A DNA stretch of 62,909 nt from a virus, in IMG/VR virus record IMGVR_UViG_3300025645_000072, positions 1 to 62,909 of that record; one strand, given 5' to 3'. Shown here one piece after another: positions 1 through 62,909 of this stretch. Below the pieces are notes generated by a model, which ran no database searches, had not been told where the DNA came from, and saw only the letters and a list, made by a program, of their open reading frames with translations. Within the stretch, counting starts at the first letter, position 1. Each line of letters starts with the position of its first letter. A program made the translations under genes and the position numbers.

Positions 1-156
1 TAGTAAAGTGGGTATTGGAAATAGCGCTCCTCAATCAAAACTACATATAGAAACAGGTAGTGGAGGTACTTACATTCCAAACTCAAATCACGATGATGTG
101 ACTATTGAAGGTAGTGGAAATATTGGATTACAATTATTTAGCCCTAATACTACTTA
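1..156 (+). repeat. Contig-end overlap, left copy
   Basis: Identical to 62754-62909 except for base 127 (A here, G in the other copy). The change is GGA/GGG, both Gly. It marks a circular assembly or a short terminal repeat. Confidence 0.95.
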
Positions 157-910
157 CCAGTATATCGCTTTCGGCGATCCTGATAGTGTTAACGCAGGCT
201 ATATAAGGTATCACCACGGAACCAACAAAATGGTGCTTAGAACAAATGGGGGTGATCGGTTGCATATAGACTCTTCTGGTAACGTTGGTATTGGTACTAG
301 CACAACTAGTCCATCGCATAAGCTAGAAGTTAGAGATGGAACTATTAGTGGGGAAATAGCTAAATTTTCTGCAATCGGTGCCACAGTTGTTATTGAATCA
401 TCTACAGCAGGTAATGCCAAGCTGTTTTTAAAACCAAATACTACTGGTTCAAAAAGAGCTGAATTTAGGGTTACAGACGCTAATGATTATGGTTTTTTAT
501 GGACAGCTGACACTAGCACTAATGGAACTGCTTATATGGAATTAGAAGCAAGTTCTACTGGGGGTGGAGATTTAACAGTAAAAGGAGATGTAATAGCTTA
601 CGGTTCGCCTTCTGATAAAAAATATAAAGAAAACATCAAGCCAATTGAAAGCGCTTTAGATAAAGCAATGAAACTTCAAGGTGTTACATTTGATTGGAAA
701 GATAATGATAGTATATTAGAAATAAAAAAAGATATAGGTTTTATAGCTCAAGATGTTCAAGAAGTGTTACCAGAACTAGTTAGAGAAAATAAAAAAGGAA
801 ATTTATCTTTAAGGTATCAAGGAATAACACCTATACTTTTAGAAGCTATAAAAGAACTAAAAGCTGAAATAGAGGAATTAAAGTTAAATAACTGTAATTG
901 TAATAAGTAA
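2..910 (+). CDS. Tail fibre/adhesin with S74 chaperone (3' part)
   Basis: This is the 3' part of a gene that begins at 62113 and crosses the contig junction; the frame is continuous and the joined product is 516 aa. Fibre repeats of the type GNVGIGTSTTSPSHKLEV occupy the middle. The C-terminus (about residues 415-516 of the joined protein) is a peptidase S74 intramolecular chaperone: the SDKKYKENI motif gives a Ser-Lys pair five residues apart (joined S418 and K423), followed by GVTFDWK, IGFIAQDVQEVLPELV and a terminal helix. In this family the domain trimerises the fibre and then cuts itself off. It is the only S74 domain in the fibre array. Its stop overlaps the next start (TAATG). Confidence 0.85.
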   Translation, partial: SKVGIGNSAPQSKLHIETGSGGTYIPNSNHDDVTIEGSGNIGLQLFSPNTTYQYIAFGDPDSVNAGYIRYHHGTNKMVLRTNGGDRLHIDSSGNVGIGTSTTSPSHKLEVRDGTISGEIAKFSAIGATVVIESSTAGNAKLFLKPNTTGSKRAEFRVTDANDYGFLWTADTSTNGTAYMELEASSTGGGDLTVKGDVIAYGSPSDKKYKENIKPIESALDKAMKLQGVTFDWKDNDSILEIKKDIGFIAQDVQEVLPELVRENKKGNLSLRYQGITPILLEAIKELKAEIEELKLNNCNCNK

Positions 911-1356
911 TGGCAATACCAACTTCAGGAGCATTATCTATGGAATCCATAGCGCAAGAGGCTTTATATGGTACTTGGGGATCAGGAACAATCACTGGTC
1001 CAATTTCTATGTACGATATGATAAATGGCGGAAACTCTCACGGTTCTGGTAATTCTTATCCAACTGTAAATACTGGGTGTACGCCAAATCCTGCAGATAG
1101 AGGTACATACAATTCTTTTACTATTTACGGTCCTGGAGGCAGTATTATAACATTATATACAACAGTAGCTTTAACAGCGGTAACAACAGGAACTATTATA
1201 TATAGCAGTGTAAGCGGAGCTATTTATACAGGTGGAGGTGGATTCATAGAAGGACCATCAGGAACAGTTTGGTTTGGAGGCACTTGTAATTGTCCTGCAA
1301 TATCAACAAACACAACAACAGGTGCAGTAACAGGAACTAGCTGTAGCTGCCCATAA
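910..1356 (+). CDS. Tail-associated protein, glycine-rich
   Basis: A 148-aa protein starting MAIPTSGALSMESIAQE. Phage tail-tip proteins often begin with a similar AIPxSGAxSxxxI motif. The rest is Gly/Thr/Ser-rich, with several cysteines near the end (TCNC, CSCP). It overlaps the stop of the fibre gene by one base and sits next to a second small protein of similar composition. A receptor-binding or fibre-tip role is inferred from position and composition only. Confidence 0.6.
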   Translation: MAIPTSGALSMESIAQEALYGTWGSGTITGPISMYDMINGGNSHGSGNSYPTVNTGCTPNPADRGTYNSFTIYGPGGSIITLYTTVALTAVTTGTIIYSSVSGAIYTGGGGFIEGPSGTVWFGGTCNCPAISTNTTTGAVTGTSCSCP

Positions 1357-1367
1357 AAGTATAAATT

Positions 1368-1685
1368 ATGCCTATAGCTTATCCATATAAATTTTCAGAC
1401 TGGTACGGTTATGATAAAGACTGTACAACAACAACATCGTTTAGTTCTGGCTCAGGGCAAGCAGACGCTAAGTTTATTTGTACTCAAACAGTTAACACAA
1501 CAAAATATCACGATGGCAGCGGCACCAACCCAACTACAGGAGACACTGTTTATGATAATGCTGCGGGAACAACAACAACTGGAAACGGGTATTACACAGT
1601 TGGAAGTGGCTCTAATATATTAGGTTATTATAGAATAACAGGAGGGAGTGGAGTTGTTGCAAGTGTCGGAATATGCTCTCCTTAA
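1368..1685 (+). CDS. Small tail-associated protein, Thr/Gly-rich
   Basis: A 105-aa protein starting MPIAYPYKFSDWYGYDKDC, then low-complexity Thr, Ser and Gly sequence with a C-terminal cysteine. It lies 11 bases after a similar Gly/Thr-rich gene and before a promoter, so it closes the fibre transcript. No family recognised; a minor tail-tip protein is the likeliest reading. Confidence 0.55.
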   Translation: MPIAYPYKFSDWYGYDKDCTTTTSFSSGSGQADAKFICTQTVNTTKYHDGSGTNPTTGDTVYDNAAGTTTTGNGYYTVGSGSNILGYYRITGGSGVVASVGICSP

Positions 1686-1702
1686 TGTATAATTAAAATT
1701 TG

Positions 1703-1710
1703 TATATTTG
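1703..1710 (+). promoter_or_regulatory. Bacteroidota-type -7 promoter element
   Basis: TATATTTG matches TAnnTTTG and lies 29 bases before the start at 1740. It is the centre of a perfect inverted repeat (TTTGTA, TATTTG, TACAAA; 1700-1717), which could be an operator. Confidence 0.6.
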
Positions 1711-1739
1711 TACAAATTAATTAATTTAAAAAAAAATCA

Positions 1740-2153
1740 ATGGCAATTATTTATAAATGGGATATCCCACAAATGAACGCTCACATTCAATCAGAAGGAC
1801 AAGATAATGTAATTTACACAGTGCATTACAGATATACTGGCTCTGAAGAGTCTGGAGGTAAAACGTATTCTTCAACAAACATAGGAACGCAAAGCTATAC
1901 GTATGTAGCAGGCGAGCCTTTTGTACCTTACGAAGATACAGAAGCTTTTGAGAACGTAGTTATCGGATGGTTAGAGGGATCATTGGATATTCCTGCAATT
2001 CAAGCTAATATATCTGCAAGTATAGAGTCTCAAATTACACCAGTAAATGAAGATTTGTATTTTACTTGGATGAATCCACAACCGCCTACCCCTCCTCCTG
2101 CTCCACCAGAGCCAGAAGCAGAAGAAGAAGCAGAAGTTGTTGACGATGAGTAA
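1740..2153 (+). CDS. Conserved phage protein with Pro/Glu-rich tail
   Basis: A 137-aa protein. Residues 1-115 read like a small beta-rich phage protein family found near tail genes (YKWDIPQMNAH, VHYRYTGSE, FVPYEDTEAFENVVIGWLEG), possibly DUF7936-like. The last 25 residues are proline-rich and then strongly acidic, ending VVDDE. It has its own promoter at 1703. Function unknown; a tail accessory protein is inferred from position. Confidence 0.6.
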   Translation: MAIIYKWDIPQMNAHIQSEGQDNVIYTVHYRYTGSEESGGKTYSSTNIGTQSYTYVAGEPFVPYEDTEAFENVVIGWLEGSLDIPAIQANISASIESQITPVNEDLYFTWMNPQPPTPPPAPPEPEAEEEAEVVDDE

Positions 2154-2164
2154 ATAATATTTAT

Positions 2165-2172
2165 TATATTTG
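2165..2172 (+). promoter_or_regulatory. Bacteroidota-type -7 promoter element
   Basis: TATATTTG lies 29 bases before the start at 2202, the same spacing as the promoter at 1703. The pre-start sequence (TAATCTAAA repeated twice) has no Shine-Dalgarno site. Confidence 0.6.
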
Positions 2173-2201
2173 TATATAAATTTAATCTAAAATAATCTAA
2201 A

Positions 2202-2459
2202 ATGTCAAAAAACTTAACAAAAGAAGAGTTAGAAAATTTACAAGCTCTTAATCAAGAATTTACTCAAGTAAAATTAAAATTAGCTGATTCAGTTTATCAA
2301 CAAGTTTTGTTTACTAAAGATTTGGACTCTATAAGAGAAAAATTTTCTTCAGTAGAAAAAGAATTAGCAGACAAGTACGGAGCTAATTCAGTAATTGATT
2401 TAGCAACTGGGTTAGTAAAAGATGCTGAAGAAGTAAAAAAAGAAAACAATAAAGAGTAA
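2202..2459 (+). CDS. Small coiled-coil protein
   Basis: An 85-aa, highly charged protein. Residues 5-60 form a heptad-like coiled coil (LTKEELENLQALNQEF), then KYGANSVIDLATGLV and a charged end. Similar small helical proteins sit near fibre genes of marine phages, but no function is established. It is transcribed from the promoter at 2165 with the structural genes that follow. Confidence 0.55.
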   Translation: MSKNLTKEELENLQALNQEFTQVKLKLADSVYQQVLFTKDLDSIREKFSSVEKELADKYGANSVIDLATGLVKDAEEVKKENNKE

Positions 2460-2471
2460 ATAATAATATTT

Positions 2472-2984
2472 ATGGCAAGAATTAGCAACACATCATCATA
2501 TCCAATAATAGCTCCAGATGGTGCCGATTATTTTATATTGACTGATGCTGAAAATGACAACGCAACAAAAAACTGTTCTATAAGTAACCTACAATCTTAT
2601 TTAGGTGTAGATACAGTTAAAGTTAGTGTATCGGTTTCAGCAGCTAATTTGCAAGTGTTATCTACTCCATATACTATTGTAGCCTCACCTGGTGCGGGTT
2701 ATACTTATGATATTACAAATGTTTCTGTTTTTATGGATTTTAATTCGGTAGTATTTGACTTTTCGTCTGATGCTAGTTTAAAAATAGGATCTTATGTTGC
2801 TGGTACAATACCTCAATCAATATTAAATTCAGCATCAGATATAGTATATAAAATTCAGCCTGTTAGCGGTATATTAGCTGCTGACACACCGATAACCTTA
2901 TCAGGTGGAAATGCTACAACTGGAGACGGTACTCTTTACATAAATATTACTTACAGAAAATTAAAATTAGACTCTACTTTTTAA
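2472..2984 (+). CDS. Virion accessory protein, fibre-type N-terminus
   Basis: A 170-aa beta-rich protein. Its start (MARISNTSSYPIIAPDGADYFILTD, then ATKNCSISNLQSYLG) has the same layout as the start of the tail protein at 52013: MARI, a D..I.xD turn, then ATKN and a helix. This looks like a shared attachment module at the head of Bacteroidota phage tail proteins. Residues 55-165 are a beta-sandwich-like domain ending in YINITYRKLKL. A role as a small tail or decoration protein is inferred. Confidence 0.55.
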   Translation: MARISNTSSYPIIAPDGADYFILTDAENDNATKNCSISNLQSYLGVDTVKVSVSVSAANLQVLSTPYTIVASPGAGYTYDITNVSVFMDFNSVVFDFSSDASLKIGSYVAGTIPQSILNSASDIVYKIQPVSGILAADTPITLSGGNATTGDGTLYINITYRKLKLDSTF

Positions 2985-2988
2985 TTAA

Positions 2989-3213
2989 ATGGACATAAGG
3001 AAAATTTCTATAGGGGCAGACTATAAGTCTAGTGCTATGCATTATATAGCTGGACAGGAAGTTCTTGGAGGAAATTATAAAATCCATTTAATACAAAAAG
3101 ATGTTAACTTAGATTCTTATAAAATCTGGATTGAAAAATCTAATGAGATTTTATTATGGAAAGAATTTAATTCTAATATTCCAATTTCAATCGAATATAA
3201 TATAAATTTCTAA
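2989..3213 (+). CDS. Hypothetical phage protein
   Basis: A 74-aa protein (MDIRKISIGADYKSSAMHY, YKIHLIQKD, ILLWKEFN, PISIEYNINF). The regular hydrophobic alternation suggests a small beta domain. The stop TAA overlaps the next ATG, so it is probably translated together with the GroES-like gene. No function recognised. Confidence 0.5.
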   Translation: MDIRKISIGADYKSSAMHYIAGQEVLGGNYKIHLIQKDVNLDSYKIWIEKSNEILLWKEFNSNIPISIEYNINF

Positions 3214-3776
3214 TGAAGTCACCTTTTTATTTCATTGTAGAACCACACAATGGAAGAAGGTATGATAATATTAAAAAGATAGGGGATATGAACTTAATAA
3301 TGAGTTCGTCCAAAGAAGATCATACCGTTTCCAATAGGTTTGCAAAAGTTATTAGTACCCCCATAAACTACAAGGGAGAAATTATTCCAGGAGATATTTT
3401 ACTGGTTCATCATAATGTTTTTAAATTTTATAATGATATAAAAGGTCGTCAAAAAAGCGGTAAAAGTTTTTTTAAAGACAATTTATTTTTTATAGAAGAA
3501 GATCAATTTTTTATGTTCAAACATAAAAATAAATGGAAATGTCATTCTAAATATGTAATGATTAAACCAATATTAAAAAAAGATTCTTATATTAAAGGTT
3601 CTAATACAGAAGAACCACTAACTGGTATTATAAAATATATAAATTCTGAACTATTAGAAAAAGGATTAAAAGAAGGTGACACTGTATGTTTTGAGCCTGA
3701 AAGCGAATATCCTTTTATTGTAGAAGAAGAAAAATTATACAGAATGTTTACCAACAATATAGTGATGGTTTTATAG
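3213..3776 (+). CDS. Tandem GroES-like (co-chaperonin fold) protein, predicted
   Basis: A 187-aa protein whose two halves each follow the GroES barrel pattern. First half: FYFIVEP, then RFAKVISTP, IIPGDILLVHHNVFKF and FFIEEDQFFMF. Second half: YVMIKPI, then TGIIKYI, LKEGDTVCFEP and LYRMFTNNIVMVL. This matches the GroES order of a first strand ending in K/EP, G+V, (x)GD.V.F, then a final I..V strand. It differs from the single-barrel GroES at 48835, which sits beside groEL. Its position just before the terminase genes suggests a virion-assembly role. The fold is inferred from sequence pattern; co-chaperonin activity is not shown. Confidence 0.5.
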   Translation: MKSPFYFIVEPHNGRRYDNIKKIGDMNLIMSSSKEDHTVSNRFAKVISTPINYKGEIIPGDILLVHHNVFKFYNDIKGRQKSGKSFFKDNLFFIEEDQFFMFKHKNKWKCHSKYVMIKPILKKDSYIKGSNTEEPLTGIIKYINSELLEKGLKEGDTVCFEPESEYPFIVEEEKLYRMFTNNIVMVL

Positions 3777-3777
3777 T

Positions 3778-4053
3778 ATGGATGTTAAAGAAATAAAATT
3801 ACAAATAATAAAAGCAGGTGAAAAAGCTGTTATGCAACTTATAAAGGTTGCTGAAGAACATATTATTAAATACGGAGAAGATGATGAGTTAGCTGCTGAT
3901 AAATTAAAAAATGCAGCAGCCACAAAAAAGCTAGCAATATTTGATGCTTTTGAAATATTAACTAGAATAGAGGAAGAAAAAAACTTAATAGAAGGAATAA
4001 GTAAACCAAGTAATAATACATCTCAAGGATTTGCAGAAAGAAGATCAAAATAG
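3778..4053 (+). CDS. Possible small terminase subunit
   Basis: A 91-aa, largely helical protein (residues 1-75), with AADKLKNAAATKKLAIFDAF in the middle, placed directly before the large terminase. Small terminase subunits usually sit here and are helical, but no helix-turn-helix is clear, so the assignment rests on position. Its end overlaps the terminase frame by 23 bases, and the terminase lacks an ATG, so coupled translation or a +1 frameshift are both possible. Confidence 0.45.
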   Translation: MDVKEIKLQIIKAGEKAVMQLIKVAEEHIIKYGEDDELAADKLKNAAATKKLAIFDAFEILTRIEEEKNLIEGISKPSNNTSQGFAERRSK

Positions 4054-6277
4054 CTTATATGTAAATTTACCTAACTACATACCAAAAAGTATTGTTACAA
4101 ATAAAAACAAAGCTAAAAACTGGGAGTATGGGTACAATGAAAAATATAATGTTATTGTTATATCTAAAAATGGAAAAATAGGAGATGTTATTTCTATAAA
4201 CGGACTGGCAATTGCCTTGCCTGAAAAACCAAAGAAAATATATAAAAGGTCTGAAACTAAATCAGAACAATACTGGGAGTCTTTTAACGTTCCTTCTTTG
4301 CTAAAAAAAATACCAACAATATTTCAATGGAATCAAACCTCACCTAATTTTAAAAATCAGTGGGTAGAATATATTGAGTCGGAGTTTGATAAAAGAGATG
4401 AAGGTTTTTGGTTTATGAATAATGGTAAACCTACTTATATTACTGGCTCTCATTATATGTACTTGCAGTGGACTAAAATTGATATTGGATTACCAGATTT
4501 TAGGGAAGCAAATAGAATTTTTTATATTTATTGGGAAGCCTGTAAAGCAGACAAAAGAAGTTTTGGCATATGTTATTTAAAAATTAGACGTTCTGGATTC
4601 TCATATATGGGTAGTGAAGAATGTGCTAATATAGCTACAATATCTAAAGATTCTAGAATAGGTATTTTATCTAAAACAGGAGCTGATGCAAAAAAAATGT
4701 TTACAGATAAAGTGGTCCCTATATCTAACAATTATCCTTTCTTTTTTAAACCAGTGCAAGATGGTATGGACAAGCCTAAAACAGAATTAGCTTATCGTGT
4801 ACCAGCCTCTAAGATTACTAAAAAAAATATGTATGAAGAGGATGAAAAACAAATAGAAGGATTAGATACAACTATTGACTGGAAAAATACAGGAGATAAC
4901 TCTTATGATGGTGAAAAATTAAAACTACTTGTTCACGATGAAAGTGGTAAGTGGGAAAAACCAAGTAATATTTTAAATAACTGGAGGGTAACAAAAACTT
5001 GTTTACGATTAGGTAGCAAGATTATAGGAAAGTGTATGATGGGATCTACATCTAACGCATTAGATAAAGGTGGTAACAACTTTAAAAAACTATATAACGA
5101 TTCTTCAACAAATCAAAGAAACTCAAATGGTCAAACTAAAAGCGGGTTATATTCACTTTTTGTCCCAATGGAGTATAATATGGAGGGGTTTATAGATATA
5201 TATGGTATGCCAGTTTTAGAAAACCCAAAATTACCCAAGCTGGGTATTGATGGGGAAATGATTACTAAAGGTGCTATTACCTATTGGCAGAATGAGGTAG
5301 ACTCTTTAAAAAATGATGCAGATGCGTTAAATGAATTTTATAGACAATTTCCAAGAACAGAGTCACACGCATTTAGAGATGAAAGTAAACAGTCTTTGTT
5401 TAACTTAACAAAAATATATCAGCAAATAGATTACAATGATTCTTTAATAAAAGACAGATTTTTAACTAGAGGTAATTTTAGTTGGAAGAATGGAATTAAA
5501 GATGGAGAAGTTTTATGGAGTCCAGATACTAGAGGTAGGTTTTTAATTTCTTGGACGCCTAAAAAACAATTGCAAAATAATAGTTATATTAAGAACGGCA
5601 GAAAATACCCAGGTAATGATCATATAGGTGCATTTGGTTGTGATAGTTATGACATATCAGGAACTGTAGGTGGTGGAGGATCTAATGGCGCTCTTCACGG
5701 AGTTACTAGGTTTAATATGGATGATGCTCCTAGTAATGAGTTTTTTTTAGAATATGTGGCTCGTCCTCAAACTGCTGAAATTTTTTTTGAAGAAGTATTA
5801 ATGGCTTGTGTTTTTTATGGTATGCCTATTTTAGTTGAAAATAATAAACCTAGATTATTATATCATTTTAAAAATAGAGGTTATAGAGGCTATAGTATTA
5901 ATAGACCTGATAAAGCATATAATAAATTATCTAGAACTGAAAAAGAACTAGGAGGTATACCAAATTCAAGCGAAGATGTTAAACAATCTCACGCTGCGTC
6001 TATAGAGTCTTACATAGAAAAATATGTAGGAATTGATTTTAGTGGAGATTATAGAGACCCTGATTTAATTGGAAATATGTATTTTAGTCGTACTTTAGAG
6101 GATTGGGCAAGGTTTGATATTAACAATAGAACTAAGTTTGATGCAACTATTAGTTCTGGGTTAGCATTAATGGCTATACAAAAGCATTTGTATCAAGCCG
6201 TTAAAAAAGAGTCAAAAATAAAGTTTAACTTTGCAAGATATGACAATAAGGGAAGTTACAGCAAAATTATAAGGTAA
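4031..6277 (+). CDS. terL: Terminase large subunit
   Basis: A 748-aa packaging motor. After YITGSHYMYLQWTKI, an ATPase core begins with the Walker A-like ICYLKIRRSGFS (about 180-191). Walker B is KLLVHDE (298-304, catalytic Glu 304), and GSTSNALDKGG is the coupling motif. The nuclease half starts near residue 535 (IGAFGCDSYD), with later acidic residues in ILVENNKPR and TKFDATISS. The look is of the large crAss-like or marine flavophage terminases rather than T7 or lambda. The only possible start before the conserved region is TTG at 4031; the next in-frame ATG would remove about 128 conserved residues. Confidence 0.88.
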   Translation: MQKEDQNSLYVNLPNYIPKSIVTNKNKAKNWEYGYNEKYNVIVISKNGKIGDVISINGLAIALPEKPKKIYKRSETKSEQYWESFNVPSLLKKIPTIFQWNQTSPNFKNQWVEYIESEFDKRDEGFWFMNNGKPTYITGSHYMYLQWTKIDIGLPDFREANRIFYIYWEACKADKRSFGICYLKIRRSGFSYMGSEECANIATISKDSRIGILSKTGADAKKMFTDKVVPISNNYPFFFKPVQDGMDKPKTELAYRVPASKITKKNMYEEDEKQIEGLDTTIDWKNTGDNSYDGEKLKLLVHDESGKWEKPSNILNNWRVTKTCLRLGSKIIGKCMMGSTSNALDKGGNNFKKLYNDSSTNQRNSNGQTKSGLYSLFVPMEYNMEGFIDIYGMPVLENPKLPKLGIDGEMITKGAITYWQNEVDSLKNDADALNEFYRQFPRTESHAFRDESKQSLFNLTKIYQQIDYNDSLIKDRFLTRGNFSWKNGIKDGEVLWSPDTRGRFLISWTPKKQLQNNSYIKNGRKYPGNDHIGAFGCDSYDISGTVGGGGSNGALHGVTRFNMDDAPSNEFFLEYVARPQTAEIFFEEVLMACVFYGMPILVENNKPRLLYHFKNRGYRGYSINRPDKAYNKLSRTEKELGGIPNSSEDVKQSHAASIESYIEKYVGIDFSGDYRDPDLIGNMYFSRTLEDWARFDINNRTKFDATISSGLALMAIQKHLYQAVKKESKIKFNFARYDNKGSYSKIIR

Positions 6278-8713
6278 ATGCAAGATGTAAAAATAGACAT
6301 TAATCCTATGGGTTTTCCAAGTCAGTTCGTTTCTGATTCAACAAAGAAAACTCTAGAGTTTGGATTACAAATAGGGCAAGCCATACAGTACGAGTGGTTT
6401 AGAAAAGACGGAAACACAAATAGATTTTATAATCAATGGGGTGACTTTCATAGACTAAGACTTTATGCTAGAGGCGAACAGTCTGTATCTAAGTATAAAA
6501 ACGAATTAGCAGTAGATGGTGATTTAAGTTACTTAAACCTTGACTGGACTCCTGTACCTATAATACCAAAGTTTGTAGATATTGTTGTTAATGGAATGTC
6601 AGATAGGATATTTCAAGTAAAAGCATATGCACAAGATGCTATGTCTATGGATAGAAGAAATGAGTATCAGCGTATGATAGCTGCTGATATGGCTTCTAAA
6701 GAATTAATTACTCAAGTAAATAAAGATTTTGATGTTAATGCTTTTTCTAGTAATGTAGATGAGCTACCTAACGATAGTGAGGAGCTAGCTTTACATATGC
6801 AGATGAAGTATAAGCCATCAATAGAAATAGCAGAAGAAGAAGCTATAAATACTGTATTCGAAGAAAATAGGTATTTAGAAATTAAAAGACGTTTAGATTA
6901 CGATCAAACAGTTTTAGGTATATCTGTAGCTAGACATTCTTTTTTACCTGGTGATGGAATAAAGATAGATTATGTTGATCCAGCTAATTTAGTTTATAGC
7001 TATACTGAAGATCCTCATTTTAAAGATTGTTTTTATTGGGGTGAAATTAAAACACTACCAATAATTGAGTTAAAGAAAATAGATCCAACTCTTACTAAAG
7101 AGGATATGGAAGAAATTTCTAAATACAGTCAAAGCTGGTATGATTATCACAATACATCTCAGTTTTATAATAATAGCTTATTTAGTAAAGATAGTGCTAC
7201 TGTTTTGTTTTTTAATTACAAAACCACAAACACATTTACTTACAAAAAGAAAATTAATAATGTAGGTGCTGAAAAGGTTATTGAAAAAACAGATGATTTT
7301 AATCCTTCTGTTGAAATGATGGAAGAGGGGAAATTTAAAAAAGTTTCAAAAACTATTGATGTATGGTATGAGGGAGTTATGATTATGGGAACTAACATTA
7401 TGCTAAAGTGGGAGATGGCAGAAAATATGGCACGACCACAATCAGCTAGTCAAAATGTATATCCAGAATATATAGCTTGCGCTCCTAGAATGTATAAAGG
7501 TGTTGTTGAATCTTTAGTAAGACGTATGATTACGTTTGCTGATTTGATTCAGATTACACATTTAAAATTACAACAAGTATTATCTAAGGTTGTCCCTGAT
7601 GGTGTTTTTATAGATGCTGATGGATTAAACGAAGTTGACCTTGGTAATGGAGCTGCTTATAATCCAGAGGATGCATTGAGAATGTATTTTCAAACAGGTT
7701 CTGTTATAGGTAGGAGCTATACTCAAGATGGAGATTATAATCAAGCTAAAGTTCCAATTCAACAATTAACAGCTAGTTCTGGTCAATCTAAAATACAAAG
7801 TTTAATAGGTACATATAACCATTATTTAAATATGATGAGAGATGTTTCAGGATTAAATGAAGCTAGAGACGGATCCTTACCAGATGAAAACTCATTAGTA
7901 GGATTACAGAAAATGGCTGCATTAAATAGTAATACAGCTACAAGACATATTTTGCAAGCAGGTTTAAGTATTACTCAAAATTTAGCAACTGCATTATCAT
8001 CAAGAATAGCTGATGTTTTAGAATATGCTGACTTTAGAGAAGAATTCATAAATCAAATTGGTAAATACAATGTATCTGTATTAAATGAAATAACAAATTT
8101 ATATTTAAGTGATTTTGGTATTTTTATAGAGGTAACTCCTGATGAAGAAGAAAAGGCTATGTTGGAAAAAAATATTCAAATGGCATTACAAAGAGACTCT
8201 ATAAATTTAGAAGATGCAATTGATATTAGGGAAATTAAAAATTTAAAGGTTGCAAATCAAGTTCTTAAATTAAAAAGAAAAAGAAAACAAGAAGCTGAAG
8301 AAAAAGCAAAAGCAGCTGCAGCTCAACAACAAGCTCAAATAAATCAACAATCTCAGCAAATGGCAGCACAAGCAGCTATGCAAAAACTGCAAGCAGAGAC
8401 TCAAGCAAAAGTTCAGTTACAGCAAAGTGATATGCAGTTCCAAGTACAAAAAATGCAAGGAGAAGCTTCTATTAAGTCAGAGTTAATGAAATTAGAGTTT
8501 GACTTACAGATGAAACTTAAAGGAGTTGAGGTCGAAGCAATGTCTAAAAGAGAGGATCAAAGAGAAACTGCAAAAGCTGAGAGAATAAGTCAAGCAAATA
8601 CTGAACAATCAAAATTAATACAACAACGTAAAAATAATTTAGCTCCAGTTAATTTCGAATCTAAGGAAGATAGCTTAGATGGTTTTGATTTAGCGGAGTT
8701 TGAACCAAGATAA
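6278..8713 (+). CDS. Portal protein
   Basis: An 811-aa protein starting at the base after the terminase stop. The first 560 residues contain the portal pattern: an N-terminal region around the tail-proximal clip, YVDPANLVYSYTEDPHF, a stem-like helix region (RRMITFADLIQITHLKLQQV), and SGLNEARDGSLPDENSLVGL, which resembles the portal crown/loop region of large podoviruses. The C-terminal 150 residues are a Gln/Ala/Lys-rich coiled coil (660-770), as in the long barrel of crAss-like portals. Large size and order (terminase, portal, scaffold, capsid) support the call. Confidence 0.8.
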   Translation: MQDVKIDINPMGFPSQFVSDSTKKTLEFGLQIGQAIQYEWFRKDGNTNRFYNQWGDFHRLRLYARGEQSVSKYKNELAVDGDLSYLNLDWTPVPIIPKFVDIVVNGMSDRIFQVKAYAQDAMSMDRRNEYQRMIAADMASKELITQVNKDFDVNAFSSNVDELPNDSEELALHMQMKYKPSIEIAEEEAINTVFEENRYLEIKRRLDYDQTVLGISVARHSFLPGDGIKIDYVDPANLVYSYTEDPHFKDCFYWGEIKTLPIIELKKIDPTLTKEDMEEISKYSQSWYDYHNTSQFYNNSLFSKDSATVLFFNYKTTNTFTYKKKINNVGAEKVIEKTDDFNPSVEMMEEGKFKKVSKTIDVWYEGVMIMGTNIMLKWEMAENMARPQSASQNVYPEYIACAPRMYKGVVESLVRRMITFADLIQITHLKLQQVLSKVVPDGVFIDADGLNEVDLGNGAAYNPEDALRMYFQTGSVIGRSYTQDGDYNQAKVPIQQLTASSGQSKIQSLIGTYNHYLNMMRDVSGLNEARDGSLPDENSLVGLQKMAALNSNTATRHILQAGLSITQNLATALSSRIADVLEYADFREEFINQIGKYNVSVLNEITNLYLSDFGIFIEVTPDEEEKAMLEKNIQMALQRDSINLEDAIDIREIKNLKVANQVLKLKRKRKQEAEEKAKAAAAQQQAQINQQSQQMAAQAAMQKLQAETQAKVQLQQSDMQFQVQKMQGEASIKSELMKLEFDLQMKLKGVEVEAMSKREDQRETAKAERISQANTEQSKLIQQRKNNLAPVNFESKEDSLDGFDLAEFEPR

Positions 8714-8741
8714 ATATTAAAAAATATATTTAAATAAATGT

Positions 8742-8749
8742 TAACTTTA
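8742..8749 (+). promoter_or_regulatory. Weak candidate promoter before scaffold and capsid genes
   Basis: TAACTTTA differs from TAnnTTTG at the last base and lies in the only gap (51 bases) between portal and scaffold. Spacing to the start at 8765 is 15 bases. A dedicated promoter for scaffold and capsid would be logical, but the match is imperfect. Confidence 0.3.
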
Positions 8750-8764
8750 CAAAAATAAAATCAA

Positions 8765-9898
8765 ATGGAATTCAAACAAGTAAAAGAGGTTTCTCCTATA
8801 GAAGAGAAATCAACACAAGAAGTTGAACAGAATCTTTTAGATAAACACGAAGAAAGTTTAAAAGTATCTGATGTCAATGAAAATGTTTCAGAAATAAGTA
8901 ATACTGTAAAAGAAACAACAATAGAAGAAAATAAGGCAGAACAGGATATTGCTGATTTGCCAGAAATAAAAGACGAGGATGTACTTTCTTATATTAAAGA
9001 AAGATATAATAAAGATATTTCTTCAGTAGATGAATTGTTTTCTGAACAAGAAAAAAACAGTCCATTACCTGATGAGGTTTCTAAGTATCTAGATTTTAAA
9101 AAAGAAACAGGTAGAGGATTTGAAGATTTTATTAAAGCCAATAAAAGCTATGATAATTTAGAAGATGATCAAATATTAAAAGAGTATTACTCATTAACTG
9201 AATCAGATTTAGATTCTGAAGATATTCAATATCTTATGGAAGATAAGTTTGGATATGATGAAGAAGTGGATGATGATAGAGATATAAAGAAAAAAAATAT
9301 ATCTAAAAAAAGAGAACTTGCAATAGCTAAGAAATATTTAAGTAAGCTATCGGAAACATATAAAACTCCTCTTGAGTCAAGTGGGGGTTCGTATTCGGAA
9401 GAACAACTTAAAGAAATCAATGCTTACAAGGAATATGTTCAAAAGGCTCAAACTGAAGTAGAGTCCAACAAAAGAAAGTCTGAGTACTTTCAGAAAAAAA
9501 CAGATGAGGTTTTTAACTCCGAGTTCAAAGGTTTTGAGTTCAAGGTTGGAGATAAAAATGTAATTTATTCATCTGGTGATGCAAATGAGATTAAGTCAAA
9601 ACAAGTCAATGTACAGAGTTTTATAAATCAGTACATAGGTGAAGATGGTTTAGTTAATGATGCACAAGGTTGGCACAAAGCATTAAACGCAGCAATGAAC
9701 CCAGACAAACTAGCTCAGTATTTTTATGAGCAAGGCAAGGCAGATGCCATAGGTGATGTTTCGAAAAAAAGTAAAAACATCAATATGAGCTTGAGGCAAA
9801 CACCTCAATCGTCTCCACAGCAAGGGTTTCAAGCAAGAGCGGTTAATACAGACTCAGGAAGAGGTTTGCGAATAAGGAGTAAAAACAAAAATAATTAA
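8765..9898 (+). CDS. Scaffolding protein (predicted)
   Basis: A 377-aa hydrophilic, acidic, helix-rich protein immediately before the major capsid gene, the usual place of the scaffold. Residues 1-85 are Glu/Asp-rich and low-complexity, 155-260 are coiled-coil-like with an acidic patch (DEEVDDDRDIKKK), and residues 265-330 form a more globular part (FEFKVGDKNVIYSS, GWHKALNAAMNPDKLAQYFY). The C-terminus is basic (RGLRIRSKNKNN), a feature that binds coat protein in other scaffolds. No protease gene is seen nearby. Confidence 0.65.
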   Translation: MEFKQVKEVSPIEEKSTQEVEQNLLDKHEESLKVSDVNENVSEISNTVKETTIEENKAEQDIADLPEIKDEDVLSYIKERYNKDISSVDELFSEQEKNSPLPDEVSKYLDFKKETGRGFEDFIKANKSYDNLEDDQILKEYYSLTESDLDSEDIQYLMEDKFGYDEEVDDDRDIKKKNISKKRELAIAKKYLSKLSETYKTPLESSGGSYSEEQLKEINAYKEYVQKAQTEVESNKRKSEYFQKKTDEVFNSEFKGFEFKVGDKNVIYSSGDANEIKSKQVNVQSFINQYIGEDGLVNDAQGWHKALNAAMNPDKLAQYFYEQGKADAIGDVSKKSKNINMSLRQTPQSSPQQGFQARAVNTDSGRGLRIRSKNKNN

Positions 9899-9916
9899 CA
9901 ATTAAAAAATTTTAAA

Positions 9917-11344
9917 ATGGCAGGATCAATAGCAGCAAATCCTACTTTCGCACTACAGCCTAGTGCAGAGCAGGTAGTATTACAAACAAACTATATCACT
10001 AATTTTGATTTCTTAAATCAATATTTACCAGATACTTATGAAAAAGAATTTGAAAGATATGGAAACAGAACAGTAGCATCATTCTTAAGAATGGTAGGTG
10101 CTGAAATGCCTTCTAACTCTGACCTTATCAAATGGGCAGAGCAAGGAAGATTACACACTAAATATGTAGACGTAGTTTCAGCAGCAGCTGCAGGGTCTAA
10201 CACAGCAGTATTAACTATAGGTGACGTATTAGTGCCAGGAAGCGGATCAATCGCTTTAAGAGTAGGTCAAACAATTATGATCTCTGATAACACAGCAGCT
10301 TCAGTTTTAACTAACAAAGCATTAATTACTGCAGTAGATACAGCTAACGCAACTATTACTGTAGCTTATTATGAAGCGGGAGGTCAAGCAGTAGCGGCAG
10401 CAGTTGTTACTTCTTTATTTGTATATGGTTCTGAATTCCAAAAAGGAACAAACGGAATGCAAGGTCAATTAGAAGCTGATGATGATATTTACAGCAATTC
10501 ACCAATTATCATAAAAGATAAGTATGCGGTATCAGGATCTGATATGGCTCAAATTGGATGGATTGAGGTAACTACAGAAAACGGAGCAACTGGTTTCTTA
10601 TGGTACTTAAAGTCTGAACACGAAACAAGATTAAGATTTGAAGACTACTTAGAAACAGCTATGGTGGAAGCAGTTCCAGCAGCAGCAGGTGGTGGTGTTG
10701 CAGCAATTGCAGCAGGTGTAGCTTCAGGAGTTGGTAACAAAGGATCTGAAGGTTTATTCTATGTAGTAAACAACAGAGGTAATGTATGGTCTGGTGGAAA
10801 CCCAAGTACATTAGCTGAATTCGATTCTATTATCCAAAGATTAGACAAACAAGGATCTATTGAAGAAAATGTTATTTTCTTAAACAGAGAGTTTGGATTT
10901 GATATTGATGATATGTTAGCTTCTCAAAACTCTTATGGTGCAAATGGTACTTCTTATGGTCTTTTTGACAATGACAAAGATATGGCATTGAACTTAGGAT
11001 TTACAGGATTCCGTAGAGGATATGACTTTTACAAGTCTGACTGGAAATACTTAAATGACCCAACAATGAGAGGTGGTTTAGTAGGTGGAAAAATCAATGG
11101 TATTTTAGTACCAGCTGGTTCAACTACAGTTTATGACCAAGTACTTGGTAAAAACGCTAAGAGACCATTCTTACACGTTAGATACAGAGCTTCAGAAACT
11201 GAAGACAGACGTTATAAAACTTGGATTACAGGTTCTGCTGGTGGAGCGGCTACTTCTAGCTTAGATGCAATGGAAGTAAACTTCTTATCAGAAAGAGCTT
11301 TATGTACTTTAGGTGCTAATAACTTCTTCTTATTCAAAGGATAA
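9917..11344 (+). CDS. Major capsid protein
   Basis: A 475-aa protein with NYITNFDFLNQYLPDTYEKEF near the N-terminus, ERYGNRTVASFLRMVGAEMP, then IKWAEQGRLHTKY (about 75-87), a pattern I associate with crAss-like and marine Bacteroidota phage capsids (HK97 fold expected). The middle is Ala/Gly-rich and the C-terminus carries RPFLHVRYRASETEDRRYK. Codon use looks more restricted than in neighbouring genes (many GCA, GTA and TTA), as in strongly expressed genes. It is followed by a hairpin terminator. Confidence 0.8.
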   Translation: MAGSIAANPTFALQPSAEQVVLQTNYITNFDFLNQYLPDTYEKEFERYGNRTVASFLRMVGAEMPSNSDLIKWAEQGRLHTKYVDVVSAAAAGSNTAVLTIGDVLVPGSGSIALRVGQTIMISDNTAASVLTNKALITAVDTANATITVAYYEAGGQAVAAAVVTSLFVYGSEFQKGTNGMQGQLEADDDIYSNSPIIIKDKYAVSGSDMAQIGWIEVTTENGATGFLWYLKSEHETRLRFEDYLETAMVEAVPAAAGGGVAAIAAGVASGVGNKGSEGLFYVVNNRGNVWSGGNPSTLAEFDSIIQRLDKQGSIEENVIFLNREFGFDIDDMLASQNSYGANGTSYGLFDNDKDMALNLGFTGFRRGYDFYKSDWKYLNDPTMRGGLVGGKINGILVPAGSTTVYDQVLGKNAKRPFLHVRYRASETEDRRYKTWITGSAGGAATSSLDAMEVNFLSERALCTLGANNFFLFKG

Positions 11345-11362
11345 GATAACAATTTGTAATTT

Positions 11363-11400
11363 TTACCCTCGTTATAAAGACGGGGGTAATTATTACTTTT
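11363..11400 (+). terminator. Hairpin after major capsid gene
   Basis: TTACCCTCG (11363-11371) pairs with CGGGGGTAA (11381-11389), 9 bp with one G-T pair and a 9-base loop, followed by TTATTACTTTT. It probably acts as a leaky terminator or mRNA stabiliser, separating abundant capsid message from downstream genes. A TACTTTTA box at 11394 could restart transcription. Confidence 0.6.
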
Positions 11401-11421
11401 ATAAACTTTAATTTAAATCAA

Positions 11422-12183
11422 ATGAAAAACACAAAAAAAATAGTTTTAGTTAATAAAACTTACAAATTAAAAGGAGATGTTGCTCCTTTAAGTTTAATGA
11501 TACCAGCTAGAAATAGCAGACGATCACCTTTAATGTATTTTGACGAAGACAAGGGAGTAAACAGAGCGCTTCGTTATGCAAGAAATCAAAAAAGTCCTTT
11601 CGAGGACGAGCAAGATGGTAACGCCATCCTAGAGCCTATCGTATTTGAAGATGGGTTTTTATTTGTTCCTAAAACAAATCCAGTATTACAACAGTTTTTA
11701 TCATTACACCCATCTAACGGACATTTATTTATGGAAGTAGATAAGGAGGTTGATGCTACTGCTGATGTTGACACTTTAGATATGGAGCTTGAAGCTCAAG
11801 TATCTGCTAAAGGATTAAGCGTAGAGCTTATGGAAACCATTGGTAGGGTTGTAATTGGATTAAATGTGGACAAACTTAGTTCGGCAGAATTAAAAAGAGA
11901 TATAAGGTTATTTGCAAAAAGATACCCTCAAGATTTTTTAGAATCTCTTAACGATCCTTTATTAATTTTACAGAATAAATGTTCTCAATTTTTGTCAAAC
12001 AATTTAATTATAATGAAAAATGAAAAAGATGTTTATTATAATTTAAAACAAAACAAGAAAAAACTACTAACTGTTCCCTACGGAGAAGATCCTTTATTTA
12101 TATTGGCATCGTTCTTTCAAAGTGATGAAGGACAGGCAGTATTTACTTTATTAAGTAATAGATTAAAAAAACTAGACGAATAA
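11422..12183 (+). CDS. Conserved head-associated protein
   Basis: A 253-aa protein directly after the capsid gene. It begins with a small beta domain (VLVNKTYKLKGDVAPLSLMI, then ARNSRRSPLMYFDEDKG), followed by ARNQKSPFEDEQDGNAILEP and PVLQQFLSLHPSNGHLFMEV. The C-terminal half is helical. It lies between two hairpin terminators and so forms its own short unit. A head completion, decoration or vertex role is inferred from position only. Confidence 0.55.
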   Translation: MKNTKKIVLVNKTYKLKGDVAPLSLMIPARNSRRSPLMYFDEDKGVNRALRYARNQKSPFEDEQDGNAILEPIVFEDGFLFVPKTNPVLQQFLSLHPSNGHLFMEVDKEVDATADVDTLDMELEAQVSAKGLSVELMETIGRVVIGLNVDKLSSAELKRDIRLFAKRYPQDFLESLNDPLLILQNKCSQFLSNNLIIMKNEKDVYYNLKQNKKKLLTVPYGEDPLFILASFFQSDEGQAVFTLLSNRLKKLDE

Positions 12184-12185
12184 GT

Positions 12186-12255
12186 ATTGCATAATAATGC
12201 AATTAATTGTTTAAATGTTATAGAGGTTTCACTAAAATGAAGCCTCTTTTTTTTT
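12186..12255 (+). terminator. Tandem hairpins and rho-independent terminator
   Basis: Two hairpins follow each other. ATTGCAT/ATGCAAT has a 4-base loop (12186-12203). AGAGGTTTCA/TGAAGCCTCT (12222-12231 and 12238-12247) has a 6-base loop and a run of eight T. The second is a strong intrinsic terminator. A promoter follows three bases later. Confidence 0.85.
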
Positions 12256-12258
12256 TCG

Positions 12259-12266
12259 TATCTTTG
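12259..12266 (+). promoter_or_regulatory. Bacteroidota-type -7 promoter element
   Basis: TATCTTTG is a full TAnnTTTG match placed just after a strong terminator and 18 bases before the start at 12285, so it should drive the connector and tail genes. Confidence 0.7.
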
Positions 12267-12284
12267 TTTAAATAACAATTTGAA

Positions 12285-13259
12285 ATGATTAACACAGTAA
12301 GAGCAACAGTATTGTCGATTGCGAATAAAAACAATTACGGATATATAACTCCTAGTGATTTTAATTTATATGCAAAGCAAGCTCAATTAGATATTTTTGA
12401 AGATTATTTTTATCAATATAATAGTTGGATTATAAAGCAAAATGCCAGAGTTTCTGGCAGTGAATATGCAGATATACTAAAAGGATTAGTAGAGGTTATC
12501 GATAGTTTTTCTGAAACAAGAGGTTTAATTAATAATGGTATCAACTTATATAATCTTCCCGAAAACTACTACTTGATAAATAAAGTAAACTACTACCCTA
12601 ACGTTATACTTTCATCTACCAGTACAGCGGCTGGATTAAATACGCTTACTGATGCTAATGCTACTTTCGTTACAACAGGAACTGTAAAACCTGGACAATT
12701 TGTATCAAACACTTCAGTAAACAGTATATACGCTGGATTTGGTGCATATGTGATTAGTGTGGATTCAGAGACTCAATTAACATTATCTGGAAATCCATTT
12801 GGTACTGCAAGTACAGTAGGTAATTCATACACTATTGTAACAACAGCAGGTATAAGAGAAATAGAAAGAGTTTCTCAAAATAAAATATTTTATTTAAATT
12901 CTTCTAGTTTAACATCACCAAGTGCTTCGTATCCTGCCTATGTTTTAGGAGGTGGTACTAGCACCGCTATTGGAAATACTATAACTGTATATCCTGAAAG
13001 CATAACTGGTGCTGGTAAAATTTTATCACAATATATAAGATACCCATTAGATCCTAACTGGACATATAGTACATTAACAGCTGGAGAGCCTGTTTTTGAT
13101 GAAGGTGCGGCAGATTATCAAGATTTTGAACTTCCTGATTCTGATGAACCTAATTTAGTAAATAAGATATTGCAATATGCAGGTGTATCAATAAGAGAGA
13201 ATGATATAGCTACATTTGGAAATATTCAAGAACAAGAAGATAATCAACAACAATCATAA
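12285..13259 (+). CDS. Head-tail connector/ring protein (predicted)
   Basis: A 324-aa protein opening the tail operon. N-terminal helices (RATVLSIANKNNYGYITPSDFNLYAKQAQ) are followed by a beta region with an inserted Thr/Ala/Ser-rich domain (residues 95-185) and ILSQYIRYPLDPNW, then an acidic end with DYQDFELPDSDEPNLVNKIL. This resembles the ring or tail-tubular adaptor proteins of crAss-like phages that bind beneath the portal. The exact ring cannot be named. Confidence 0.5.
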   Translation: MINTVRATVLSIANKNNYGYITPSDFNLYAKQAQLDIFEDYFYQYNSWIIKQNARVSGSEYADILKGLVEVIDSFSETRGLINNGINLYNLPENYYLINKVNYYPNVILSSTSTAAGLNTLTDANATFVTTGTVKPGQFVSNTSVNSIYAGFGAYVISVDSETQLTLSGNPFGTASTVGNSYTIVTTAGIREIERVSQNKIFYLNSSSLTSPSASYPAYVLGGGTSTAIGNTITVYPESITGAGKILSQYIRYPLDPNWTYSTLTAGEPVFDEGAADYQDFELPDSDEPNLVNKILQYAGVSIRENDIATFGNIQEQEDNQQQS

Positions 13260-13262
13260 GAA

Positions 13263-14186
13263 ATGGCATATATAACAGACTATCAATATTATGAAAACGG
13301 AGGGGTTAATCCCACGAATTCAAACTGGGGGTCATACCAATTTGTATCACTAGATGATATAGTAAATAACTTTATGCTAATGTATGTTGGTAATGACAAA
13401 CTAATAAACAATGTAGAGAAATATAATATTTTATTTCACGCAAAGCGAGGTATTCAAGAATTGAATTACGATGCTATGAAAGAAATAAAGGTTTTAGAAC
13501 TAAGTGTTTGTGATCAATTAAGATATGTACTTCCTCCTGATTATGTAAATTGGGTTAGAATATCAATATATCAAAATGGTGTTCTTATGCCATTAACAGA
13601 AAATATCCAAACCAATTGGAGTAATGCTTATTTACAAGCAAACGATTGTAAAATATTATTTGATGAATATGGAAATATATTAAAGCCAGAAAATTCTACT
13701 ATAGATGTAGATAGAATGTCTGGTCAAAAGAAAAGTCTTTATTTAAATTCTAATAGCAGTCAAGATGGTAATATGGGTTATAATATAGATGGGTCTTGGT
13801 ATTTTGATTATAGTGTTGGACAACGTTATGGTCTTAATACAGAAACAGCTAACTCAAACCCTACATTTAAAATTAACAAAGCTTCAGGAGTTATAAATTT
13901 TAGTTCTGGAGCAGCAGATAAGCTAGTTATTTTAGAGTATGTTTCAGATGGTATGGAAAATGGCGTAGACTCTGAAATAAATTTAAATAAACTATTTGAA
14001 GATTTTATTTATGCGTACATAAAATATGCTATATTAACAAGTAAATACGGGGTGCAAGAATACATTATAAATAGGGCTAAAAAAGAAAAAACAGCTTTAT
14101 TAAGAAATGCAAAAATACGATTAAGTAACATACATCCAGGAAGATTGTTAATGAATCTAAGGGGTCAAGATAAATGGTTGAAATAA
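13263..14186 (+). CDS. Head-tail connector/ring protein (predicted)
   Basis: A 307-aa protein. LFHAKRGIQELNYDAMKEIK, then LPPDYVNWVRISIYQNGVLMPL (about 95-120) is the typical adaptor pattern of helices followed by a beta-sandwich. The C-terminal DFIYAYIKYAILTSKYGVQEY and RAKKEKTALLRNAKIRLS form further helices. The order (two adaptors and then the 1607-aa protein) matches the head-to-tail joint of crAss-like podoviruses. It starts three bases after its neighbour's stop. Confidence 0.55.
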   Translation: MAYITDYQYYENGGVNPTNSNWGSYQFVSLDDIVNNFMLMYVGNDKLINNVEKYNILFHAKRGIQELNYDAMKEIKVLELSVCDQLRYVLPPDYVNWVRISIYQNGVLMPLTENIQTNWSNAYLQANDCKILFDEYGNILKPENSTIDVDRMSGQKKSLYLNSNSSQDGNMGYNIDGSWYFDYSVGQRYGLNTETANSNPTFKINKASGVINFSSGAADKLVILEYVSDGMENGVDSEINLNKLFEDFIYAYIKYAILTSKYGVQEYIINRAKKEKTALLRNAKIRLSNIHPGRLLMNLRGQDKWLK

Positions 14187-14187
14187 T

Positions 14188-17100
14188 ATGCCACAGTTTA
14201 CAAGAAATTTTATAAAAGGGAGAATGAATAAGAGCGTTGATGAACGATTAGTTCCTCAAGGTGAATATATTGATGCTCAAAATTGTAGACTGGGATCTAC
14301 AGAAAACACAGAAATAGGTGCTGTAGAAAACTCTCTAGGAAACACAAGGTTAACAACTTTAACTTACGAAGGTCAGGCTTTAGGCTCTGATGCTAAATGT
14401 ATTGGCGCTTATGAAGATGGAGGTAACGAGACTATGTATTGGTTTGTTAATGATCCATCTAATGGAACTTCTAATACTGGAGTTGTAGATATGATTGTTT
14501 CATACGATACAAAAAATGATTCTTTATTTTACCACGTAATATCGACTAGTATATTAAATTTTAACAATAAAAATTTAATAACAGGTGTTAATCTTATAGA
14601 TGGTTTATTGTTTTTTACAGACAATTTAAATCCTCCTAGAAAGATAAATGTTAACAGAACATATCAATATCCTATAAATGACGTTGATCAAATTACAGAA
14701 CAAGATATAGGAGTTATTGTTGCGCCTCCATTATTTGCGCCTACATTAACACCAACTCAACAGGGTGGTGGGGAAAATTATATGAAAGAAATTATGATTT
14801 CTTTTGCATACCGATACCAATATGAAGATAATGAGTATTCGGCTATGTCGCCTTTTTCACCTATATCATTTTCACCTGGTCCGTTTCAATTAGATTATTC
14901 TACCTATGACAATATAGGTATGGAAAACGTATATAATAGTGTTATTGTAAAATTTAATACAGGAACAAAAAATGTTAAAGGAATAGATTTATTATTTAAA
15001 TCAACAAACTTTACAACGGTAAATGTAATAGAGAGATTTAACAAGCTTGATCAAGGGTGGTTAGACAATGTAGAGCAAACCTTTCAGTTTACAAATCAAA
15101 AAATATACACAGTACTTCCTGAAGCTCAAATGATTAGATTGTTTGACAATGTTCCAAGAATAGCTCAAGCACAAACACTAATGGGCAACAGGCTAATGTA
15201 TGGAAACTATGTTGATGGATATAATATAACTAATTCTGATGGTCAAGATGTTTACTTAGATTATGAATTAGATTTAGTTACAGAAAATTTATCATCTGAT
15301 CAAACATCATCTGTAAATAGTGACTTTAACTATTCTATAAATGGTTCAGTAAATGTTATAAATGGTACTGCTAGTTATGATATTTCTGGATATGATTTAA
15401 AAGCAGGCGCTCAAATAGGAATTGACTTTAATTTAGGTCATTCTCAATTTTCAGGTGCGTCAGAATATGTTGATGGAACAGAGCCTTTGAATCAATTTGA
15501 AAATACATTTTTATATAATTTACAAGAAGACTATGCAAATGCACACGACCTAGTGACTTCACCAGGTTTTATTGCTGCAATATCTGAATTTATTGCGCCC
15601 TCAGACTCAACTTGTTTTCCTCCATTTTGTACAACAGGATGTACAAGTGGAACATCTATTACAGACTTAATTAACTGTGCTGTAGTGCCAAAAACAAGCT
15701 GGTACAAAATAGGTTTTGGTTTATCAGGAACAAACCAAGGAATGTCTATAGGTTCTACGCCAGGGAGTAACACGTTTTCTTTGACAGCTCAAGCTATTAA
15801 GTATGAAAAATATGATGTGAGCGTATCTCCTGCTGTTCCTTTAGGAATATTTGCATATGAATATTTTACTGTTCTTCAATCAGAATTTTTATATAGTTTA
15901 AGTTCATCTAAAAGTAGTTTACATAGTGACAGAGATTACGAAGTAGGTATTGTATATGAAGACGATTATGGAAGAGCAAGTACAGCTTTAGTTGATACAA
16001 ACAATACTGTATATGTTCCTTGTGATAATTCTATTACAAAAAACACAATAAAAGTTACTTTAAATAGTTACCCACCTTATTGGGCTACCAAATATAAATT
16101 TGTTTTAAAACCATCTAAAGATGAATATAGAACAGTATACTCAAACATATTTTTTCAAGAAGAAGAAACGGGTAATGTATGGTTTAAGCTGGAAGGAGAT
16201 AATAAAACTAAAGTTGTTTTAAACGAAAACTTAAAAGTTAAGTCTGATACTAATGGACCTGTTTTAAGATGTGTTAATACAAAGGTTCTTGATTATGGTA
16301 GTCAAGTAGAAAATTGGTTGTGTGATAGAAATAGTGATGGAACTTTAGTTGATGACACTTGTGGTCAGCCAACAGGAGTCTATATGCAACTTAGACCAAG
16401 TAACTTTTCAGCTGCTTCTCCAGAAAATGCTTTTATAAACTACGGAGAAAAAGGATGTAAAGGTTCTTATTGTGCTGTTAGTTATGATGTTTCTATTGAA
16501 AATCCAGATACTACAGGACCTACAGATTTATATATTCCATACTCTATACCAGCGGGTAGTATTGTTCAAATAAAATTAAGAGAGCAAAGATACAAGAGAG
16601 GTAGTAGGTGTGGTAGTAGACAGTATTTATATGACAAAACGTTTACTGCTAGTCAAGATTATGATAGTATGTATGCTTTTGTTGAAGGTGATAATATTGA
16701 TTTGACAAATGGTCAGTCAGCTGGATCTGATAGCACTATAAATAATATAAATCAACCTAGTACTTTATATCCTTACTTTACTTCTTTAGCAAGTGGTGGT
16801 CAGTCTTATTACTCTTTTCAAACAGACGCTTCTAATGGTAAAATGTATCTAGTTGGACAGAACGGAACACCTCAATGTAATCCACCAGACAAAAGAAATT
16901 CTTATGGAAACATAGAGATTGTAGTTCAAAGAGCAACTACTCTTATGGTTTTTGAAACTGAAGCAAAGGATGCAAATACAGAGCTTTATTATGAAAATGA
17001 ACAGGTGTTTAATATATCTGGAGGTTATCATCAATCAGGATCTAATGATACAGATCAAGACCAAACAGTGAGCTTACCTGCTGTAGTAAATTTAACTTTT

Positions 17101-19011
17101 AGCAATTGCTTTACTTTTGGAAATGGTGTAGAATCAAATAGGGTTTTAGATGCGCTAGCAACTCCTAGTTTTACTATTGGAGAAAAAGTTACTTCAGTAT
17201 CTGAAGAACAATATAAAGAATCTTTACGATTTAGTGACATAACTTATAGTGGAAACTATAATCAAGAGTCTAATATAAATAAGCTCAATGAGTTTAATTT
17301 AGGGTTGTCTAATTTTAAAACACTAGAAAGTTCTTACGGTCCTATTAGAAAATTACATTCAAGACAAACAGACATACTTACTTTACAGGAAGATAAAATA
17401 TCTTATGTACTTGTAGGAAAAAATTTACTTTCTGATGCTGCTGCTGGTGGAGCTATAACATCTGTTCCAGAGGTTTTAGGAACTCAGTTAGCAAGAATAG
17501 AAGAGTATGGTATAAGTAATAATCCTGAGAGTTTTACATCTTATGGTTACGATGTTTATTTTACAGATTCAAAAAGAAGCTCTGTAATAAATATTAGAGG
17601 TGGTGTAGGCGCAAAGTCAGATAAGCTTCAAATAATATCTTCTTTAGGTATGCGTAGTTGGTTTAGAGATTTGTTTACAGAAAACTTTAATACACAAAAA
17701 CTAGGTGGATATGATCCTTATATGAATGAGTTTGTCTTAACAAATAACAATGAGCAAGTACCTGTTATCCCTACTGAAAGAGATTGTGGGTATGAACTTA
17801 GACAAAACAATTCAAGTGAGGTTGTGTCTTTTAATTTAGACTGTACTTCAACAATAGGTGATGTAGCTTGTGTTTATAATTTTGATTCTGGAAGCGCAAC
17901 ACTTCTTGTTAATTATAATGGGGTTAGTGTTGTTAACCAAACAATTAGCGGTTCTGGAACTGTTACCTGGAATAAAGGTCAATCTTTTCCAACAACTGCA
18001 CAGGTTACTGTGACACCAACAGCTGCAACTTATTCTTTACAAATAGGGTGTCCTCAAACAGAAAATTTAACAGTAAAAAGAATAGTAATAAATTCTTCAG
18101 GAGATGCAGCCCTGTCTTCAAGTGTAAGATACAGGTGGTCTGATGGGACTACAATAAGCCCTTATCAAAGTGACAATGTTATTTTAGAAGAGGATGGAGT
18201 TTCTTTATTTGAGTCTCAAACTGGTCCTTCTTCATTTGGTACAATACCACCTGATGGAGCAACAGTTACTATGCAAAACAGACAGTTAAGTGGAGATACA
18301 TTTCCGTTTGATCCATTATCTGATAAGTTAAAGTATTTAGTTTCTAATACAAATTATAATGAAGCTGATGTAAACACATTAATACCTTTATTAAATACTG
18401 CAACACCAATTACTAATGTAGGTGGTAACACTTATCAATCAAGCTTTACGTACACTAATGCATCAAATGATGACTATTTATATTTAGTTTGGGATTATAG
18501 AGTAGCTACACCAATTGAATTGTGTTACAATGCTACAAGCTCTGAAGGGTCTTGTTGTGATTGTGGTACTGATGCTCCTGTTTGTCCAGATAGAACTTTA
18601 GTGTTCCAGGTATGTAATAGTAATTCAGCTAAAGATGATAACTTCGATGTTTACCTGAACAATAATTACATAGGAGCGTTAGACTTAAATGCTAACTCTC
18701 AAGTTGGTTCTGTATTTATTGCGACTACAAATACTTCTGCAACAATTACAAGTTCAGATTTTGTATGTCCTTTAAACAATATGGTAACATACAGATTTGA
18801 TCCTAACTTTGTAGTAGGGGGAGCAAATACCTTAGAACTTAGAAATACTCAAAATAATAATAATGGTAATTACGGTTCTATTGGTATGAGAAATTACCTT
18901 ACAACGGGTAATAATTTATCTAGTCCTTGCGTGGTAACTGATTTAGTTTATTCAGGAGGTTCAGGTCAAAGTTTTACATTTAATTTTAGTTATGACGAAT
19001 GTTGTCCATAA
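14188..19011 (+). CDS. Tail stabilisation/muzzle-type protein
   Basis: A 1607-aa beta-rich protein. The start (FIKGRMNKSVDERLVPQGEY, then IDAQNCRLGSTEN) is the hallmark of tail stabilisation proteins in large podoviruses; crAss-like phages use the related muzzle protein around the tail barrel. ISFAYRYQYEDNEYSAMSPF, TYPY- and YGRASTALVDT-like stretches suggest repeated beta domains. The region 1075-1210 contains YDVYFTDSKRSSVINIRGG and LTNNNEQVPV, typical of the final propeller-like domain. The last 200 residues are Cys-rich (GSCCDCG, DECCP). The following gene carries a motif often fused to this protein. Confidence 0.6.
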   Translation: MPQFTRNFIKGRMNKSVDERLVPQGEYIDAQNCRLGSTENTEIGAVENSLGNTRLTTLTYEGQALGSDAKCIGAYEDGGNETMYWFVNDPSNGTSNTGVVDMIVSYDTKNDSLFYHVISTSILNFNNKNLITGVNLIDGLLFFTDNLNPPRKINVNRTYQYPINDVDQITEQDIGVIVAPPLFAPTLTPTQQGGGENYMKEIMISFAYRYQYEDNEYSAMSPFSPISFSPGPFQLDYSTYDNIGMENVYNSVIVKFNTGTKNVKGIDLLFKSTNFTTVNVIERFNKLDQGWLDNVEQTFQFTNQKIYTVLPEAQMIRLFDNVPRIAQAQTLMGNRLMYGNYVDGYNITNSDGQDVYLDYELDLVTENLSSDQTSSVNSDFNYSINGSVNVINGTASYDISGYDLKAGAQIGIDFNLGHSQFSGASEYVDGTEPLNQFENTFLYNLQEDYANAHDLVTSPGFIAAISEFIAPSDSTCFPPFCTTGCTSGTSITDLINCAVVPKTSWYKIGFGLSGTNQGMSIGSTPGSNTFSLTAQAIKYEKYDVSVSPAVPLGIFAYEYFTVLQSEFLYSLSSSKSSLHSDRDYEVGIVYEDDYGRASTALVDTNNTVYVPCDNSITKNTIKVTLNSYPPYWATKYKFVLKPSKDEYRTVYSNIFFQEEETGNVWFKLEGDNKTKVVLNENLKVKSDTNGPVLRCVNTKVLDYGSQVENWLCDRNSDGTLVDDTCGQPTGVYMQLRPSNFSAASPENAFINYGEKGCKGSYCAVSYDVSIENPDTTGPTDLYIPYSIPAGSIVQIKLREQRYKRGSRCGSRQYLYDKTFTASQDYDSMYAFVEGDNIDLTNGQSAGSDSTINNINQPSTLYPYFTSLASGGQSYYSFQTDASNGKMYLVGQNGTPQCNPPDKRNSYGNIEIVVQRATTLMVFETEAKDANTELYYENEQVFNISGGYHQSGSNDTDQDQTVSLPAVVNLTFSNCFTFGNGVESNRVLDALATPSFTIGEKVTSVSEEQYKESLRFSDITYSGNYNQESNINKLNEFNLGLSNFKTLESSYGPIRKLHSRQTDILTLQEDKISYVLVGKNLLSDAAAGGAITSVPEVLGTQLARIEEYGISNNPESFTSYGYDVYFTDSKRSSVINIRGGVGAKSDKLQIISSLGMRSWFRDLFTENFNTQKLGGYDPYMNEFVLTNNNEQVPVIPTERDCGYELRQNNSSEVVSFNLDCTSTIGDVACVYNFDSGSATLLVNYNGVSVVNQTISGSGTVTWNKGQSFPTTAQVTVTPTAATYSLQIGCPQTENLTVKRIVINSSGDAALSSSVRYRWSDGTTISPYQSDNVILEEDGVSLFESQTGPSSFGTIPPDGATVTMQNRQLSGDTFPFDPLSDKLKYLVSNTNYNEADVNTLIPLLNTATPITNVGGNTYQSSFTYTNASNDDYLYLVWDYRVATPIELCYNATSSEGSCCDCGTDAPVCPDRTLVFQVCNSNSAKDDNFDVYLNNNYIGALDLNANSQVGSVFIATTNTSATITSSDFVCPLNNMVTYRFDPNFVVGGANTLELRNTQNNNNGNYGSIGMRNYLTTGNNLSSPCVVTDLVYSGGSGQSFTFNFSYDECCP

Positions 19012-19023
19012 ATAATAAATAAT

Positions 19024-19947
19024 ATGAGTTTAGTAAATAAATATATTGATTCTGTGAGTTTTTTAACTGCAACTGCGGTTTATGATAACGTGAACTTAAC
19101 AGTAAAATCTGCTGATGGTTATTATCAATCTGGTGGTCAATACAGACAACAGGTTTCTGGAGCTTTATTAAGTTCTAGTGTATGTTCTGATTGTTTTACT
19201 TTTGATTCGTTAGATTATGCAGCTAGTAGTTCTAGTGACTTATGCTGTTTAACACAAACACCATCACAGTATTATTATCCAACTGGATCTACTTTCGCAA
19301 ATACTACAAATATTTATACGGATGTAAACTTAACAAACGTTGCTCCAGATGGATTTTATAGTGAGCCAGGTGGTAGCCAGTTTAGACAAATAAGCAGTAG
19401 CGTTTTAGGATCTTTACAATCTTGTTCAAGTTGTTATACATCTAGAACACTAGCCTTTAGCTCTATTTCAGCAGTAGACGTATGTTGTAATTTGCCTTCA
19501 AGTGGCACATATTATGTAGATTATGGTACTACGTTACTAACTACAAGTAGCATATATTCAGATACTTCAGGAACAATTGCAGCTGATGGTTTTTATAAAG
19601 ACCCAACTGGTAATACATACAGAGAAATGTCATCTAGTGTGTTAGCGGCTCAAAATCCTTGTTCTCCTTGTGGAGGTACAAACTCTTGGAAAGCTCAAGA
19701 TTGTAACAGTGGTTCTGTATACTATTATTTAGATCAACAAGACGGTTATTTAAACAACAACTTAATTGTTTTACAATATGGATATAGTGTTGGAGATGTT
19801 GTCTGGGTAAGACAGTCTCCATCGGGAGCTGTTGCTTGCGCCACAATAATAAGTATATCTTCAACTCCTCCAAACTCTAAAATAGACGAGGGAGGTAATA
19901 GTGGAAACGGACCTTATAGTAATTGTAGTTCTTGTTCAATACCTTAA
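19024..19947 (+). CDS. Cysteine-repeat tail protein
   Basis: A 307-aa protein built of three repeats of about 80 aa, then a distinct end domain (220-307). Each repeat contains a nIYxDxN strand, a DGFY/DGYY turn, a Y/FRQ or YRE motif, a SSxVL helix, and a CxxC pair (54-57, 134-137, 213-216). A CC pair follows the first two (74-75, 154-155). The spacing suggests three metal-binding or disulphide-stabilised modules. It follows the Cys-rich end of the 1607-aa protein, so the two may contact each other at the tail tip. No known family recognised. Confidence 0.55.
   Translation: MSLVNKYIDSVSFLTATAVYDNVNLTVKSADGYYQSGGQYRQQVSGALLSSSVCSDCFTFDSLDYAASSSSDLCCLTQTPSQYYYPTGSTFANTTNIYTDVNLTNVAPDGFYSEPGGSQFRQISSSVLGSLQSCSSCYTSRTLAFSSISAVDVCCNLPSSGTYYVDYGTTLLTTSSIYSDTSGTIAADGFYKDPTGNTYREMSSSVLAAQNPCSPCGGTNSWKAQDCNSGSVYYYLDQQDGYLNNNLIVLQYGYSVGDVVWVRQSPSGAVACATIISISSTPPNSKIDEGGNSGNGPYSNCSSCSIP
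19057..19671 (+). repeat. Three ~80-residue coding repeats
   Basis: Repeats span residues 12-57, 92-137 and 172-216, each ending CxxC (CSDC, CSSC, CSPC). The protein repeats are clear, but the DNA copies have diverged, so the duplication is old and kept by selection. Confidence 0.7.
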
Positions 19948-19956
19948 AATAAAAAT

Positions 19957-20706
19957 ATGCCAAACTATACACTAACACATAGTCAAGACGTACAAGGATG
20001 GGCGTCATTTTATAGTTATTACCCTGATTTTATTATGGGTATGAATCAATATCTTTACACTTTTAAGGGTGGTGATATGTATAGACATAACACTAACTCT
20101 ATAAGAAACAACTATTATGGTGTTCAGTATAATTCATCTATAACAAGTGTTTTAAACGATCAGCCACTTCAAACAAAAGTTTTTAAAACTATAGAATTAG
20201 AATCTGATTCTAGCTGGGATGCAACTTTTACAACAGATTTACAGCAAGGTAGTATAGCAAGTTCTTACTTTTCTTTAAAAGAAAGCTCTTATTTTAGTTT
20301 TATAAGATACAATCAAAATCAAGAAAACTTAAATCTTAGATCAACACAAGGAATAGGTACTTGTGCAAATGTAACGGGAAGTGTTGCTGCTCCACCTTTA
20401 GCTATTGAATTTAATTTTTCTGTTGACTCCATACTTAATATAGGTGCAACAGCATATAAAATTGATTCTGGAGCTTTAGTAGAATTAGGTCCTGTAACAT
20501 CAATTTCAGAAGATAGAAGAACTGTTACAGTTCTCAATCCTGTTGCTAATGCAATAGGCGGTGATAGTATAGTGTATTTAAAAGACCCAGTGGCAGAGTC
20601 TTTTGGTATGTTAGGATATTATTTAGAGTTTACTTTAACTAATTCTAATACCACAGCAACAGAATTGTTTTCTGTCAATAGTCAGGTCTTTAAAAGTTAT
20701 CCATAG
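19957..20706 (+). CDS. Tail hub-like/muzzle-associated protein
   Basis: A 249-aa beta-rich protein. WASFYSYYPDFIMGMNQYLY, then YTFKGGDMYRHNTNSIRNNY is a motif found in the stabilisation or muzzle proteins of marine and crAss-like phages, often at the C-terminus of the large protein. Here it is a separate gene, two genes downstream. LQTKVFKTIELESDSSWDAT follows. It is likely part of the tail barrel; splitting from the large protein is an inference. Confidence 0.55.
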   Translation: MPNYTLTHSQDVQGWASFYSYYPDFIMGMNQYLYTFKGGDMYRHNTNSIRNNYYGVQYNSSITSVLNDQPLQTKVFKTIELESDSSWDATFTTDLQQGSIASSYFSLKESSYFSFIRYNQNQENLNLRSTQGIGTCANVTGSVAAPPLAIEFNFSVDSILNIGATAYKIDSGALVELGPVTSISEDRRTVTVLNPVANAIGGDSIVYLKDPVAESFGMLGYYLEFTLTNSNTTATELFSVNSQVFKSYP

Positions 20707-20712
20707 ATTTTG

Positions 20713-20720
20713 TATCTTTG
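20713..20720 (+). promoter_or_regulatory. -7 promoter element, likely leaderless transcript
   Basis: TATCTTTG ends only five bases before the ATG at 20726. If transcription begins at the usual short distance, the mRNA has no 5' leader. Other promoters here lie 18-30 bases upstream of the start. Confidence 0.6.
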
Positions 20721-20725
20721 CTCAA

Positions 20726-21136
20726 ATGGGATTTATAATAAAAAAATTAAGCTCAACTGATTACGATAAAATTTTAGTAAATTGGTGGGGAGATTGGAGA
20801 TGGAAAGCTCCACCTAAAGATTTTTTACCAGAAAATGGAATGGGTGGGTATATGGTTTATGATGGAGAGATTCCTGTTTGTGCGGGTTTTGTTTATGTAA
20901 CCAACTCAAAAGTAGGGTGGTGTGACTGGATTATCTCTAACTTTAATTATAAAGATAAGGTAAAAAGAAAAGAAGGTCTTAAAAAGCTTATAAGTTCTTT
21001 AACGGTGGTGTTAAAGAAAAGTAAATGTAAGTATGCTTACGCATTAATTAAGTCGGACAGTCTTATAAAAGTATATAAAGAAGAAGGTTACTTAGAGGCT
21101 GGTCAATATAACAAAGAAATGATTAAAATATTATAA
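20726..21136 (+). CDS. GNAT-like protein in virion module
   Basis: A 136-aa protein with the GNAT layout: LVNWWGDWRWKAPPKDFLP near the start, then GYMVYDGEIPVCAGFVYVT, WCDWIISNF, a helix (RKEGLKKLISSLTVVLKKSK) and YAYALIKSDSLIKVYKEEGY as the acetyl-CoA end. Acidic catalytic residues are not obvious. It comes just before three internal virion protein candidates, the place and size of T7 gp13 (138 aa). Either enzyme or assembly factor is possible. Confidence 0.65.
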   Translation: MGFIIKKLSSTDYDKILVNWWGDWRWKAPPKDFLPENGMGGYMVYDGEIPVCAGFVYVTNSKVGWCDWIISNFNYKDKVKRKEGLKKLISSLTVVLKKSKCKYAYALIKSDSLIKVYKEEGYLEAGQYNKEMIKIL

Positions 21137-21137
21137 T

Positions 21138-22034
21138 ATGGCAGCAGTAACATCAGCGATTTTAGCGGTAGGGTCAATGGCTTACAAAGGTTTTTCAGCT
21201 ATTGATGCTGCAAAAAGTCAAAGTAGAGAAGCGGGTAGACTAGAGGAAGAAGCTTTGGAATTAGAAAGACAAGCTCTTGCGGATTTAGAACAAAACAGAT
21301 TAGAGGCTGTTCAAGTACCTATGCAGATATTTGACACCGCTAACGAATTACAAACATTAGACGGTTCAACAATACTAGAAGCTGCTGCTGAGGGAGACCA
21401 GAGAGGAGTAGCTGCTACAGCAGGTAAAATAAAAGCCACGCAAGATGCAGCTAGAACAGAGGCAAGAGATACTATGGCTAAAATTCAAATGGATTTAGAT
21501 TTACAAACTGCCAAAGAAGGTAACAGAAAAGGTGAGTTAGTTTCGGGAATGAAAGATGAAAGAGCTATAGAAAAATCACTTGAAGCAGATGCAATGCAGG
21601 CAAATGCAGATGCTTTATCAGCATCAGGAACACAAGATTTAGTCAGCGCTGGAGTAAGTGCTTTTAGTGCTTTAGCTCCTGCTTTCAAATCAAAAGAAGG
21701 AGGCGTTGCTAAACAGCTAATGAAAGATGATCCTACTTTAACTGAAACAGACGCTTTGTCTCAAGCTAAGATAATGATTAAGGATGGAACAGCTCCAAAA
21801 ACTGGGGTTGGAAAAGTTTTGAGTTCTTTAGGAGATGTAGGTAAAAATATAGCAAGTGGACTATCTTCTTTTACAGGTATTGGTGATGGTAAAGACTTTG
21901 ATGAGTCTGGAGCTGGTAAATTAACAAGTGATATATTTTCTGCTGAAAATATGGCAGAGTTAGAAAAACAAGCTAAGGCAGCTGGAGTATCTATTTCAGA
22001 ATTTATAAGTAATTTGTTTAAAAAGAAAAACTAA
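21138..22034 (+). CDS. Internal virion protein, T7 gp14-like position
   Basis: A 298-aa protein: small hydrophobic N-terminal segment (SAILAVGSMAYKGFSAIDA), then a long Ala/Glu/Gln-rich coiled coil (30-150) and a C-terminal Gly/Ser/Lys-rich part with a helical end (AELEKQAKAAGVSISEFISN). This is the composition of ejected internal proteins that form the outer-membrane channel in short-tailed phages. Assignment rests on order and composition. Confidence 0.55.
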   Translation: MAAVTSAILAVGSMAYKGFSAIDAAKSQSREAGRLEEEALELERQALADLEQNRLEAVQVPMQIFDTANELQTLDGSTILEAAAEGDQRGVAATAGKIKATQDAARTEARDTMAKIQMDLDLQTAKEGNRKGELVSGMKDERAIEKSLEADAMQANADALSASGTQDLVSAGVSAFSALAPAFKSKEGGVAKQLMKDDPTLTETDALSQAKIMIKDGTAPKTGVGKVLSSLGDVGKNIASGLSSFTGIGDGKDFDESGAGKLTSDIFSAENMAELEKQAKAAGVSISEFISNLFKKKN

Positions 22035-22038
22035 TTAT

Positions 22039-24279
22039 ATGGCGGATAGATTAGATATTGCAAAATTAAAACTAGAGAAAGGTTTATTAAGCAATAAAGG
22101 AGTGCCGAGTCAAGATTTAGCTACAGGTCTTCAAGGGCTTTTTAGTGGTATTGATGCTGATGTACAAGCTAAAAGAGAAACTCGTCAAAAATTTAAAGAA
22201 GAAAGTGCCTCAGACATAAGAGACCTTAGAGCTTTAAGAGCAGAGGCAGAAGCAGCTGGAGCTACAAAAGATAAAAGTTCTTCAGGAAAAAGTATTAAGT
22301 TAGGTGATATACCAACTAGTACTACATTAGCCAACTGGACTCTTAGTCAATTAGATGGATTTATACAAGACTCTTATGACAAGCAAGAAATAGTAACCTC
22401 TGGCTTAGGAGGGCAGTTTGCTGTAAGAGATTACAATATATTTAAAAACAATCAAAAACAAACTTGGCAAGCTGTAAAAGGAAGAGCTGATGCTGCTGGA
22501 AAAGAATTAGAAGAAACAATAAGAAGAGCAGAAGGTTATACTAATGAAAAAGGAGTTTTTATTCCTCCAGTTGCGGGAGCAGGCGAAGCTGCTTTTCAAA
22601 GATACCAAAGTATTATAGGTGACTTAAACAATACTAGAGTAAGATCTGGTGAAGATGGTATGGGTGTTGTTGAGGTTTATGAAACAGTGTTTGATAAAGA
22701 GACTGGTGTTCAAAAAAGAGTGCTAGATGCAGATGGTAATCCAGTGATAAATAAAAATATCAGTGGAACAAGTGTAATGGCTTTATTAAATAAAGAAAAT
22801 TCAAGATGGCAAAAAACAGATGTAATTAGTTCTGTAGAAAAAGCTTTTGGTAAGGACGTTATAGCTTCTTATCAAGTTTCAACAAATCATCCAGGATATA
22901 TAAAGGGAAGTAGTAAGGAGGATAATATTAGACGTAATCCTAGTTTTACTAGATACCAAGATACTTTTATAAAAAAAACATTACCTAATAACAGAGCGGT
23001 TTCAAGCGCATTGACCGATAATTATGGTGGTGAATTCTATCAATTAGACCCTAGTCAAACTGCAAGCGGAATAGTTGACGGGACAAAAATTGATATGAAT
23101 GAAACTGTATCAGTTAGTGTTCTAACTGGATATGACTCTAATGGAAAACCAATATATGAAAATATTGAAGCTCCTAAATATATAGGATCAAAAGTAGAGG
23201 GTGATGGTATTGTTGTTCAAACAACAGACAAGCACAAGGCAGCAGCATCAGGAATTGTAAGAGCCACTATTGACGGGCAGCTAGGTATTAAAGTTGTTGA
23301 TGGTGTAGCTATAAAACAGTTTGATCCTTATAGAGATAGTAAGGTAAAATCTCGAGATAGAAAAAATAAAGGTGTAGATCTGTTTAAACAAATAACTAGA
23401 AGTTATGATGGTAAATCTGATGATGTTAAAAATGCAATAGAAAACCTTATGATTAGTAGTAAGTTTAAATTTAATGAAACTGAAGCTATAAAAGACGGTG
23501 ACACTGTGGTTTCTCAAACATATAATGTAGATAAAGGAGATGGAAAATTTGCAGAATTTAAAATTACTTTACAAACTGAAAACCCTAAATGGGAAGAAGA
23601 TAAACAAGAAGGACTGAAAGAAGGTGATGCAGGTTATGTACCTAAGTATCTTCCTATATCTAAAGCAGAGTACGAAGATAAGATGTACGAATTGTTTAAA
23701 GGACGTGACGACAATAGTTCTGTTTCAGAGGCTAGAAAAAACTATAGTTCAATTAAAGCTAATAATTATTCACCAACAGGTACTTTTAATGCTGCAGGAG
23801 ACAGAAATATGGCTTTTGAGACTACAGAGAATGTAGAGGTTGCAGAGATTCCTGAAGTTACTGCAAATAGTGCAATAGGTGAAGGTAAAGATGCAGTATC
23901 TGCTGTTGAGTTTGTAATGAATTCTGAAGGATTTAGTGATCTTGAAGCAAATTGGGATTGGAATGGTGCTAATACTAGGGAAATAGATCAAATGGGAGAT
24001 TCTCTTAAAAGTGCATTTGCAGAGCTTGCAAAAGGTCAAGGTGCTAATCAAGGAGGAGATATTTCTTTTGTAACAAACGGTACAAAAATAGATGTAATGA
24101 ATGGAGACACTGTTGTTGATTCAATAGAGTTTGATTTAAACGAAAAGAGTACATTAAAACAAGCTATTACTACAGCCTTAGACGCTGCAACAAAAGCAGG
24201 TTTACCTGGAAGAGCAGCAGGAACTAGAAAGAAAAGATCTGTAGGAGGAAATGAAGTAAAACCAGGGAAATTTGACTAA
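22039..24279 (+). CDS. Internal virion protein, T7 gp15-like position
   Basis: A 746-aa hydrophilic protein, nearly the length of T7 gp15 (747 aa). Residues 1-80 are coiled-coil-like with EESASDIRDLRALRAEAEAA; the middle is mixed alpha/beta; the C-terminus is basic (GRAAGTRKKRSVGGNEVKPG). No enzymatic motif recognised. It shares the TAATGG stop/start with the next gene, implying coupled translation of ejection proteins. Confidence 0.5.
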   Translation: MADRLDIAKLKLEKGLLSNKGVPSQDLATGLQGLFSGIDADVQAKRETRQKFKEESASDIRDLRALRAEAEAAGATKDKSSSGKSIKLGDIPTSTTLANWTLSQLDGFIQDSYDKQEIVTSGLGGQFAVRDYNIFKNNQKQTWQAVKGRADAAGKELEETIRRAEGYTNEKGVFIPPVAGAGEAAFQRYQSIIGDLNNTRVRSGEDGMGVVEVYETVFDKETGVQKRVLDADGNPVINKNISGTSVMALLNKENSRWQKTDVISSVEKAFGKDVIASYQVSTNHPGYIKGSSKEDNIRRNPSFTRYQDTFIKKTLPNNRAVSSALTDNYGGEFYQLDPSQTASGIVDGTKIDMNETVSVSVLTGYDSNGKPIYENIEAPKYIGSKVEGDGIVVQTTDKHKAAASGIVRATIDGQLGIKVVDGVAIKQFDPYRDSKVKSRDRKNKGVDLFKQITRSYDGKSDDVKNAIENLMISSKFKFNETEAIKDGDTVVSQTYNVDKGDGKFAEFKITLQTENPKWEEDKQEGLKEGDAGYVPKYLPISKAEYEDKMYELFKGRDDNSSVSEARKNYSSIKANNYSPTGTFNAAGDRNMAFETTENVEVAEIPEVTANSAIGEGKDAVSAVEFVMNSEGFSDLEANWDWNGANTREIDQMGDSLKSAFAELAKGQGANQGGDISFVTNGTKIDVMNGDTVVDSIEFDLNEKSTLKQAITTALDAATKAGLPGRAAGTRKKRSVGGNEVKPGKFD

Positions 24280-27200
24280 TGGAAAAAATATATCAACTTT
24301 TATTTGAGGCTGGAGATTATACTAAGTCTTTTGAAGAATTTGTAGAGCAATATGGTAGTGTTGAAAAATCTAAACCACTATATAAAGGACTTAATGATGT
24401 TGGTGATTATACCAAGTCTTTTGAAGAATTTACATCTCAATATGGTTTTAGTGATGAGGTAAAAAAAAAAGACCAGCCTGTCGTTTCTACTGGGGAAGAG
24501 GCAAGTATGGTTGGCACTACACCAATTCAAGAAACACCAGATACCTTATTGGAATCTGGAGGTCTGTTAAATAATAACACAGAATTAAATTCTATTATGG
24601 TTGGAGAAATTCCTTTCTCACAACTATCTGCTCAAGAACAACAAACTTTTTACGAAGAGATTGAAAGACTGGAGAAAGCTGAAAAGCTAAACAAAGCTGC
24701 AGCCGATAATCCTTATGGTATAAGAGTGGATGAAAGGTTTAAACCTTTAGAAATTGAAGGTCTAAATATAGAAAAAGATCCCATTGTTATTGCTGCTCAA
24801 GAGTTGTATAGTAAAAAAAACAAGCCTACAGATTTTTCTAAACTTGTTGAAGGTGTTGAAGATACAGAAAAAATAGCATCAGCTAATAGAGTTGACTTAT
24901 TAAAAAAATTCCAAAAATCTAAAAACAATACTAACTTATCTTTTACTGAAGACGGTAAAATAGTTGGTAATAGAACAATACCAAAGGGTGTTATTGGAAC
25001 TACTCCAAAAGTTAAAGACGAGAATTTAAATTGGTTTCAAAAACTCATAATGTCTCCAGAGGAGTATAATGAAATAGAAGAAGCTAAAACTGTAAATCCA
25101 GAACTGTTATCTAAAATGGATATTGATGTTTCTGATTATCAAGCTTGGGAATCAGAAAACACAAAGGAAGATGGTTTTGTATACCAACAAGTACAAGATT
25201 TAATAAACTCAGATTCTGACAATGACTACCTAAACGATAAAAGAAATTTTAAAAAATTATCTGCATACGTTAATAGTATGGGTGATGAAATAGAGAATGA
25301 CTTATCTGTTATTGAGAATAAATTATTGTTTGAAACTAACCAGGAAACAAGAAGACAGCTACTAAATACTCAGTCTAAATTAAAAGCTCAACAAATTAAA
25401 AACATATCAAGACAGTATAATATTATAAGTTTATTTCCTGCTCTTGAAGGATCTGAAGATGCTAAGAAAAATAGAAGAGAGCAATATATAATAGACCAGA
25501 GAAACGGAGATGTTTCTGGAGGGTTTGGAGATGCAGTTTTATTACCTGCAGCAGACTCTGCAATAAAATTTATTGGTGGTATTTTTGCAGCTATACCATC
25601 TTGGGTAGAACAAGGAGGTAATTTAGCTGGTTTTGAAATGGAAGGTTTAAGAGCTTTGAATGAAAGTTTAGACTCTATGCTTTCTAATGAAGTAGGAACT
25701 GTTGATGGTGCGTTAGATACCTCTACTATTGAAAGAAGAACTGTAGAAAAATTAAAGCCCGTTACTATTAATTGGAAAGGAAAACCTTTGCAAGTAGGTG
25801 TTACTCCAGAAGGAGATATTGTAGATATAAATACAATGGTTTCAATGGGTGGTATCTTAACTAATGACGAGGTTAAAGAAGTAAATGAATTAGCAAAAAA
25901 AGTTCCTAACTACGAGTATGAGTGGTCAGCAGGATCAATTACTCAAGGTACAGTAGGTACTTTAGTTAATTTAGTAGGGCTAATAAAAGGTGGAAAATGG
26001 GCGACAAAAGCTATTCAAAAAGGACTTAAAAAAACTGGTTTAAAAACCACTGTTCCTGGAGGTATAGGTATGGGTTCTGTTTCATATATGTCTACTGTTG
26101 CTGGAGAAGTTAATGATATTAAAAGCCAGCTTATGGAAGCTGGAGTTCCTGAAGAAGAGGCTATGTCTAGAGCCATAATGTATGGTAATGGTAGAGCTAG
26201 CTTAGATGGAATATTTTCAGGACTAGCAGGTGGAAACACAAAACTACTTGAAGCTACAAAGAGCTTTCCAAAAATACTAAAAGACTTAGCTTTAAAACCT
26301 AAAACAGTTGTTAGCAGTAAAGTGTTTCAGGATAAAGTAAAAGACCTGGTTAAAGAAAACGGTAAAGAACTTTTTATAGAAGAGTTGCCAGTGCTTTTTA
26401 CAGGTAATATATTAAATGGATTAGCTAATGATTCTGTAGGTAAACAAATTTTAAATGAATCTACATCAAACAGAGATATTGTTGAGACAGCTATACTAAC
26501 TGTTCTTGCTACAACTGGTGTAGGATCTAAAAGACTTTTATCTAACAACAAAAGAAAGGACTTAATAAGAGCTGCATCATTAAGTAGTAATATAGAAAAA
26601 GATATTGCGAACTTGGTTAACTCTGGTCAAATGTCTGTAGCTGATGCTAAGTCAGTTTACCAGGAAATATACAGTATGCAAACTGCTCTAAACCAAACAC
26701 AAGGTTCGGTTGTTATGAGTGGTAATCAAGAAGAAGCTGCTGCTCTTTTAAATCAAAGAAGAAAGTTGATGGATCAACGAAGTAATTTAGAAGGTCCATT
26801 AAAAGAAGATATAGATAAAAAGATTGAAGATGTTGACAAACAAATAGAAATTTTAAAAGCAGAAGATACTGCTCAAGCTATAGAAGCTTCTGGAGGAGAA
26901 ACAACTACAGATGTTAACGTAACTAAAGATGATGCTTTAGCTTCTTTAAAAGCAGAGAATGAGGTAAGGTTAAAAGCAAACCTACCTGCTATTATAGAGT
27001 CTGAAGAGAATATTTTAAAAGAACAAGATAAACTAATAAAAGAAAAACAAGATGCCATTCAAGAGTCAAAAACAGAGGAGCAAGTGCTATCAGATGATGG
27101 CGGAAGCAAAGAAACAGGGGAAACCGATAAAGTGGAATTGCAAGGAGTGGGAAAAGGAGACACACGTCAAACTACCGTCACTGATGAGAAAACGCTAACT

Positions 27201-30200
27201 CCAGAACAACAAGTAAAATCTGATGAGTTAAATAAAAAAAGAGACGAAAAGATAGATCAAGAGTCTCGTAGGTTTGTAGTTCCTGGAACTAAGATTCAGG
27301 TTCAAATGAACGCTGATGGTACTGCTAATCCAGTGGCTTTAAAAGAAAATACAGATAAGCCAGTAAATAAATCTAGTCAGGCTAAGGCTAATAAAATGAT
27401 ATTAGAAAATGTTATTGATGTTAATGCTGGAGATAAGTTAGACCTAGAAGGTGATACCAATTTAACTGAAGAGCAATATTCTGAAGCTGTTGCTGATAAA
27501 TCTAACAATGTAAAGGAGGTTGCTGAAACACTTGACGCTGAAAGAAAAAAGAGAAAGTCTAAAACAAAAGAAGAGAAGGAAAGATTAGTAGACCCTTTAG
27601 ATATAAAAGGAAAGATAGGAAAAATTACTGAAGCAGATTATGTTAAGTATGGTGACAGAAATAACATTACTTCAGCAATGAAAAGGTTTTGGTTTAAAAA
27701 CAAAAATAAATTTGGACAAAACCCATCGTCTGATTTAGATACAAGAGTTCAAGAGTTAGATGGGTATACTACTGAAAACGAAAGTCAATACATACAGGAT
27801 GTTATAGATTTTATAACTGCTAACCCTACTGGTAAATTAGACATTGAATCAGGTGTTTCTCAGGTTGAAAAAGATTTAGAGGCTAAGTTTGAACAGTTAA
27901 CAGGTTTAAAACCAACACCAGTAAATATTAGAACTGTAAATAATATTGACCCCAACAGAGAGCCTATTAGTGAGACTCAAAAGAAAAGTAAAGATGTATT
28001 ACAGAAAGAAGCTTCTGAACCTGGTGTCTTTGGAAAGAAGAAAGGTCCTTCTCTAGATAAAATATTAGGTAAAAAGAAAACGTCTTCAGATAAAACAAAA
28101 CAAGAGGGCGAGAATGTAAACAGAAAAAAGTTTTGGAGAAGCTGGAACAAAGCATACAGAGAGTCTAAAAAAGATCAGACCACTAGAAGAAAACAACTTT
28201 CAGATGCTATCCAGGATTTACTAGAATCAAAAATTATATCAACAAAAAAAGCAAAGTCTTTAATTAAAAAGATTTCTGGTGTAAATCTCAATAATCCACG
28301 ATTAGTAAATCAAGTACTTGAATATATAACCAAGGTAAACATTGATGCTGTTAATGCTCAGAAGTTTGACGATGCTAAGAATTTTAATAAAAAAATAAAA
28401 AGGCTTTTAAAAAGCGATTCATTAGATGCAGAGGTTGCTATAGCTGCAAAGCAATTTAATAAGATAGATCCTAACTTAGTTGAGGACTTAGATTTATATT
28501 TAGAAAATGCACAGAAAGTTGTTAATGGTTTGACTAAAACCAAGACAGATAAAGAAGGTAATTTAATTTTTGCTGGAACTATAGACATAAAAGGATTAGA
28601 CAATTATACCTCTAAAGTATTAAAGAACGAGGTTGATCTTATAAGAAAGGCAGAAGCACAGGCGTTTAGTGATTTAACAGGGCTTGACTCTAGTGAGTTT
28701 ACTATTGATGAGATGAGATCTATTTTAGAAAAATCAGACTCAGAAAAGTTAACCGAAGCTAATGAGCAAATGGCTAATGATAAAGACGATGTAATAACTA
28801 AAGGTGTTAAAAGAGCATTTGAAGCATATAAGGGAGCTATTAATGATATAATAAAAAATAGAATTGATCCTATTAGTGGTGAACCTTTAGTTATAAGTAA
28901 GGCTGATCAAAAAGTTATAAAAGACTTTATGGAAGTTGATATTGACCTAATGACTACAGCTAAAGAAAAGCTAGAAGCTTTAGATGCTATGGTTAATTTT
29001 ATTGTCAATCAAGGGACTGGTGGTGTAGTAGCTACAACTAAACGTAATGAAGGGATGAAGAACGTTATTGAAGCTAATAAGAAATTAAAGCCAGCCAGAA
29101 AATTAAAACTTTTTGGTTCTGAAAAAGTTGCTGATTTTTGGTATAAAAAACTAGGTGCAACTCCTAGAATAATTGAAAATTTATTTAAAGGAACATCTAC
29201 AGCTAGAATTTTTAATAAGCTATCTGGTTTTGATGGATTTAGAAATGGAGTAGCAAAAGCTGAAAAACTATCTAACGATATTGCAGAAGCTTATGTAGAC
29301 AAGTTTATAAAGCCAACTAGTAGAAAGAATGCAATAAAAGGTACTACAAAAACACAGCCCAACGGTACAGATTTCAATACAGCAGCTAATGACACTGAAA
29401 GAGGTGTATTTGCTTTTATGAGAAGAACTGTAGATGGAACTAAAGAGGAGCAGAAAAATGAATTTAAAAGACGTAAAGATTTAATTGAAGAAACTATTAC
29501 AACTTTGAATGATTCAGGAGAAACAAAAAAATCTCAACTTATTAAAGAATCTTTTGATAAAATACTTTCAGGGTCTAATAGTATACAAGACATTGAAGAT
29601 AAAGTTGATCCTATAAATAAAGAGGCTGTTGAATGGATGACTGCTGAGTGGTCAAAAGTTAGACCTGAATTAGAAAACGTATCGTTAAATGTATATAACA
29701 AAGTTTTAGGTAAAGACATAAACTATACTCCAGACTCATTTAGTTCATTAAAGGACCAAGTAAGTAGTGTTGATCAAGAGATTGGTAGCCCACAATTCCA
29801 AGGTACTTCTCAGAAAATTTACGATAAAGAATCAGGTGTTTTAATGGATATTGTCAGACCTAAAAAATTACCAGCGGGAAGGGTTGTAAACCTTGGTTTC
29901 GACTCTTCAAATATAAGTAATTTAAAAGATGCTTTAACTGATCTTGAAACAGCAGAAAGTATACAAATAATGAAAGGTTTTTTAGGTACTTCAAAAAATA
30001 TGAATCCTGCTTTTAAAAGTTTAATTCCTGATGTAGATAATAGGAATCTTATTTTCAGTAAGTTTCAGAATTATGTAAATTCTAAAAGAGGGGCAAGCCA
30101 AAAAATTCAAGATAAAGAGACTGTAAAGTTGCTTAATCAGATAGCTGGAATTGGTGTTTCTAGAGTTTTAGGTGGACCAACACAGTTTTTAAAGCAGTTA

Positions 30201-31469
30201 ACTCCATTAGTAAACACAGCTACAAATTTAATGTTTGATCTTGGATCTGTAGGTAAGGGTATTCAGTTAATAACATCTAATCCTGATGCTCAAAAATGGC
30301 TAGCAAACTCTGGATATGAAATTGCTAATCGTGGGTTGCAGTCTATAACGAACTTAGAAGGTACTAATACAAAACTAGATAAGTCTGCTGAAGGAAGAAG
30401 AGAGAAACTTGGAAGAGCAGTAATAGAAGCTAATAAATTTTATTTAGAAAAGTTTTTAGTTAATCCAGATAGGTTTGCGGCTCAAGCTTCCTGGATAGCA
30501 TACTATATGAATGACTTAAAAAAACAAGGTATAGATCCTTCTAATATAGACTGGTCGAATCATAAGGTAAATAAACAAGCTGGTGCTTTTGCAGAGCAAC
30601 AAGTTGGAAGACAACAAAATGTTTCTGACACAGACTTGCAGGGTGATTTATTTAACAGTAAAAATGCTACATCACAGGTTGCTCGTAAAATATTTTTTCC
30701 ATTCGCCAACTTTTTATTAAATCAAAAAACAAGAATGTATACTGATTTTAATATAGCACTTAGTAAAACAGCTACAAAAGATGATAAAAGAAATGCGTAT
30801 CGTTCTTTAGCTGGTCTTGGAGTAGAGACGGCTGTGTTTAATTTATTAGGGTTGGCTGTTACTCAAGGATTGGCTGCTGTATCACAAGGATTAACAGGTG
30901 ATGATGACGAGGAGGATAAAGAAAAAGCATTTGAAAATAGAAAAAAAGGTAGAGCTGGTAATGTAGTTAAAGATATTTTATCACCTATACCCCCATTAGA
31001 TGACTTAACTTTAATGATGGTTAATAAGGTTATAAAAACTGCAAGTGACGGAGATGATCCTTTTCAATTTTTTGCAAAAGATAAAAAAACATTTATAGAG
31101 CAGGCAGGTGTTTTAGGTATACCATTTGGAACTGCTGGTGAGTTATTTGAGATGATAGGTATGGGATCTACTGGAACTTATACGGATAATTATGGTAAAG
31201 AAAGAGAAATTGATCCATCATTAAAAGGGGCAATGAATCTTAATGGTTTAGCCTACCTTCTATATAGTCTAGGTATTCTTCCTTCTGAAGCAGGTTCTAT
31301 TATTAAGTATAATGTAAAGTCCTATAAGAAAAGTGGAAAGAAAAGTAAAGGTGGTTCAGGAATTCCTATAAAAAGAAAGACAAAGCCGAAAAAGAAAACT
31401 AAGAAGAGAAGATCTAGTGGTGGACCATTATTAGGTGGTAAGAAAAAATCAGGAGGGAGTTTATTTTGA
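24279..31469 (+). CDS. Giant internal virion/ejection protein
   Basis: A 2396-aa protein, the largest here, at the T7 gp16 position. It starts with two GDYTKSFEEFxxQYG repeats (residues 11-26 and 42-57). Residues 420-480 and 590-660 are hydrophobic, helical and glycine-rich and may contact membranes; 850-1000 and 1300-1450 are long coiled coils. Near residue 1950-2100, RVLGGPTQFLKQLTPLVNT, NPDRFAAQASWIAYYMN and IFFPFANFLLNQKTRM resemble polyvalent phage proteins co-injected with DNA. A hydrophobic segment (FNLLGLAVTQGLAAVSQGL) and a Lys/Arg-rich end follow. I see no DxDGD RNA polymerase motif. No lysozyme motif recognised. Confidence 0.55.
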   Translation: MEKIYQLLFEAGDYTKSFEEFVEQYGSVEKSKPLYKGLNDVGDYTKSFEEFTSQYGFSDEVKKKDQPVVSTGEEASMVGTTPIQETPDTLLESGGLLNNNTELNSIMVGEIPFSQLSAQEQQTFYEEIERLEKAEKLNKAAADNPYGIRVDERFKPLEIEGLNIEKDPIVIAAQELYSKKNKPTDFSKLVEGVEDTEKIASANRVDLLKKFQKSKNNTNLSFTEDGKIVGNRTIPKGVIGTTPKVKDENLNWFQKLIMSPEEYNEIEEAKTVNPELLSKMDIDVSDYQAWESENTKEDGFVYQQVQDLINSDSDNDYLNDKRNFKKLSAYVNSMGDEIENDLSVIENKLLFETNQETRRQLLNTQSKLKAQQIKNISRQYNIISLFPALEGSEDAKKNRREQYIIDQRNGDVSGGFGDAVLLPAADSAIKFIGGIFAAIPSWVEQGGNLAGFEMEGLRALNESLDSMLSNEVGTVDGALDTSTIERRTVEKLKPVTINWKGKPLQVGVTPEGDIVDINTMVSMGGILTNDEVKEVNELAKKVPNYEYEWSAGSITQGTVGTLVNLVGLIKGGKWATKAIQKGLKKTGLKTTVPGGIGMGSVSYMSTVAGEVNDIKSQLMEAGVPEEEAMSRAIMYGNGRASLDGIFSGLAGGNTKLLEATKSFPKILKDLALKPKTVVSSKVFQDKVKDLVKENGKELFIEELPVLFTGNILNGLANDSVGKQILNESTSNRDIVETAILTVLATTGVGSKRLLSNNKRKDLIRAASLSSNIEKDIANLVNSGQMSVADAKSVYQEIYSMQTALNQTQGSVVMSGNQEEAAALLNQRRKLMDQRSNLEGPLKEDIDKKIEDVDKQIEILKAEDTAQAIEASGGETTTDVNVTKDDALASLKAENEVRLKANLPAIIESEENILKEQDKLIKEKQDAIQESKTEEQVLSDDGGSKETGETDKVELQGVGKGDTRQTTVTDEKTLTPEQQVKSDELNKKRDEKIDQESRRFVVPGTKIQVQMNADGTANPVALKENTDKPVNKSSQAKANKMILENVIDVNAGDKLDLEGDTNLTEEQYSEAVADKSNNVKEVAETLDAERKKRKSKTKEEKERLVDPLDIKGKIGKITEADYVKYGDRNNITSAMKRFWFKNKNKFGQNPSSDLDTRVQELDGYTTENESQYIQDVIDFITANPTGKLDIESGVSQVEKDLEAKFEQLTGLKPTPVNIRTVNNIDPNREPISETQKKSKDVLQKEASEPGVFGKKKGPSLDKILGKKKTSSDKTKQEGENVNRKKFWRSWNKAYRESKKDQTTRRKQLSDAIQDLLESKIISTKKAKSLIKKISGVNLNNPRLVNQVLEYITKVNIDAVNAQKFDDAKNFNKKIKRLLKSDSLDAEVAIAAKQFNKIDPNLVEDLDLYLENAQKVVNGLTKTKTDKEGNLIFAGTIDIKGLDNYTSKVLKNEVDLIRKAEAQAFSDLTGLDSSEFTIDEMRSILEKSDSEKLTEANEQMANDKDDVITKGVKRAFEAYKGAINDIIKNRIDPISGEPLVISKADQKVIKDFMEVDIDLMTTAKEKLEALDAMVNFIVNQGTGGVVATTKRNEGMKNVIEANKKLKPARKLKLFGSEKVADFWYKKLGATPRIIENLFKGTSTARIFNKLSGFDGFRNGVAKAEKLSNDIAEAYVDKFIKPTSRKNAIKGTTKTQPNGTDFNTAANDTERGVFAFMRRTVDGTKEEQKNEFKRRKDLIEETITTLNDSGETKKSQLIKESFDKILSGSNSIQDIEDKVDPINKEAVEWMTAEWSKVRPELENVSLNVYNKVLGKDINYTPDSFSSLKDQVSSVDQEIGSPQFQGTSQKIYDKESGVLMDIVRPKKLPAGRVVNLGFDSSNISNLKDALTDLETAESIQIMKGFLGTSKNMNPAFKSLIPDVDNRNLIFSKFQNYVNSKRGASQKIQDKETVKLLNQIAGIGVSRVLGGPTQFLKQLTPLVNTATNLMFDLGSVGKGIQLITSNPDAQKWLANSGYEIANRGLQSITNLEGTNTKLDKSAEGRREKLGRAVIEANKFYLEKFLVNPDRFAAQASWIAYYMNDLKKQGIDPSNIDWSNHKVNKQAGAFAEQQVGRQQNVSDTDLQGDLFNSKNATSQVARKIFFPFANFLLNQKTRMYTDFNIALSKTATKDDKRNAYRSLAGLGVETAVFNLLGLAVTQGLAAVSQGLTGDDDEEDKEKAFENRKKGRAGNVVKDILSPIPPLDDLTLMMVNKVIKTASDGDDPFQFFAKDKKTFIEQAGVLGIPFGTAGELFEMIGMGSTGTYTDNYGKEREIDPSLKGAMNLNGLAYLLYSLGILPSEAGSIIKYNVKSYKKSGKKSKGGSGIPIKRKTKPKKKTKKRRSSGGPLLGGKKKSGGSLF
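24291..24449 (+). repeat. Two YTKSFEEF coding repeats
   Basis: Two copies of a 22-25 residue unit (pattern Y..L...GDYTKSFEEF..QYG) open the giant ejection protein. Similar short repeats open internal proteins of other aquatic phages, where they may dock the protein to the portal or core. Confidence 0.7.
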
Positions 31470-31844
31470 TGAATGAATCTCAGCGTGACACCTGGAACAA
31501 ACAACAATACATTTTTCTATTTCTTTTTTAATAGTTTCAAGTCCTTTACCTTGAGCGATACCATTGCTGACTGAAAAACTTTTATCATTATTTTTATGGT
31601 GAAATTCTAATGCTCGGCTGCGAAAACTTTTGTTTGTTTTTTTTGAATATCCACAAACACTACAAGCAAGTTTCTCTTTGTATTCTCTTAGCCAAATTCT
31701 TTTGTTTCGCCTCCTTTGTTTTTTAACAACAAGAGTACATTTTTTACATTCAGTTCTAAAATATTTGCCGTCTTTATTAAATTCTGTTATTGCTTTAGAG
31801 ACTTTACACTGCTTGCATATTCTAACTTGTTCATTAGAACTCAT
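31461..31844 (-). CDS. HNH endonuclease
   Basis: A 127-aa protein. Two CxxC pairs (CKQC at 10-13 and CKKC near 34) and CSVCG give zinc knuckles; LEFHHKNNDKSFSV supplies the HNH histidines and CIVVCSRCHAEIH the final part. Such proteins are homing endonucleases or DNA-nicking enzymes in phages. The last nine bases overlap, tail to tail, the end of the 2396-aa gene, with no terminator between. It sits at the strand switch, a common site for free-standing homing genes. Confidence 0.85.
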   Translation of the reverse strand: MSSNEQVRICKQCKVSKAITEFNKDGKYFRTECKKCTLVVKKQRRRNKRIWLREYKEKLACSVCGYSKKTNKSFRSRALEFHHKNNDKSFSVSNGIAQGKGLETIKKEIEKCIVVCSRCHAEIHSSK

Positions 31845-32022
31845 CCTCAGTTAGTTTTTGAGTGTCTCTTAGTAACGATATTAAGTTTTTTATATTTGCA
31901 TTTAAAGACTCAGTGTCTTCATCCATAAGAGATTCGTAAATTTCGTCAGTTAACTCATTAATATTTGACATCAACATATTGATGTAGTTTATAGCGTTCT
32001 GACTGTTTTTATTTACTGGCAT
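31834..32022 (-). CDS. Small helical hypothetical protein
   Basis: A 62-aa, acidic, probably all-helical protein (AINYINMLMSNINELTDEIY, NLISLLRDTQKLTEDEF) overlapping the HNH start by 11 bases. No function recognised. Confidence 0.45.
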   Translation of the reverse strand: MPVNKNSQNAINYINMLMSNINELTDEIYESLMDEDTESLNANIKNLISLLRDTQKLTEDEF

Positions 32023-32081
32023 TTTTTACAGGTTCTTTCAATCTACAAAAAAATACAGTTTTTTAAATAAAAAGTTATTAA

Positions 32082-32312
32082 CTAGTCAAGAGCAGTAATA
32101 AGGCTTTGTCCTACTTTTTTATCTATTTTAGAAATAGCTTTGTAAATTATTTTAGACTTTCTTTTTGTTTCTTCAACCTCTTTTTTTGTAGAATCTTTAC
32201 CTAAATTTGTATACATATAACAATCTATTCTGAAAAGCTCATCAATTTTTCTACTATTAGTCCAAGAACTGAACTCAATAATTTTTTCTAAATCTTTAAA
32301 TGTGTATTCCAT
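32082..32312 (-). CDS. Small hypothetical protein
   Basis: A 76-aa charged protein (YTFKDLEKIIEFSSWTNSRK, KKEVEETKRKSKIIYKAISK) that overlaps the DnaA-like gene by 17 bases, so the two are probably translated together. Helical; function unknown. Confidence 0.45.
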   Translation of the reverse strand: MEYTFKDLEKIIEFSSWTNSRKIDELFRIDCYMYTNLGKDSTKKEVEETKRKSKIIYKAISKIDKKVGQSLITALD

Positions 32313-32739
32313 TTCTTTCTTTTTTTAATGTTAATAACTCTTTTTCTAAGCTATCTATTTTTTCTAATAACAATTGTTTTTCTGACTTTAAATTTAAAAC
32401 CCTATCACTCACACGATTAAATAAATTAGACACGTCTGGATCAGATTTTATTAAAAAATCAACATTTCTTAATCCGTGTAGTACTGTTGCGTGGTTTCTA
32501 TTGCCTGCTAATTTTCCTATTTTATCTAAACTTAAATAATGATAGTTTCTTAAAATGTGATAATATATTCTTCTAGCATCAACATAATTTCTTTTTCTAG
32601 TGTTTTTTAATATATTGTCTAAACCACTTTCTTCTTGTATTATGTTTTTTATATCATCAATATTTGTTTTTTTGTCTTTAGCTTCAGGAACAACATAGTG
32701 TCCTATAAAAAGATTATAGTCTAGTTTAGTATATTTCAT
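32296..32739 (-). CDS. Stand-alone DnaA domain IV protein
   Basis: A 147-aa protein matching the DNA-binding C-terminal domain of DnaA: NTRKRNYVDARRIYYHILRN, then YLSLDKIGKLAGNRNHATVL, then HGLRNVDFLI. NRNHATVLHG corresponds to the DnaA signature GRDHTTVLHA, which reads DnaA boxes. The ATPase part is absent. A C-terminal coiled coil (VLNLKSEKQLLLEKIDSLEK) may give dimerisation. It may bind phage origin repeats or compete with host DnaA. It overlaps the VRR-NUC gene by four bases. Confidence 0.85.
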   Translation of the reverse strand: MKYTKLDYNLFIGHYVVPEAKDKKTNIDDIKNIIQEESGLDNILKNTRKRNYVDARRIYYHILRNYHYLSLDKIGKLAGNRNHATVLHGLRNVDFLIKSDPDVSNLFNRVSDRVLNLKSEKQLLLEKIDSLEKELLTLKKERNGIHI

Positions 32740-32993
32740 CCTTTATATATTTCAGTTATTACTCCGTGTTTTTTTAACTCACTTAATCTATATTTTTGTA
32801 TTGCAGATAAAACCCCATTAGGTTTTTTTATTTCAGAAAACAAAACTTTACAGTCTGGTGGTATAGCTACAAGATCAGGTATACCATTTTTATTAGTTTT
32901 TATAAGCTTGATAACATAATATCCATCAGCTTCCAACTCTTTAATTCTTTTTGCCTGTATTTGTTGTTCTGTCATTTGTTTTTTGCTGATCAT
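32736..32993 (-). CDS. VRR-NUC nuclease
   Basis: A PD-(D/E)XK nuclease of the VRR-NUC type, about 85 aa (91 if the earliest start at 33011 is used). GIPDLVAIPPDCKVLFSEIK gives the catalytic Asp and the E-I-K triad residues, then QKYRLSELKKHGV, the usual VRR-NUC end. Family members are structure-specific nucleases, such as for Holliday junctions or flaps. I use the start reading MISKKQ to limit overlap with the upstream gene; 32975 is another choice. Confidence 0.85.
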   Translation of the reverse strand: MISKKQMTEQQIQAKRIKELEADGYYVIKLIKTNKNGIPDLVAIPPDCKVLFSEIKKPNGVLSAIQKYRLSELKKHGVITEIYKG

Positions 32994-33159
32994 AATCATA
33001 CATAAATCCAATAGCTACGATTAAATTCATACTTAATGATGATATAATTTCTATGAAGTCGTGAAAATTATGTATTGATAAATGTATGTGTCCGACTACC
33101 CAAAATGGTATTGCTAAGTTCTGACTTATCCAAATAAATAAAAACTTTACAAACCTCAT
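32941..33159 (-). CDS. Small two-TM membrane protein
   Basis: A 72-aa protein with two hydrophobic stretches (FVKFLFIWISQNLAIPFWVV and IISSLSMNLIVAIGFMYD) and a polar end. It overlaps the VRR-NUC gene by about 50 bases. Inner-membrane location is likely; function unknown. Confidence 0.5.
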   Translation of the reverse strand: MRFVKFLFIWISQNLAIPFWVVGHIHLSIHNFHDFIEIISSLSMNLIVAIGFMYDYDQQKTNDRTTNTGKKN

Positions 33160-33160
33160 A

Positions 33161-34393
33161 TTACAAACTTAACAAATCTCTTTTAAAATGTTTTAAAGTA
33201 TAATCCTTTTTTTTACTTACCGATTTATAAATATCTGGTTCGATTCCTCCTTTTGTAAAAACCCAAACCACTTTATTCTCTAGTCTATTTTTAGTTGTCA
33301 TTCTGTCTCTTGATTGCCAATAACTGGTGGCACTAAAATCTATATTGTAATATAAAAGTATGTCTGCTTTTCTCAAACTTATACCTTCTCTTCCTGACAC
33401 AATTTGCAAAGCTATAGATTTATTCGTGGTATTAAATGTTTCTAAATCAGTACATATATTTTTACCATATATTTTTTTTATAGCATTAAGCTCCTCTTTA
33501 AACTTATAAAATATTCCTATTTTTTGAGAACAGAAGTTGTCATAAATAAATTTAGCTTTAAAAGTATCTAACACCATAGACTTACCACTTTCAAACTTAA
33601 CAGTTCCACTATACATTTGGTGTAGTTTTTGCATTAGCTTTACTCCAGTGTCAGCAAGAATAACATCTTCCTTACCCTCAATAACTAAATCTTTTTTTAA
33701 TTTACTGCAAAGATTCATAATCATATCAGGAGCATTAACATAAATAATGTCTTCGTTTATCTTTGATTTAAAACCTGCTTCTCTTTGTGTATAAGAAATT
33801 GTGTATGGTTTCATTTGATCCAGGATGCTTTGTTTTCCTGTTGAGTAATCATTTACTATAAACCCACCTATTCTTTTTGTTTTAGGAACAACATAATCTT
33901 TAGCAAACTTATAAAAGTTTGTGTATTTACTAAATGGACTTTTTATTAATCCATAAACCTGATGGTACATTTGACTAAATGATTCTGGAGTAGGAGTTCC
34001 AGATAAAAATATAACATAAGGATCATTTTTTATTATTAACTCCTTTACTTGTTTTGCTCTTTTACTTGGTTTAGGGAACGCACCCATACTGTGTGACTCA
34101 TCACAAATTATTGCACTCCAACCACGTTGGTCTATCTTATGAAGGGATTCGTAGTTTATTACAAGCAGTTCGTAGTAAGGTTTTAGCATTTCAAAATCTT
34201 TGTAAATACTAGTAATTGCTTTTTTCTTTGTAATAAATAATACTTTATTTATATTTTTTATCTTATCCAGGATTCCTAATGAAGTAAGAGTTTTTCCTGT
34301 TCTAACCTCCATAGATAAGTATATAAATTTTTTTTCATTTATTATTTTTAATGCTTTATTTATAATATTAGATTGATACTTTCTAAATTCCAT
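33161..34393 (-). CDS. SNF2/DEAD-type helicase
   Basis: A 410-aa superfamily 2 helicase. Motifs in order: FRKYQ (Q-like, 3-7), Walker A EVRTGKT (29-35), motif II DESH (98-101), motif III SGTPTP (131-136), then QIVSGREGISLRKADILLYY and YWQSRDRMTT as motifs V and VI. The compact size is typical of phage SNF2-like helicases. It overlaps the PD-(D/E)XK gene by 11 bases, suggesting a DNA-processing pair, perhaps for replication restart or recombination. Confidence 0.88.
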   Translation of the reverse strand: MEFRKYQSNIINKALKIINEKKFIYLSMEVRTGKTLTSLGILDKIKNINKVLFITKKKAITSIYKDFEMLKPYYELLVINYESLHKIDQRGWSAIICDESHSMGAFPKPSKRAKQVKELIIKNDPYVIFLSGTPTPESFSQMYHQVYGLIKSPFSKYTNFYKFAKDYVVPKTKRIGGFIVNDYSTGKQSILDQMKPYTISYTQREAGFKSKINEDIIYVNAPDMIMNLCSKLKKDLVIEGKEDVILADTGVKLMQKLHQMYSGTVKFESGKSMVLDTFKAKFIYDNFCSQKIGIFYKFKEELNAIKKIYGKNICTDLETFNTTNKSIALQIVSGREGISLRKADILLYYNIDFSATSYWQSRDRMTTKNRLENKVVWVFTKGGIEPDIYKSVSKKKDYTLKHFKRDLLSL

Positions 34394-34817
34394 AATTTAA
34401 AATTTTTACTGAGGCCCATTGTTTTGGCAATAAATAAACCTCCTTATTTATTTTTGGAGATTCAGTAAAATATGTTGTTGGAGGACAACTCATATCTTCT
34501 GTAGATAATACGTTTATGTCTATTTCGTTTAGCCAAAAAATATAAATTCCTGTTGGATCTTGTACTAAATAAAACTTATGCTCATATTTTAGAAACGAGC
34601 TTTGCATAAGCCTTTCATATTTTTTTTTCTCCAACATCATATCTTCATAATGTTTTGTTCTAAATTTCATTTCCATTATGCAACCGTTTCTTTTTTTGGT
34701 ATAACCTATGGCATCATAATGTTCATAGTCCATACCTGTATGTGATAATTCCCAACCAAATATTTCATTTAGAAAATTTATTATTGCAATTTCTTTTTTA
34801 TGAATTTCACTAATCAT
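34383..34817 (-). CDS. PD-(D/E)XK nuclease-like protein
   Basis: A 144-aa protein. HYDAIGYTKKRNGCIMEMKF gives a D35 and E49-M-K51 arrangement, consistent with a small restriction-type nuclease core. It overlaps the helicase gene downstream and an acidic protein gene upstream. The fold is inferred from motif only; an inactive structural relative is possible. Confidence 0.6.
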   Translation of the reverse strand: MISEIHKKEIAIINFLNEIFGWELSHTGMDYEHYDAIGYTKKRNGCIMEMKFRTKHYEDMMLEKKKYERLMQSSFLKYEHKFYLVQDPTGIYIFWLNEIDINVLSTEDMSCPPTTYFTESPKINKEVYLLPKQWASVKILNYGI

Positions 34818-35076
34818 TGAGTTGTTTTTTTATTTTTAATAATACGGCGCATCTTTCATATTCCTCTGTTTCCTCAAAATATGCTATTAAAATATCTATA
34901 GATGATCTTTTTACTTTTTTACTTATATCGTGAATAAAGAACTCTATGTCTGTAATTACTATGTCTTCAATTTTTATGTCATTTACAATAACATCGTAAG
35001 AATTTAACATAGCCCAGTGCAATTCCTCATCATCATACTCATCAAAAACACCCTCGAAAGGATCATATTTATCCAT
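34810..35076 (-). CDS. Acidic hypothetical protein
   Basis: An 88-aa protein with an acidic start (DKYDPFEGVFDEYDDEELHW), then an alternating Ile/Asp stretch and a basic, helical end (RSSIDILIAYFEETEEYERC). It overlaps both neighbours by eight bases. Function unknown; it may bind the nuclease-helicase pair. Confidence 0.5.
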   Translation of the reverse strand: MDKYDPFEGVFDEYDDEELHWAMLNSYDVIVNDIKIEDIVITDIEFFIHDISKKVKRSSIDILIAYFEETEEYERCAVLLKIKKQLND

Positions 35077-35329
35077 AGTTTTCTCGCAGGTATTTGTAGA
35101 CTTCTGGCAATTTCTCCATTGCTTTTTTCTGTGATTTATATTCTATTTTACCTAAGTGTTCTTTACTATATAAAGTAATGTTTTTTTTTGAATCATAAAA
35201 TTTATCCTTTCCATTTGTTGATATTCCTCCTTTTCTAATTGCTATTTTATAGTGTATTATATCTATTGGTTTTATATAAACTTGCCAATCGTTATCAATA
35301 CACCATTTAAAATCAGAACTCCAACTCAT
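35069..35329 (-). CDS. Small hypothetical protein
   Basis: An 86-aa basic, beta-rich protein (SSDFKWCIDNDWQVYIKPID, YKIAIRKGGIST) with a helical end (KAMEKLPEVYKYLRENYG). Overlaps the primase gene by 17 bases. Function unknown; position suggests a role in replication. Confidence 0.5.
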   Translation of the reverse strand: MSWSSDFKWCIDNDWQVYIKPIDIIHYKIAIRKGGISTNGKDKFYDSKKNITLYSKEHLGKIEYKSQKKAMEKLPEVYKYLRENYG

Positions 35330-37739
35330 CTGTAGGTTTTACTTTTATATTTTTATCAGTATATATTATCATCCATTTTCCGTTCATATCTCTGTCTTCA
35401 ATTGGTTCTATACCTGTTATAAAAATAGCATAAGCTTTTAACCATTTATAAAACGCAGTCCTGGATATTGTCATTTTAGCTTTTGGAGCATAATCAGGAT
35501 TGTCTTGAATGAATTCTAAATATAATTCATTTTTGTAAATTTTTTGATCAAATTTCAAGGAATCGTGTTTTGCAATTCCATCAATCAACCCACACCATTC
35601 TATAAACTCGTGACAAGTTTCTGCTGATAGTTTTCTTATTGATAAGTTTTTAAACTCAGATTTTAATAATCCGTTTTTAAGATAGAACATTAAATTTTCT
35701 ACCATATAGTTATCAAATATACACCATTCTTCTTGAGACCATTCTGAGAATAAAAGTTTACCGAATTCCACTAATGGTGTAAAATCTTTTGTATAGAATT
35801 GTTTAAATTCTAACTCCCATTTTCTTCTCTCAAATGAATTACCCTTACCTTTTATTGCGTAGTTTGTTGTTATTGCAACCTTTGGAGATTTATTAAATGG
35901 TATTTTAATTGCATCTTTATTTTTCTTTTCAAGTGTTAATCCTTCCGTAACCACACTAAATAATCTTTCAAAGTCAAAATGTTTTTTCACATCATCAAAA
36001 CACAATACTTGTGTGTCAGCAGATACTAATTGATATGCAAATGATTTCTCAAAATTAAAAGCTTTACCATCAATTACAACTAATTTTTTCATTTGGTTTA
36101 TGGCATTCATAAACAAACCTTTACCCGTTCCACCTTCAGGATTCTCAGAGATAACCTCATCGTTTAAAATGACAGCAGGACAATATGAAAAATTCTTATA
36201 TGCGTGTAACAAATAACCTATAGTACTTTCCATAGATCTTACAGTTAGTTTATCGCCTCCTGCAATATTACTGATGAAAGTTTTGTAATCACATTCATAT
36301 GTATCACAAAGATCAAAGTCTCTATCTATAACCTGGTCTTTCCAAACGTAACCACCTAAATCTAAATAATCAATAGCAGTCTTGCTGTCTTTTTGAACTT
36401 TTACTGCACAGTTTCTGTAATATAAGTAGGCAGTATTTTTGTCATCTTCTATAAAATAAACATCTACTGTTCCAAGCAGAGATAAAAATTCTTCTCTAAA
36501 AAATCTTGTCTTGTCTGCAAAATAATTATATACAGACATATCATCTAATACCTCTAAATATCCCAAAACAAAATCTTTTATCTCTTCTTCGTTTGTGTGG
36601 TCTATTAAATTATTAGTTACTCTTACAAAAATAAAGTTTTTACTGCCTTCTGGAGCATACTTATAAAAACCATTATCCTCCAGGAATTGTCTAAAAAGAT
36701 AGTGTATTATATTTATTACACCTTTTTCGTTCTTAGTCCAAAATCTTTTATCAGTTTCATCTTCCTCGATTGTGTGAATCACAGAGTCAATAACCGCATC
36801 TTCAATATTTGATTCAGATAACTGAAGACGAATTTCTTTTTTTGATACTCCACGTTTGAGTTTCATTCTTACTTGATTTACCTTATCCTCATCTTCATAA
36901 TATTTAGATCCGAAGTTTTGAGTGTGTAAGTATGCAGAGTTTATTGTGGTCTTAATTTCAGAGGCTGAGAAGTCACTTGATTCAAAAGATGACATAATGT
37001 ATTCAGCTAATGATTTATTGACTCCATAGTCGTTAAAAGCGGCCGCAAGTACATAAACGTTATTGTTTCGTTCTCCACTTTTTAATCCATACTTTTTATC
37101 CCACCATTTCATAAGTATATCTACAATTTTATTTTCATCTGTGACAGGTATTGTAGGTCTTGCAGTGTATTTGTCTACAGGTTTATATTCTTGTTCCTCA
37201 ATTTTTTTCCAATACTGAGAGTTTTCATTTAAATAAAGAAGAGGGTCGTAAGACTCGTAACAAACTCGTGATATGTTTTTAGATGTTTTGTCAAAGTAAT
37301 CTGACTTAAAATATTTTTCTAGAGATAAAAAATATAGTTTATGATTTTCAGGTTCTTTAGGTATTTTCACTAATGCTTTTAAACCATTACCACTAGGTGA
37401 AACAAAAACAGAATATACATATCTATCTTTAGATAATCTTTCTTTTTCAGAAATCATATCTTTTTTTGTATTGTAACCATCAAAATCTAAGCATATAAAA
37501 CCACTATGCTCTAATATTGAATCATCTGCTCTTTTTTTAAATGTTCCTGAAAAGCAAATAGCAGGTAAGTTTTTTTTAAGCTCTTGTCTTACATTTTTAT
37601 CTTTTTCTTTTCTTATTTGCTTTATAAGTTCTTTAGATTTACCATCTTTTATCCTATCCAGGATAGAGTTCAATTCTCTATAAAAAGGAGTCGAGGTGTC
37701 CTTAATATTTCTAAATATTGTTATTTTACTTTCTTCCAT
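35313..37739 (-). CDS. Primase-helicase (VirE/BT4734, PriCT, SF3-type)
   Basis: An 808-aa replication protein. Residues 1-180 look like the BT4734/VirE-type primase domain: LDFDGY (84-89) as the metal-binding motif and SPSGNGLKALVKI (114-126) as the second. Residues 200-275 (RNNNVYVLAAAFNDYGVNKS) resemble PriCT. The C-terminal half is a superfamily 3 helicase: Walker A EGGTGKG (535-541), Walker B QVLCFDD (577-583), KVAITTNY as motif C (620-627) and an Arg-finger region at FERRKWE (636-642). Related fusions act as primase-polymerases in some phages. No separate DNA polymerase exists in this genome. Confidence 0.85.
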   Translation of the reverse strand: MEESKITIFRNIKDTSTPFYRELNSILDRIKDGKSKELIKQIRKEKDKNVRQELKKNLPAICFSGTFKKRADDSILEHSGFICLDFDGYNTKKDMISEKERLSKDRYVYSVFVSPSGNGLKALVKIPKEPENHKLYFLSLEKYFKSDYFDKTSKNISRVCYESYDPLLYLNENSQYWKKIEEQEYKPVDKYTARPTIPVTDENKIVDILMKWWDKKYGLKSGERNNNVYVLAAAFNDYGVNKSLAEYIMSSFESSDFSASEIKTTINSAYLHTQNFGSKYYEDEDKVNQVRMKLKRGVSKKEIRLQLSESNIEDAVIDSVIHTIEEDETDKRFWTKNEKGVINIIHYLFRQFLEDNGFYKYAPEGSKNFIFVRVTNNLIDHTNEEEIKDFVLGYLEVLDDMSVYNYFADKTRFFREEFLSLLGTVDVYFIEDDKNTAYLYYRNCAVKVQKDSKTAIDYLDLGGYVWKDQVIDRDFDLCDTYECDYKTFISNIAGGDKLTVRSMESTIGYLLHAYKNFSYCPAVILNDEVISENPEGGTGKGLFMNAINQMKKLVVIDGKAFNFEKSFAYQLVSADTQVLCFDDVKKHFDFERLFSVVTEGLTLEKKNKDAIKIPFNKSPKVAITTNYAIKGKGNSFERRKWELEFKQFYTKDFTPLVEFGKLLFSEWSQEEWCIFDNYMVENLMFYLKNGLLKSEFKNLSIRKLSAETCHEFIEWCGLIDGIAKHDSLKFDQKIYKNELYLEFIQDNPDYAPKAKMTISRTAFYKWLKAYAIFITGIEPIEDRDMNGKWMIIYTDKNIKVKPTDELEF

Positions 37740-37757
37740 TATGTTGATTTTGTGATC

Positions 37758-37775
37758 CTATATATATATATATAG
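37758..37775. repeat. CTATATATA...TAG palindrome
   Basis: An 18-bp perfect palindrome of alternating TA flanked by C and G, about 20 bases upstream of the primase start on the minus strand. A 14-bp version occurs at 46848-46861 before groEL. Confidence 0.55.
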
Positions 37776-37844
37776 TTTTTTTAATTATATTTTTTTATTT
37801 GCCACATCTAAGGGAAAAAATTAACATTTCTAACATAGATAAGG

Positions 37845-37871
37845 CAAAAGAAAAGGGGAGTTGCCTCCCCT
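37845..37871 (-). terminator. Intrinsic terminator after SSB gene
   Basis: Read on the minus strand, AGGGGAG, a GCAA loop and CTCCCCT are followed by TTTTCTTTT. It ends the SSB/recombination transcript, so the primase needs its own promoter. Confidence 0.75.
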
Positions 37872-37893
37872 ATACTTAATAGTATACCTTAAA

Positions 37894-38157
37894 TTAAAAA
37901 GGTAAATCTGCAGTTTTCTCTTCCTTTGCAACAGGCTGATCCTCTTGTTTTTTAGGTACAAAAGTATCTAATTCAACATAAGGTTTCCCTGATTTTGCCG
38001 TAAGTACATTTAAATTTACCCAACCATTTTTATGATTAGCTTTTAAAAATGTAATAGCTTCTTCAACTTTTACGCTGATGTTACCGATTACGAACTCTGG
38101 TGCGTTTTCTCTTCTTTTGAAAAGAAATCCGTCTGCAAAAATTTTGTCTTGTGACAT
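37894..38157 (-). CDS. Single-stranded DNA-binding protein (small, SSB-like)
   Basis: An 87-aa protein: a compact beta-rich core (ADGFLFKRRENAPEFVIGNI, NGWVNLNVLTAKSGKPYVEL) and a C-terminal tail ending KTADLPF. Such an acidic-hydrophobic tip is the interaction site of bacterial SSB proteins (usually DDDIPF). It follows the exonuclease and annealing-protein genes, fitting a recombination set. Shorter than usual SSBs, so the OB fold is inferred. Confidence 0.65.
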   Translation of the reverse strand: MSQDKIFADGFLFKRRENAPEFVIGNISVKVEEAITFLKANHKNGWVNLNVLTAKSGKPYVELDTFVPKKQEDQPVAKEEKTADLPF

Positions 38158-38178
38158 AATATAAAGTATTAATTTTGA

Positions 38179-38198
38179 GTGCTTAGTAGGAGAAGCAC
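38179..38198 (-). promoter_or_regulatory. Intergenic hairpin
   Basis: GTGCTT and AAGCAC (six bp, 8-base loop) lie in the 55-base gap between exonuclease and SSB genes. No T-run follows on the minus strand, so it is more likely an mRNA processing or stability element than a terminator. Confidence 0.35.
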
Positions 38199-38212
38199 AT
38201 CTGACTCCTTTT

Positions 38213-38950
38213 TTATAAATCCTGTATAGTTATATGTTGAGATATTTCCATCTCTGCATTTTCTGTAAAAAAGTTGTTGTAAATTTCAATAGCTTTTTGA
38301 ACTTTAGTTCTCCCACCAATTAAAAACTCTTCAGTAGGAGTAAAAATACCTAATCTTCCAGAAACCTTGCAAACTACATAGAAAATTACAGGCTTACCAA
38401 ATATCTGTTGATATATGTAGGCTTGACTATCGTAATTATAGTCACGAGAACTCCACTTAAATTTATCTATGTTTGATGTTGTTTTTATATCAATTAAAAT
38501 ATCAGGTGTTATAATATCTGCTTTGCCCTTCCATTTCAATCCAAAAAGTTCAGTAATTCCTGGTACTTCATATTTATTTAATGGATTAAATATATCAGAA
38601 TAAAACCTAAAGTTTGATTTCACTTTGTTTATTAAAAAATCCAAATGATCTTGCTCTTTTTTAAGTAATAGAATTTTACCTTCTTCAGCCGAAGCTTCTT
38701 TATATAATTTTGTAGACCTAGTTGATGAGTCTATAATATTAAACATTCCTACTTTTTCTGGCTCTAATATTGAAACGTGAAAATATCTACCTGCAACCAT
38801 TGGTACAGTTTCTTCTTTTCCTTTCCCGTATTTGTGTGGCTCTTTTAATAAAGTCCATATGTCAGAGTTTGACATATATTGTTTGCCAAACTCTCCATAA
38901 TATTCTTCATCGTTCTGTAATTTATCTAATATCTCTTTTTTAGTTAGCAT
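38213..38950 (-). CDS. PD-(D/E)XK exonuclease (RecE/lambda Exo-like)
   Basis: A 245-aa nuclease. YMSNSDIWTLLKEPHKY, GRYFHVSILEP (His 58), E134 and GKADI (142-146), then ILIDIKTT (D154, K156) and the RDYNYDSQAYIYQ helix (about 168-180) follow the order of phage exonucleases of the DUF3799/RecE type. It makes 3' single strands for annealing. Next to an annealing protein and SSB, it completes a Red-type system. Overlaps the annealing-protein gene by 11 bases. Confidence 0.85.
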   Translation of the reverse strand: MLTKKEILDKLQNDEEYYGEFGKQYMSNSDIWTLLKEPHKYGKGKEETVPMVAGRYFHVSILEPEKVGMFNIIDSSTRSTKLYKEASAEEGKILLLKKEQDHLDFLINKVKSNFRFYSDIFNPLNKYEVPGITELFGLKWKGKADIITPDILIDIKTTSNIDKFKWSSRDYNYDSQAYIYQQIFGKPVIFYVVCKVSGRLGIFTPTEEFLIGGRTKVQKAIEIYNNFFTENAEMEISQHITIQDL

Positions 38951-39533
38951 AGTAAGAATTTAATTCTTTCTTATTAGATGCAGGTATCGTAAATCTATCT
39001 TCTAGATTTTTTATAAGTTGAGCAAAAGGAACTGTCTTGTTGCTTTTTATGTAAGAAACACAGTCTGCCCAATTTTTATGAGTCTTTTTTAAAGAAGGCT
39101 TTTCACTTTTCTTTACAGGTGGTTTTTCTTCAGAAACATCAACTAAGTCTTCTCCTGCCCATAATGATAAACCTAATCCGTGCATTCCTATAGCTTTTAC
39201 CATAGACCTTTGTATCGCCTTGTTTACATCAAAAGATGTTACACTTTCTACTTTTATAGACCTGTTCTGATGATTCATAATAGGCAAGTAATCAATATGT
39301 TCTACTCCTCCAATAGTTACACCAACTTTTACATAAGCAGTGTTTCCATCTGTAAAGTAGTTTAAACCTGTATGGTCTGATTCGTATACTTTTCTGTTTG
39401 CATCTGGGTACTTGTCTTTTATAATCGCCCAGGCATATGCCCAAGACAAATAATCAAATCTTCCCTTTTTTTCAATCTTATCCTTAACATTAATAGATGC
39501 TAATGCTTTGAATGTAGTCATAGTTTTTGTCAT
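38940..39533 (-). CDS. Single-strand annealing protein (DUF1071/Sak-like)
   Basis: A 197-aa protein. KGRFDYLSWAYAWAIIKDKY opens the domain; VEHIDYLPIMNHQNRSIKVE and VNKAIQRSMVKAIGMHGLGL, then SLWAGEDL, are hallmark motifs of DUF1071 annealing proteins (Rad52/Erf-like). The last 60 residues are basic and probably flexible, ending in a small helix. It anneals strands exposed by the exonuclease. Overlaps the upstream gene by four bases. Confidence 0.85.
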   Translation of the reverse strand: MTKTMTTFKALASINVKDKIEKKGRFDYLSWAYAWAIIKDKYPDANRKVYESDHTGLNYFTDGNTAYVKVGVTIGGVEHIDYLPIMNHQNRSIKVESVTSFDVNKAIQRSMVKAIGMHGLGLSLWAGEDLVDVSEEKPPVKKSEKPSLKKTHKNWADCVSYIKSNKTVPFAQLIKNLEDRFTIPASNKKELNSYYAN

Positions 39534-39955
39534 AATTTCTCTTTTTTAATAATTTGTGTGTATTTTTTTATAATGTTATCTCTCTTTTGTTTTAGGTAAT
39601 CGTAATGTTTTTTATTATTTCTTTGATTTACCTCGTTCTGTATTTTTTTTGTAATAGTGTCAATTTGTTCTTTGTAAGTTCTTTTTAATATATGGAATAC
39701 ACCATTGATAAAACCTTTATCTAAAAAATAAATATAATCATCATAGTCTATCTCCTTATAATTTAAGCTACCTTTTTTTGTGTTGTATATTTTTATTCCA
39801 TCAGCAGAGTTAACGATCTTTATACCTTTAAATAGTATAGAGTCATTATGTTTGGTTTTTATTTTTATGCTTTTAGAATCTAAATCAGCTTCTTCCCAGA
39901 CCTTATATAAACTATCTAAAGGGTTTAACAACATTGCTCTGCTTTTTCTAAACAT
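39530..39955 (-). CDS. Hypothetical protein, coiled-coil end
   Basis: A 141-aa basic protein. Residues 20-75 are beta-rich (SIKIKTKHNDSILFKGIKIV); 90-140 form a Lys-rich coiled coil (YKEQIDTITKKIQNEVNQRN). It overlaps the next gene upstream by 31 bases if the first start is used; a later start at 39934 shortens the overlap. No function recognised. Confidence 0.45.
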   Translation of the reverse strand: MFRKSRAMLLNPLDSLYKVWEEADLDSKSIKIKTKHNDSILFKGIKIVNSADGIKIYNTKKGSLNYKEIDYDDYIYFLDKGFINGVFHILKRTYKEQIDTITKKIQNEVNQRNNKKHYDYLKQKRDNIIKKYTQIIKKEKL

Positions 39956-40239
39956 TTTGAAATAAAAGATGTAACATCTCTATCTTTTTCAAAGTCAATA
40001 GTGTTTTGTACTATATGTACACCTTGTCTAACATTTTCGTAAGTTGTGCTATAACCCTTGTTGTCCATAAGTGAAACAATTTGATTTATTGTCATTGGTC
40101 TTTGGTAACATAAATTATAAAGCATCTGTCTCGCTTTTGCTAACTCTCTTTTTCTTGATGAAGAAAACAATTCGTTTTCACTTAAATCTAATCCATCACA
40201 GATGAGTTTAACATACATATTAAATATTCCTTTTTTCAT
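39925..40239 (-). CDS. Second DnaA domain IV-like protein (divergent)
   Basis: A 104-aa protein. SSSRKRELAKARQMLYNLCY, then QRPMTINQIVSLMDNKGYST, then TYENVRQGVHIVQNTI, follows the DnaA domain IV layout: basic helix with R.R...ARQ, two helices, then TTxxNV in place of the HTTVLHA signature. It would bind DNA with altered specificity. Its stop/start overlap (TAATG) with the upstream small gene supports the start. The genome would then carry two DnaA-IV proteins. Confidence 0.6.
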   Translation of the reverse strand: MKKGIFNMYVKLICDGLDLSENELFSSSRKRELAKARQMLYNLCYQRPMTINQIVSLMDNKGYSTTYENVRQGVHIVQNTIDFEKDRDVTSFISKCLEKAEQCC

Positions 40240-40391
40240 TATTTTTTTTTGTGTTTATAATTATATTGATATTGTGTTCCCAACATTGTAAAGTATTCCT
40301 TCCAAATAAACTCTGTTGGTGTAGGTAGCAAAGGTCTATTGTCCTGCTCTTCCTCTCTGATTTCGATAAATTTTTCGCTTGATTTTCCCAT
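40239..40391 (-). CDS. Small hypothetical protein
   Basis: A 50-aa protein (MGKSSEKFIEIREEEQDNRP, PTEFIWKEYFTMLGTQYQYN) with stop overlapping the next start. Charged start, basic end. Function unknown. Confidence 0.45.
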   Translation of the reverse strand: MGKSSEKFIEIREEEQDNRPLLPTPTEFIWKEYFTMLGTQYQYNYKHKKK

Positions 40392-40424
40392 TTGATTATA
40401 ATTAATTTGTGTTTGTAAAAGTAA

Positions 40425-40571
40425 TTAATTTAAAGTTAATATACAAGTAATTACTATTATAATTATCATTACAATAGATATAAACATAACCTTGTATGAC
40501 TCTTCCATTTTTTTAGGACTTCGCCCTTGATTGCTTCTGTACTGCCTAATTTTTTTCTTTATTTTTTTCAT
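40425..40571 (-). CDS. Small single-TM membrane protein
   Basis: A 48-aa protein: Lys-rich first 20 residues (MKKIKKKIRQY), then one transmembrane stretch (VMFISIVMIIIIVITCILTL). Orientation with the basic end in the cytoplasm is likely. Function unknown. Confidence 0.45.
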   Translation of the reverse strand: MKKIKKKIRQYRSNQGRSPKKMEESYKVMFISIVMIIIIVITCILTLN

Positions 40572-40671
40572 ATTTAAATTGATCTAATTTTTGTTGTAAT
40601 TTTCTAATTAAATTAAAGTTTGGTTTTAATTTTAATTTTTCAAATAAAATCTGTTTTATTATTTTTTTCAT
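40546..40671 (-). CDS. Small basic hypothetical protein
   Basis: A 41-aa Lys-rich helical peptide (MKKIIKQILFEKLKLKPNFN). Its start overlaps the upstream stop as ATGA, which supports translation. Overlaps the next gene by 26 bases. Confidence 0.4.
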   Translation of the reverse strand: MKKIIKQILFEKLKLKPNFNLIRKLQQKLDQFKYEKNKEKN

Positions 40672-41039
40672 TCTACTAAACTTATTATTACGTTAGTCCA
40701 TTTCCCACCCTTTTTAGATTTGTTTACTAAAAAGTCTATTCTACTGATCCACCTCTTATTCATTCGATCTTCTATTGTCCAGATTCCATTCATTTCTTCT
40801 GCGTTTTCTACAAGAATCTTTTCACCCATCTTAAAACCTAATTGCTCTAAGTCCCTACTTACTGCCACCCACCTATGCCCCTGTGGGTTATCTTCGTTTA
40901 TTTTCTTTCCACTAGCAGTAGTTAAATAATCTGCATTACATTGTTCTGGAGTTGCGTGGTATATTGTAGCCGTTACTAAAAAACCTTGTTCTTCAAAATC
41001 GTATAAAAAAAGTGCCATAATTAATAATATTGTTTTCAT
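40668..41039 (-). CDS. Exported 3D-domain protein (RlpA/murein-active fold)
   Basis: A 123-aa protein with a short hydrophobic N-terminus, then the 3D domain: YLTTASGKKINEDNPQGHRW, VAVSRDLEQLGFKMGEKI and GIWTIEDRMNKRWISRIDFL. The TASG, AVSRDL and DR....ID motifs belong to the double-psi barrel of MltA/RlpA-like proteins, which act on or bind peptidoglycan. It lies in the early gene train, not the lysis cassette, so a role in envelope modification or superinfection exclusion is possible. Confidence 0.7.
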   Translation of the reverse strand: MKTILLIMALFLYDFEEQGFLVTATIYHATPEQCNADYLTTASGKKINEDNPQGHRWVAVSRDLEQLGFKMGEKILVENAEEMNGIWTIEDRMNKRWISRIDFLVNKSKKGGKWTNVIISLVE

Positions 41040-41398
41040 ATTTCTGCTTCAAAAGTTAATATTTCTTCATCGGGGTTATTGTCAAACCAATTTTTGATTT
41101 TCATTCCCATCTCATAATCTGCGTATTCGCTTATGTCTTTTTTAGTTACACCATATTCCTTTAAAGTGTCATCATTATAAGCTCTTACTATTTCAAACAT
41201 TGCTTCTACTTTGTCTATTTGACTTGTAGATTTAATGTGTGCTAATTCTTCCACAATTTCTTTGTAGCTCTCCCTATCGACTTCGTATTGAATAAGGTAT
41301 GGCTCAATTTCTATTGCTCCAAATCTTTCCCCTGCATTACTTGATTGTACTGCAAACCAAAATTTACCTTCTATGTCTCCGTTGTAATATCTTCCCAT
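41036..41398 (-). CDS. Conserved phage/mobile-element protein
   Basis: A 120-aa acidic protein opening MGRYYNGDIEGKFWFAVQSS, a motif that recurs in small proteins of Bacteroidota phages. Residues 55-75 form a helix and the end is acidic (FDNNPDEEILTFEAEI). Four-base overlap with the 3D-domain gene. Function unknown. Confidence 0.5.
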   Translation of the reverse strand: MGRYYNGDIEGKFWFAVQSSNAGERFGAIEIEPYLIQYEVDRESYKEIVEELAHIKSTSQIDKVEAMFEIVRAYNDDTLKEYGVTKKDISEYADYEMGMKIKNWFDNNPDEEILTFEAEI

Positions 41399-41430
41399 AA
41401 TTTCTATTTATTTATTAATTTATTGATTAG

Positions 41431-41514
41431 CAACTAGAAAAAGAATCGAACCTTTTTTACTATTCAGCAAGTTTCGCCTCCGTACTTAAACGTGTGGCTT
41501 TTCCAAACCTAGTT
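41431..41514 (-). ncRNA. tRNA-like structured element
   Basis: On the minus strand this 84-base stretch begins AACTAGG and ends TCTAGTT plus one unpaired base, giving a 7-bp acceptor-like stem (one G-T). A T-arm-like hairpin follows tRNA rules (AAAGG, loop TTCGATT, CTTTT), stacked directly on the acceptor stem. The middle has a short GCGA/TTGC arm like a variable arm, and a TTAAGT loop with a weak stem, but no normal D arm. It occupies the largest gap in the gene train. It could be a degenerate class II tRNA (Leu UAA-like) or a tRNA mimic. Confidence 0.5.
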
Positions 41515-41519
41515 GTTGT

Positions 41520-41747
41520 TTAATTGTTTTTATTTTCTTGTGCGTATTCCCAGACCTGCGTATGTATGGCATCATCTACCCAATCCCAATAAAAATCTGT
41601 TATATCCATATCGTTTAAACTAACTTCCAAAATTTCCATATCGTTTTCTGGAGGGTTTTCAAAATCTCCATCGTTCCAATAATATTCGTAGTATATTTCT
41701 AATTCATAACTGTCATCAGTAACTACATAAGTTCCTTTTACTTTCAT
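41520..41747 (-). CDS. Small acidic protein
   Basis: A 75-aa strongly acidic, aromatic-rich protein (DDSYELEIYYEYYWNDGDFE, DITDFYWDWVDDA). High negative charge with Trp and Tyr resembles DNA-mimic inhibitors in composition only. Overlaps the next upstream gene by four bases. Confidence 0.5.
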   Translation of the reverse strand: MKVKGTYVVTDDSYELEIYYEYYWNDGDFENPPENDMEILEVSLNDMDITDFYWDWVDDAIHTQVWEYAQENKNN

Positions 41748-42010
41748 AAGTGTCCACCTGTTTTTAATTCATCACATTCATATCTCCATTCTGTTTCTGA
41801 CCCAGACTCATTCATTCCTTTATAGTCATCTAATCCATTACCATAAACAAACTCAGATTCATTTAACTTATTTTCAATATCATCAATCCATAAATGTTCG
41901 TTGTCGTTGACATAATCTTGAATGTCAAACTCATCGACATCGTTAGGTATTTCTATTTCTATCTCAGCAAATTTATGATAGACTTGTCTTTGTTGTATTT
42001 TTACTTTCAT
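41744..42010 (-). CDS. Small acidic protein
   Basis: An 88-aa acidic protein (KFAEIEIEIPNDVDEFDIQD, EHLWIDDIENKLNE) with a beta-hairpin-like start. Four-base overlaps on both sides show an operon. Function unknown; an inhibitor or DNA-mimic role is possible. Confidence 0.5.
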   Translation of the reverse strand: MKVKIQQRQVYHKFAEIEIEIPNDVDEFDIQDYVNDNEHLWIDDIENKLNESEFVYGNGLDDYKGMNESGSETEWRYECDELKTGGHL

Positions 42011-42234
42011 AGTTCTTCGTTTTGAATGTTATCTGCATACCTTATCGCAAAGTCATCTGTATTTGGTTTGTTTACAGAAACACACTTTCCGTAGTTTCTC
42101 CACCATTCTAATTTAGTTTTGTGTCTTGACTCTATCTCTATATTTATTTTATAAATAAGATCGAGTGCTGAATTCCTTTCGCCTATTAATTGAGAGGTTT
42201 TTACTTTCTTTATATCCTTGTCTGATAAATACAT
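42007..42234 (-). CDS. Small hypothetical protein
   Basis: A 75-aa protein (LSDKDIKKVKTSQLIGERNS, KTKLEWWRNYGKCVSVNKPN) with a helical start and mixed charge. Unknown function. Confidence 0.45.
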   Translation of the reverse strand: MYLSDKDIKKVKTSQLIGERNSALDLIYKINIEIESRHKTKLEWWRNYGKCVSVNKPNTDDFAIRYADNIQNEEL

Positions 42235-42237
42235 AGT

Positions 42238-42390
42238 TTATTGTATTAAAATATTATTTTGGTTTTCTATTGTCCCGTGTTCTGCCTCTGTTACCCATTT
42301 CCTAGCAACATCTATACTTGGTGTATATCGTTGTTCGTTTGGCATTTCGCCCCCATAGTAAAGCGATACTTTAAAAATTTGTGGTTTCAT
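42238..42390 (-). CDS. Small hypothetical protein
   Basis: A 50-aa ORF (MKPQIFKVSLYYGGEMPNEQ, YTPSIDVARKWVTEAEHGTI) that fills the gap between neighbours, with a two-base gap to the gene before it. Its fit in the operon supports it. No function recognised. Confidence 0.4.
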   Translation of the reverse strand: MKPQIFKVSLYYGGEMPNEQRYTPSIDVARKWVTEAEHGTIENQNNILIQ

Positions 42391-42391
42391 A

Positions 42392-42640
42392 TTATATAGT
42401 TTGTTTATTCCACACATTTAGTGTGTTGTTAATTAATGTTTCAATCTCATCAAAGGTGTCATTATAGAAGTCTTGTGCTTCTTCGGAAAACACCTGAACG
42501 CTTTTTTCTTCCCAAACTCCGTGTCCATATTCTTCCACCCAAGTGTCTGCTCCAAAATTCATTTCCGTAATTTGTGTTGCAATTTCATCTACACATTCCA
42601 GAAACTTGCTATCGCTTACTAATATTTTATTATTTTTCAT
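42392..42640 (-). CDS. Small acidic hypothetical protein
   Basis: An 82-aa acidic protein (DEIATQITEMNFGADTWVEE, AQDFYNDTFDEIETLIN). Probably helical. Function unknown. Confidence 0.45.
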   Translation of the reverse strand: MKNNKILVSDSKFLECVDEIATQITEMNFGADTWVEEYGHGVWEEKSVQVFSEEAQDFYNDTFDEIETLINNTLNVWNKQTI

Positions 42641-42651
42641 ATCTATTTTAT

Positions 42652-42849
42652 TTATTCGTTACACATTTTTTTGTATGCTTCGTGTTGCTCTATAAAATTT
42701 TCTTTATAATTTATATAGAACATTGATTTTGTTAGTTCCTCAATCCACATATCCTGTGACATTTCACAGTTTCCTAAATCTACCTCGTAATAGTGGACAA
42801 GCCTTTGTTTTAAATCATCAAATGATTCTTGTTTTAATTTTATTCCCAT
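42652..42849 (-). CDS. Small hypothetical protein
   Basis: A 65-aa helical protein (ESFDDLKQRLVHYYEVDLGN, EELTKSMFYINYKENFIEQH). It overlaps its upstream neighbour by 10 bases. Confidence 0.45.
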   Translation of the reverse strand: MGIKLKQESFDDLKQRLVHYYEVDLGNCEMSQDMWIEELTKSMFYINYKENFIEQHEAYKKMCNE

Positions 42850-43286
42850 TGTGTTGATTTTTCATCTCCTATTGGAAGTAGTTTGTCGCCTATTAATTTA
42901 TAGTTCATAAAATCATCTTCATACCATTCCGTGTAATATAAATATCCCGTTTGATAAGCTATTAAAAGCAAGTCTTCATCTGTTTCGGTATTTGATTTTG
43001 CTCTTTTTAATGCCTCTATAAATTCATTATATTCTGATTTATCTTGTAGTTCCGTATCTTCATCAATATCATAAAGTATATTTTCTCTGTCTTTTCTACA
43101 TTCTTTTAAAGTTATTTCTAAAGTTGATGTATAAAAAGCTCCATCATACCAACACCACCCATCATTCATTCCATCTCCAGACACATTGCACTTGTGAGCA
43201 AAATATTCTGTTTCTGTTGATGGTATATTTATTACTCTGTCTCCTAATGATTCTTTCATCATTTCGTTAAATTCTTGTAGTTTCAT
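42840..43286 (-). CDS. Acidic hypothetical protein
   Basis: A 148-aa acidic protein (NDGWCWYDGAFYTSTLEITL, LLLIAYQTGYLYYTEWYEDD). Aromatic-rich mixed fold. Four-base ATGA overlap with the small gene before it. Function unknown. Confidence 0.5.
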   Translation of the reverse strand: MKLQEFNEMMKESLGDRVINIPSTETEYFAHKCNVSGDGMNDGWCWYDGAFYTSTLEITLKECRKDRENILYDIDEDTELQDKSEYNEFIEALKRAKSNTETDEDLLLIAYQTGYLYYTEWYEDDFMNYKLIGDKLLPIGDEKSTQWE

Positions 43287-43441
43287 TTTATTAAATTTTG
43301 AATTGTTGATATATCTATTGTTCCGTACTGCCTGTGTACTTTGTTTAAATGTTTTCTTGCTTTGTAAAAATCCCTCTCATTCTGTGGGTTTTTATAAGTG
43401 TAAATCATTCGCCTTAAAAATGTGATTTCGTTTACTGCCAT
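43283..43441 (-). CDS. Small basic hypothetical protein
   Basis: A 52-aa basic protein (MAVNEITFLRRMIYTYKNPQ, FYKARKHLNKVHRQYG) ending in an ATGA overlap with the following gene. The only clearly basic product among acidic neighbours. Confidence 0.4.
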   Translation of the reverse strand: MAVNEITFLRRMIYTYKNPQNERDFYKARKHLNKVHRQYGTIDISTIQNLIK

Positions 43442-43504
43442 AGTTTTTAATTTGCTACAATATAAGTTGTTTTTAATTAGTGTGCAAGTTATTTGTTGTT
43501 TATT

Positions 43505-43795
43505 TTATTTGAATTCAATAAACCTGTTGTCCATTTCTTCATATTTATCAATCAAATTTTCCATCTCCTCTTCTGTCATATGATTGTATGGTTTTGTATA
43601 TGGGTGGTGTGGAGCAATATAAGTTCCACCACCATTTCCATCGTTCCAAATCTCAACATTTTTTTTGTTGGTTTTACACTGGTAGCCCGTGCCTCTGCGT
43701 GTTTCGTAATATCTTACTGAGATAACTTTTAATTTTAAAAAATCATCTTGCGAGTTGTTCCATTCGTGGTATTCTTTGCCGTGTGTTGTTCTCAT
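43505..43795 (-). CDS. Hypothetical protein
   Basis: A 96-aa protein (DFLKLKVISVRYYETRRGTG, DGNGGGTYIAPHHPYTKPYN) with a His-rich middle and helical acidic end. It overlaps its upstream neighbour by four bases. Confidence 0.5.
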   Translation of the reverse strand: MRTTHGKEYHEWNNSQDDFLKLKVISVRYYETRRGTGYQCKTNKKNVEIWNDGNGGGTYIAPHHPYTKPYNHMTEEEMENLIDKYEEMDNRFIEFK

Positions 43796-44070
43796 AATTT
43801 ATTTTTTAGTATTTCTCCTTGTTTTATTACAGGATTATTTTTGCTTCCGTTTTTAACTATTAAATTATATTTTTTCTCTGCTTCTTCTATTGTTTTAAAT
43901 AATCCATTAGAACAAAACGGATTTGTTGTTGTTTCATAAACTGCATAACTGTCTCCGTTTGCGTATGGTTTTATTAATCTTATAAGATTTACAAATGTTT
44001 CATCTTTAAAATTTGTATATTTTATTAACGGACTATTAAAAACTCTTTTAGGTAATTGTAAGTAACTCAT
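43792..44070 (-). CDS. Hypothetical protein
   Basis: A 92-aa basic protein (DETFVNLIRLIKPYANGDSY, NGLFKTIEEAEKKYNLIVKN). Two bases separate the upstream stop from its ATG in the shared TATATAATTATG junction. Confidence 0.5.
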   Translation of the reverse strand: MSYLQLPKRVFNSPLIKYTNFKDETFVNLIRLIKPYANGDSYAVYETTTNPFCSNGLFKTIEEAEKKYNLIVKNGSKNNPVIKQGEILKNKL

Positions 44071-44072
44071 AA

Positions 44073-44306
44073 TTATATAGTTTTATAAAATTGGTTTAAT
44101 CCTGTGTTGGTGTGGATTCCTAATTCTCTGTTAAATCTCTGTGTTTGTTCGTTCATAATATGCGAAGCACTTACATAAAAAGTTGCGTTAGGGTCAAATC
44201 CTAATCCCTGACTTGTATAATAAGTTAACTTTTCGCCTACTATTTCTTTTAACGCTGACTTCATAGCCTTTGTTAATCCTGTTTTATTGTGTTTTGAGTA
44301 TGTCAT
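44073..44306 (-). CDS. Hypothetical protein
   Basis: A 77-aa protein (AMKSALKEIVGEKLTYYTSQ, YVSASHIMNEQTQRFNRELG) ending FYKTI within a repeated gene junction. Unknown function. Confidence 0.5.
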   Translation of the reverse strand: MTYSKHNKTGLTKAMKSALKEIVGEKLTYYTSQGLGFDPNATFYVSASHIMNEQTQRFNRELGIHTNTGLNQFYKTI

Positions 44307-44308
44307 AA

Positions 44309-44542
44309 TTATATAGTTTGATAAATTCCAAAATTTGCGTTTGATGTGTCAATATTTCCCGTAATCATTCCTATTATAAAAAATAGAATTCCCGTAACTG
44401 CCATAAGAAATAACCCCGTTGTCAATACTCTTAAAAATAATGTTAGTATTTTTTCAATGACTAAAATTAACTTTTTCGCCTCTTGTTCTCTTGTCGGGAT
44501 CTTAACTTGTAATTCCTGATAAATTTCTTTTATTTGTTCCAT
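44309..44542 (-). CDS. Small membrane protein
   Basis: A 77-aa protein with an N-terminal amphipathic helix, then a hydrophobic pair of segments (LTLFLRVLTTGLFLMAVTGI, LFFIIGMITG). Ends IYQTI in the repeated junction. One or two transmembrane helices; function unknown. Confidence 0.5.
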   Translation of the reverse strand: MEQIKEIYQELQVKIPTREQEAKKLILVIEKILTLFLRVLTTGLFLMAVTGILFFIIGMITGNIDTSNANFGIYQTI

Positions 44543-44544
44543 AG

Positions 44545-44760
44545 TTATATAATTTTGTAAGTTGGTTGTAAAATTTCTCTGACTTTTTCTCTGTCGTAAG
44601 AGTCAAATTCTATTTCTGTTAATGGTTTTGATTCAATATACTTCATTACTGCATCTTGAATTTCAAAATTATCAGCAATGGGATAAATTCCATTTTTTTT
44701 GTTGTAAAACTCCCAAACATAAATTTGAAAATCTTTTATTTCTTTTAAATAATTTCTCAT
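44545..44760 (-). CDS. Hypothetical protein
   Basis: A 71-aa protein (FQIYVWEFYNKKNGIYPIAD, PLTEIEFDSYDREKVREILQ), probably alpha/beta; ends TYKII in the repeated junction. Function unknown. Confidence 0.5.
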   Translation of the reverse strand: MRNYLKEIKDFQIYVWEFYNKKNGIYPIADNFEIQDAVMKYIESKPLTEIEFDSYDREKVREILQPTYKII

Positions 44761-44764
44761 AGTT

Positions 44765-44887
44765 TTAAAGATTAAATTTGATTAATAATTTTTTAAATAT
44801 CGAAAGTTTTTTATATTCTTTCGCCGTGTAAACTTTTACGTTTCCCTTTCTAATATGGGTATAAATACCCGTTTTTAATTTTGTCAT
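44765..44887 (-). CDS. Small basic protein
   Basis: A 40-aa Lys-rich peptide (MTKLKTGIYTHIRKGNVKVY, TAKEYKKLSIFKKLLIKFNL) filling an otherwise empty gap. Its ATG has the same TATAATTATG context as its neighbours, which supports it. Confidence 0.45.
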   Translation of the reverse strand: MTKLKTGIYTHIRKGNVKVYTAKEYKKLSIFKKLLIKFNL

Positions 44888-44902
44888 AATTATATTTATT
44901 AG

Positions 44903-45139
44903 TTAATAAAAATCTCCCTCTTTAATTCTTTGTGCTTTGTCTTGTGCCTCAAATAATAAATCTGTTAATTCATCAAGTGCCTCAGTTTTGGAAATATAAT
45001 CACTCCCTTTGTCGCTATCTTCCCAAGCTTCAGATTTATCTCTCTGGTTGTCTGCTTGTTCTTCTCTGTTGTAAATTTCTTCTTTTATATCCTCAATATG
45101 ATTTTCTAGCTGAGATATAATTTTACTTAATTTTGCCAT
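44903..45139 (-). CDS. Coiled-coil hypothetical protein
   Basis: A 78-aa acidic protein, probably a coiled coil over most of its length (KIISQLENHIEDIKEEIYNR, EALDELTDLLFEAQDKAQRI). Function unknown. Confidence 0.5.
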   Translation of the reverse strand: MAKLSKIISQLENHIEDIKEEIYNREEQADNQRDKSEAWEDSDKGSDYISKTEALDELTDLLFEAQDKAQRIKEGDFY

Positions 45140-45141
45140 AA

Positions 45142-45609
45142 TTATTTTATATAAAGTTTATATATTATTTCGTTATTTGTTTCTCTGATGAAATCTAATT
45201 TAAAGCCGATTTTAGCTAAAATTTGAGTCATACAACTAAAACCACAGGCACCATCTACATAAGTTTTCGTGTTCTCTGTTGCTCTTTTTAAGTATCTTCT
45301 GCTTTGACTTTTTGCTTTTGGGTTGTAGTGTGTCAAGCCATAAAAACCCTGTCTAATATGGAAAGCTTTCCCACCATTATCGGCAGTTAGTTTTGTTAAT
45401 TCATTATTAAAATAAGTGTTAATAAATGCACCTAGAACAGACCCTTTTTTGTCATATCCTCCACCACCTGCAACAAATTCGGTTTTATTGTTTCGCTTGT
45501 CATAGATGCGACAAACTCCAGACCTTGACCATTTAAAAGTTAACGTTTCAAATTTCCAATTCTCATTTAAAAAATCTTGCTTTTGCTTTTTGTTTAAAAT
45601 TGTTCTCAT
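45142..45609 (-). CDS. Hypothetical protein, glycine-rich motif
   Basis: A 155-aa basic protein. ETLTFKWSRSGVCRIYDKRN, FVAGGGGYDKKGSVLGAFIN and GACGFSCMTQILAKIGF are the distinctive parts. The GGGGYDKKGSVLG motif recurs in small proteins of unrelated phages and plasmids; no role is known. It is the largest gene at the front of the early train. Confidence 0.5.
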   Translation of the reverse strand: MRTILNKKQKQDFLNENWKFETLTFKWSRSGVCRIYDKRNNKTEFVAGGGGYDKKGSVLGAFINTYFNNELTKLTADNGGKAFHIRQGFYGLTHYNPKAKSQSRRYLKRATENTKTYVDGACGFSCMTQILAKIGFKLDFIRETNNEIIYKLYIK

Positions 45610-45611
45610 AA

Positions 45612-45854
45612 TTATTTTTTATTTACTGTTTTTATAAATTGTTTTGCTTTTTTTATTGTAGTGAAAGAAGTTCCACCTAAATAGGTTTTAAATTCATCTT
45701 CTTTATTGTAAAAATAACTTGACGGACATTTAAAATATTTATATTCTATTTCGTGGTTTCCGTGTTCACTATAAATTATTTTCGCCTCGTGTACTTTTAT
45801 ACCCGTGAAATTGGGTAGGTATTTTTTTTGTTGATTTAGGTTTAAAAAATTCAT
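45612..45854 (-). CDS. First gene of the early train, hypothetical
   Basis: An 80-aa protein (GIKVHEAKIIYSEHGNHEIE, FKTYLGGTSFTTIKKAKQFI), a small beta-then-helix fold. First behind the promoter at 45891, so probably among the earliest products. Confidence 0.5.
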   Translation of the reverse strand: MNFLNLNQQKKYLPNFTGIKVHEAKIIYSEHGNHEIEYKYFKCPSSYFYNKEDEFKTYLGGTSFTTIKKAKQFIKTVNKK

Positions 45855-45890
45855 AATAATAAATTAAAATTTTGTGCCTTATTGACATTA

Positions 45891-45898
45891 CAAATATA
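45891..45898 (-). promoter_or_regulatory. Promoter of the early gene train
   Basis: CAAATATA reads TATATTTG on the minus strand, a full TAnnTTTG match, 36 bases before the ATG at 45854. Best candidate for the promoter of the long minus-strand operon. Confidence 0.65.
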
Positions 45899-46044
45899 AA
45901 GTAAAATAAAAGTATTATCCTAATTATTTTTAAAGTTTTTTAAAAGTATTTTATAAGTTACTGTAAATCAATGACTTACAAGGGTATTTTTTTTGTTTGT
46001 AGTGATGGCACACGGGCAAATTTTATGTTTTCTTTTGTTTGTCA

Positions 46045-46060
46045 GCTGGTTAGCTCCAGC
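46045..46060. promoter_or_regulatory. Hairpin in control region
   Basis: GCTGG, loop TTAGCT, CCAGC: a 5-bp perfect hairpin lacking a T-run. It may be a protein-binding or replication element. Confidence 0.3.
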
Positions 46061-46175
46061 CTAAAAGATATTATTTATTAATTCCTTTTTGTTTTTGGGG
46101 AATGGTTAACCCTTTTGTTTTGTGTCTGTGACAAAATAAAAAAGGGGAAAGAATAAAGAACGAAGAAACAAGAAC

Positions 46176-46253
46176 AACGGGAAACGGGGCGAGGTGGTCG
46201 GGTGGTGTGGTGGTGTGGTCGGGTGTGGTGGTGGTGGTGGTGTCCCTATGGAA
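46176..46253 (+). repeat. G-rich GGT/GTG repeat block
   Basis: About 78 bases of G- and T-rich sequence with units of GTGGTCGGGTG twice and GTG/GGT repeated many times, in a genome that is otherwise AT-rich. It follows a purine run. Several G-runs could form a quadruplex, and the C-rich strand would be single-stranded more easily. It may be an origin, a pause site or a regulator. Confidence 0.6.
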
Positions 46254-46385
46254 AAGCTAAAAAAATCTGAGGCAAATTTTTGAAATGAAGAGGGGGGGTT
46301 GTTTTTAAAAATCGTTTTCCTTTTGGTGTCGTGTTGCGTATATCATATATTACCTAACACCTCTAAGCGTCTAATATTTTTTTAT

Positions 46386-46393
46386 TATCTTAG
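46386..46393 (+). promoter_or_regulatory. Near-consensus plus-strand promoter
   Basis: TATCTTAG differs from TAnnTTTG in one base and lies 18 bases before the start at 46412. Confidence 0.4.
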
Positions 46394-46411
46394 CAGTCTA
46401 AACGTAACATT

Positions 46412-46639
46412 ATGAAAATCAAAGGAGCAAAGAAAATACCTAACAGACCTGTGATGCAGGAATACTTATCAAATAGAAACAGACACGAGTTGTCTGGAGA
46501 TTTTAATTATTATGAGACAGGACTTAGTAAAATGGTTTCTTTAAAGAACTCACAATATAGATCTAAAAAAGTAGGAATGATGGCAGACGCAATTGAGTTA
46601 GCAGAGCAAAGAAAGAATTTTTTTAATACATACAGATAA
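46412..46639 (+). CDS. Small basic hypothetical protein
   Basis: A 75-aa basic protein (MKIKGAKKIPNRPVMQEYLS, LKNSQYRSKKVGMMADAIEL), probably helical at the end. It forms a single-gene unit with its own promoter and terminator beside the control region, so a regulatory or replication function is plausible. Confidence 0.55.
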   Translation: MKIKGAKKIPNRPVMQEYLSNRNRHELSGDFNYYETGLSKMVSLKNSQYRSKKVGMMADAIELAEQRKNFFNTYR

Positions 46640-46664
46640 CTTTCTTCCCATAGTTAATTTGTGT

Positions 46665-46702
46665 AAAAAGAGGTTAGGCAATTAGTCAAGCCTCTTTTTT
46701 TT
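46665..46702 (+). terminator. Intrinsic terminator
   Basis: AAAAAGAGG pairs with CCTCTTTTT, enclosing AGGC/GCCT, followed by further T. It ends the small gene before it. Confidence 0.8.
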
Positions 46703-46718
46703 ATTCAATTTTGTCTAT

Positions 46719-46798
46719 TTATGTTGATTATCAACATAACTATGTTAACGATATGTTGTCTAAAGTACTGGTAATCAGCTTTATGTCGATTATGTTGA
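46719..46798 (+). repeat. Iteron-like TTATGTTGA repeats with palindrome
   Basis: TTATGTTGA and its complement form a perfect palindrome (9-bp arms, 3-base centre, 46719-46739). Further copies follow: an exact one at 46790-46798, one with a single mismatch at 46781-46789, and two with two mismatches at 46740 and 46751. TTATCAACA (46728-46736) is one base from a DnaA box. Candidate origin or operator for the DnaA-IV proteins. Confidence 0.55.
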
Positions 46799-46847
46799 TT
46801 TTTTCTCTTCTTTTTCACGGAAAGAAAAATATAAATAAGTATTTACT

Positions 46848-46861
46848 CTATATATATATAG
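46848..46861. repeat. CTATATATATATAG palindrome
   Basis: A 14-bp palindrome of the type seen at 37758-37775. An easily melted site; could be an unwinding element or operator. Confidence 0.45.
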
Positions 46862-46923
46862 GGAAACTTAAAACCAACATTTTTAAAATTACCTCAACTT
46901 AGTTTATTATAATAAATTTTTCA

Positions 46924-46931
46924 TACTTTTG
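46924..46931 (+). promoter_or_regulatory. groEL promoter
   Basis: TACTTTTG is a full TAnnTTTG match 29 bases before the groEL ATG. It should drive groEL, the two small genes and groES. Confidence 0.65.
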
Positions 46932-46960
46932 ACTTATAATTTAATTAAATAAAATACATT

Positions 46961-48544
46961 ATGAGTTACAGTCCAAAGGATCTTGTGTTTGACCAAGAGG
47001 GTCGAGATAAATTAAAAAAAGGAATTAATGCAATTACTAATGCTGTTAAAAGTACTTTAGGTCCATTAGGTAAAACTGTTTTAATTGAGTCTCCAGAACA
47101 CACTCACGGAATAACCGTTACCAAAGACGGTGTGACTGTAGCTAAATCTATTTTCTTAGAAGACGCTGTAGAAAACTTAGCTGTAAAAATGATGAAAGAA
47201 GCAGCTGATCGTACGGCTAGTTCTGCTGGGGATGGAACAACAACTGCAATTGTACTTACTGAGGCTATTATTCGAAACGGAATGAAAGCAATAGAGGAAG
47301 GCGAAAACATAAACACTACTGAACTTATACGAGATATTAATGAAACTGTTAAGGGCATTATAAAAAACTTAAACAAAGTTTCTAAAAAAGTTAGTTCAAA
47401 AACACTTCGTGATGTTGCTACGGTATCGGCTAATAATTCAGCTGAACTAGGTAGGTTAATTTCTAATGCTTACAAAGAGCTTGGTAAAGATGGTGTATTG
47501 ACAGTAGAAAATTCACAGACTGAAGAAACTTACTATGATATTACTAAAGGTATAAAAATAGAAAGAGGATATACCACACAGCTTTTCGCTAACAACGAAA
47601 GAAATGATGAGTGTGTTTTAGATAATGTTCATATTCTTGTTACTGACACAGAGATTCAGAGCTTGATGGAGATTGAGAATATACTAAGACCGATTATTAA
47701 AGAAAAGAAAAAACTTTTGATTATAGGAAACTGTACTCAAAACGTAGTTAATACACTAGGCGCAAACAAAGTTCAGAATAATTTATCTATATGTAATATT
47801 ATACCACCATCGTTTGGATATAAGACAAATGAGTTATTAGGTGATATTTCGTTATCGATAGGTGCAAAGTATTTTAGTGAGTCTCAAGGTGATGACTTGA
47901 GTTTGCTTACAATGGATAGTTTAGGGTTTGCTGAGAAAATTATTGTTGGGAAAGATAGTACTGTTATAGTTACGGCTAGTGAAAAACAAAATGAAGAGAT
48001 AGGCGAAAGAATTAATCAACTCAAAGATCAGCACAAAAAAACTTCTTTAAACAAGTATGAGAAAGATTTTATATTAGAACGTATAGCGAACTTGACTGGA
48101 TCTGTTGGCGTTATTTATGTAGGAGCAAACTCAGACATTGAGCAAAAAGAAAAATTTGACCGCATCGATGATGCGGTGTGTGCTGTTCGTTCGGCATTGG
48201 AAGAAGGGATATTACCAGGAGGAGGATTAGCTTTATTAAGAGAAGCAGAAAATTTAGGTGATGGAATATCAAATGATATACTATATAATTCTTTAACTGC
48301 TCCATTAGAACAAATACTTACTAATGCAGGTGATGATGTAAAAAAAGTACGTGATACAATATGCTCGTGTGCATCAGCTCCAGTAAATTATGGGTTTAAT
48401 GTTAAAACCAAAGAGTATGGAGATATGTATAAAATGGGAATTATTGATCCAACTAAAGTAACAAAGAACGCACTTATAAATGCAGCGAGTGTTGCAACAA
48501 CTATACTTAGTACAAACGCAATAGTAACAATGAAACGAGCATAA
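46961..48544 (+). CDS. groEL: Phage chaperonin GroEL
   Basis: A 527-aa group I chaperonin, full length compared with 548 aa in E. coli. ATP site: STLGPLGKTVLI (31-42), KDGVTVA (55-61, D56), DGTTTA (91-96) and the catalytic Asp in RIDDAV (D404, equivalent to E. coli D398), then LEEGILPGGG (413-422) and MGIIDPTKVTKNAL (492-505). The apical domain (about 190-375) is divergent: ERGYTTQLF replaces DRGYLSPYF, and IIPPSFGYK stands in for KAPGFGDRR. The C-terminal GGM tail is missing; the protein ends in TMKRA. All ATPase residues are kept, so it should be active, with altered substrate or partner surface. Confidence 0.95.
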   Translation: MSYSPKDLVFDQEGRDKLKKGINAITNAVKSTLGPLGKTVLIESPEHTHGITVTKDGVTVAKSIFLEDAVENLAVKMMKEAADRTASSAGDGTTTAIVLTEAIIRNGMKAIEEGENINTTELIRDINETVKGIIKNLNKVSKKVSSKTLRDVATVSANNSAELGRLISNAYKELGKDGVLTVENSQTEETYYDITKGIKIERGYTTQLFANNERNDECVLDNVHILVTDTEIQSLMEIENILRPIIKEKKKLLIIGNCTQNVVNTLGANKVQNNLSICNIIPPSFGYKTNELLGDISLSIGAKYFSESQGDDLSLLTMDSLGFAEKIIVGKDSTVIVTASEKQNEEIGERINQLKDQHKKTSLNKYEKDFILERIANLTGSVGVIYVGANSDIEQKEKFDRIDDAVCAVRSALEEGILPGGGLALLREAENLGDGISNDILYNSLTAPLEQILTNAGDDVKKVRDTICSCASAPVNYGFNVKTKEYGDMYKMGIIDPTKVTKNALINAASVATTILSTNAIVTMKRA

Positions 48545-48561
48545 ATTTAAAATTATATATT

Positions 48562-48696
48562 ATGGGCCATAGACCACACGCATTTGAAAATCAAATTTTT
48601 GAATCTTTTAGAATAGAGGAGAAAAAAGTTAAATCTGCTATTAGTCTTTTGAAACAACACGGATATGTTGTTTATAAGAAAGATTCGCAAGAGTGA
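48562..48696 (+). CDS. Small protein between groEL and groES
   Basis: A 44-aa protein (FRIEEKKVKSAISLLKQHGY, VVYKKDSQE). The VKSAISLLKQHGYVV part resembles its downstream neighbour, so the two are probably a tandem duplication. Its stop overlaps a GTG start. Confidence 0.5.
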   Translation: MGHRPHAFENQIFESFRIEEKKVKSAISLLKQHGYVVYKKDSQE

Positions 48697-48866
48697 ATTT
48701 TTTTAAAACTTATACTATTCCAGAAAGAGTTAAAGAACAGTTAGAAGCAATAAATCTTTTGATTGCACAAGGATATACTGTTTTAGATTTAGAAGGCGAA
48801 ATAATAGATAAAAATATTTTAAAAGATAAATTAAATGAAAGCAATAGGGAAAACCATAGTAATTGA
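48693..48866 (+). CDS. Small protein overlapping groES
   Basis: A 57-aa protein with a GTG start overlapping the upstream stop (GTGA). ERVKEQLEAINLLIAQGYTV is its core, paralogous to the preceding gene. It ends 32 bases inside groES. The overlap on both sides suggests strong coupling to the chaperonin operon. Function unknown. Confidence 0.5.
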   Translation: MNFFKTYTIPERVKEQLEAINLLIAQGYTVLDLEGEIIDKNILKDKLNESNRENHSN

Positions 48867-49092
48867 AACCATAAAAGAAAAAGAAACTACTGAGTCAGGA
48901 ATATTACTTACTTCATCAGACAGTAATCAGTTTAGATACAAGAAAGGAAAAGTAATTCTTCCAGGACACGAATGCTCTGTTATCAATAAAGGAGATATTA
49001 TTTTTTATGATAAAGCAGCTGGACACACTATGATGTTAAACGAAGAGGTAGTTACAATTATATCTGAAAGAGATATTGTAGTAGTTATTTAA
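48835..49092 (+). CDS. groES: Phage co-chaperonin GroES
   Basis: An 85-aa GroES, slightly shorter than the 97 aa of E. coli. The mobile loop keeps the GroEL contact (TTESGILLTSSD, with GILL for GIVL). KKGKVILPG and INKGDIIFYD are barrel hallmarks, and VVTIISERDIVVVI is the last strand. The roof hairpin after the loop is short. Together with groEL it forms a complete chaperonin. Confidence 0.92.
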   Translation: MKAIGKTIVIETIKEKETTESGILLTSSDSNQFRYKKGKVILPGHECSVINKGDIIFYDKAAGHTMMLNEEVVTIISERDIVVVI

Positions 49093-49113
49093 TATTTTAT
49101 ACATACACTAATT

Positions 49114-49155
49114 AATCTGTAAAGAAAATCGAAAAATCTTTACAGATTTTTTTTT
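49114..49155 (+). terminator. Strong terminator after groES
   Basis: AATCTGTAAAGA and TCTTTACAGATT form a perfect 12-bp stem (49114-49125 and 49137-49148) with an 11-base loop, then a T-run. It also covers the stop of the convergent minus-strand gene. Confidence 0.85.
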
Positions 49156-49607
49156 ATCTCTTGATTCATTTTTTTAATTATTTTTCTATATATCTTGTTG
49201 CTGTATTTAGTATTGTTTTTAAAAATTGGATTTCTGTATGGACTTTCTGATATAGTCTCTTTCATATTTAATTTTTTATATATAGAAGATACCACACGCT
49301 TACCTTTAAAACCTAGCTCATAAAGTTTTGATTCGTTTCCAACCCTTTCGCGCCAGATAATTATCCACTTGTCTTTCAGTAGTTTTTGAAATCTCATTTT
49401 GTCCCAGGACATAATCTCATTGAACTCTTCAAATTGTTTTCTAGTAAACAATCCTTCGCTATATAAAAACAACATCATTTCTATATCAGCTGTTTTTAAA
49501 TTATAATAAGCTCTAGCCCAATGCTTTACAACTTTCCAGTATTTTAGATAGTCGTTAGAAGGCTCTTTACGATCATAATTAGCTCGTAGTTTTTTACTAA
49601 AATTCAT
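49140..49607 (-). CDS. Possible winged-helix DNA-binding protein
   Basis: A 155-aa protein from the ATG at 49607. (A longer frame from 49703 adds 32 residues that overlap the divergent promoter, so I prefer the inner start.) KTADIEMMLFLYSEGLFTRK, then FNEIMSWDKMRFQKLLKDKW, then VGNESKLYELGFKGKRVVSS, fits a helix-turn-helix plus wing. The end is very basic. It is the only minus-strand gene inside the late block, which suits a late regulator. Confidence 0.5.
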   Translation of the reverse strand: MNFSKKLRANYDRKEPSNDYLKYWKVVKHWARAYYNLKTADIEMMLFLYSEGLFTRKQFEEFNEIMSWDKMRFQKLLKDKWIIIWRERVGNESKLYELGFKGKRVVSSIYKKLNMKETISESPYRNPIFKNNTKYSNKIYRKIIKKMNQEIKKNL

Positions 49608-49622
49608 TATATTTAATTTAAT

Positions 49623-49630
49623 TATATTTG
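49623..49630 (+). promoter_or_regulatory. Bacteroidota-type -7 promoter element
   Basis: TATATTTG lies 21 bases before the start at 49652. The surrounding TTATATTTGTAAATATAA is nearly palindromic and lies between two divergent genes, so the nearby winged-helix protein may bind it. Confidence 0.6.
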
Positions 49631-49651
49631 TAAATATAAACAAAACAAATA

Positions 49652-49762
49652 ATGGCACGTAAAAAGAAAATGAAAAACCCTTGTTGGAAAGGTTTTGTTG
49701 CATATGGATTAAAAACTAAAAACGGAAAGAAAGTTCCTAATTGTGTGCGTAAAAAAAAATAA
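49652..49762 (+). CDS. Small basic phage peptide
   Basis: A 36-aa peptide (MARKKKMKNPCWKGFVAYGL, KTKNGKKVPNCVRKKK). The NPCWKGFxAYGxKxKNGKKVPNCV pattern recurs as a short module in aquatic phage proteins; two Cys could bind metal. Function unknown. Confidence 0.6.
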   Translation: MARKKKMKNPCWKGFVAYGLKTKNGKKVPNCVRKKK

Positions 49763-49772
49763 ATAAATAATT

Positions 49773-49904
49773 ATGGAAAAACAACTAAAACCTTATTTTA
49801 CAGCAGCTATAAAAAGTGGAGTAAAACCTGAAAGAAATGGATTACCATCAGAACAATCTATTAAAAAAAGTGTTTACGCTAGCTGCGGTAAAGGGAAAAA
49901 ATAA
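49773..49904 (+). CDS. Small basic hypothetical protein
   Basis: A 43-aa peptide (LKPYFTAAIKSGVKPERNGL, PSEQSIKKSVYASCGKGKK). Its stop overlaps the next ATG. Function unknown. Confidence 0.5.
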   Translation: MEKQLKPYFTAAIKSGVKPERNGLPSEQSIKKSVYASCGKGKK

Positions 49905-50158
49905 TGGCAAAACCAAGAAAGGGAAAGGCTAAAGTTAAAGTAACCTCAACTGGTAAAAAAGTAAGTTATGGTCAAGCGGGAAAAGCCAAAGGTGGTGGGC
50001 CTAGAGTAAGACCAGGTACATCTAAAGGTGATAGCTATTGCGCTAGAAGCTTAGGAATTAAAAAAAGACTGTCTAAAAAAAAACAAAGAGATCCAAATAC
50101 TCCAAATAATTTGTCTAGAAAAAGATGGAAGTGTTCAGGAGCAAAGTCTCGAAAATAA
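49904..50158 (+). CDS. Conserved small basic protein
   Basis: An 84-aa, strongly basic protein (KVSYGQAGKAKGGGPRVRPG, TSKGDSYCARSLGIKKR, LSRKRWKCSGAKSRK). The pattern is familiar from phages and larger viruses (a DUF6321-like module); DNA binding or virion packaging is likely from charge, but unproven. Confidence 0.6.
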   Translation: MAKPRKGKAKVKVTSTGKKVSYGQAGKAKGGGPRVRPGTSKGDSYCARSLGIKKRLSKKKQRDPNTPNNLSRKRWKCSGAKSRK

Positions 50159-50174
50159 GTATTTAAATTATTAC

Positions 50175-50182
50175 TATATTTG
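50175..50182 (+). promoter_or_regulatory. Bacteroidota-type -7 promoter element
   Basis: TATATTTG lies 20 bases before the start at 50203. Confidence 0.6.
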
Positions 50183-50202
50183 TAAAATAATAAATTAAGG
50201 TT

Positions 50203-50343
50203 ATGGGTAAATTATTTGTAAAGATCGGATTGTGGATGCAAGAAGTTTGGTGTAAGTTTCAATGTGGTTGGAATTTTGTTATATCAAAGTTAATGTTTTC
50301 GGTTTCTTCTTGTCCTAATAAATTATGTACTTGTAAGAAATAA
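50203..50343 (+). CDS. Small Cys-rich protein
   Basis: A 46-aa protein (LWMQEVWCKFQCGWNFVISK, SSCPNKLCTCKK) with five Cys and a hydrophobic centre. May be membrane-associated. Function unknown. Confidence 0.5.
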   Translation: MGKLFVKIGLWMQEVWCKFQCGWNFVISKLMFSVSSCPNKLCTCKK

Positions 50344-50349
50344 AATCAA

Positions 50350-50508
50350 ATGAAACAAAGATCACTAGGATTAGGAGACGACTTAGAAAAGGTATTTGAA
50401 AAAACAGGAATAAAAGCTGTTGTTGAAAAAGTAACTAAAGGAGGATGTGGATGTAAAGAAAGAAAAGATAGCCTAAACAGGATGTTTCCCTATAAAAACA
50501 GTAAATAA
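50350..50508 (+). CDS. Small protein with GCGC motif
   Basis: A 52-aa protein: LGLGDDLEKVFEKTGIKAVV helix, then TKGGCGCKERKDSLNRMFPY. The CGCxxRxxxLNxxFPY pattern recurs before lysis genes in Bacteroidota phages. It may bind metal through two Cys. Function unknown. Confidence 0.6.
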   Translation: MKQRSLGLGDDLEKVFEKTGIKAVVEKVTKGGCGCKERKDSLNRMFPYKNSK

Positions 50509-50539
50509 AAGAGAATTTTTAACACTCTAAAATATAAAT

Positions 50540-50851
50540 ATGTCATACCCAAAAATAAATGTAAATACACTAACTGGAGTACAAGTTACTAATAGTGACA
50601 CTGTAGATATTCCAACTACTTCAAACGAAGGATTTTTAATTTATGTTGGAAGCACAATTCCTATTCTTCAAGATATAACTTCTGGAGCTGGAACGCCTGA
50701 TCCAAGATATGTAAATGTAAAAGTATTAACAGTAAATAATCAAGACATTACCTTTCATAATTTTAAGGTAGGCGAGTATTTACCTGTACAATGCAAAAGA
50801 ATATTTGCAACAGGTACCACAGCTGGTGTTGATTGTATAGCAATGTCTTAA
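50540..50851 (+). CDS. Conserved phage structural-like protein
   Basis: A 103-aa all-beta protein (DTVDIPTTSNEGFLIYVGST, RYVNVKVLTVNNQDITFHNF, KVGEYLPVQCKRIF). The fold resembles small decoration proteins. No family is assigned; the role is inferred from composition and its late position. Confidence 0.55.
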   Translation: MSYPKINVNTLTGVQVTNSDTVDIPTTSNEGFLIYVGSTIPILQDITSGAGTPDPRYVNVKVLTVNNQDITFHNFKVGEYLPVQCKRIFATGTTAGVDCIAMS

Positions 50852-50923
50852 TAGTATGAACTACACTCAATCAAATTCTTGGAACTCTGAATTATTTTTT
50901 GTGTATAATATAACCAAAAAAAA

Positions 50924-51079
50924 ATGATGCAAGATTATAAGATATTAATGATTAATGCTGGTAGTTTTGGAATTTCAATGACAAATATAGATGTAACGCT
51001 TAAAATAGTTTTATTACTTGTAACTATAGGATATACAATACAAAAATGGTATTTACTAAACAAGAACAAAAAAAAATAA
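50924..51079 (+). CDS. Small membrane protein, holin-like candidate
   Basis: A 51-aa protein with one transmembrane segment (LKIVLLLVTIGYTIQKWYLL) and a Lys-rich end. The layout (NAGSFGISMTNIDVTLKIVL) fits small membrane proteins next to endolysins. Possible antiholin or spanin-like aid; uncertain. Confidence 0.5.
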   Translation: MMQDYKILMINAGSFGISMTNIDVTLKIVLLLVTIGYTIQKWYLLNKNKKK

Positions 51080-51104
51080 TATTAATTAAAATATAAAAAA
51101 AATA

Positions 51105-51134
51105 GAGGCGCATATCAATTGCGTCTTTTTTTTT
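51105..51134 (+). terminator. Intrinsic terminator before amidase
   Basis: GAGGCGCA (51105-51112) pairs with TGCGTCTT (51120-51127) in 8 bp with two G-T pairs, then seven T. It may dampen transcription into the lysis genes. Confidence 0.7.
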
Positions 51135-51159
51135 GATATTACTTAAACAGTATATTATT

Positions 51160-51573
51160 ATGAGAGAAATTAAAGAGATAATTATACATTGCTCTGCTAC
51201 TCCATTGGGAAAAGATTTTAGTGCAGAGGTTATAAGAGACTGGCACGTAAAAGGAAATGGATGGGATGATATTGGGTATCACTTTGTTATAAGATTAGAT
51301 GGATCTATTGAGTATGGTAGAATGGTTGATAGACAAGGAGCGCATTGTAAAGGTCATAATAAATATTCGATAGGAATTTGTTATATTGGTGGTATGGATA
51401 GAGAGATGAAAGAATGGAGCGATACAAGAACAGATCAGCAAAAAATTTCACTGTTGCTATTAATAAAAACATTAAAGAAAACCAATCCTAATATTAAAGT
51501 TTTTGGTCATAGAGATTTTTCAAGCAAGCAATGTCCAAGCTTTGATGCAAAAACAGAATACGAGAATATATGA
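51160..51573 (+). CDS. N-acetylmuramoyl-L-alanine amidase (endolysin)
   Basis: A 137-aa Amidase_2 enzyme like T7 lysozyme. Zinc ligands: H10 (IIIHCSATP), H117 (FGHRDF) and C125 (KQCPSFDA). WDDIGYHFVIRLDGSIEYGR and QGAHCKGHNKYSIGICYIGG are core motifs. I chose the ATG at 51160; an earlier non-ATG start lies inside the terminator. It cleaves the sugar-peptide bond of peptidoglycan. Stop overlaps the holin start (ATGA). Confidence 0.9.
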   Translation: MREIKEIIIHCSATPLGKDFSAEVIRDWHVKGNGWDDIGYHFVIRLDGSIEYGRMVDRQGAHCKGHNKYSIGICYIGGMDREMKEWSDTRTDQQKISLLLLIKTLKKTNPNIKVFGHRDFSSKQCPSFDAKTEYENI

Positions 51574-51965
51574 AAAAAGTAATAGAGTGGTTCGGAGGCG
51601 GACTAGTAAAAGATTTGTTGGGCGGCTTAGATAAGCTGTTTACATCAAAAGAAGAAAAAATTAAAGCAGAAAATGTTATAAAACAAATTCTAATTGAAAA
51701 GCAATTAGAACTTCAGAAAATGCAAACAGAAATTATTGTGACTGAAGCAAAAGGCAACTGGTTACAAAGAAGCTGGCGACCAATATTAATGTTGGCGTTT
51801 GGTTTTATAGTTATTTATGTAAAGTTTATAGCGCCTTTATTTGATCTTAAAATACCTGAATTAGAAAATGAATTTTGGAATTTATTACAATTAGGTATTG
51901 GTGGATATGTTATTGGTAGAAGTGCAGAGAAAATATCAAAAAATGTCACATTTAATAAAAAGTAA
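51570..51965 (+). CDS. Holin of the 3TM type
   Basis: A 131-aa protein: amphipathic start (VIEWFGGGLVKDLLGGLDKL), a charged coil (30-60), then GNWLQRSWRPILMLAFGFIV with IYVKFIAPLF, and LLQLGIGGYVIGRSAEK. The WxQRSWRPILM, then GGYVIGRSxEK pattern is that of GTA_holin_3TM proteins. Forms membrane lesions to release the amidase. ATGA overlap supports a two-gene lysis cassette. Confidence 0.85.
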   Translation: MKKVIEWFGGGLVKDLLGGLDKLFTSKEEKIKAENVIKQILIEKQLELQKMQTEIIVTEAKGNWLQRSWRPILMLAFGFIVIYVKFIAPLFDLKIPELENEFWNLLQLGIGGYVIGRSAEKISKNVTFNKK

Positions 51966-51983
51966 CGCTAGATTTTTTTTTAT

Positions 51984-51991
51984 TAACTTTG
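51984..51991 (+). promoter_or_regulatory. Bacteroidota-type -7 promoter element
   Basis: TAACTTTG fully matches TAnnTTTG, 21 bases before the first fibre gene at 52013. It probably starts the fibre operon. Confidence 0.65.
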
Positions 51992-52012
51992 TAATATATA
52001 AAAAAATAGATA

Positions 52013-52717
52013 ATGGCTAGAATAAAAACTTATTCGAACGACCTATCGGTCGTTGCAAAAGATAAGTGGATCGGATCAGATTCTCAAGCAAGTTGGGCTA
52101 CAAAAAACTTTACAGCTCAATCTGTTGCTGACTTTATAAATGAAAGGGGAAATGATCTTCAGTCATTAAGGTTTAGGTATAAAAATACCCCGCCTAGAAG
52201 CCCAGGGACAATTTCTTTTGATCCTCAAAAAGCTAATAATGTTCCGTTTTCTAGTATTGATTCTTGGATTTTAAGTAACTCACAATTAAAATCTCCAGAA
52301 GATATTTCTAGTTTTTATTCTGCACCATTAGTAGGATCTGATGTTTTGTTAACTCAATGTGATGACGTGGCTCAATGGGCTATATACGAGTGGGATTCTG
52401 TAACAGCAATTCCTAATGAAAAAACATTTTCAAATATAGGATTATCTTATAAGGTAGGTAATGGAGGCTTAATTAATGATGAAGATTATTTCATATCTTT
52501 GCTTAGTTACGCAGGGACAGGTGATTTACACTTTACTTATGTACAAGGAGTGCCTTCTACAAGTTGGAGTATACAGCATAATTTAGGAAAGTTTCCTTCT
52601 ATAACAGTAATTGATAGTGCAGGAACAGTTGTAACTGGACAATATACATATAACGACATAAACAACGTGACATTAACATTTTCAGCACCGTTTGCTGGAA
52701 CAGCATATTTAAATTAA
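52013..52717 (+). CDS. Tail fibre protein, baseplate-proximal
   Basis: A 234-aa protein. Residues 1-50 (MARIKTYSNDLSVVAKDKWI, ATKNFTAQSVADFIN) match the attachment module seen at 2472. The C-terminal 65 residues (FTYVQGVPSTSWSIQHNLGK, FPSITVIDSAGTVVTGQY) are a common phage adhesin beta-sandwich ending in AYLN. It opens the fibre array and probably links it to the tail. Confidence 0.65.
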   Translation: MARIKTYSNDLSVVAKDKWIGSDSQASWATKNFTAQSVADFINERGNDLQSLRFRYKNTPPRSPGTISFDPQKANNVPFSSIDSWILSNSQLKSPEDISSFYSAPLVGSDVLLTQCDDVAQWAIYEWDSVTAIPNEKTFSNIGLSYKVGNGGLINDEDYFISLLSYAGTGDLHFTYVQGVPSTSWSIQHNLGKFPSITVIDSAGTVVTGQYTYNDINNVTLTFSAPFAGTAYLN

Positions 52718-52723
52718 AAAACT

Positions 52724-54367
52724 ATGGCAATACAATATTTAAACACAGTTGATCTTAATCAGAATCAATTAAACCAGGCGGTTATACAGAATGTCGCTAC
52801 AGATCCAGCATCAGGTGTAGTTGGGCAGGTTATATTTAATACAACTGCAGATACCTTAAAGCAATATGTAGCAGATGATGGTAGTGGTAGTGCAGGATGG
52901 ACTGAAGTAGGTTCTACTACTGTAAAAGCTGGTACTGGTATTGGTGTTACATTTACTGGAGGCGAGGCTGTTGTAAGAAACACAGGGCTTGTAACCGTAT
53001 TAGATGGTACATACATAGATTTAACAAAACAAGGTGGTGGTGATAATACACAGTTGACTGCAGATTTATCTGCGGTAGACGGAACTGCCGTTCTTGCAAC
53101 AAGGTTTTTAAGTAAAGACAATACTTGGGATGTGCCTGCGTTTGATAATTACTCAGGTTGGACTTTGGATGGTGACTCTGGAACTGGTGAGGTTATTTCT
53201 AGTGGAGATACCGCTACATTTGCAGGTGGATTAAAAATAACTACTGATGTAGCATCAACAGACACATTAAACATAGTTCACGACTTACAAGCACAAACAG
53301 ATACAACATCAACAGATTCACCTTCAGCAGGGGGAACATTTACAGTAATTGATAGTGTTACAGTAGATACAACAGGTCACGTAGGTGGGGTTAATGTAAA
53401 AACCATTACACTTCCAAGAGATGATTATAGTATTGTTTCAAAAGCAAATGCTACGTCAGGAGCTGATGTAGATTTAGTAGACTCAGGAGGTACTGTAGAT
53501 TCAACAGTAAACTTTATAGGCACAGCTGGAGAAATAGTTGTAGCTCAATCTGCTACTGCAAATAAAATAGTAATAAGTCAGCCTTCTGATGTTACAATTG
53601 GAAATGATTTACAGGTTGATAACGATGCTACGGTAGACGGAGCTTTGACAGTTATTGGACAAGTAACAGTTCCAACGGCAACAGCATCTACAAGCGCACC
53701 TAATTTAGGTCAGGTAGAACAACTTGTTGCGGGAATTGGATTGTTTAAAGGAGGCTATGACGCTACTAATGATCCAGGTTCACCTGTTATTAGTGGTTCA
53801 GGTAATATTGCTTTAGACTTAGGTGATTACTTCGTAGTTACTAATGATGGTGACATAACATTTAGTGATCCTGTAACAATTTCAGTAGAAGTTGGTGATA
53901 TGATATTTGCTAACGCAGCAATTAGCGCAGGATCTGATCCAGCATCAACAGAATATACATTTGTTATTCAAGATGCTAATATAGCAGGAGCAGGAGCAAC
54001 AGACGGAGCTACTGAAAAAGGGGTAGCTGGTTTTGATTCAGCAAGCTTTACAGTATCGGCAGCTGGTTGGGTACAATTAAAACCTCAATCAAATCCTTAC
54101 GGAGCAAAACAAGATTTAAATAATACAGCTCCTTGTTCAAGAGTAGAGTCAGGTGGATTAACAACATTTACAATTGATTTAACAGATTCAAGTCTTTTTG
54201 GAACAAGCGCTTTAGCCGCAAATGTAAAAGCTGAAATAACTCAAATAGCCGCACCTTATGAAACAGTATATGCTGATGTAGCAAGAAGTGGAACGGGAAC
54301 AATATCTTTTGCTTTCACAGGAAGTGTAGCAAGCGATGTTTACGCTGCTCTACTTGTATATGTATAA
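52724..54367 (+). CDS. Tail fibre protein
   Basis: A 547-aa protein. It starts MAIQYLNTVDLNQNQLNQAV, a common fibre head (A.QYL..ldL.qNq). The middle is repetitive, Asp/Thr/Val-rich beta sequence with TTDVASTDTLNIVHDL and VDTTGHVGGVNVKTITLPR, as in long-fibre shafts. The C-terminus is a globular beta domain (VFAALLVYV-like end). Six bases separate it from the gene before. Confidence 0.65.
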   Translation: MAIQYLNTVDLNQNQLNQAVIQNVATDPASGVVGQVIFNTTADTLKQYVADDGSGSAGWTEVGSTTVKAGTGIGVTFTGGEAVVRNTGLVTVLDGTYIDLTKQGGGDNTQLTADLSAVDGTAVLATRFLSKDNTWDVPAFDNYSGWTLDGDSGTGEVISSGDTATFAGGLKITTDVASTDTLNIVHDLQAQTDTTSTDSPSAGGTFTVIDSVTVDTTGHVGGVNVKTITLPRDDYSIVSKANATSGADVDLVDSGGTVDSTVNFIGTAGEIVVAQSATANKIVISQPSDVTIGNDLQVDNDATVDGALTVIGQVTVPTATASTSAPNLGQVEQLVAGIGLFKGGYDATNDPGSPVISGSGNIALDLGDYFVVTNDGDITFSDPVTISVEVGDMIFANAAISAGSDPASTEYTFVIQDANIAGAGATDGATEKGVAGFDSASFTVSAAGWVQLKPQSNPYGAKQDLNNTAPCSRVESGGLTTFTIDLTDSSLFGTSALAANVKAEITQIAAPYETVYADVARSGTGTISFAFTGSVASDVYAALLVYV

Positions 54368-54389
54368 ACTAATTAATCCAATATAATAA

Positions 54390-57300
54390 ATGGCATTAAG
54401 ATTTCTTAATAGCGGGTATTTCGCAGGGAAGGTAGGTATTGGAGTAGAAGTACCATTAACAACTCTTCATTTAAATGATCCAGATGGGTCTGTAATAAGA
54501 CTGTCTGCTGATGCGCACTCTGATAATAACAAAATAGAATTTGATGCGCTTAACAACGGCAATATATACCATAGTATTGTATCTAATACAAATACTGGAA
54601 ATTTACAGTTAAGAGCTGGAGATGGAGGAACTGGACACGAAGTAAATATTTATACAGACGGTTCTTTTGCAGCTACTTTTGATATGAATCAAAGACTTGG
54701 GGTAGGATTATCTGCACCTCAAGGTAAATTACACGTAGCCACAGGATCTATTCATCCAAGCTCCTCTGTCGCATCTTCTTCTAATTCAGTTATTTTTTCT
54801 GGTCAAGATGGACTAATGGATTTACTTAGTTATGATGATAACTCCACCGTAGCTACGGCTATCGGTATGGGTAGATATGACCAAACATATGGAAATTTAA
54901 TTGACAAATGGGGATTAGTTACTTGGTATGATTCAGGTAACGAAGGCTCTAATTTAAGTGACAGATTAGGTATTCATTATGGTACTAATAAAGCTCCTTG
55001 GAGTAATAGCGAAAAATTATCCATAACCAGAGAAGGTAACGTAGGTATAGGATCAAATGATCCTTCAGAAAAACTTGTTGTTAATGGTAATGTTAAAGGT
55101 GATAGTTTTGGTACTGATGAAGGTACTACAGCAAGAATATTTTCTCCCGAAGGCGCAGTTTATAATGGTAGCGGTAATCAAACAGGATATTTAATAGTAA
55201 AACTACCAGATTTAGCAGGCGCAGGAATAAATAATATGATGAGTGGCGTTATACGAGTTTTTGATTATGCTCCAGGGGGATCTTTTGATATACATTTTGC
55301 GGGGTATTGGTATAGCGGTTATGCCTGGACAAATTGTACAGCTTGGATAGATAGTGAATCCAGTATAGATAGAAACTTTTCTGTAAGATTTGGAAAAATG
55401 AATGGTTCAAGCGGTAGTTTAGATAGAGCCGTTATAACTATTGGAGAAAGCACAAGTGCTTGGAGTTATTGTAAATTTTCAGTAATTGAATATACCTCTG
55501 GGCATTCTAATGCAGCATTAGAAAAATGGAATAGCGGATGGGAAACAGGAATTAGTGCAACCTATCCAGGTACGAGTCTGCAACATTTAACTAACACTCA
55601 AATAAACAACTGGAAAAGAAATGGGCAGGATGTTTATTATGGATCAGGTACAGGAGATGTCGGTATAGGAACGACTAATCCTGCAGTTAAGTTAGATGTT
55701 TTTGACCCAAGTACAACAGCTGCAAATACTATAGTTGCTCAAGCAATAAAAAATTATGTTGGTGGATCAGCTATGTTTAGAGTGGGTATGAACGCTGGTT
55801 CTACAACAGCCGATATAGAGATGAACTCAGGTGGAGCAGGTCCATTTAGATATGGCTCTTACGGTGAGATGAATATTGTAAACAATAGACCAAGTTCAAA
55901 AATAAACCTTGTAAACAACTCAAGTATAGCTGTTACAATAAATGATGACGGTTATGTGGGTATTGGAGATACTACTCCTACAGTACCTTTGGAAGTATCA
56001 AATACTTCCTCAACTTCTTTTACTTACCAAAGAACAGGAGTTAGCGCTAAAAAATGGGGGTTTCATTCAGATAATGACGCTACTTATTGGCAAAATGTAA
56101 CTTCAGGTAATTTACTTTTTACTTTACAAAACGGGGGCAACGTAGGTATTAATACAACTCAACCGTCAGAAAAATTAGATGTTGATGGCAATGCAAGGGT
56201 AAGAAATTTAACAGCAGGTATAGTAACGTCAAGCGCTACAGGTGTATTATCTACAGGTGGTCCAACTCCAATGAATATGTCATTAGGGGAAAGCTATGCT
56301 GCTAACATTCGAGAAAAATACTATAGAACCAATAGAACAGTATATCCAAGTACAATAGGTTCTCAATTTGCTCAGTTAATTCAACAAGACTTACTTAATA
56401 GTATGTCTCTTATAATGTCTCCTGTAGCAACTCAGACGTCAGAAGTTTCTTCTGTAAGACCTGAAAATAACTCAGGGGATTTTTCTTTTACAAGAGCAAC
56501 AAAAGCTTCAAGGGTTGCTTCAAGTGGTTACATAGTAAGACAAACTGAAAACTATATAAGATATAGTAATGAATTTAATAATTCATCTTATTGGACATTA
56601 GGAGATGCCACAGTTACTTGGGGTCAAGCTGATTACTTCGGTAAAAGTACAGCTTGGAAGTTACAAGACACTGCTTCAACAGCACAACATTTTGTTAGAC
56701 AAACAACTGGCATAGGTGGTGTCGTTACGGTTTCAGTATATGCAAAAGCTGGTACAAAAAGTTTTTTATACCTTAGAGGTGTAGAGGGAACTACAAGTAA
56801 AGAAACATTTTTTAATTTATCCGCAGGAACTGTAGGTACTGTAGAAGGTATAACAGCTTCTATGGAAGTTATAGGTAATGGTTGGTATAGATGTTCTGCA
56901 AGTTTTGATCATAATCCTCCTTATGAATATTACTTTGGAGTTGCCGATGCAGATAATGTACCATCATACACAGGGGATGGAACAGGTAATATATATATTG
57001 TTAATGCTCAGATAGAAAGTGGGATAGGGGTAAGAGAATACAATGCAACTACCTCCTCTATGTTTTACGGAGGTGAAACAACAAATGTTCCAAGAATAGA
57101 TTATAAAAATGGAGTACCTGAATTACTATTAGAAAAAACATCTACAAATGTAGTTTATTGTAGCGCTAAAATGGCTGGGCTTACTAACGTAACTCAATCA
57201 TTTACTTTAAGTCCTGAAGGAATATTAAATGGAATAAAAATAAATGAGACTGCAACAAGTAATCAGCATTACGGTCACGTAAACTGTTCTGTAGTTTCAG

Positions 57301-58097
57301 GAACACAATATTTTCTTTCTTTTTATATTAAAAAAGGAACATCATCTTCTGTTACTATATATACGCAGAGCAACACTATAGGAAGTAACGTAACAGTTAA
57401 TCTTAACAACGGAACAATTAGTGCAAATACAGATGCTTTTATAGAAGACGTAGGCGGTGGTTGGTATAGAGCAGGTTTTAAAACACCTGCCGCTACACAA
57501 ACAGCAACGAGTATGGATATTTACTTACCCGTTTCAGATTTAAGTTCTTATGCTGGAGATGTAAATAATTATACTGAATACTACGGAATTCAATTAGAAA
57601 CTGCACCTATTGTAACAAGTCACATCCCTACCTATGATGGGGCTGTCACAAGAAATAATGAAATAATATCTTTGAGTCATATGGCTACAAATACCATAGC
57701 TTCTAATGCAACTGCTGGAACACTTATGGTAGAATTTAGTAATAACTATACAAATGCAGGAGATACGCTACAATGGCACCAATCTCCAACTATAATAGGT
57801 AGAGGTTATTTCTATGTAAGACAAATAGGTTTTGCAGATACTTGGGGAGCGTCAGGTTTTTCAACGACAGATGGTGTTAATACAAAAGTAATATGGAGAT
57901 TAAATAGTTTAACAAGTGGTAGTTTTTTTAAAGATGGAGTAAAAAGCGGTCAAACAGTTACAGGTACAGCTTGGGCGGATATAAATAAACTTGTTATAAG
58001 ATCAGATTTTGGAACTATGAGAATTAGGAATATATTTATGTCTCCTACCGCTTTGACAGATGATCAATGTGTTAAGCTAACTACAATAAACGAATAG
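54390..58097 (+). CDS. Large tail fibre/adhesin with carbohydrate-binding modules
   Basis: A 1235-aa protein. Residues 1-640 contain several GxVGIG(T/S)xxP(S/T)xKLxV fibre repeats (for example GNVGIGSNDPSEKLVVNGN, GDVGIGTTNPAVKLDVF). After about 640 comes a trimer-tip region, then two similar beta-sandwich modules near 730-880 and 905-1065 (both with NGWYRCS- or GGWYRAG-type and YYG-type turns), like carbohydrate-binding modules, and a third related domain at the end. Likely a receptor-binding component. Confidence 0.7.
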   Translation: MALRFLNSGYFAGKVGIGVEVPLTTLHLNDPDGSVIRLSADAHSDNNKIEFDALNNGNIYHSIVSNTNTGNLQLRAGDGGTGHEVNIYTDGSFAATFDMNQRLGVGLSAPQGKLHVATGSIHPSSSVASSSNSVIFSGQDGLMDLLSYDDNSTVATAIGMGRYDQTYGNLIDKWGLVTWYDSGNEGSNLSDRLGIHYGTNKAPWSNSEKLSITREGNVGIGSNDPSEKLVVNGNVKGDSFGTDEGTTARIFSPEGAVYNGSGNQTGYLIVKLPDLAGAGINNMMSGVIRVFDYAPGGSFDIHFAGYWYSGYAWTNCTAWIDSESSIDRNFSVRFGKMNGSSGSLDRAVITIGESTSAWSYCKFSVIEYTSGHSNAALEKWNSGWETGISATYPGTSLQHLTNTQINNWKRNGQDVYYGSGTGDVGIGTTNPAVKLDVFDPSTTAANTIVAQAIKNYVGGSAMFRVGMNAGSTTADIEMNSGGAGPFRYGSYGEMNIVNNRPSSKINLVNNSSIAVTINDDGYVGIGDTTPTVPLEVSNTSSTSFTYQRTGVSAKKWGFHSDNDATYWQNVTSGNLLFTLQNGGNVGINTTQPSEKLDVDGNARVRNLTAGIVTSSATGVLSTGGPTPMNMSLGESYAANIREKYYRTNRTVYPSTIGSQFAQLIQQDLLNSMSLIMSPVATQTSEVSSVRPENNSGDFSFTRATKASRVASSGYIVRQTENYIRYSNEFNNSSYWTLGDATVTWGQADYFGKSTAWKLQDTASTAQHFVRQTTGIGGVVTVSVYAKAGTKSFLYLRGVEGTTSKETFFNLSAGTVGTVEGITASMEVIGNGWYRCSASFDHNPPYEYYFGVADADNVPSYTGDGTGNIYIVNAQIESGIGVREYNATTSSMFYGGETTNVPRIDYKNGVPELLLEKTSTNVVYCSAKMAGLTNVTQSFTLSPEGILNGIKINETATSNQHYGHVNCSVVSGTQYFLSFYIKKGTSSSVTIYTQSNTIGSNVTVNLNNGTISANTDAFIEDVGGGWYRAGFKTPAATQTATSMDIYLPVSDLSSYAGDVNNYTEYYGIQLETAPIVTSHIPTYDGAVTRNNEIISLSHMATNTIASNATAGTLMVEFSNNYTNAGDTLQWHQSPTIIGRGYFYVRQIGFADTWGASGFSTTDGVNTKVIWRLNSLTSGSFFKDGVKSGQTVTGTAWADINKLVIRSDFGTMRIRNIFMSPTALTDDQCVKLTTINE

Positions 58098-59846
58098 ATG
58101 GAATATAAAAGCAATATATTAGAAAATCTACAGCCAGATTATATACAGCTAAACTCTAACGTTTATGCAGATGAATTAACTGGCAATGTAAGTATAGGCG
58201 AGGTACAATCCGCAACTTTTACTGATAAATTTATGGTAAAAGCTAAGGCTGGTAATGGTGTGAACCAGATAGTATTACAGCATTCAGGTAATGGAGTTCC
58301 TATTGTAGGTATAGGTCAAGAAAGTAGTCACGGTAGCTTACAGTTAAGATTGAATAGTGGATCTACTCAGGTAAGGCTTAGTGCTACTAATAGTAATTAT
58401 ATAATACCCAGTCTTGGTGTTGGTGGAGTTACTTCACCTAATGCAAAACTTCATATAGCAGGTGGATCTTCGGGTATGTTTTTATCTAATTTAGGAGATA
58501 ATTCAGCTTACGATTCTATTAAAATGTCTTATACTGGGTACAACTCAGGAACTCCTGAATTTATATTTACCCAAACAAGTACACCTGGATCAGGAATTGC
58601 AAACACCTGGTATAGATTTAAAAACACAAATGGTGTAGATGGAACTAATCCTAATAATGTTGCAAATGTTACAATAGGTGGTAGATTAGGAATCGGAACA
58701 GATAATCCAAGTGGTAAAATAAATGTAATAGGCTCACACAATGGAGTTGGTATAAGAATATCAGGTGATGGTTCAGCAGGCACATATTATTATGGTTTTA
58801 TGCACGATGGTACAAACCTTCAAGGTACTACTCAAACAAATTTAATATACACAGAAGGAACTGTTTTAGCGAATACTACAATTTCTGAATGGGCGAGTTT
58901 AAGGATAGCTAACCCAAATGTTACGGCTACAGGTGCTGTAATTACTAATAATTATGGTATATATCAAGCTAGTACTGCGCAAAAAAACTTTTTCGCCGGT
59001 AACGTAAATATTGGTGCGATAGGTACCGGTAAATTAAATGTGGCCGGTACTGTTATAGTTGGTAACTCAGGGACATCAAGATTTACAGATACAAGCGCTT
59101 TTCCTTTACAATTAAATAGAGGTTTAGATGTAGATGTATTTGGCGCTAATGGATGTCTTCTTGGACTTGGAAGTTTAAAAGGATCTACATATATAGACGG
59201 ATCAAGAGTTTCTGGTGGATTAGCAGTTAATGGAACAGACGGTTTTTTTTCAATACAAACATTAGGAAGTGGTGTTTATAGTACCTCTATAAGCGTTAAT
59301 TCTGTTCAAGCAGTAAAATTTGACGCTTATGACGGCGCAAATAAAACAGGCACTCCAACTTATTTATTAGGAACAGACGCCTCTGGAAATGTAGTTAAAA
59401 CAAATTCTACGCCTGCGCCAATAACTTCACAAGCAGATTCATTGTATGACTTAATACCAAATGGAGCATTTACAACTACTTACGCATTTACCTCTACAGC
59501 AGGAACGTATTCTGAAGTTATGAAAGGAGATGATGTTATAACAGATACTGGAACTTACACAGTGCAAGCAGTTGTTAATGATTTTGCCGTTGGAGGAACA
59601 CAATATGATGTAAAATATTCTGGAATTATGAGCTGGCACGCTGGTAGTACAAACGACACTGGACAAGGTACTGAATCTGAAATAGTGTTGCATCGAAACG
59701 GTCACGCTTCTAACCAAGGTATTATATACTTAAGAACAAGAGAAACAGCAAGTGCTGAAGGTAATGAATTAAAGCTTGAAATTATGTGTAACAGAACGTA
59801 TAGCGCAGCTAGTAACGTAGTATTTAAATTTGTAAGATTAATATAA
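58098..59846 (+). CDS. Tail fibre/adhesin
   Basis: A 582-aa protein starting at the base after the previous stop. Shaft repeats such as LGIGTDNPSGKINVIG and VGGVTSPNAKLHIAGG fill residues 20-460. The last 140 residues are a globular beta domain (GTYSEVMKGDDVITDTGTYT, NDFAVGGTQYDVKYSGIMSW, ending NVVFKFVRLI). No S74 domain. Likely assembled with its neighbours. Confidence 0.65.
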   Translation: MEYKSNILENLQPDYIQLNSNVYADELTGNVSIGEVQSATFTDKFMVKAKAGNGVNQIVLQHSGNGVPIVGIGQESSHGSLQLRLNSGSTQVRLSATNSNYIIPSLGVGGVTSPNAKLHIAGGSSGMFLSNLGDNSAYDSIKMSYTGYNSGTPEFIFTQTSTPGSGIANTWYRFKNTNGVDGTNPNNVANVTIGGRLGIGTDNPSGKINVIGSHNGVGIRISGDGSAGTYYYGFMHDGTNLQGTTQTNLIYTEGTVLANTTISEWASLRIANPNVTATGAVITNNYGIYQASTAQKNFFAGNVNIGAIGTGKLNVAGTVIVGNSGTSRFTDTSAFPLQLNRGLDVDVFGANGCLLGLGSLKGSTYIDGSRVSGGLAVNGTDGFFSIQTLGSGVYSTSISVNSVQAVKFDAYDGANKTGTPTYLLGTDASGNVVKTNSTPAPITSQADSLYDLIPNGAFTTTYAFTSTAGTYSEVMKGDDVITDTGTYTVQAVVNDFAVGGTQYDVKYSGIMSWHAGSTNDTGQGTESEIVLHRNGHASNQGIIYLRTRETASAEGNELKLEIMCNRTYSAASNVVFKFVRLI

Positions 59847-59847
59847 T

Positions 59848-62109
59848 ATGGCATCAAGAATAGATTATTCACAGAATAGAAAATTATATGTAGGCACTAC
59901 ATCTGAGTTGTCAGTTGCAGATGGCGGTGTTGTAGTAGACAACCAATTAATTCTTGGGGGTACAAGTTCTAGTTATATGTTAGATGTATTGTCAAGCGCT
60001 TCAATCGGAAGTAGAAACGTAGGGACTAACACTACTAATTTTGAAAACAAGTTAGTGGTTGCGGGTAAAAATAATTATTCTGACGGTACTACTTGGTATG
60101 GTGATTATGGACAAATATTATTAAGCTCTACTTCTAATATGACAGGTAGTGCGAGACAGTTTTTAATAACCAATGCCTTAGATAATAATAAGTTTGCAAT
60201 TATCAGATCTGTTGATGCAACTACAAATCCAGTTACAAATTCAACAGGCACAGGGGTTAATAGTGGTACTGCTGATTTAGTTATAGATAATACAGGTAAG
60301 GTGGGTATTGGAGCAACATCTCCTTTAAGAAATCTTCACGTTGTAGGTAACTTTGCTGTTAATGCTGCAACTGATGAATACTATGGCGTTAATATAATGG
60401 GAGGCGAACAAGCTGATCCAAAAATAACAATAGGGGATTGGCATAATGCAGGATCTACACTTATGTGGGATAGCTCAGCAAGAACTTTAAGTATAGATAC
60501 TCAATATAGCACAGGAGCAGGTACGTTTAAAGTTACTGGTAATGATGGAGCTTCTACATTTTTAAATATTTCAACTATAGGTAACGTTGGTATTAGTGAC
60601 GGAACTAATAACGCTAAGTTAGGGGTAAGCGGGGGAGCTGTAAAAATTAAAAACATAGTAAGCAGTTCGCCAGATTCACAGTTAAGAAGAAATATAAACA
60701 TTGCTTCATTTGCTAAAGGAGGAGCTACAGGCACTGGTAAATTAGTAATTGAGACTCCAGCAATGACCCAAGGAGCTATGGGTAAATTTAAAATTTCAGG
60801 ATGGCAATATGATGAGTCTTGGGATTTAACAGTATCAGGTTACCTTAGAATTGGTATTAATAGAGGATGGCAACAAATAGGCGGGGCTATACTTACAGGT
60901 AATCCACCGTTTGATGTAGATGAAGTTAGGCTGTGTTATAATAGTACTACAAATATTTTTTACATAATATTAGGTACTGATACTACTTTTTGGGATTACT
61001 ACACAAGTGTTGTTATAGACGCAGATAGTATTTATTTAGATACTATACCTACAACTGGGTGGGATATGGAAATAACAACTTCTGACCCATCGGGATTAAC
61101 CGACGATGTTACTTTAACAGGCATAGCAGAATATGGAAGTTCTAACGCTATAATTCCTGGATCAGTAGCTATTGGATCTTATAGTACAAACGGTAGACTT
61201 AATGTTACAGATGGTGATGCTGAAATGATTTTTGGCTCTGCATCAAGTGCAAGACCTTGGTTAAGACTAAAACATAACATTGCTCCTGCTGATGGGGAAG
61301 AGGTTGGTCTTCAAGATTTTAACGCATTCAATGATGCAGATCAAGACACAAGATATGCTATTTGGACAGCTAAAGCAGAAGATGTAACAGACGGAAGTGA
61401 AGACGGTTCACTTACTTTAATGACAATGGAGGACGGTACGTTAACAAATACTTTAACTGGACGTAGTGGAAAAGTTGGTATTAATACCACTAATCCTGCA
61501 AACGCATTAACCGTTAATGGAGATATAGGATATGTTGGTGTTATTGGTCAAGGAAATATCTATGGTAACACAGGCAATTCTTCTTATGCTAATATGCAGT
61601 TATACAATCCTTCAACTGGTTTTTCTACTTTTAACAATCAGTCTTATGGTTATTACTTTTTAACAGGTGGAGGTACTAAAGTAACTATTCTTAATAACGG
61701 TAATTTAGGAATTAATACGACTAACCCAATTTACAAACTAAGTGTATCAGGTGGTATAGAAGCTGGTGGCTTAGTTACATATTCAAAAGCAGCAGGAAGT
61801 TTAAGTACAACAGGATACGCTGTCGCTGGGTTAACAACTGGATTTAATGGTGCTTCTGCAGGATTTGAATTTAAATGTTATGGAAGTACGGGTAAATATC
61901 AAAGAATAGTATATAGTTGTTTTGGTGATGGAACAACTTGGCGACCTAGAAAAGTTATAGATGAGGGTACTAATGATTTAGATGTAAGTGCTTCAGCTGA
62001 TGGCACTACAATTACATTTACATTTAAAGCAAGATCTTCAACTCAAAGTTATAGTCCAAGAGTTGTAGTACAAGCAACTGGTCACTCAATTAATTCAACT
62101 TACGCATAA
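59848..62109 (+). CDS. Tail fibre/adhesin
   Basis: A 753-aa protein. RIDYSQNRKLYVGTTSELSV opens it. Fibre repeats KVGIGATSPLRNLHVVGN, KVGINTTNPANALTVNGD and NLGINTTNPIYKLSVSGG are seen, with a globular insert near 285-430. The end (FGDGTTWRPRKVIDEGTNDL, then SYSPRVVVQATGHS) is a beta-sandwich tip domain. Same architecture as neighbours, different tip. Confidence 0.65.
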   Translation: MASRIDYSQNRKLYVGTTSELSVADGGVVVDNQLILGGTSSSYMLDVLSSASIGSRNVGTNTTNFENKLVVAGKNNYSDGTTWYGDYGQILLSSTSNMTGSARQFLITNALDNNKFAIIRSVDATTNPVTNSTGTGVNSGTADLVIDNTGKVGIGATSPLRNLHVVGNFAVNAATDEYYGVNIMGGEQADPKITIGDWHNAGSTLMWDSSARTLSIDTQYSTGAGTFKVTGNDGASTFLNISTIGNVGISDGTNNAKLGVSGGAVKIKNIVSSSPDSQLRRNINIASFAKGGATGTGKLVIETPAMTQGAMGKFKISGWQYDESWDLTVSGYLRIGINRGWQQIGGAILTGNPPFDVDEVRLCYNSTTNIFYIILGTDTTFWDYYTSVVIDADSIYLDTIPTTGWDMEITTSDPSGLTDDVTLTGIAEYGSSNAIIPGSVAIGSYSTNGRLNVTDGDAEMIFGSASSARPWLRLKHNIAPADGEEVGLQDFNAFNDADQDTRYAIWTAKAEDVTDGSEDGSLTLMTMEDGTLTNTLTGRSGKVGINTTNPANALTVNGDIGYVGVIGQGNIYGNTGNSSYANMQLYNPSTGFSTFNNQSYGYYFLTGGGTKVTILNNGNLGINTTNPIYKLSVSGGIEAGGLVTYSKAAGSLSTTGYAVAGLTTGFNGASAGFEFKCYGSTGKYQRIVYSCFGDGTTWRPRKVIDEGTNDLDVSASADGTTITFTFKARSSTQSYSPRVVVQATGHSINSTYA

Positions 62110-62112
62110 AAT

Positions 62113-62909
62113 ATGGCACAAATAAAAAAAATAAGCACAGAGCTTCAAATATTAGATAAATTTTTAGATACAAGTGGAGATGCGGGTTTGTCAGGACAAG
62201 TTTTAAGTTCGACAGGCACTGGTGTAAATTGGTTTTCAGGTTTTAGTTCAGTATATTCTGTAGGAGCAGTAGGAAGTGGTGCTGCTTGGAGAAATATGGG
62301 GACGTTTACGGCAGCTCAAGGCGGTCAAAGTATTTTTATAAAAATTGTATCTAACAATGGCTATAACGCAAGTATAAGTCAAAACTATGAGGTATATCTA
62401 AGATTTAAAACATCTAATGGTGGTAGTACTGATGCAAATGGTTTTGCTGCTGATAGTAGTTTTTATACTACTGGTCCAAGTGGTTCTTTAGGTGGTGGTA
62501 ACATAAAATGGGTAGGAAATGCAGCAGGCACTTCTGCAACAGCTTATACTTTATATGTACTTTTTCCTCAATTTACTGGAAATGGTAGTTTTTATGTTGT
62601 TGAAAATTCAGCTGGTACTTGGACTAACAGCGGAGCAACAGCTACAGATCCTGGGGCTGCCAGTTCTACTGTATTAATACCACCAGAACAATTTAGAGTT
62701 GGATCAACTGATTTTGTTGTAAATGGCGGCGGAGGTGATGCTTACTTTGCAAATAGTAAAGTGGGTATTGGAAATAGCGCTCCTCAATCAAAACTACATA
62801 TAGAAACAGGTAGTGGAGGTACTTACATTCCAAACTCAAATCACGATGATGTGACTATTGAAGGTAGTGGAAATATTGGGTTACAATTATTTAGCCCTAA
62901 TACTACTTA
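62113..62909 (+). CDS. Tail fibre/adhesin with S74 chaperone (5' part)
   Basis: First part of the gene that continues at position 2. MAQIKKISTELQILDKFLDT, then GDAGLSGQVLSSTGTGVNWF is a familiar phage fibre head. A beta domain follows (SVYSVGAVGSGAAWRNMGTF, FTGNGSFYVVENSAGTW), then FRVGSTDFVVN and the first shaft repeat KVGIGNSAPQSKLHI, which lies in the duplicated end sequence. Read through the junction it encodes 516 aa with a C-terminal S74 domain. Confidence 0.85.
   Translation, partial: MAQIKKISTELQILDKFLDTSGDAGLSGQVLSSTGTGVNWFSGFSSVYSVGAVGSGAAWRNMGTFTAAQGGQSIFIKIVSNNGYNASISQNYEVYLRFKTSNGGSTDANGFAADSSFYTTGPSGSLGGGNIKWVGNAAGTSATAYTLYVLFPQFTGNGSFYVVENSAGTWTNSGATATDPGAASSTVLIPPEQFRVGSTDFVVNGGGGDAYFANSKVGIGNSAPQSKLHIETGSGGTYIPNSNHDDVTIEGSGNIGLQLFSPNTT
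62754..62909 (+). repeat. Contig-end overlap, right copy
   Basis: Second copy of the 156-base end sequence, inside the last fibre gene. Reading frame is continuous across the junction, giving a unit length of 62,753. Confidence 0.95.

Follow-up and report, generated by a model that had tools for sequence, protein, structure and literature searches.

A GroEL-GroES pair with a rewritten binding interface conserved in a clade of Bacteroidota phages

This study analyzed the 62,909-nucleotide stretch of IMG/VR virus record IMGVR_UViG_3300025645_000072 (hereafter the window), which is the complete genome of a virus of Bacteroidota bacteria. The window carries a groEL-groES pair that is inherited from the ancestor of a clade of ~60-kb Bacteroidota phages, and in this clade several of the residues with which GroEL binds its clients and its lid have been exchanged for fixed others. 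We consider it likely that the two genes specify a complete group I chaperonin of the phage's own, vertically kept, with its own folding chamber and lid, and probably orthogonal to the GroE machine of the host. The kind of system is already known; the conserved rewriting of the interface and a second GroES-like protein encoded elsewhere in the genome merit the attention of specialists.

Host GroE was itself discovered through phage assembly, and the clade bears on the question of why an entire chaperonin is encoded by certain phages. It offers many natural, constrained GroEL variants in which the groove for clients and lid and the ring-ring contacts are rewritten and the lid is encoded next door, and isolated relatives can be grown on hosts of the genera Flavobacterium, Cellulophaga, and Maribacter. 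These variants make it possible to test how a GroEL groove acquires a new specificity without losing its function, and whether GroEL-GroES cycles run on single rings in nature.

The operon and its genome

The record encodes a terminase, a portal, several virion proteins, a tail, an amidase, and a holin, together with a primase/helicase, an exonuclease VIII, and a Sak-like annealing protein. Its ends form a direct terminal repeat of 156 bp with one mismatch (1-156 and 62754-62909), and an independent contig (G005) spans the joint of this repeat at 99.97-100% identity. From these findings we conclude that the record holds the whole genome, in circularly permuted or circularised form (the record was handled as linear). 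The occurrence of both chaperonin genes beside terminase, portal, tail, and lysis genes, in a genome with a terminal repeat, places them in a bona fide phage. Contigs of near-identical strains end at or near ~42402 (G003 and G005; G001 at 42709); a short repeat at this position probably breaks assemblies, and the groEL region is consequently under-represented among the closest contigs.

The operon lies on the plus strand. It opens with a Bacteroidota-type promoter element, TAnnTTTG, present as TACTTTTG at 46924-46931 (+), 30 nt upstream of the groEL ATG. An earlier note on the sequence had proposed this element, and 65 of the 73 distinct upstream regions of the clade contain it no more than 160 nt before groEL, whereas 500 shuffles yielded a mean count of 7.6 and a maximum of 16. 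A scan for sigma-70-type promoters was uninformative (14 sites vs 13.8 expected). The groEL gene (46961-48544, +; 527 aa) was assigned to the group I chaperonins on the basis of its ORF, Pfam and PHROGs matches, alignment, and predicted structure, and groES (48835-49092, +; 85 aa) on the basis of its ORF, Pfam match, and predicted fold. The description of the two as one operon was correct, but the genes are not adjacent, because two small overlapping ORFs lie between them. Their order, groEL before groES, is the reverse of that in 78 of the 79 cellular loci containing both genes.

ORF A (48562-48696, +; 44 aa) has relatives in some loci: related ORFs occupy the same place in L034, L036, and L044 and lie downstream of groEL in L167, and ORF A is missing from L005, a locus 91% identical to the window. 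ORF B (48693-48866, +; 57 aa, GTG start) overlaps the stop of ORF A and the start of groES, and no relatives of it were found in the clade loci. Compared with L005, in which groES directly follows groEL, the two ORFs constitute a 289-bp insertion. The groEL/groES junction (48545-48834 in the window) is a hot spot for such events, with an insert in 67 of the 83 clade loci; the inserts hold differing small ORFs and reach ~3.3 kb in L054 and L062.

An intrinsic terminator consisting of a hairpin and a U tail (49114-49148, +; 12-bp stem, -12.2 kcal/mol, z = -4.5) closes the operon, in agreement with the earlier claim of a strong terminator; a simple terminator scanner missed the hairpin because its loop comprises 11 nt. 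The terminator overlaps the region of a convergent gene (49140-49703). Close to it, at 49062-49163, the groES 3' end and the spacer have been replaced relative to L005 (~102 bp here, ~35 bp there). At the protein level, the two loci agree in GroES residues 1-70, and a recombination joint inside groES is therefore likely at this place. The contig of L005 (G023), whose GroEL region (42900-45324) is that 91% identical to the window, carries a portal ~64% identical to that of the window with several internal stops, reflecting either mosaicism or an error-prone assembly.

Both proteins proved to be as previously described, namely, a full-length GroEL with all ATPase motifs and a GroES with a mobile loop. 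GroEL residues 25-525 match Pfam PF00118 (E 5e-51; 174 bits vs a cut-off of 34.3), the protein matches phrog_5725 'chaperonin groEL' (E 9e-132), and its identity to cellular GroELs is 39-43%. Equatorial, intermediate, and apical domains were all found in the AlphaFold model (pLDDT 84), which superimposes on solved GroEL with TM up to 0.87-0.89; the PDB matches listed are all GroEL/Hsp60, indicating a group I and not a group II fold. In the phage protein, D56, D91-GTTT, and D404 occupy the places of the E. coli ATPase residues D52, D87-GTTT, and D398. The wider set of residues for ATP binding and hydrolysis (D52, G86-D87-GTTT, G414/G416, D398, and D495; E. coli numbering) is complete in the window protein and in each of the 88 clade members. 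Judged by these residues, catalysis by the phage GroEL is intact. The dN/dS values against the nearest relatives (0.04-0.10) reveal purifying selection. At G415, the second glycine of the GGG motif in the nucleotide pocket, which is invariant in the cellular set, 32 of the 88 clade GroELs have A; the window keeps G. In GroES, residues 2-85 match Pfam PF00166 (42.1 bits vs a cut-off of 21.1), the profile-profile match to Cpn10 has P 98%, and the predicted beta-barrel fold reaches a TM of up to 0.78 to GroES chains.

Distribution and descent of the pair

A viral scan yielded 122 GroEL relatives, 80 of which (from IMG/VR) were kept; together with the window, GenBank MW202828, and an Elemovirus, they form a set of 83 groEL loci. 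In all 83, groES lies downstream of groEL in the same orientation, and the same portal is present in 32 of 35 GroEL-bearing records tested. The operon seemed to be absent from 16 of 22 portal-related contigs, but this absence was only apparent and was explained by fragmented contigs. The downstream flank was not found in the tested longer contigs that have no GroEL, where the upstream query was matched only by marginal repeats, and the contigs that hold the downstream flank do have GroEL (four short contigs were left out of this flank test).

Hosts of the isolates that share a homologous portal are Flavobacterium, Cellulophaga, Maribacter, and Tenacibaculum. Both GroEL and GroES are present in Elemovirus (portal 45% identical to that of the window), Callevirus phi40:1 (Callevirus portals, 34-36%), and Panino. 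The Pachyviridae phi19:3 and phi18:3 have Cpn10 genes and no GroEL, and the phage Gundel_1 has neither. Since Pachyviridae relatives with a distantly related portal (28-29%) do without it, a phage GroEL is not needed by the whole wider lineage. In previous studies, GroEL was described from genomes of marine Bacteroidota phages (PMC5332604), the pair from Maribacter phage Panino (PMC11590407), and both proteins from some phages (PMC7185714). The linkage in the loci, together with the isolates carrying both genes, reveals that the pair is a standard part of this ~60-kb phage lineage. The view that both genes together in a 63-kb phage are uncommon therefore has to be abandoned.

Given these data, there is practically no chance that the genes represent host contamination, a recent acquisition from a host, or a decaying passenger. 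Among the matches listed from a search of 84,980 species genomes, the best cellular one is a Flavobacterium GroEL with 42% identity. In a maximum-likelihood tree, 17/17 clade GroELs were monophyletic (SH-aLRT 100) and fell outside all sampled cellular GroELs. The low identity, the tree, the low dN/dS, and the setting in a virus genome with a terminal repeat rule out contamination and recent transfer. A phylogeny and a search for the operon in related phage genomes had been named earlier among the checks on this point, and both favor the phage. Elemovirus appeared as sister to the clade in the GroEL tree with a support of 88 but on a long branch, and this placement was not relied on. One further record, L187 (CAKLQF020000019.1, 'Acinetobacter phage MD-2021a'), has groES-groEL among chromosomal genes, and its GroEL groups with that of Acinetobacter rudis; it is likely a host chromosome labelled as phage.

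The rewritten interface and a second GroES-like protein

We compared 88 clade GroELs with 81 cellular GroELs residue by residue, using E. coli numbering. In E. coli GroEL, Y199, Y203, F204, L234, L237, L259, V263, and V264 bind substrate and GroES (PMC3268035, PMC7289027). The results revealed that Y203 (Y in 79/81 cellular sequences) is L or M in 88/88 clade members, L234 (L, V, I, or M in 81/81) is E in 87/88, and V263 (V in 81/81) is A or G in 88/88. E238 (E or Q in 80/81) is K or R in all 88 clade sequences; position 238 is not among the E. coli residues reported as binding substrate or GroES. The clade also has V for A258, V or I for L259, and mostly A for V264, and it retains Y199, F204, L237, and N265. 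The groove residues of the window GroEL are L208, E239, R243, V263, G267, and A268, and the changes at 234-264 map to helices 235-247 and 260-273 of the model.

The ratio of apical to equatorial identity was 0.82 between clade and cells, 1.05 between cells, and 0.98 within the clade. The low ratio to cells and the even ratio within the clade suggest a single change of the apical domain in the ancestor of the clade, after which the domain was held as it was. The apical divergence suspected earlier is thus real, but it is not a strictly apical change: residues conserved in cells were lost at 26 of 71 apical positions vs 34 of 120 elsewhere (p = 0.26), and an apical-specific loss was rejected as not significant. 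Because conserved positions were lost across the whole protein, some of what changed may reflect general divergence.

The contacts between rings and the C-terminus have changed as well. Of the cellular GroELs, 78/81 have R452, whereas the clade as a whole has exchanged this residue (E in the window; R in at most 5% after dereplication). S463 and V464 are both K in the window, with mostly D or E at 464 in the clade, and E461 is D in the window. The E. coli single-ring mutant SR1 carries R452E/E461A/S463A/V464A (PMC12696368, PMC5575113). The GGM tail, which had been described as lost, is indeed absent from 88/88 clade GroELs and is present in 71/81 cellular ones.

The GroES of the operon is altered on the side facing this groove and in its roof, and the earlier suggestion of an unusual lid was correct in substance. 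Its mobile loop reads SG-ILL-TSSD (SGILLTSSD) in the window, and a hydrophobic tripeptide ending in L is found in 82/82 clade members. The mobile-loop Pro, present in 78/79 cellular sequences, is S or T in 82/82, and the roof segment measures 10 residues in 82/82 vs 14-20 in cells. The dome Tyr position, Y or W in cells, is mostly small or polar in the clade.

A second GroES-like gene (3213-3776, +; 187 aa), which the earlier account had missed, lies two genes upstream of the terminase gene. Its product matches phrog_13932 'co-chaperonin GroES' (E 1e-22), and its family profile matches solved GroES chains (E 5e-5). The C-terminal domain (~114-187) is Cpn10-like (P 97%, E 9e-11; shuffled controls ≤0.2%). 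A tandem of two Cpn10 domains as in chloroplast Cpn20 was considered, and the match of the N-terminal domain to Cpn10 exceeded that of the shuffled controls (P 11% vs ≤1.2%) but stayed well short of significance. The canonical mobile loop was not found in the Cpn10-like domain, suggesting that the protein may not act as an ordinary lid. A member of the family lies near the terminase in 28 of the 35 GroEL-bearing records, and isolates of Elemovirus, Callevirus, and Panino have one there as well; relatives are present in 77 GenBank phages, where those of Elemovirus and others bear the annotation cpn10 or GroES. In phi19:3, which has no GroEL, a cpn10-annotated gene stands at the equivalent place, next to the terminase.

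Proposed function of the phage chaperonin and comparison with known systems

A host-type RNA polymerase recognizing TAnnTTTG would transcribe the operon during infection. The phage GroEL would then form rings of seven subunits, driven by ATP and closed by the GroES of the phage, and the chamber would fold phage proteins, most plausibly virion proteins, independently of host GroE. The groove, the mobile loop, and the lid roof have been rebuilt together and are fixed in the clade, which argues that the pair is probably orthogonal, with a GroEL that would prefer the phage GroES and serve a smaller range of clients. As far as the sequences indicate, the phage chaperonin thus probably works separately from the host version. 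The mobile-loop tripeptide is still canonical (I/L-L-L), and some binding to or from host partners is accordingly possible.

The same tripeptide, in a pair that is full-length and apparently catalytically intact, would also suit a simpler role in which the phage proteins add general folding capacity, interchangeable with that of the host, for massive virion protein synthesis. We consider this role unlikely: a general copy would be expected to keep the groove residues that are nearly invariant in cells, whereas these were swapped for fixed others throughout the clade, with matched changes in GroES. A better prospect, although still short of an even chance, is that the machine works as a single ring or as loosely paired rings, and that large virion proteins would thereby be less constrained by the size of the chamber. 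This possibility is compatible with the preferred explanation of an orthogonal chaperonin. Replacement of the SR1 positions R452, S463, and V464 points in this direction, as do the very large proteins of the phage (2396, 1607, and 1235 aa), and precedent exists in the single ring reported for the chaperonin of phage OBP and in the intermediate of that of phage EL (PMC7185714, PMC5934643). However, the charged replacements could make another ring-ring contact, the E461-to-D change in the window is conservative, and single-ring E. coli GroEL traps GroES (PMC5575113), which means that other changes would be needed.

It is also conceivable, although improbable, that the true lid is or includes the 187-aa protein, produced together with the head and packaging genes; two lids would then serve different roles. 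The conservation of this family near the terminase and its clearly Cpn10-like C-terminal domain are consistent with such a role; that domain is nevertheless without a canonical mobile loop, and the phi19:3 gene indicates that the protein need not work with a phage GroEL. A combined scheme seems similarly doubtful, namely, an orthogonal and possibly single-ring chaperonin with two dedicated lids, the roof-clipped GroES serving the folding cycle and the 187-aa protein linking the chamber to the assembly of heads or to packaging.

Among the known systems, the circular podovirus MW202828.1 from Manatee Spring is similar in having groEL then groES in a ~60-kb genome, a portal 68% and a GroEL 53% identical to those of the window, and a GroEL of the same clade, but its groEL and groES have no small ORFs between them and its flanking genes are different. 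The Flavobacterium phages vB_FspP_elemo (Elemovirus) share the ~60-kb size, the gene order, the clipped GroES roof, and the second cpn10-annotated gene adjoining the terminase, whereas their GroEL is 39.5% identical, keeps L234 and E238, and forms a long separate branch. Maribacter phage Panino, an isolated podovirus with a portal of 50% identity, shares L234E and V263A; in contrast, its genome measures 77 kb, and its GroEL has retained R231 and L259 and carries G at 238, which means that several clade changes are missing from it. Callevirus (Cellulophaga phi40:1, phi38:1, and Calle) and marine 'group 2' genomes (PMC5332604) likewise represent Bacteroidota phages with GroEL, and the homologous portal (34-36%) and, in phi40:1 and Calle_1, GroES extend the likeness. 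However, groES precedes groEL in Callevirus with a gene between them, the GroEL is ~35-36% identical, and the roof of 17 residues is not clipped.

The E. coli GroEL-GroES system has the same fold, ATPase residues, and mobile-loop mechanism, and differs in the groove, the inter-ring contacts, the GGM tail, the roof loop, and the gene order. Phage EL gp146 and OBP gp246 are also GroEL-related phage chaperonins, with ring-ring contacts that are relaxed there and possibly here. They are far more divergent, with EL sharing 22% with GroEL, and no GroES has been recognised in EL (PMC7185714, PMC5934643). In the window clade, a GroES is linked to groEL. The phage-encoded lid T4 gp31 is likewise not known to have the roof hairpin. 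The phage GroES model has a weak fold match to gp31 (PDB 1g31), but gp31 works with the host GroEL, whereas the window phage supplies the GroEL too.
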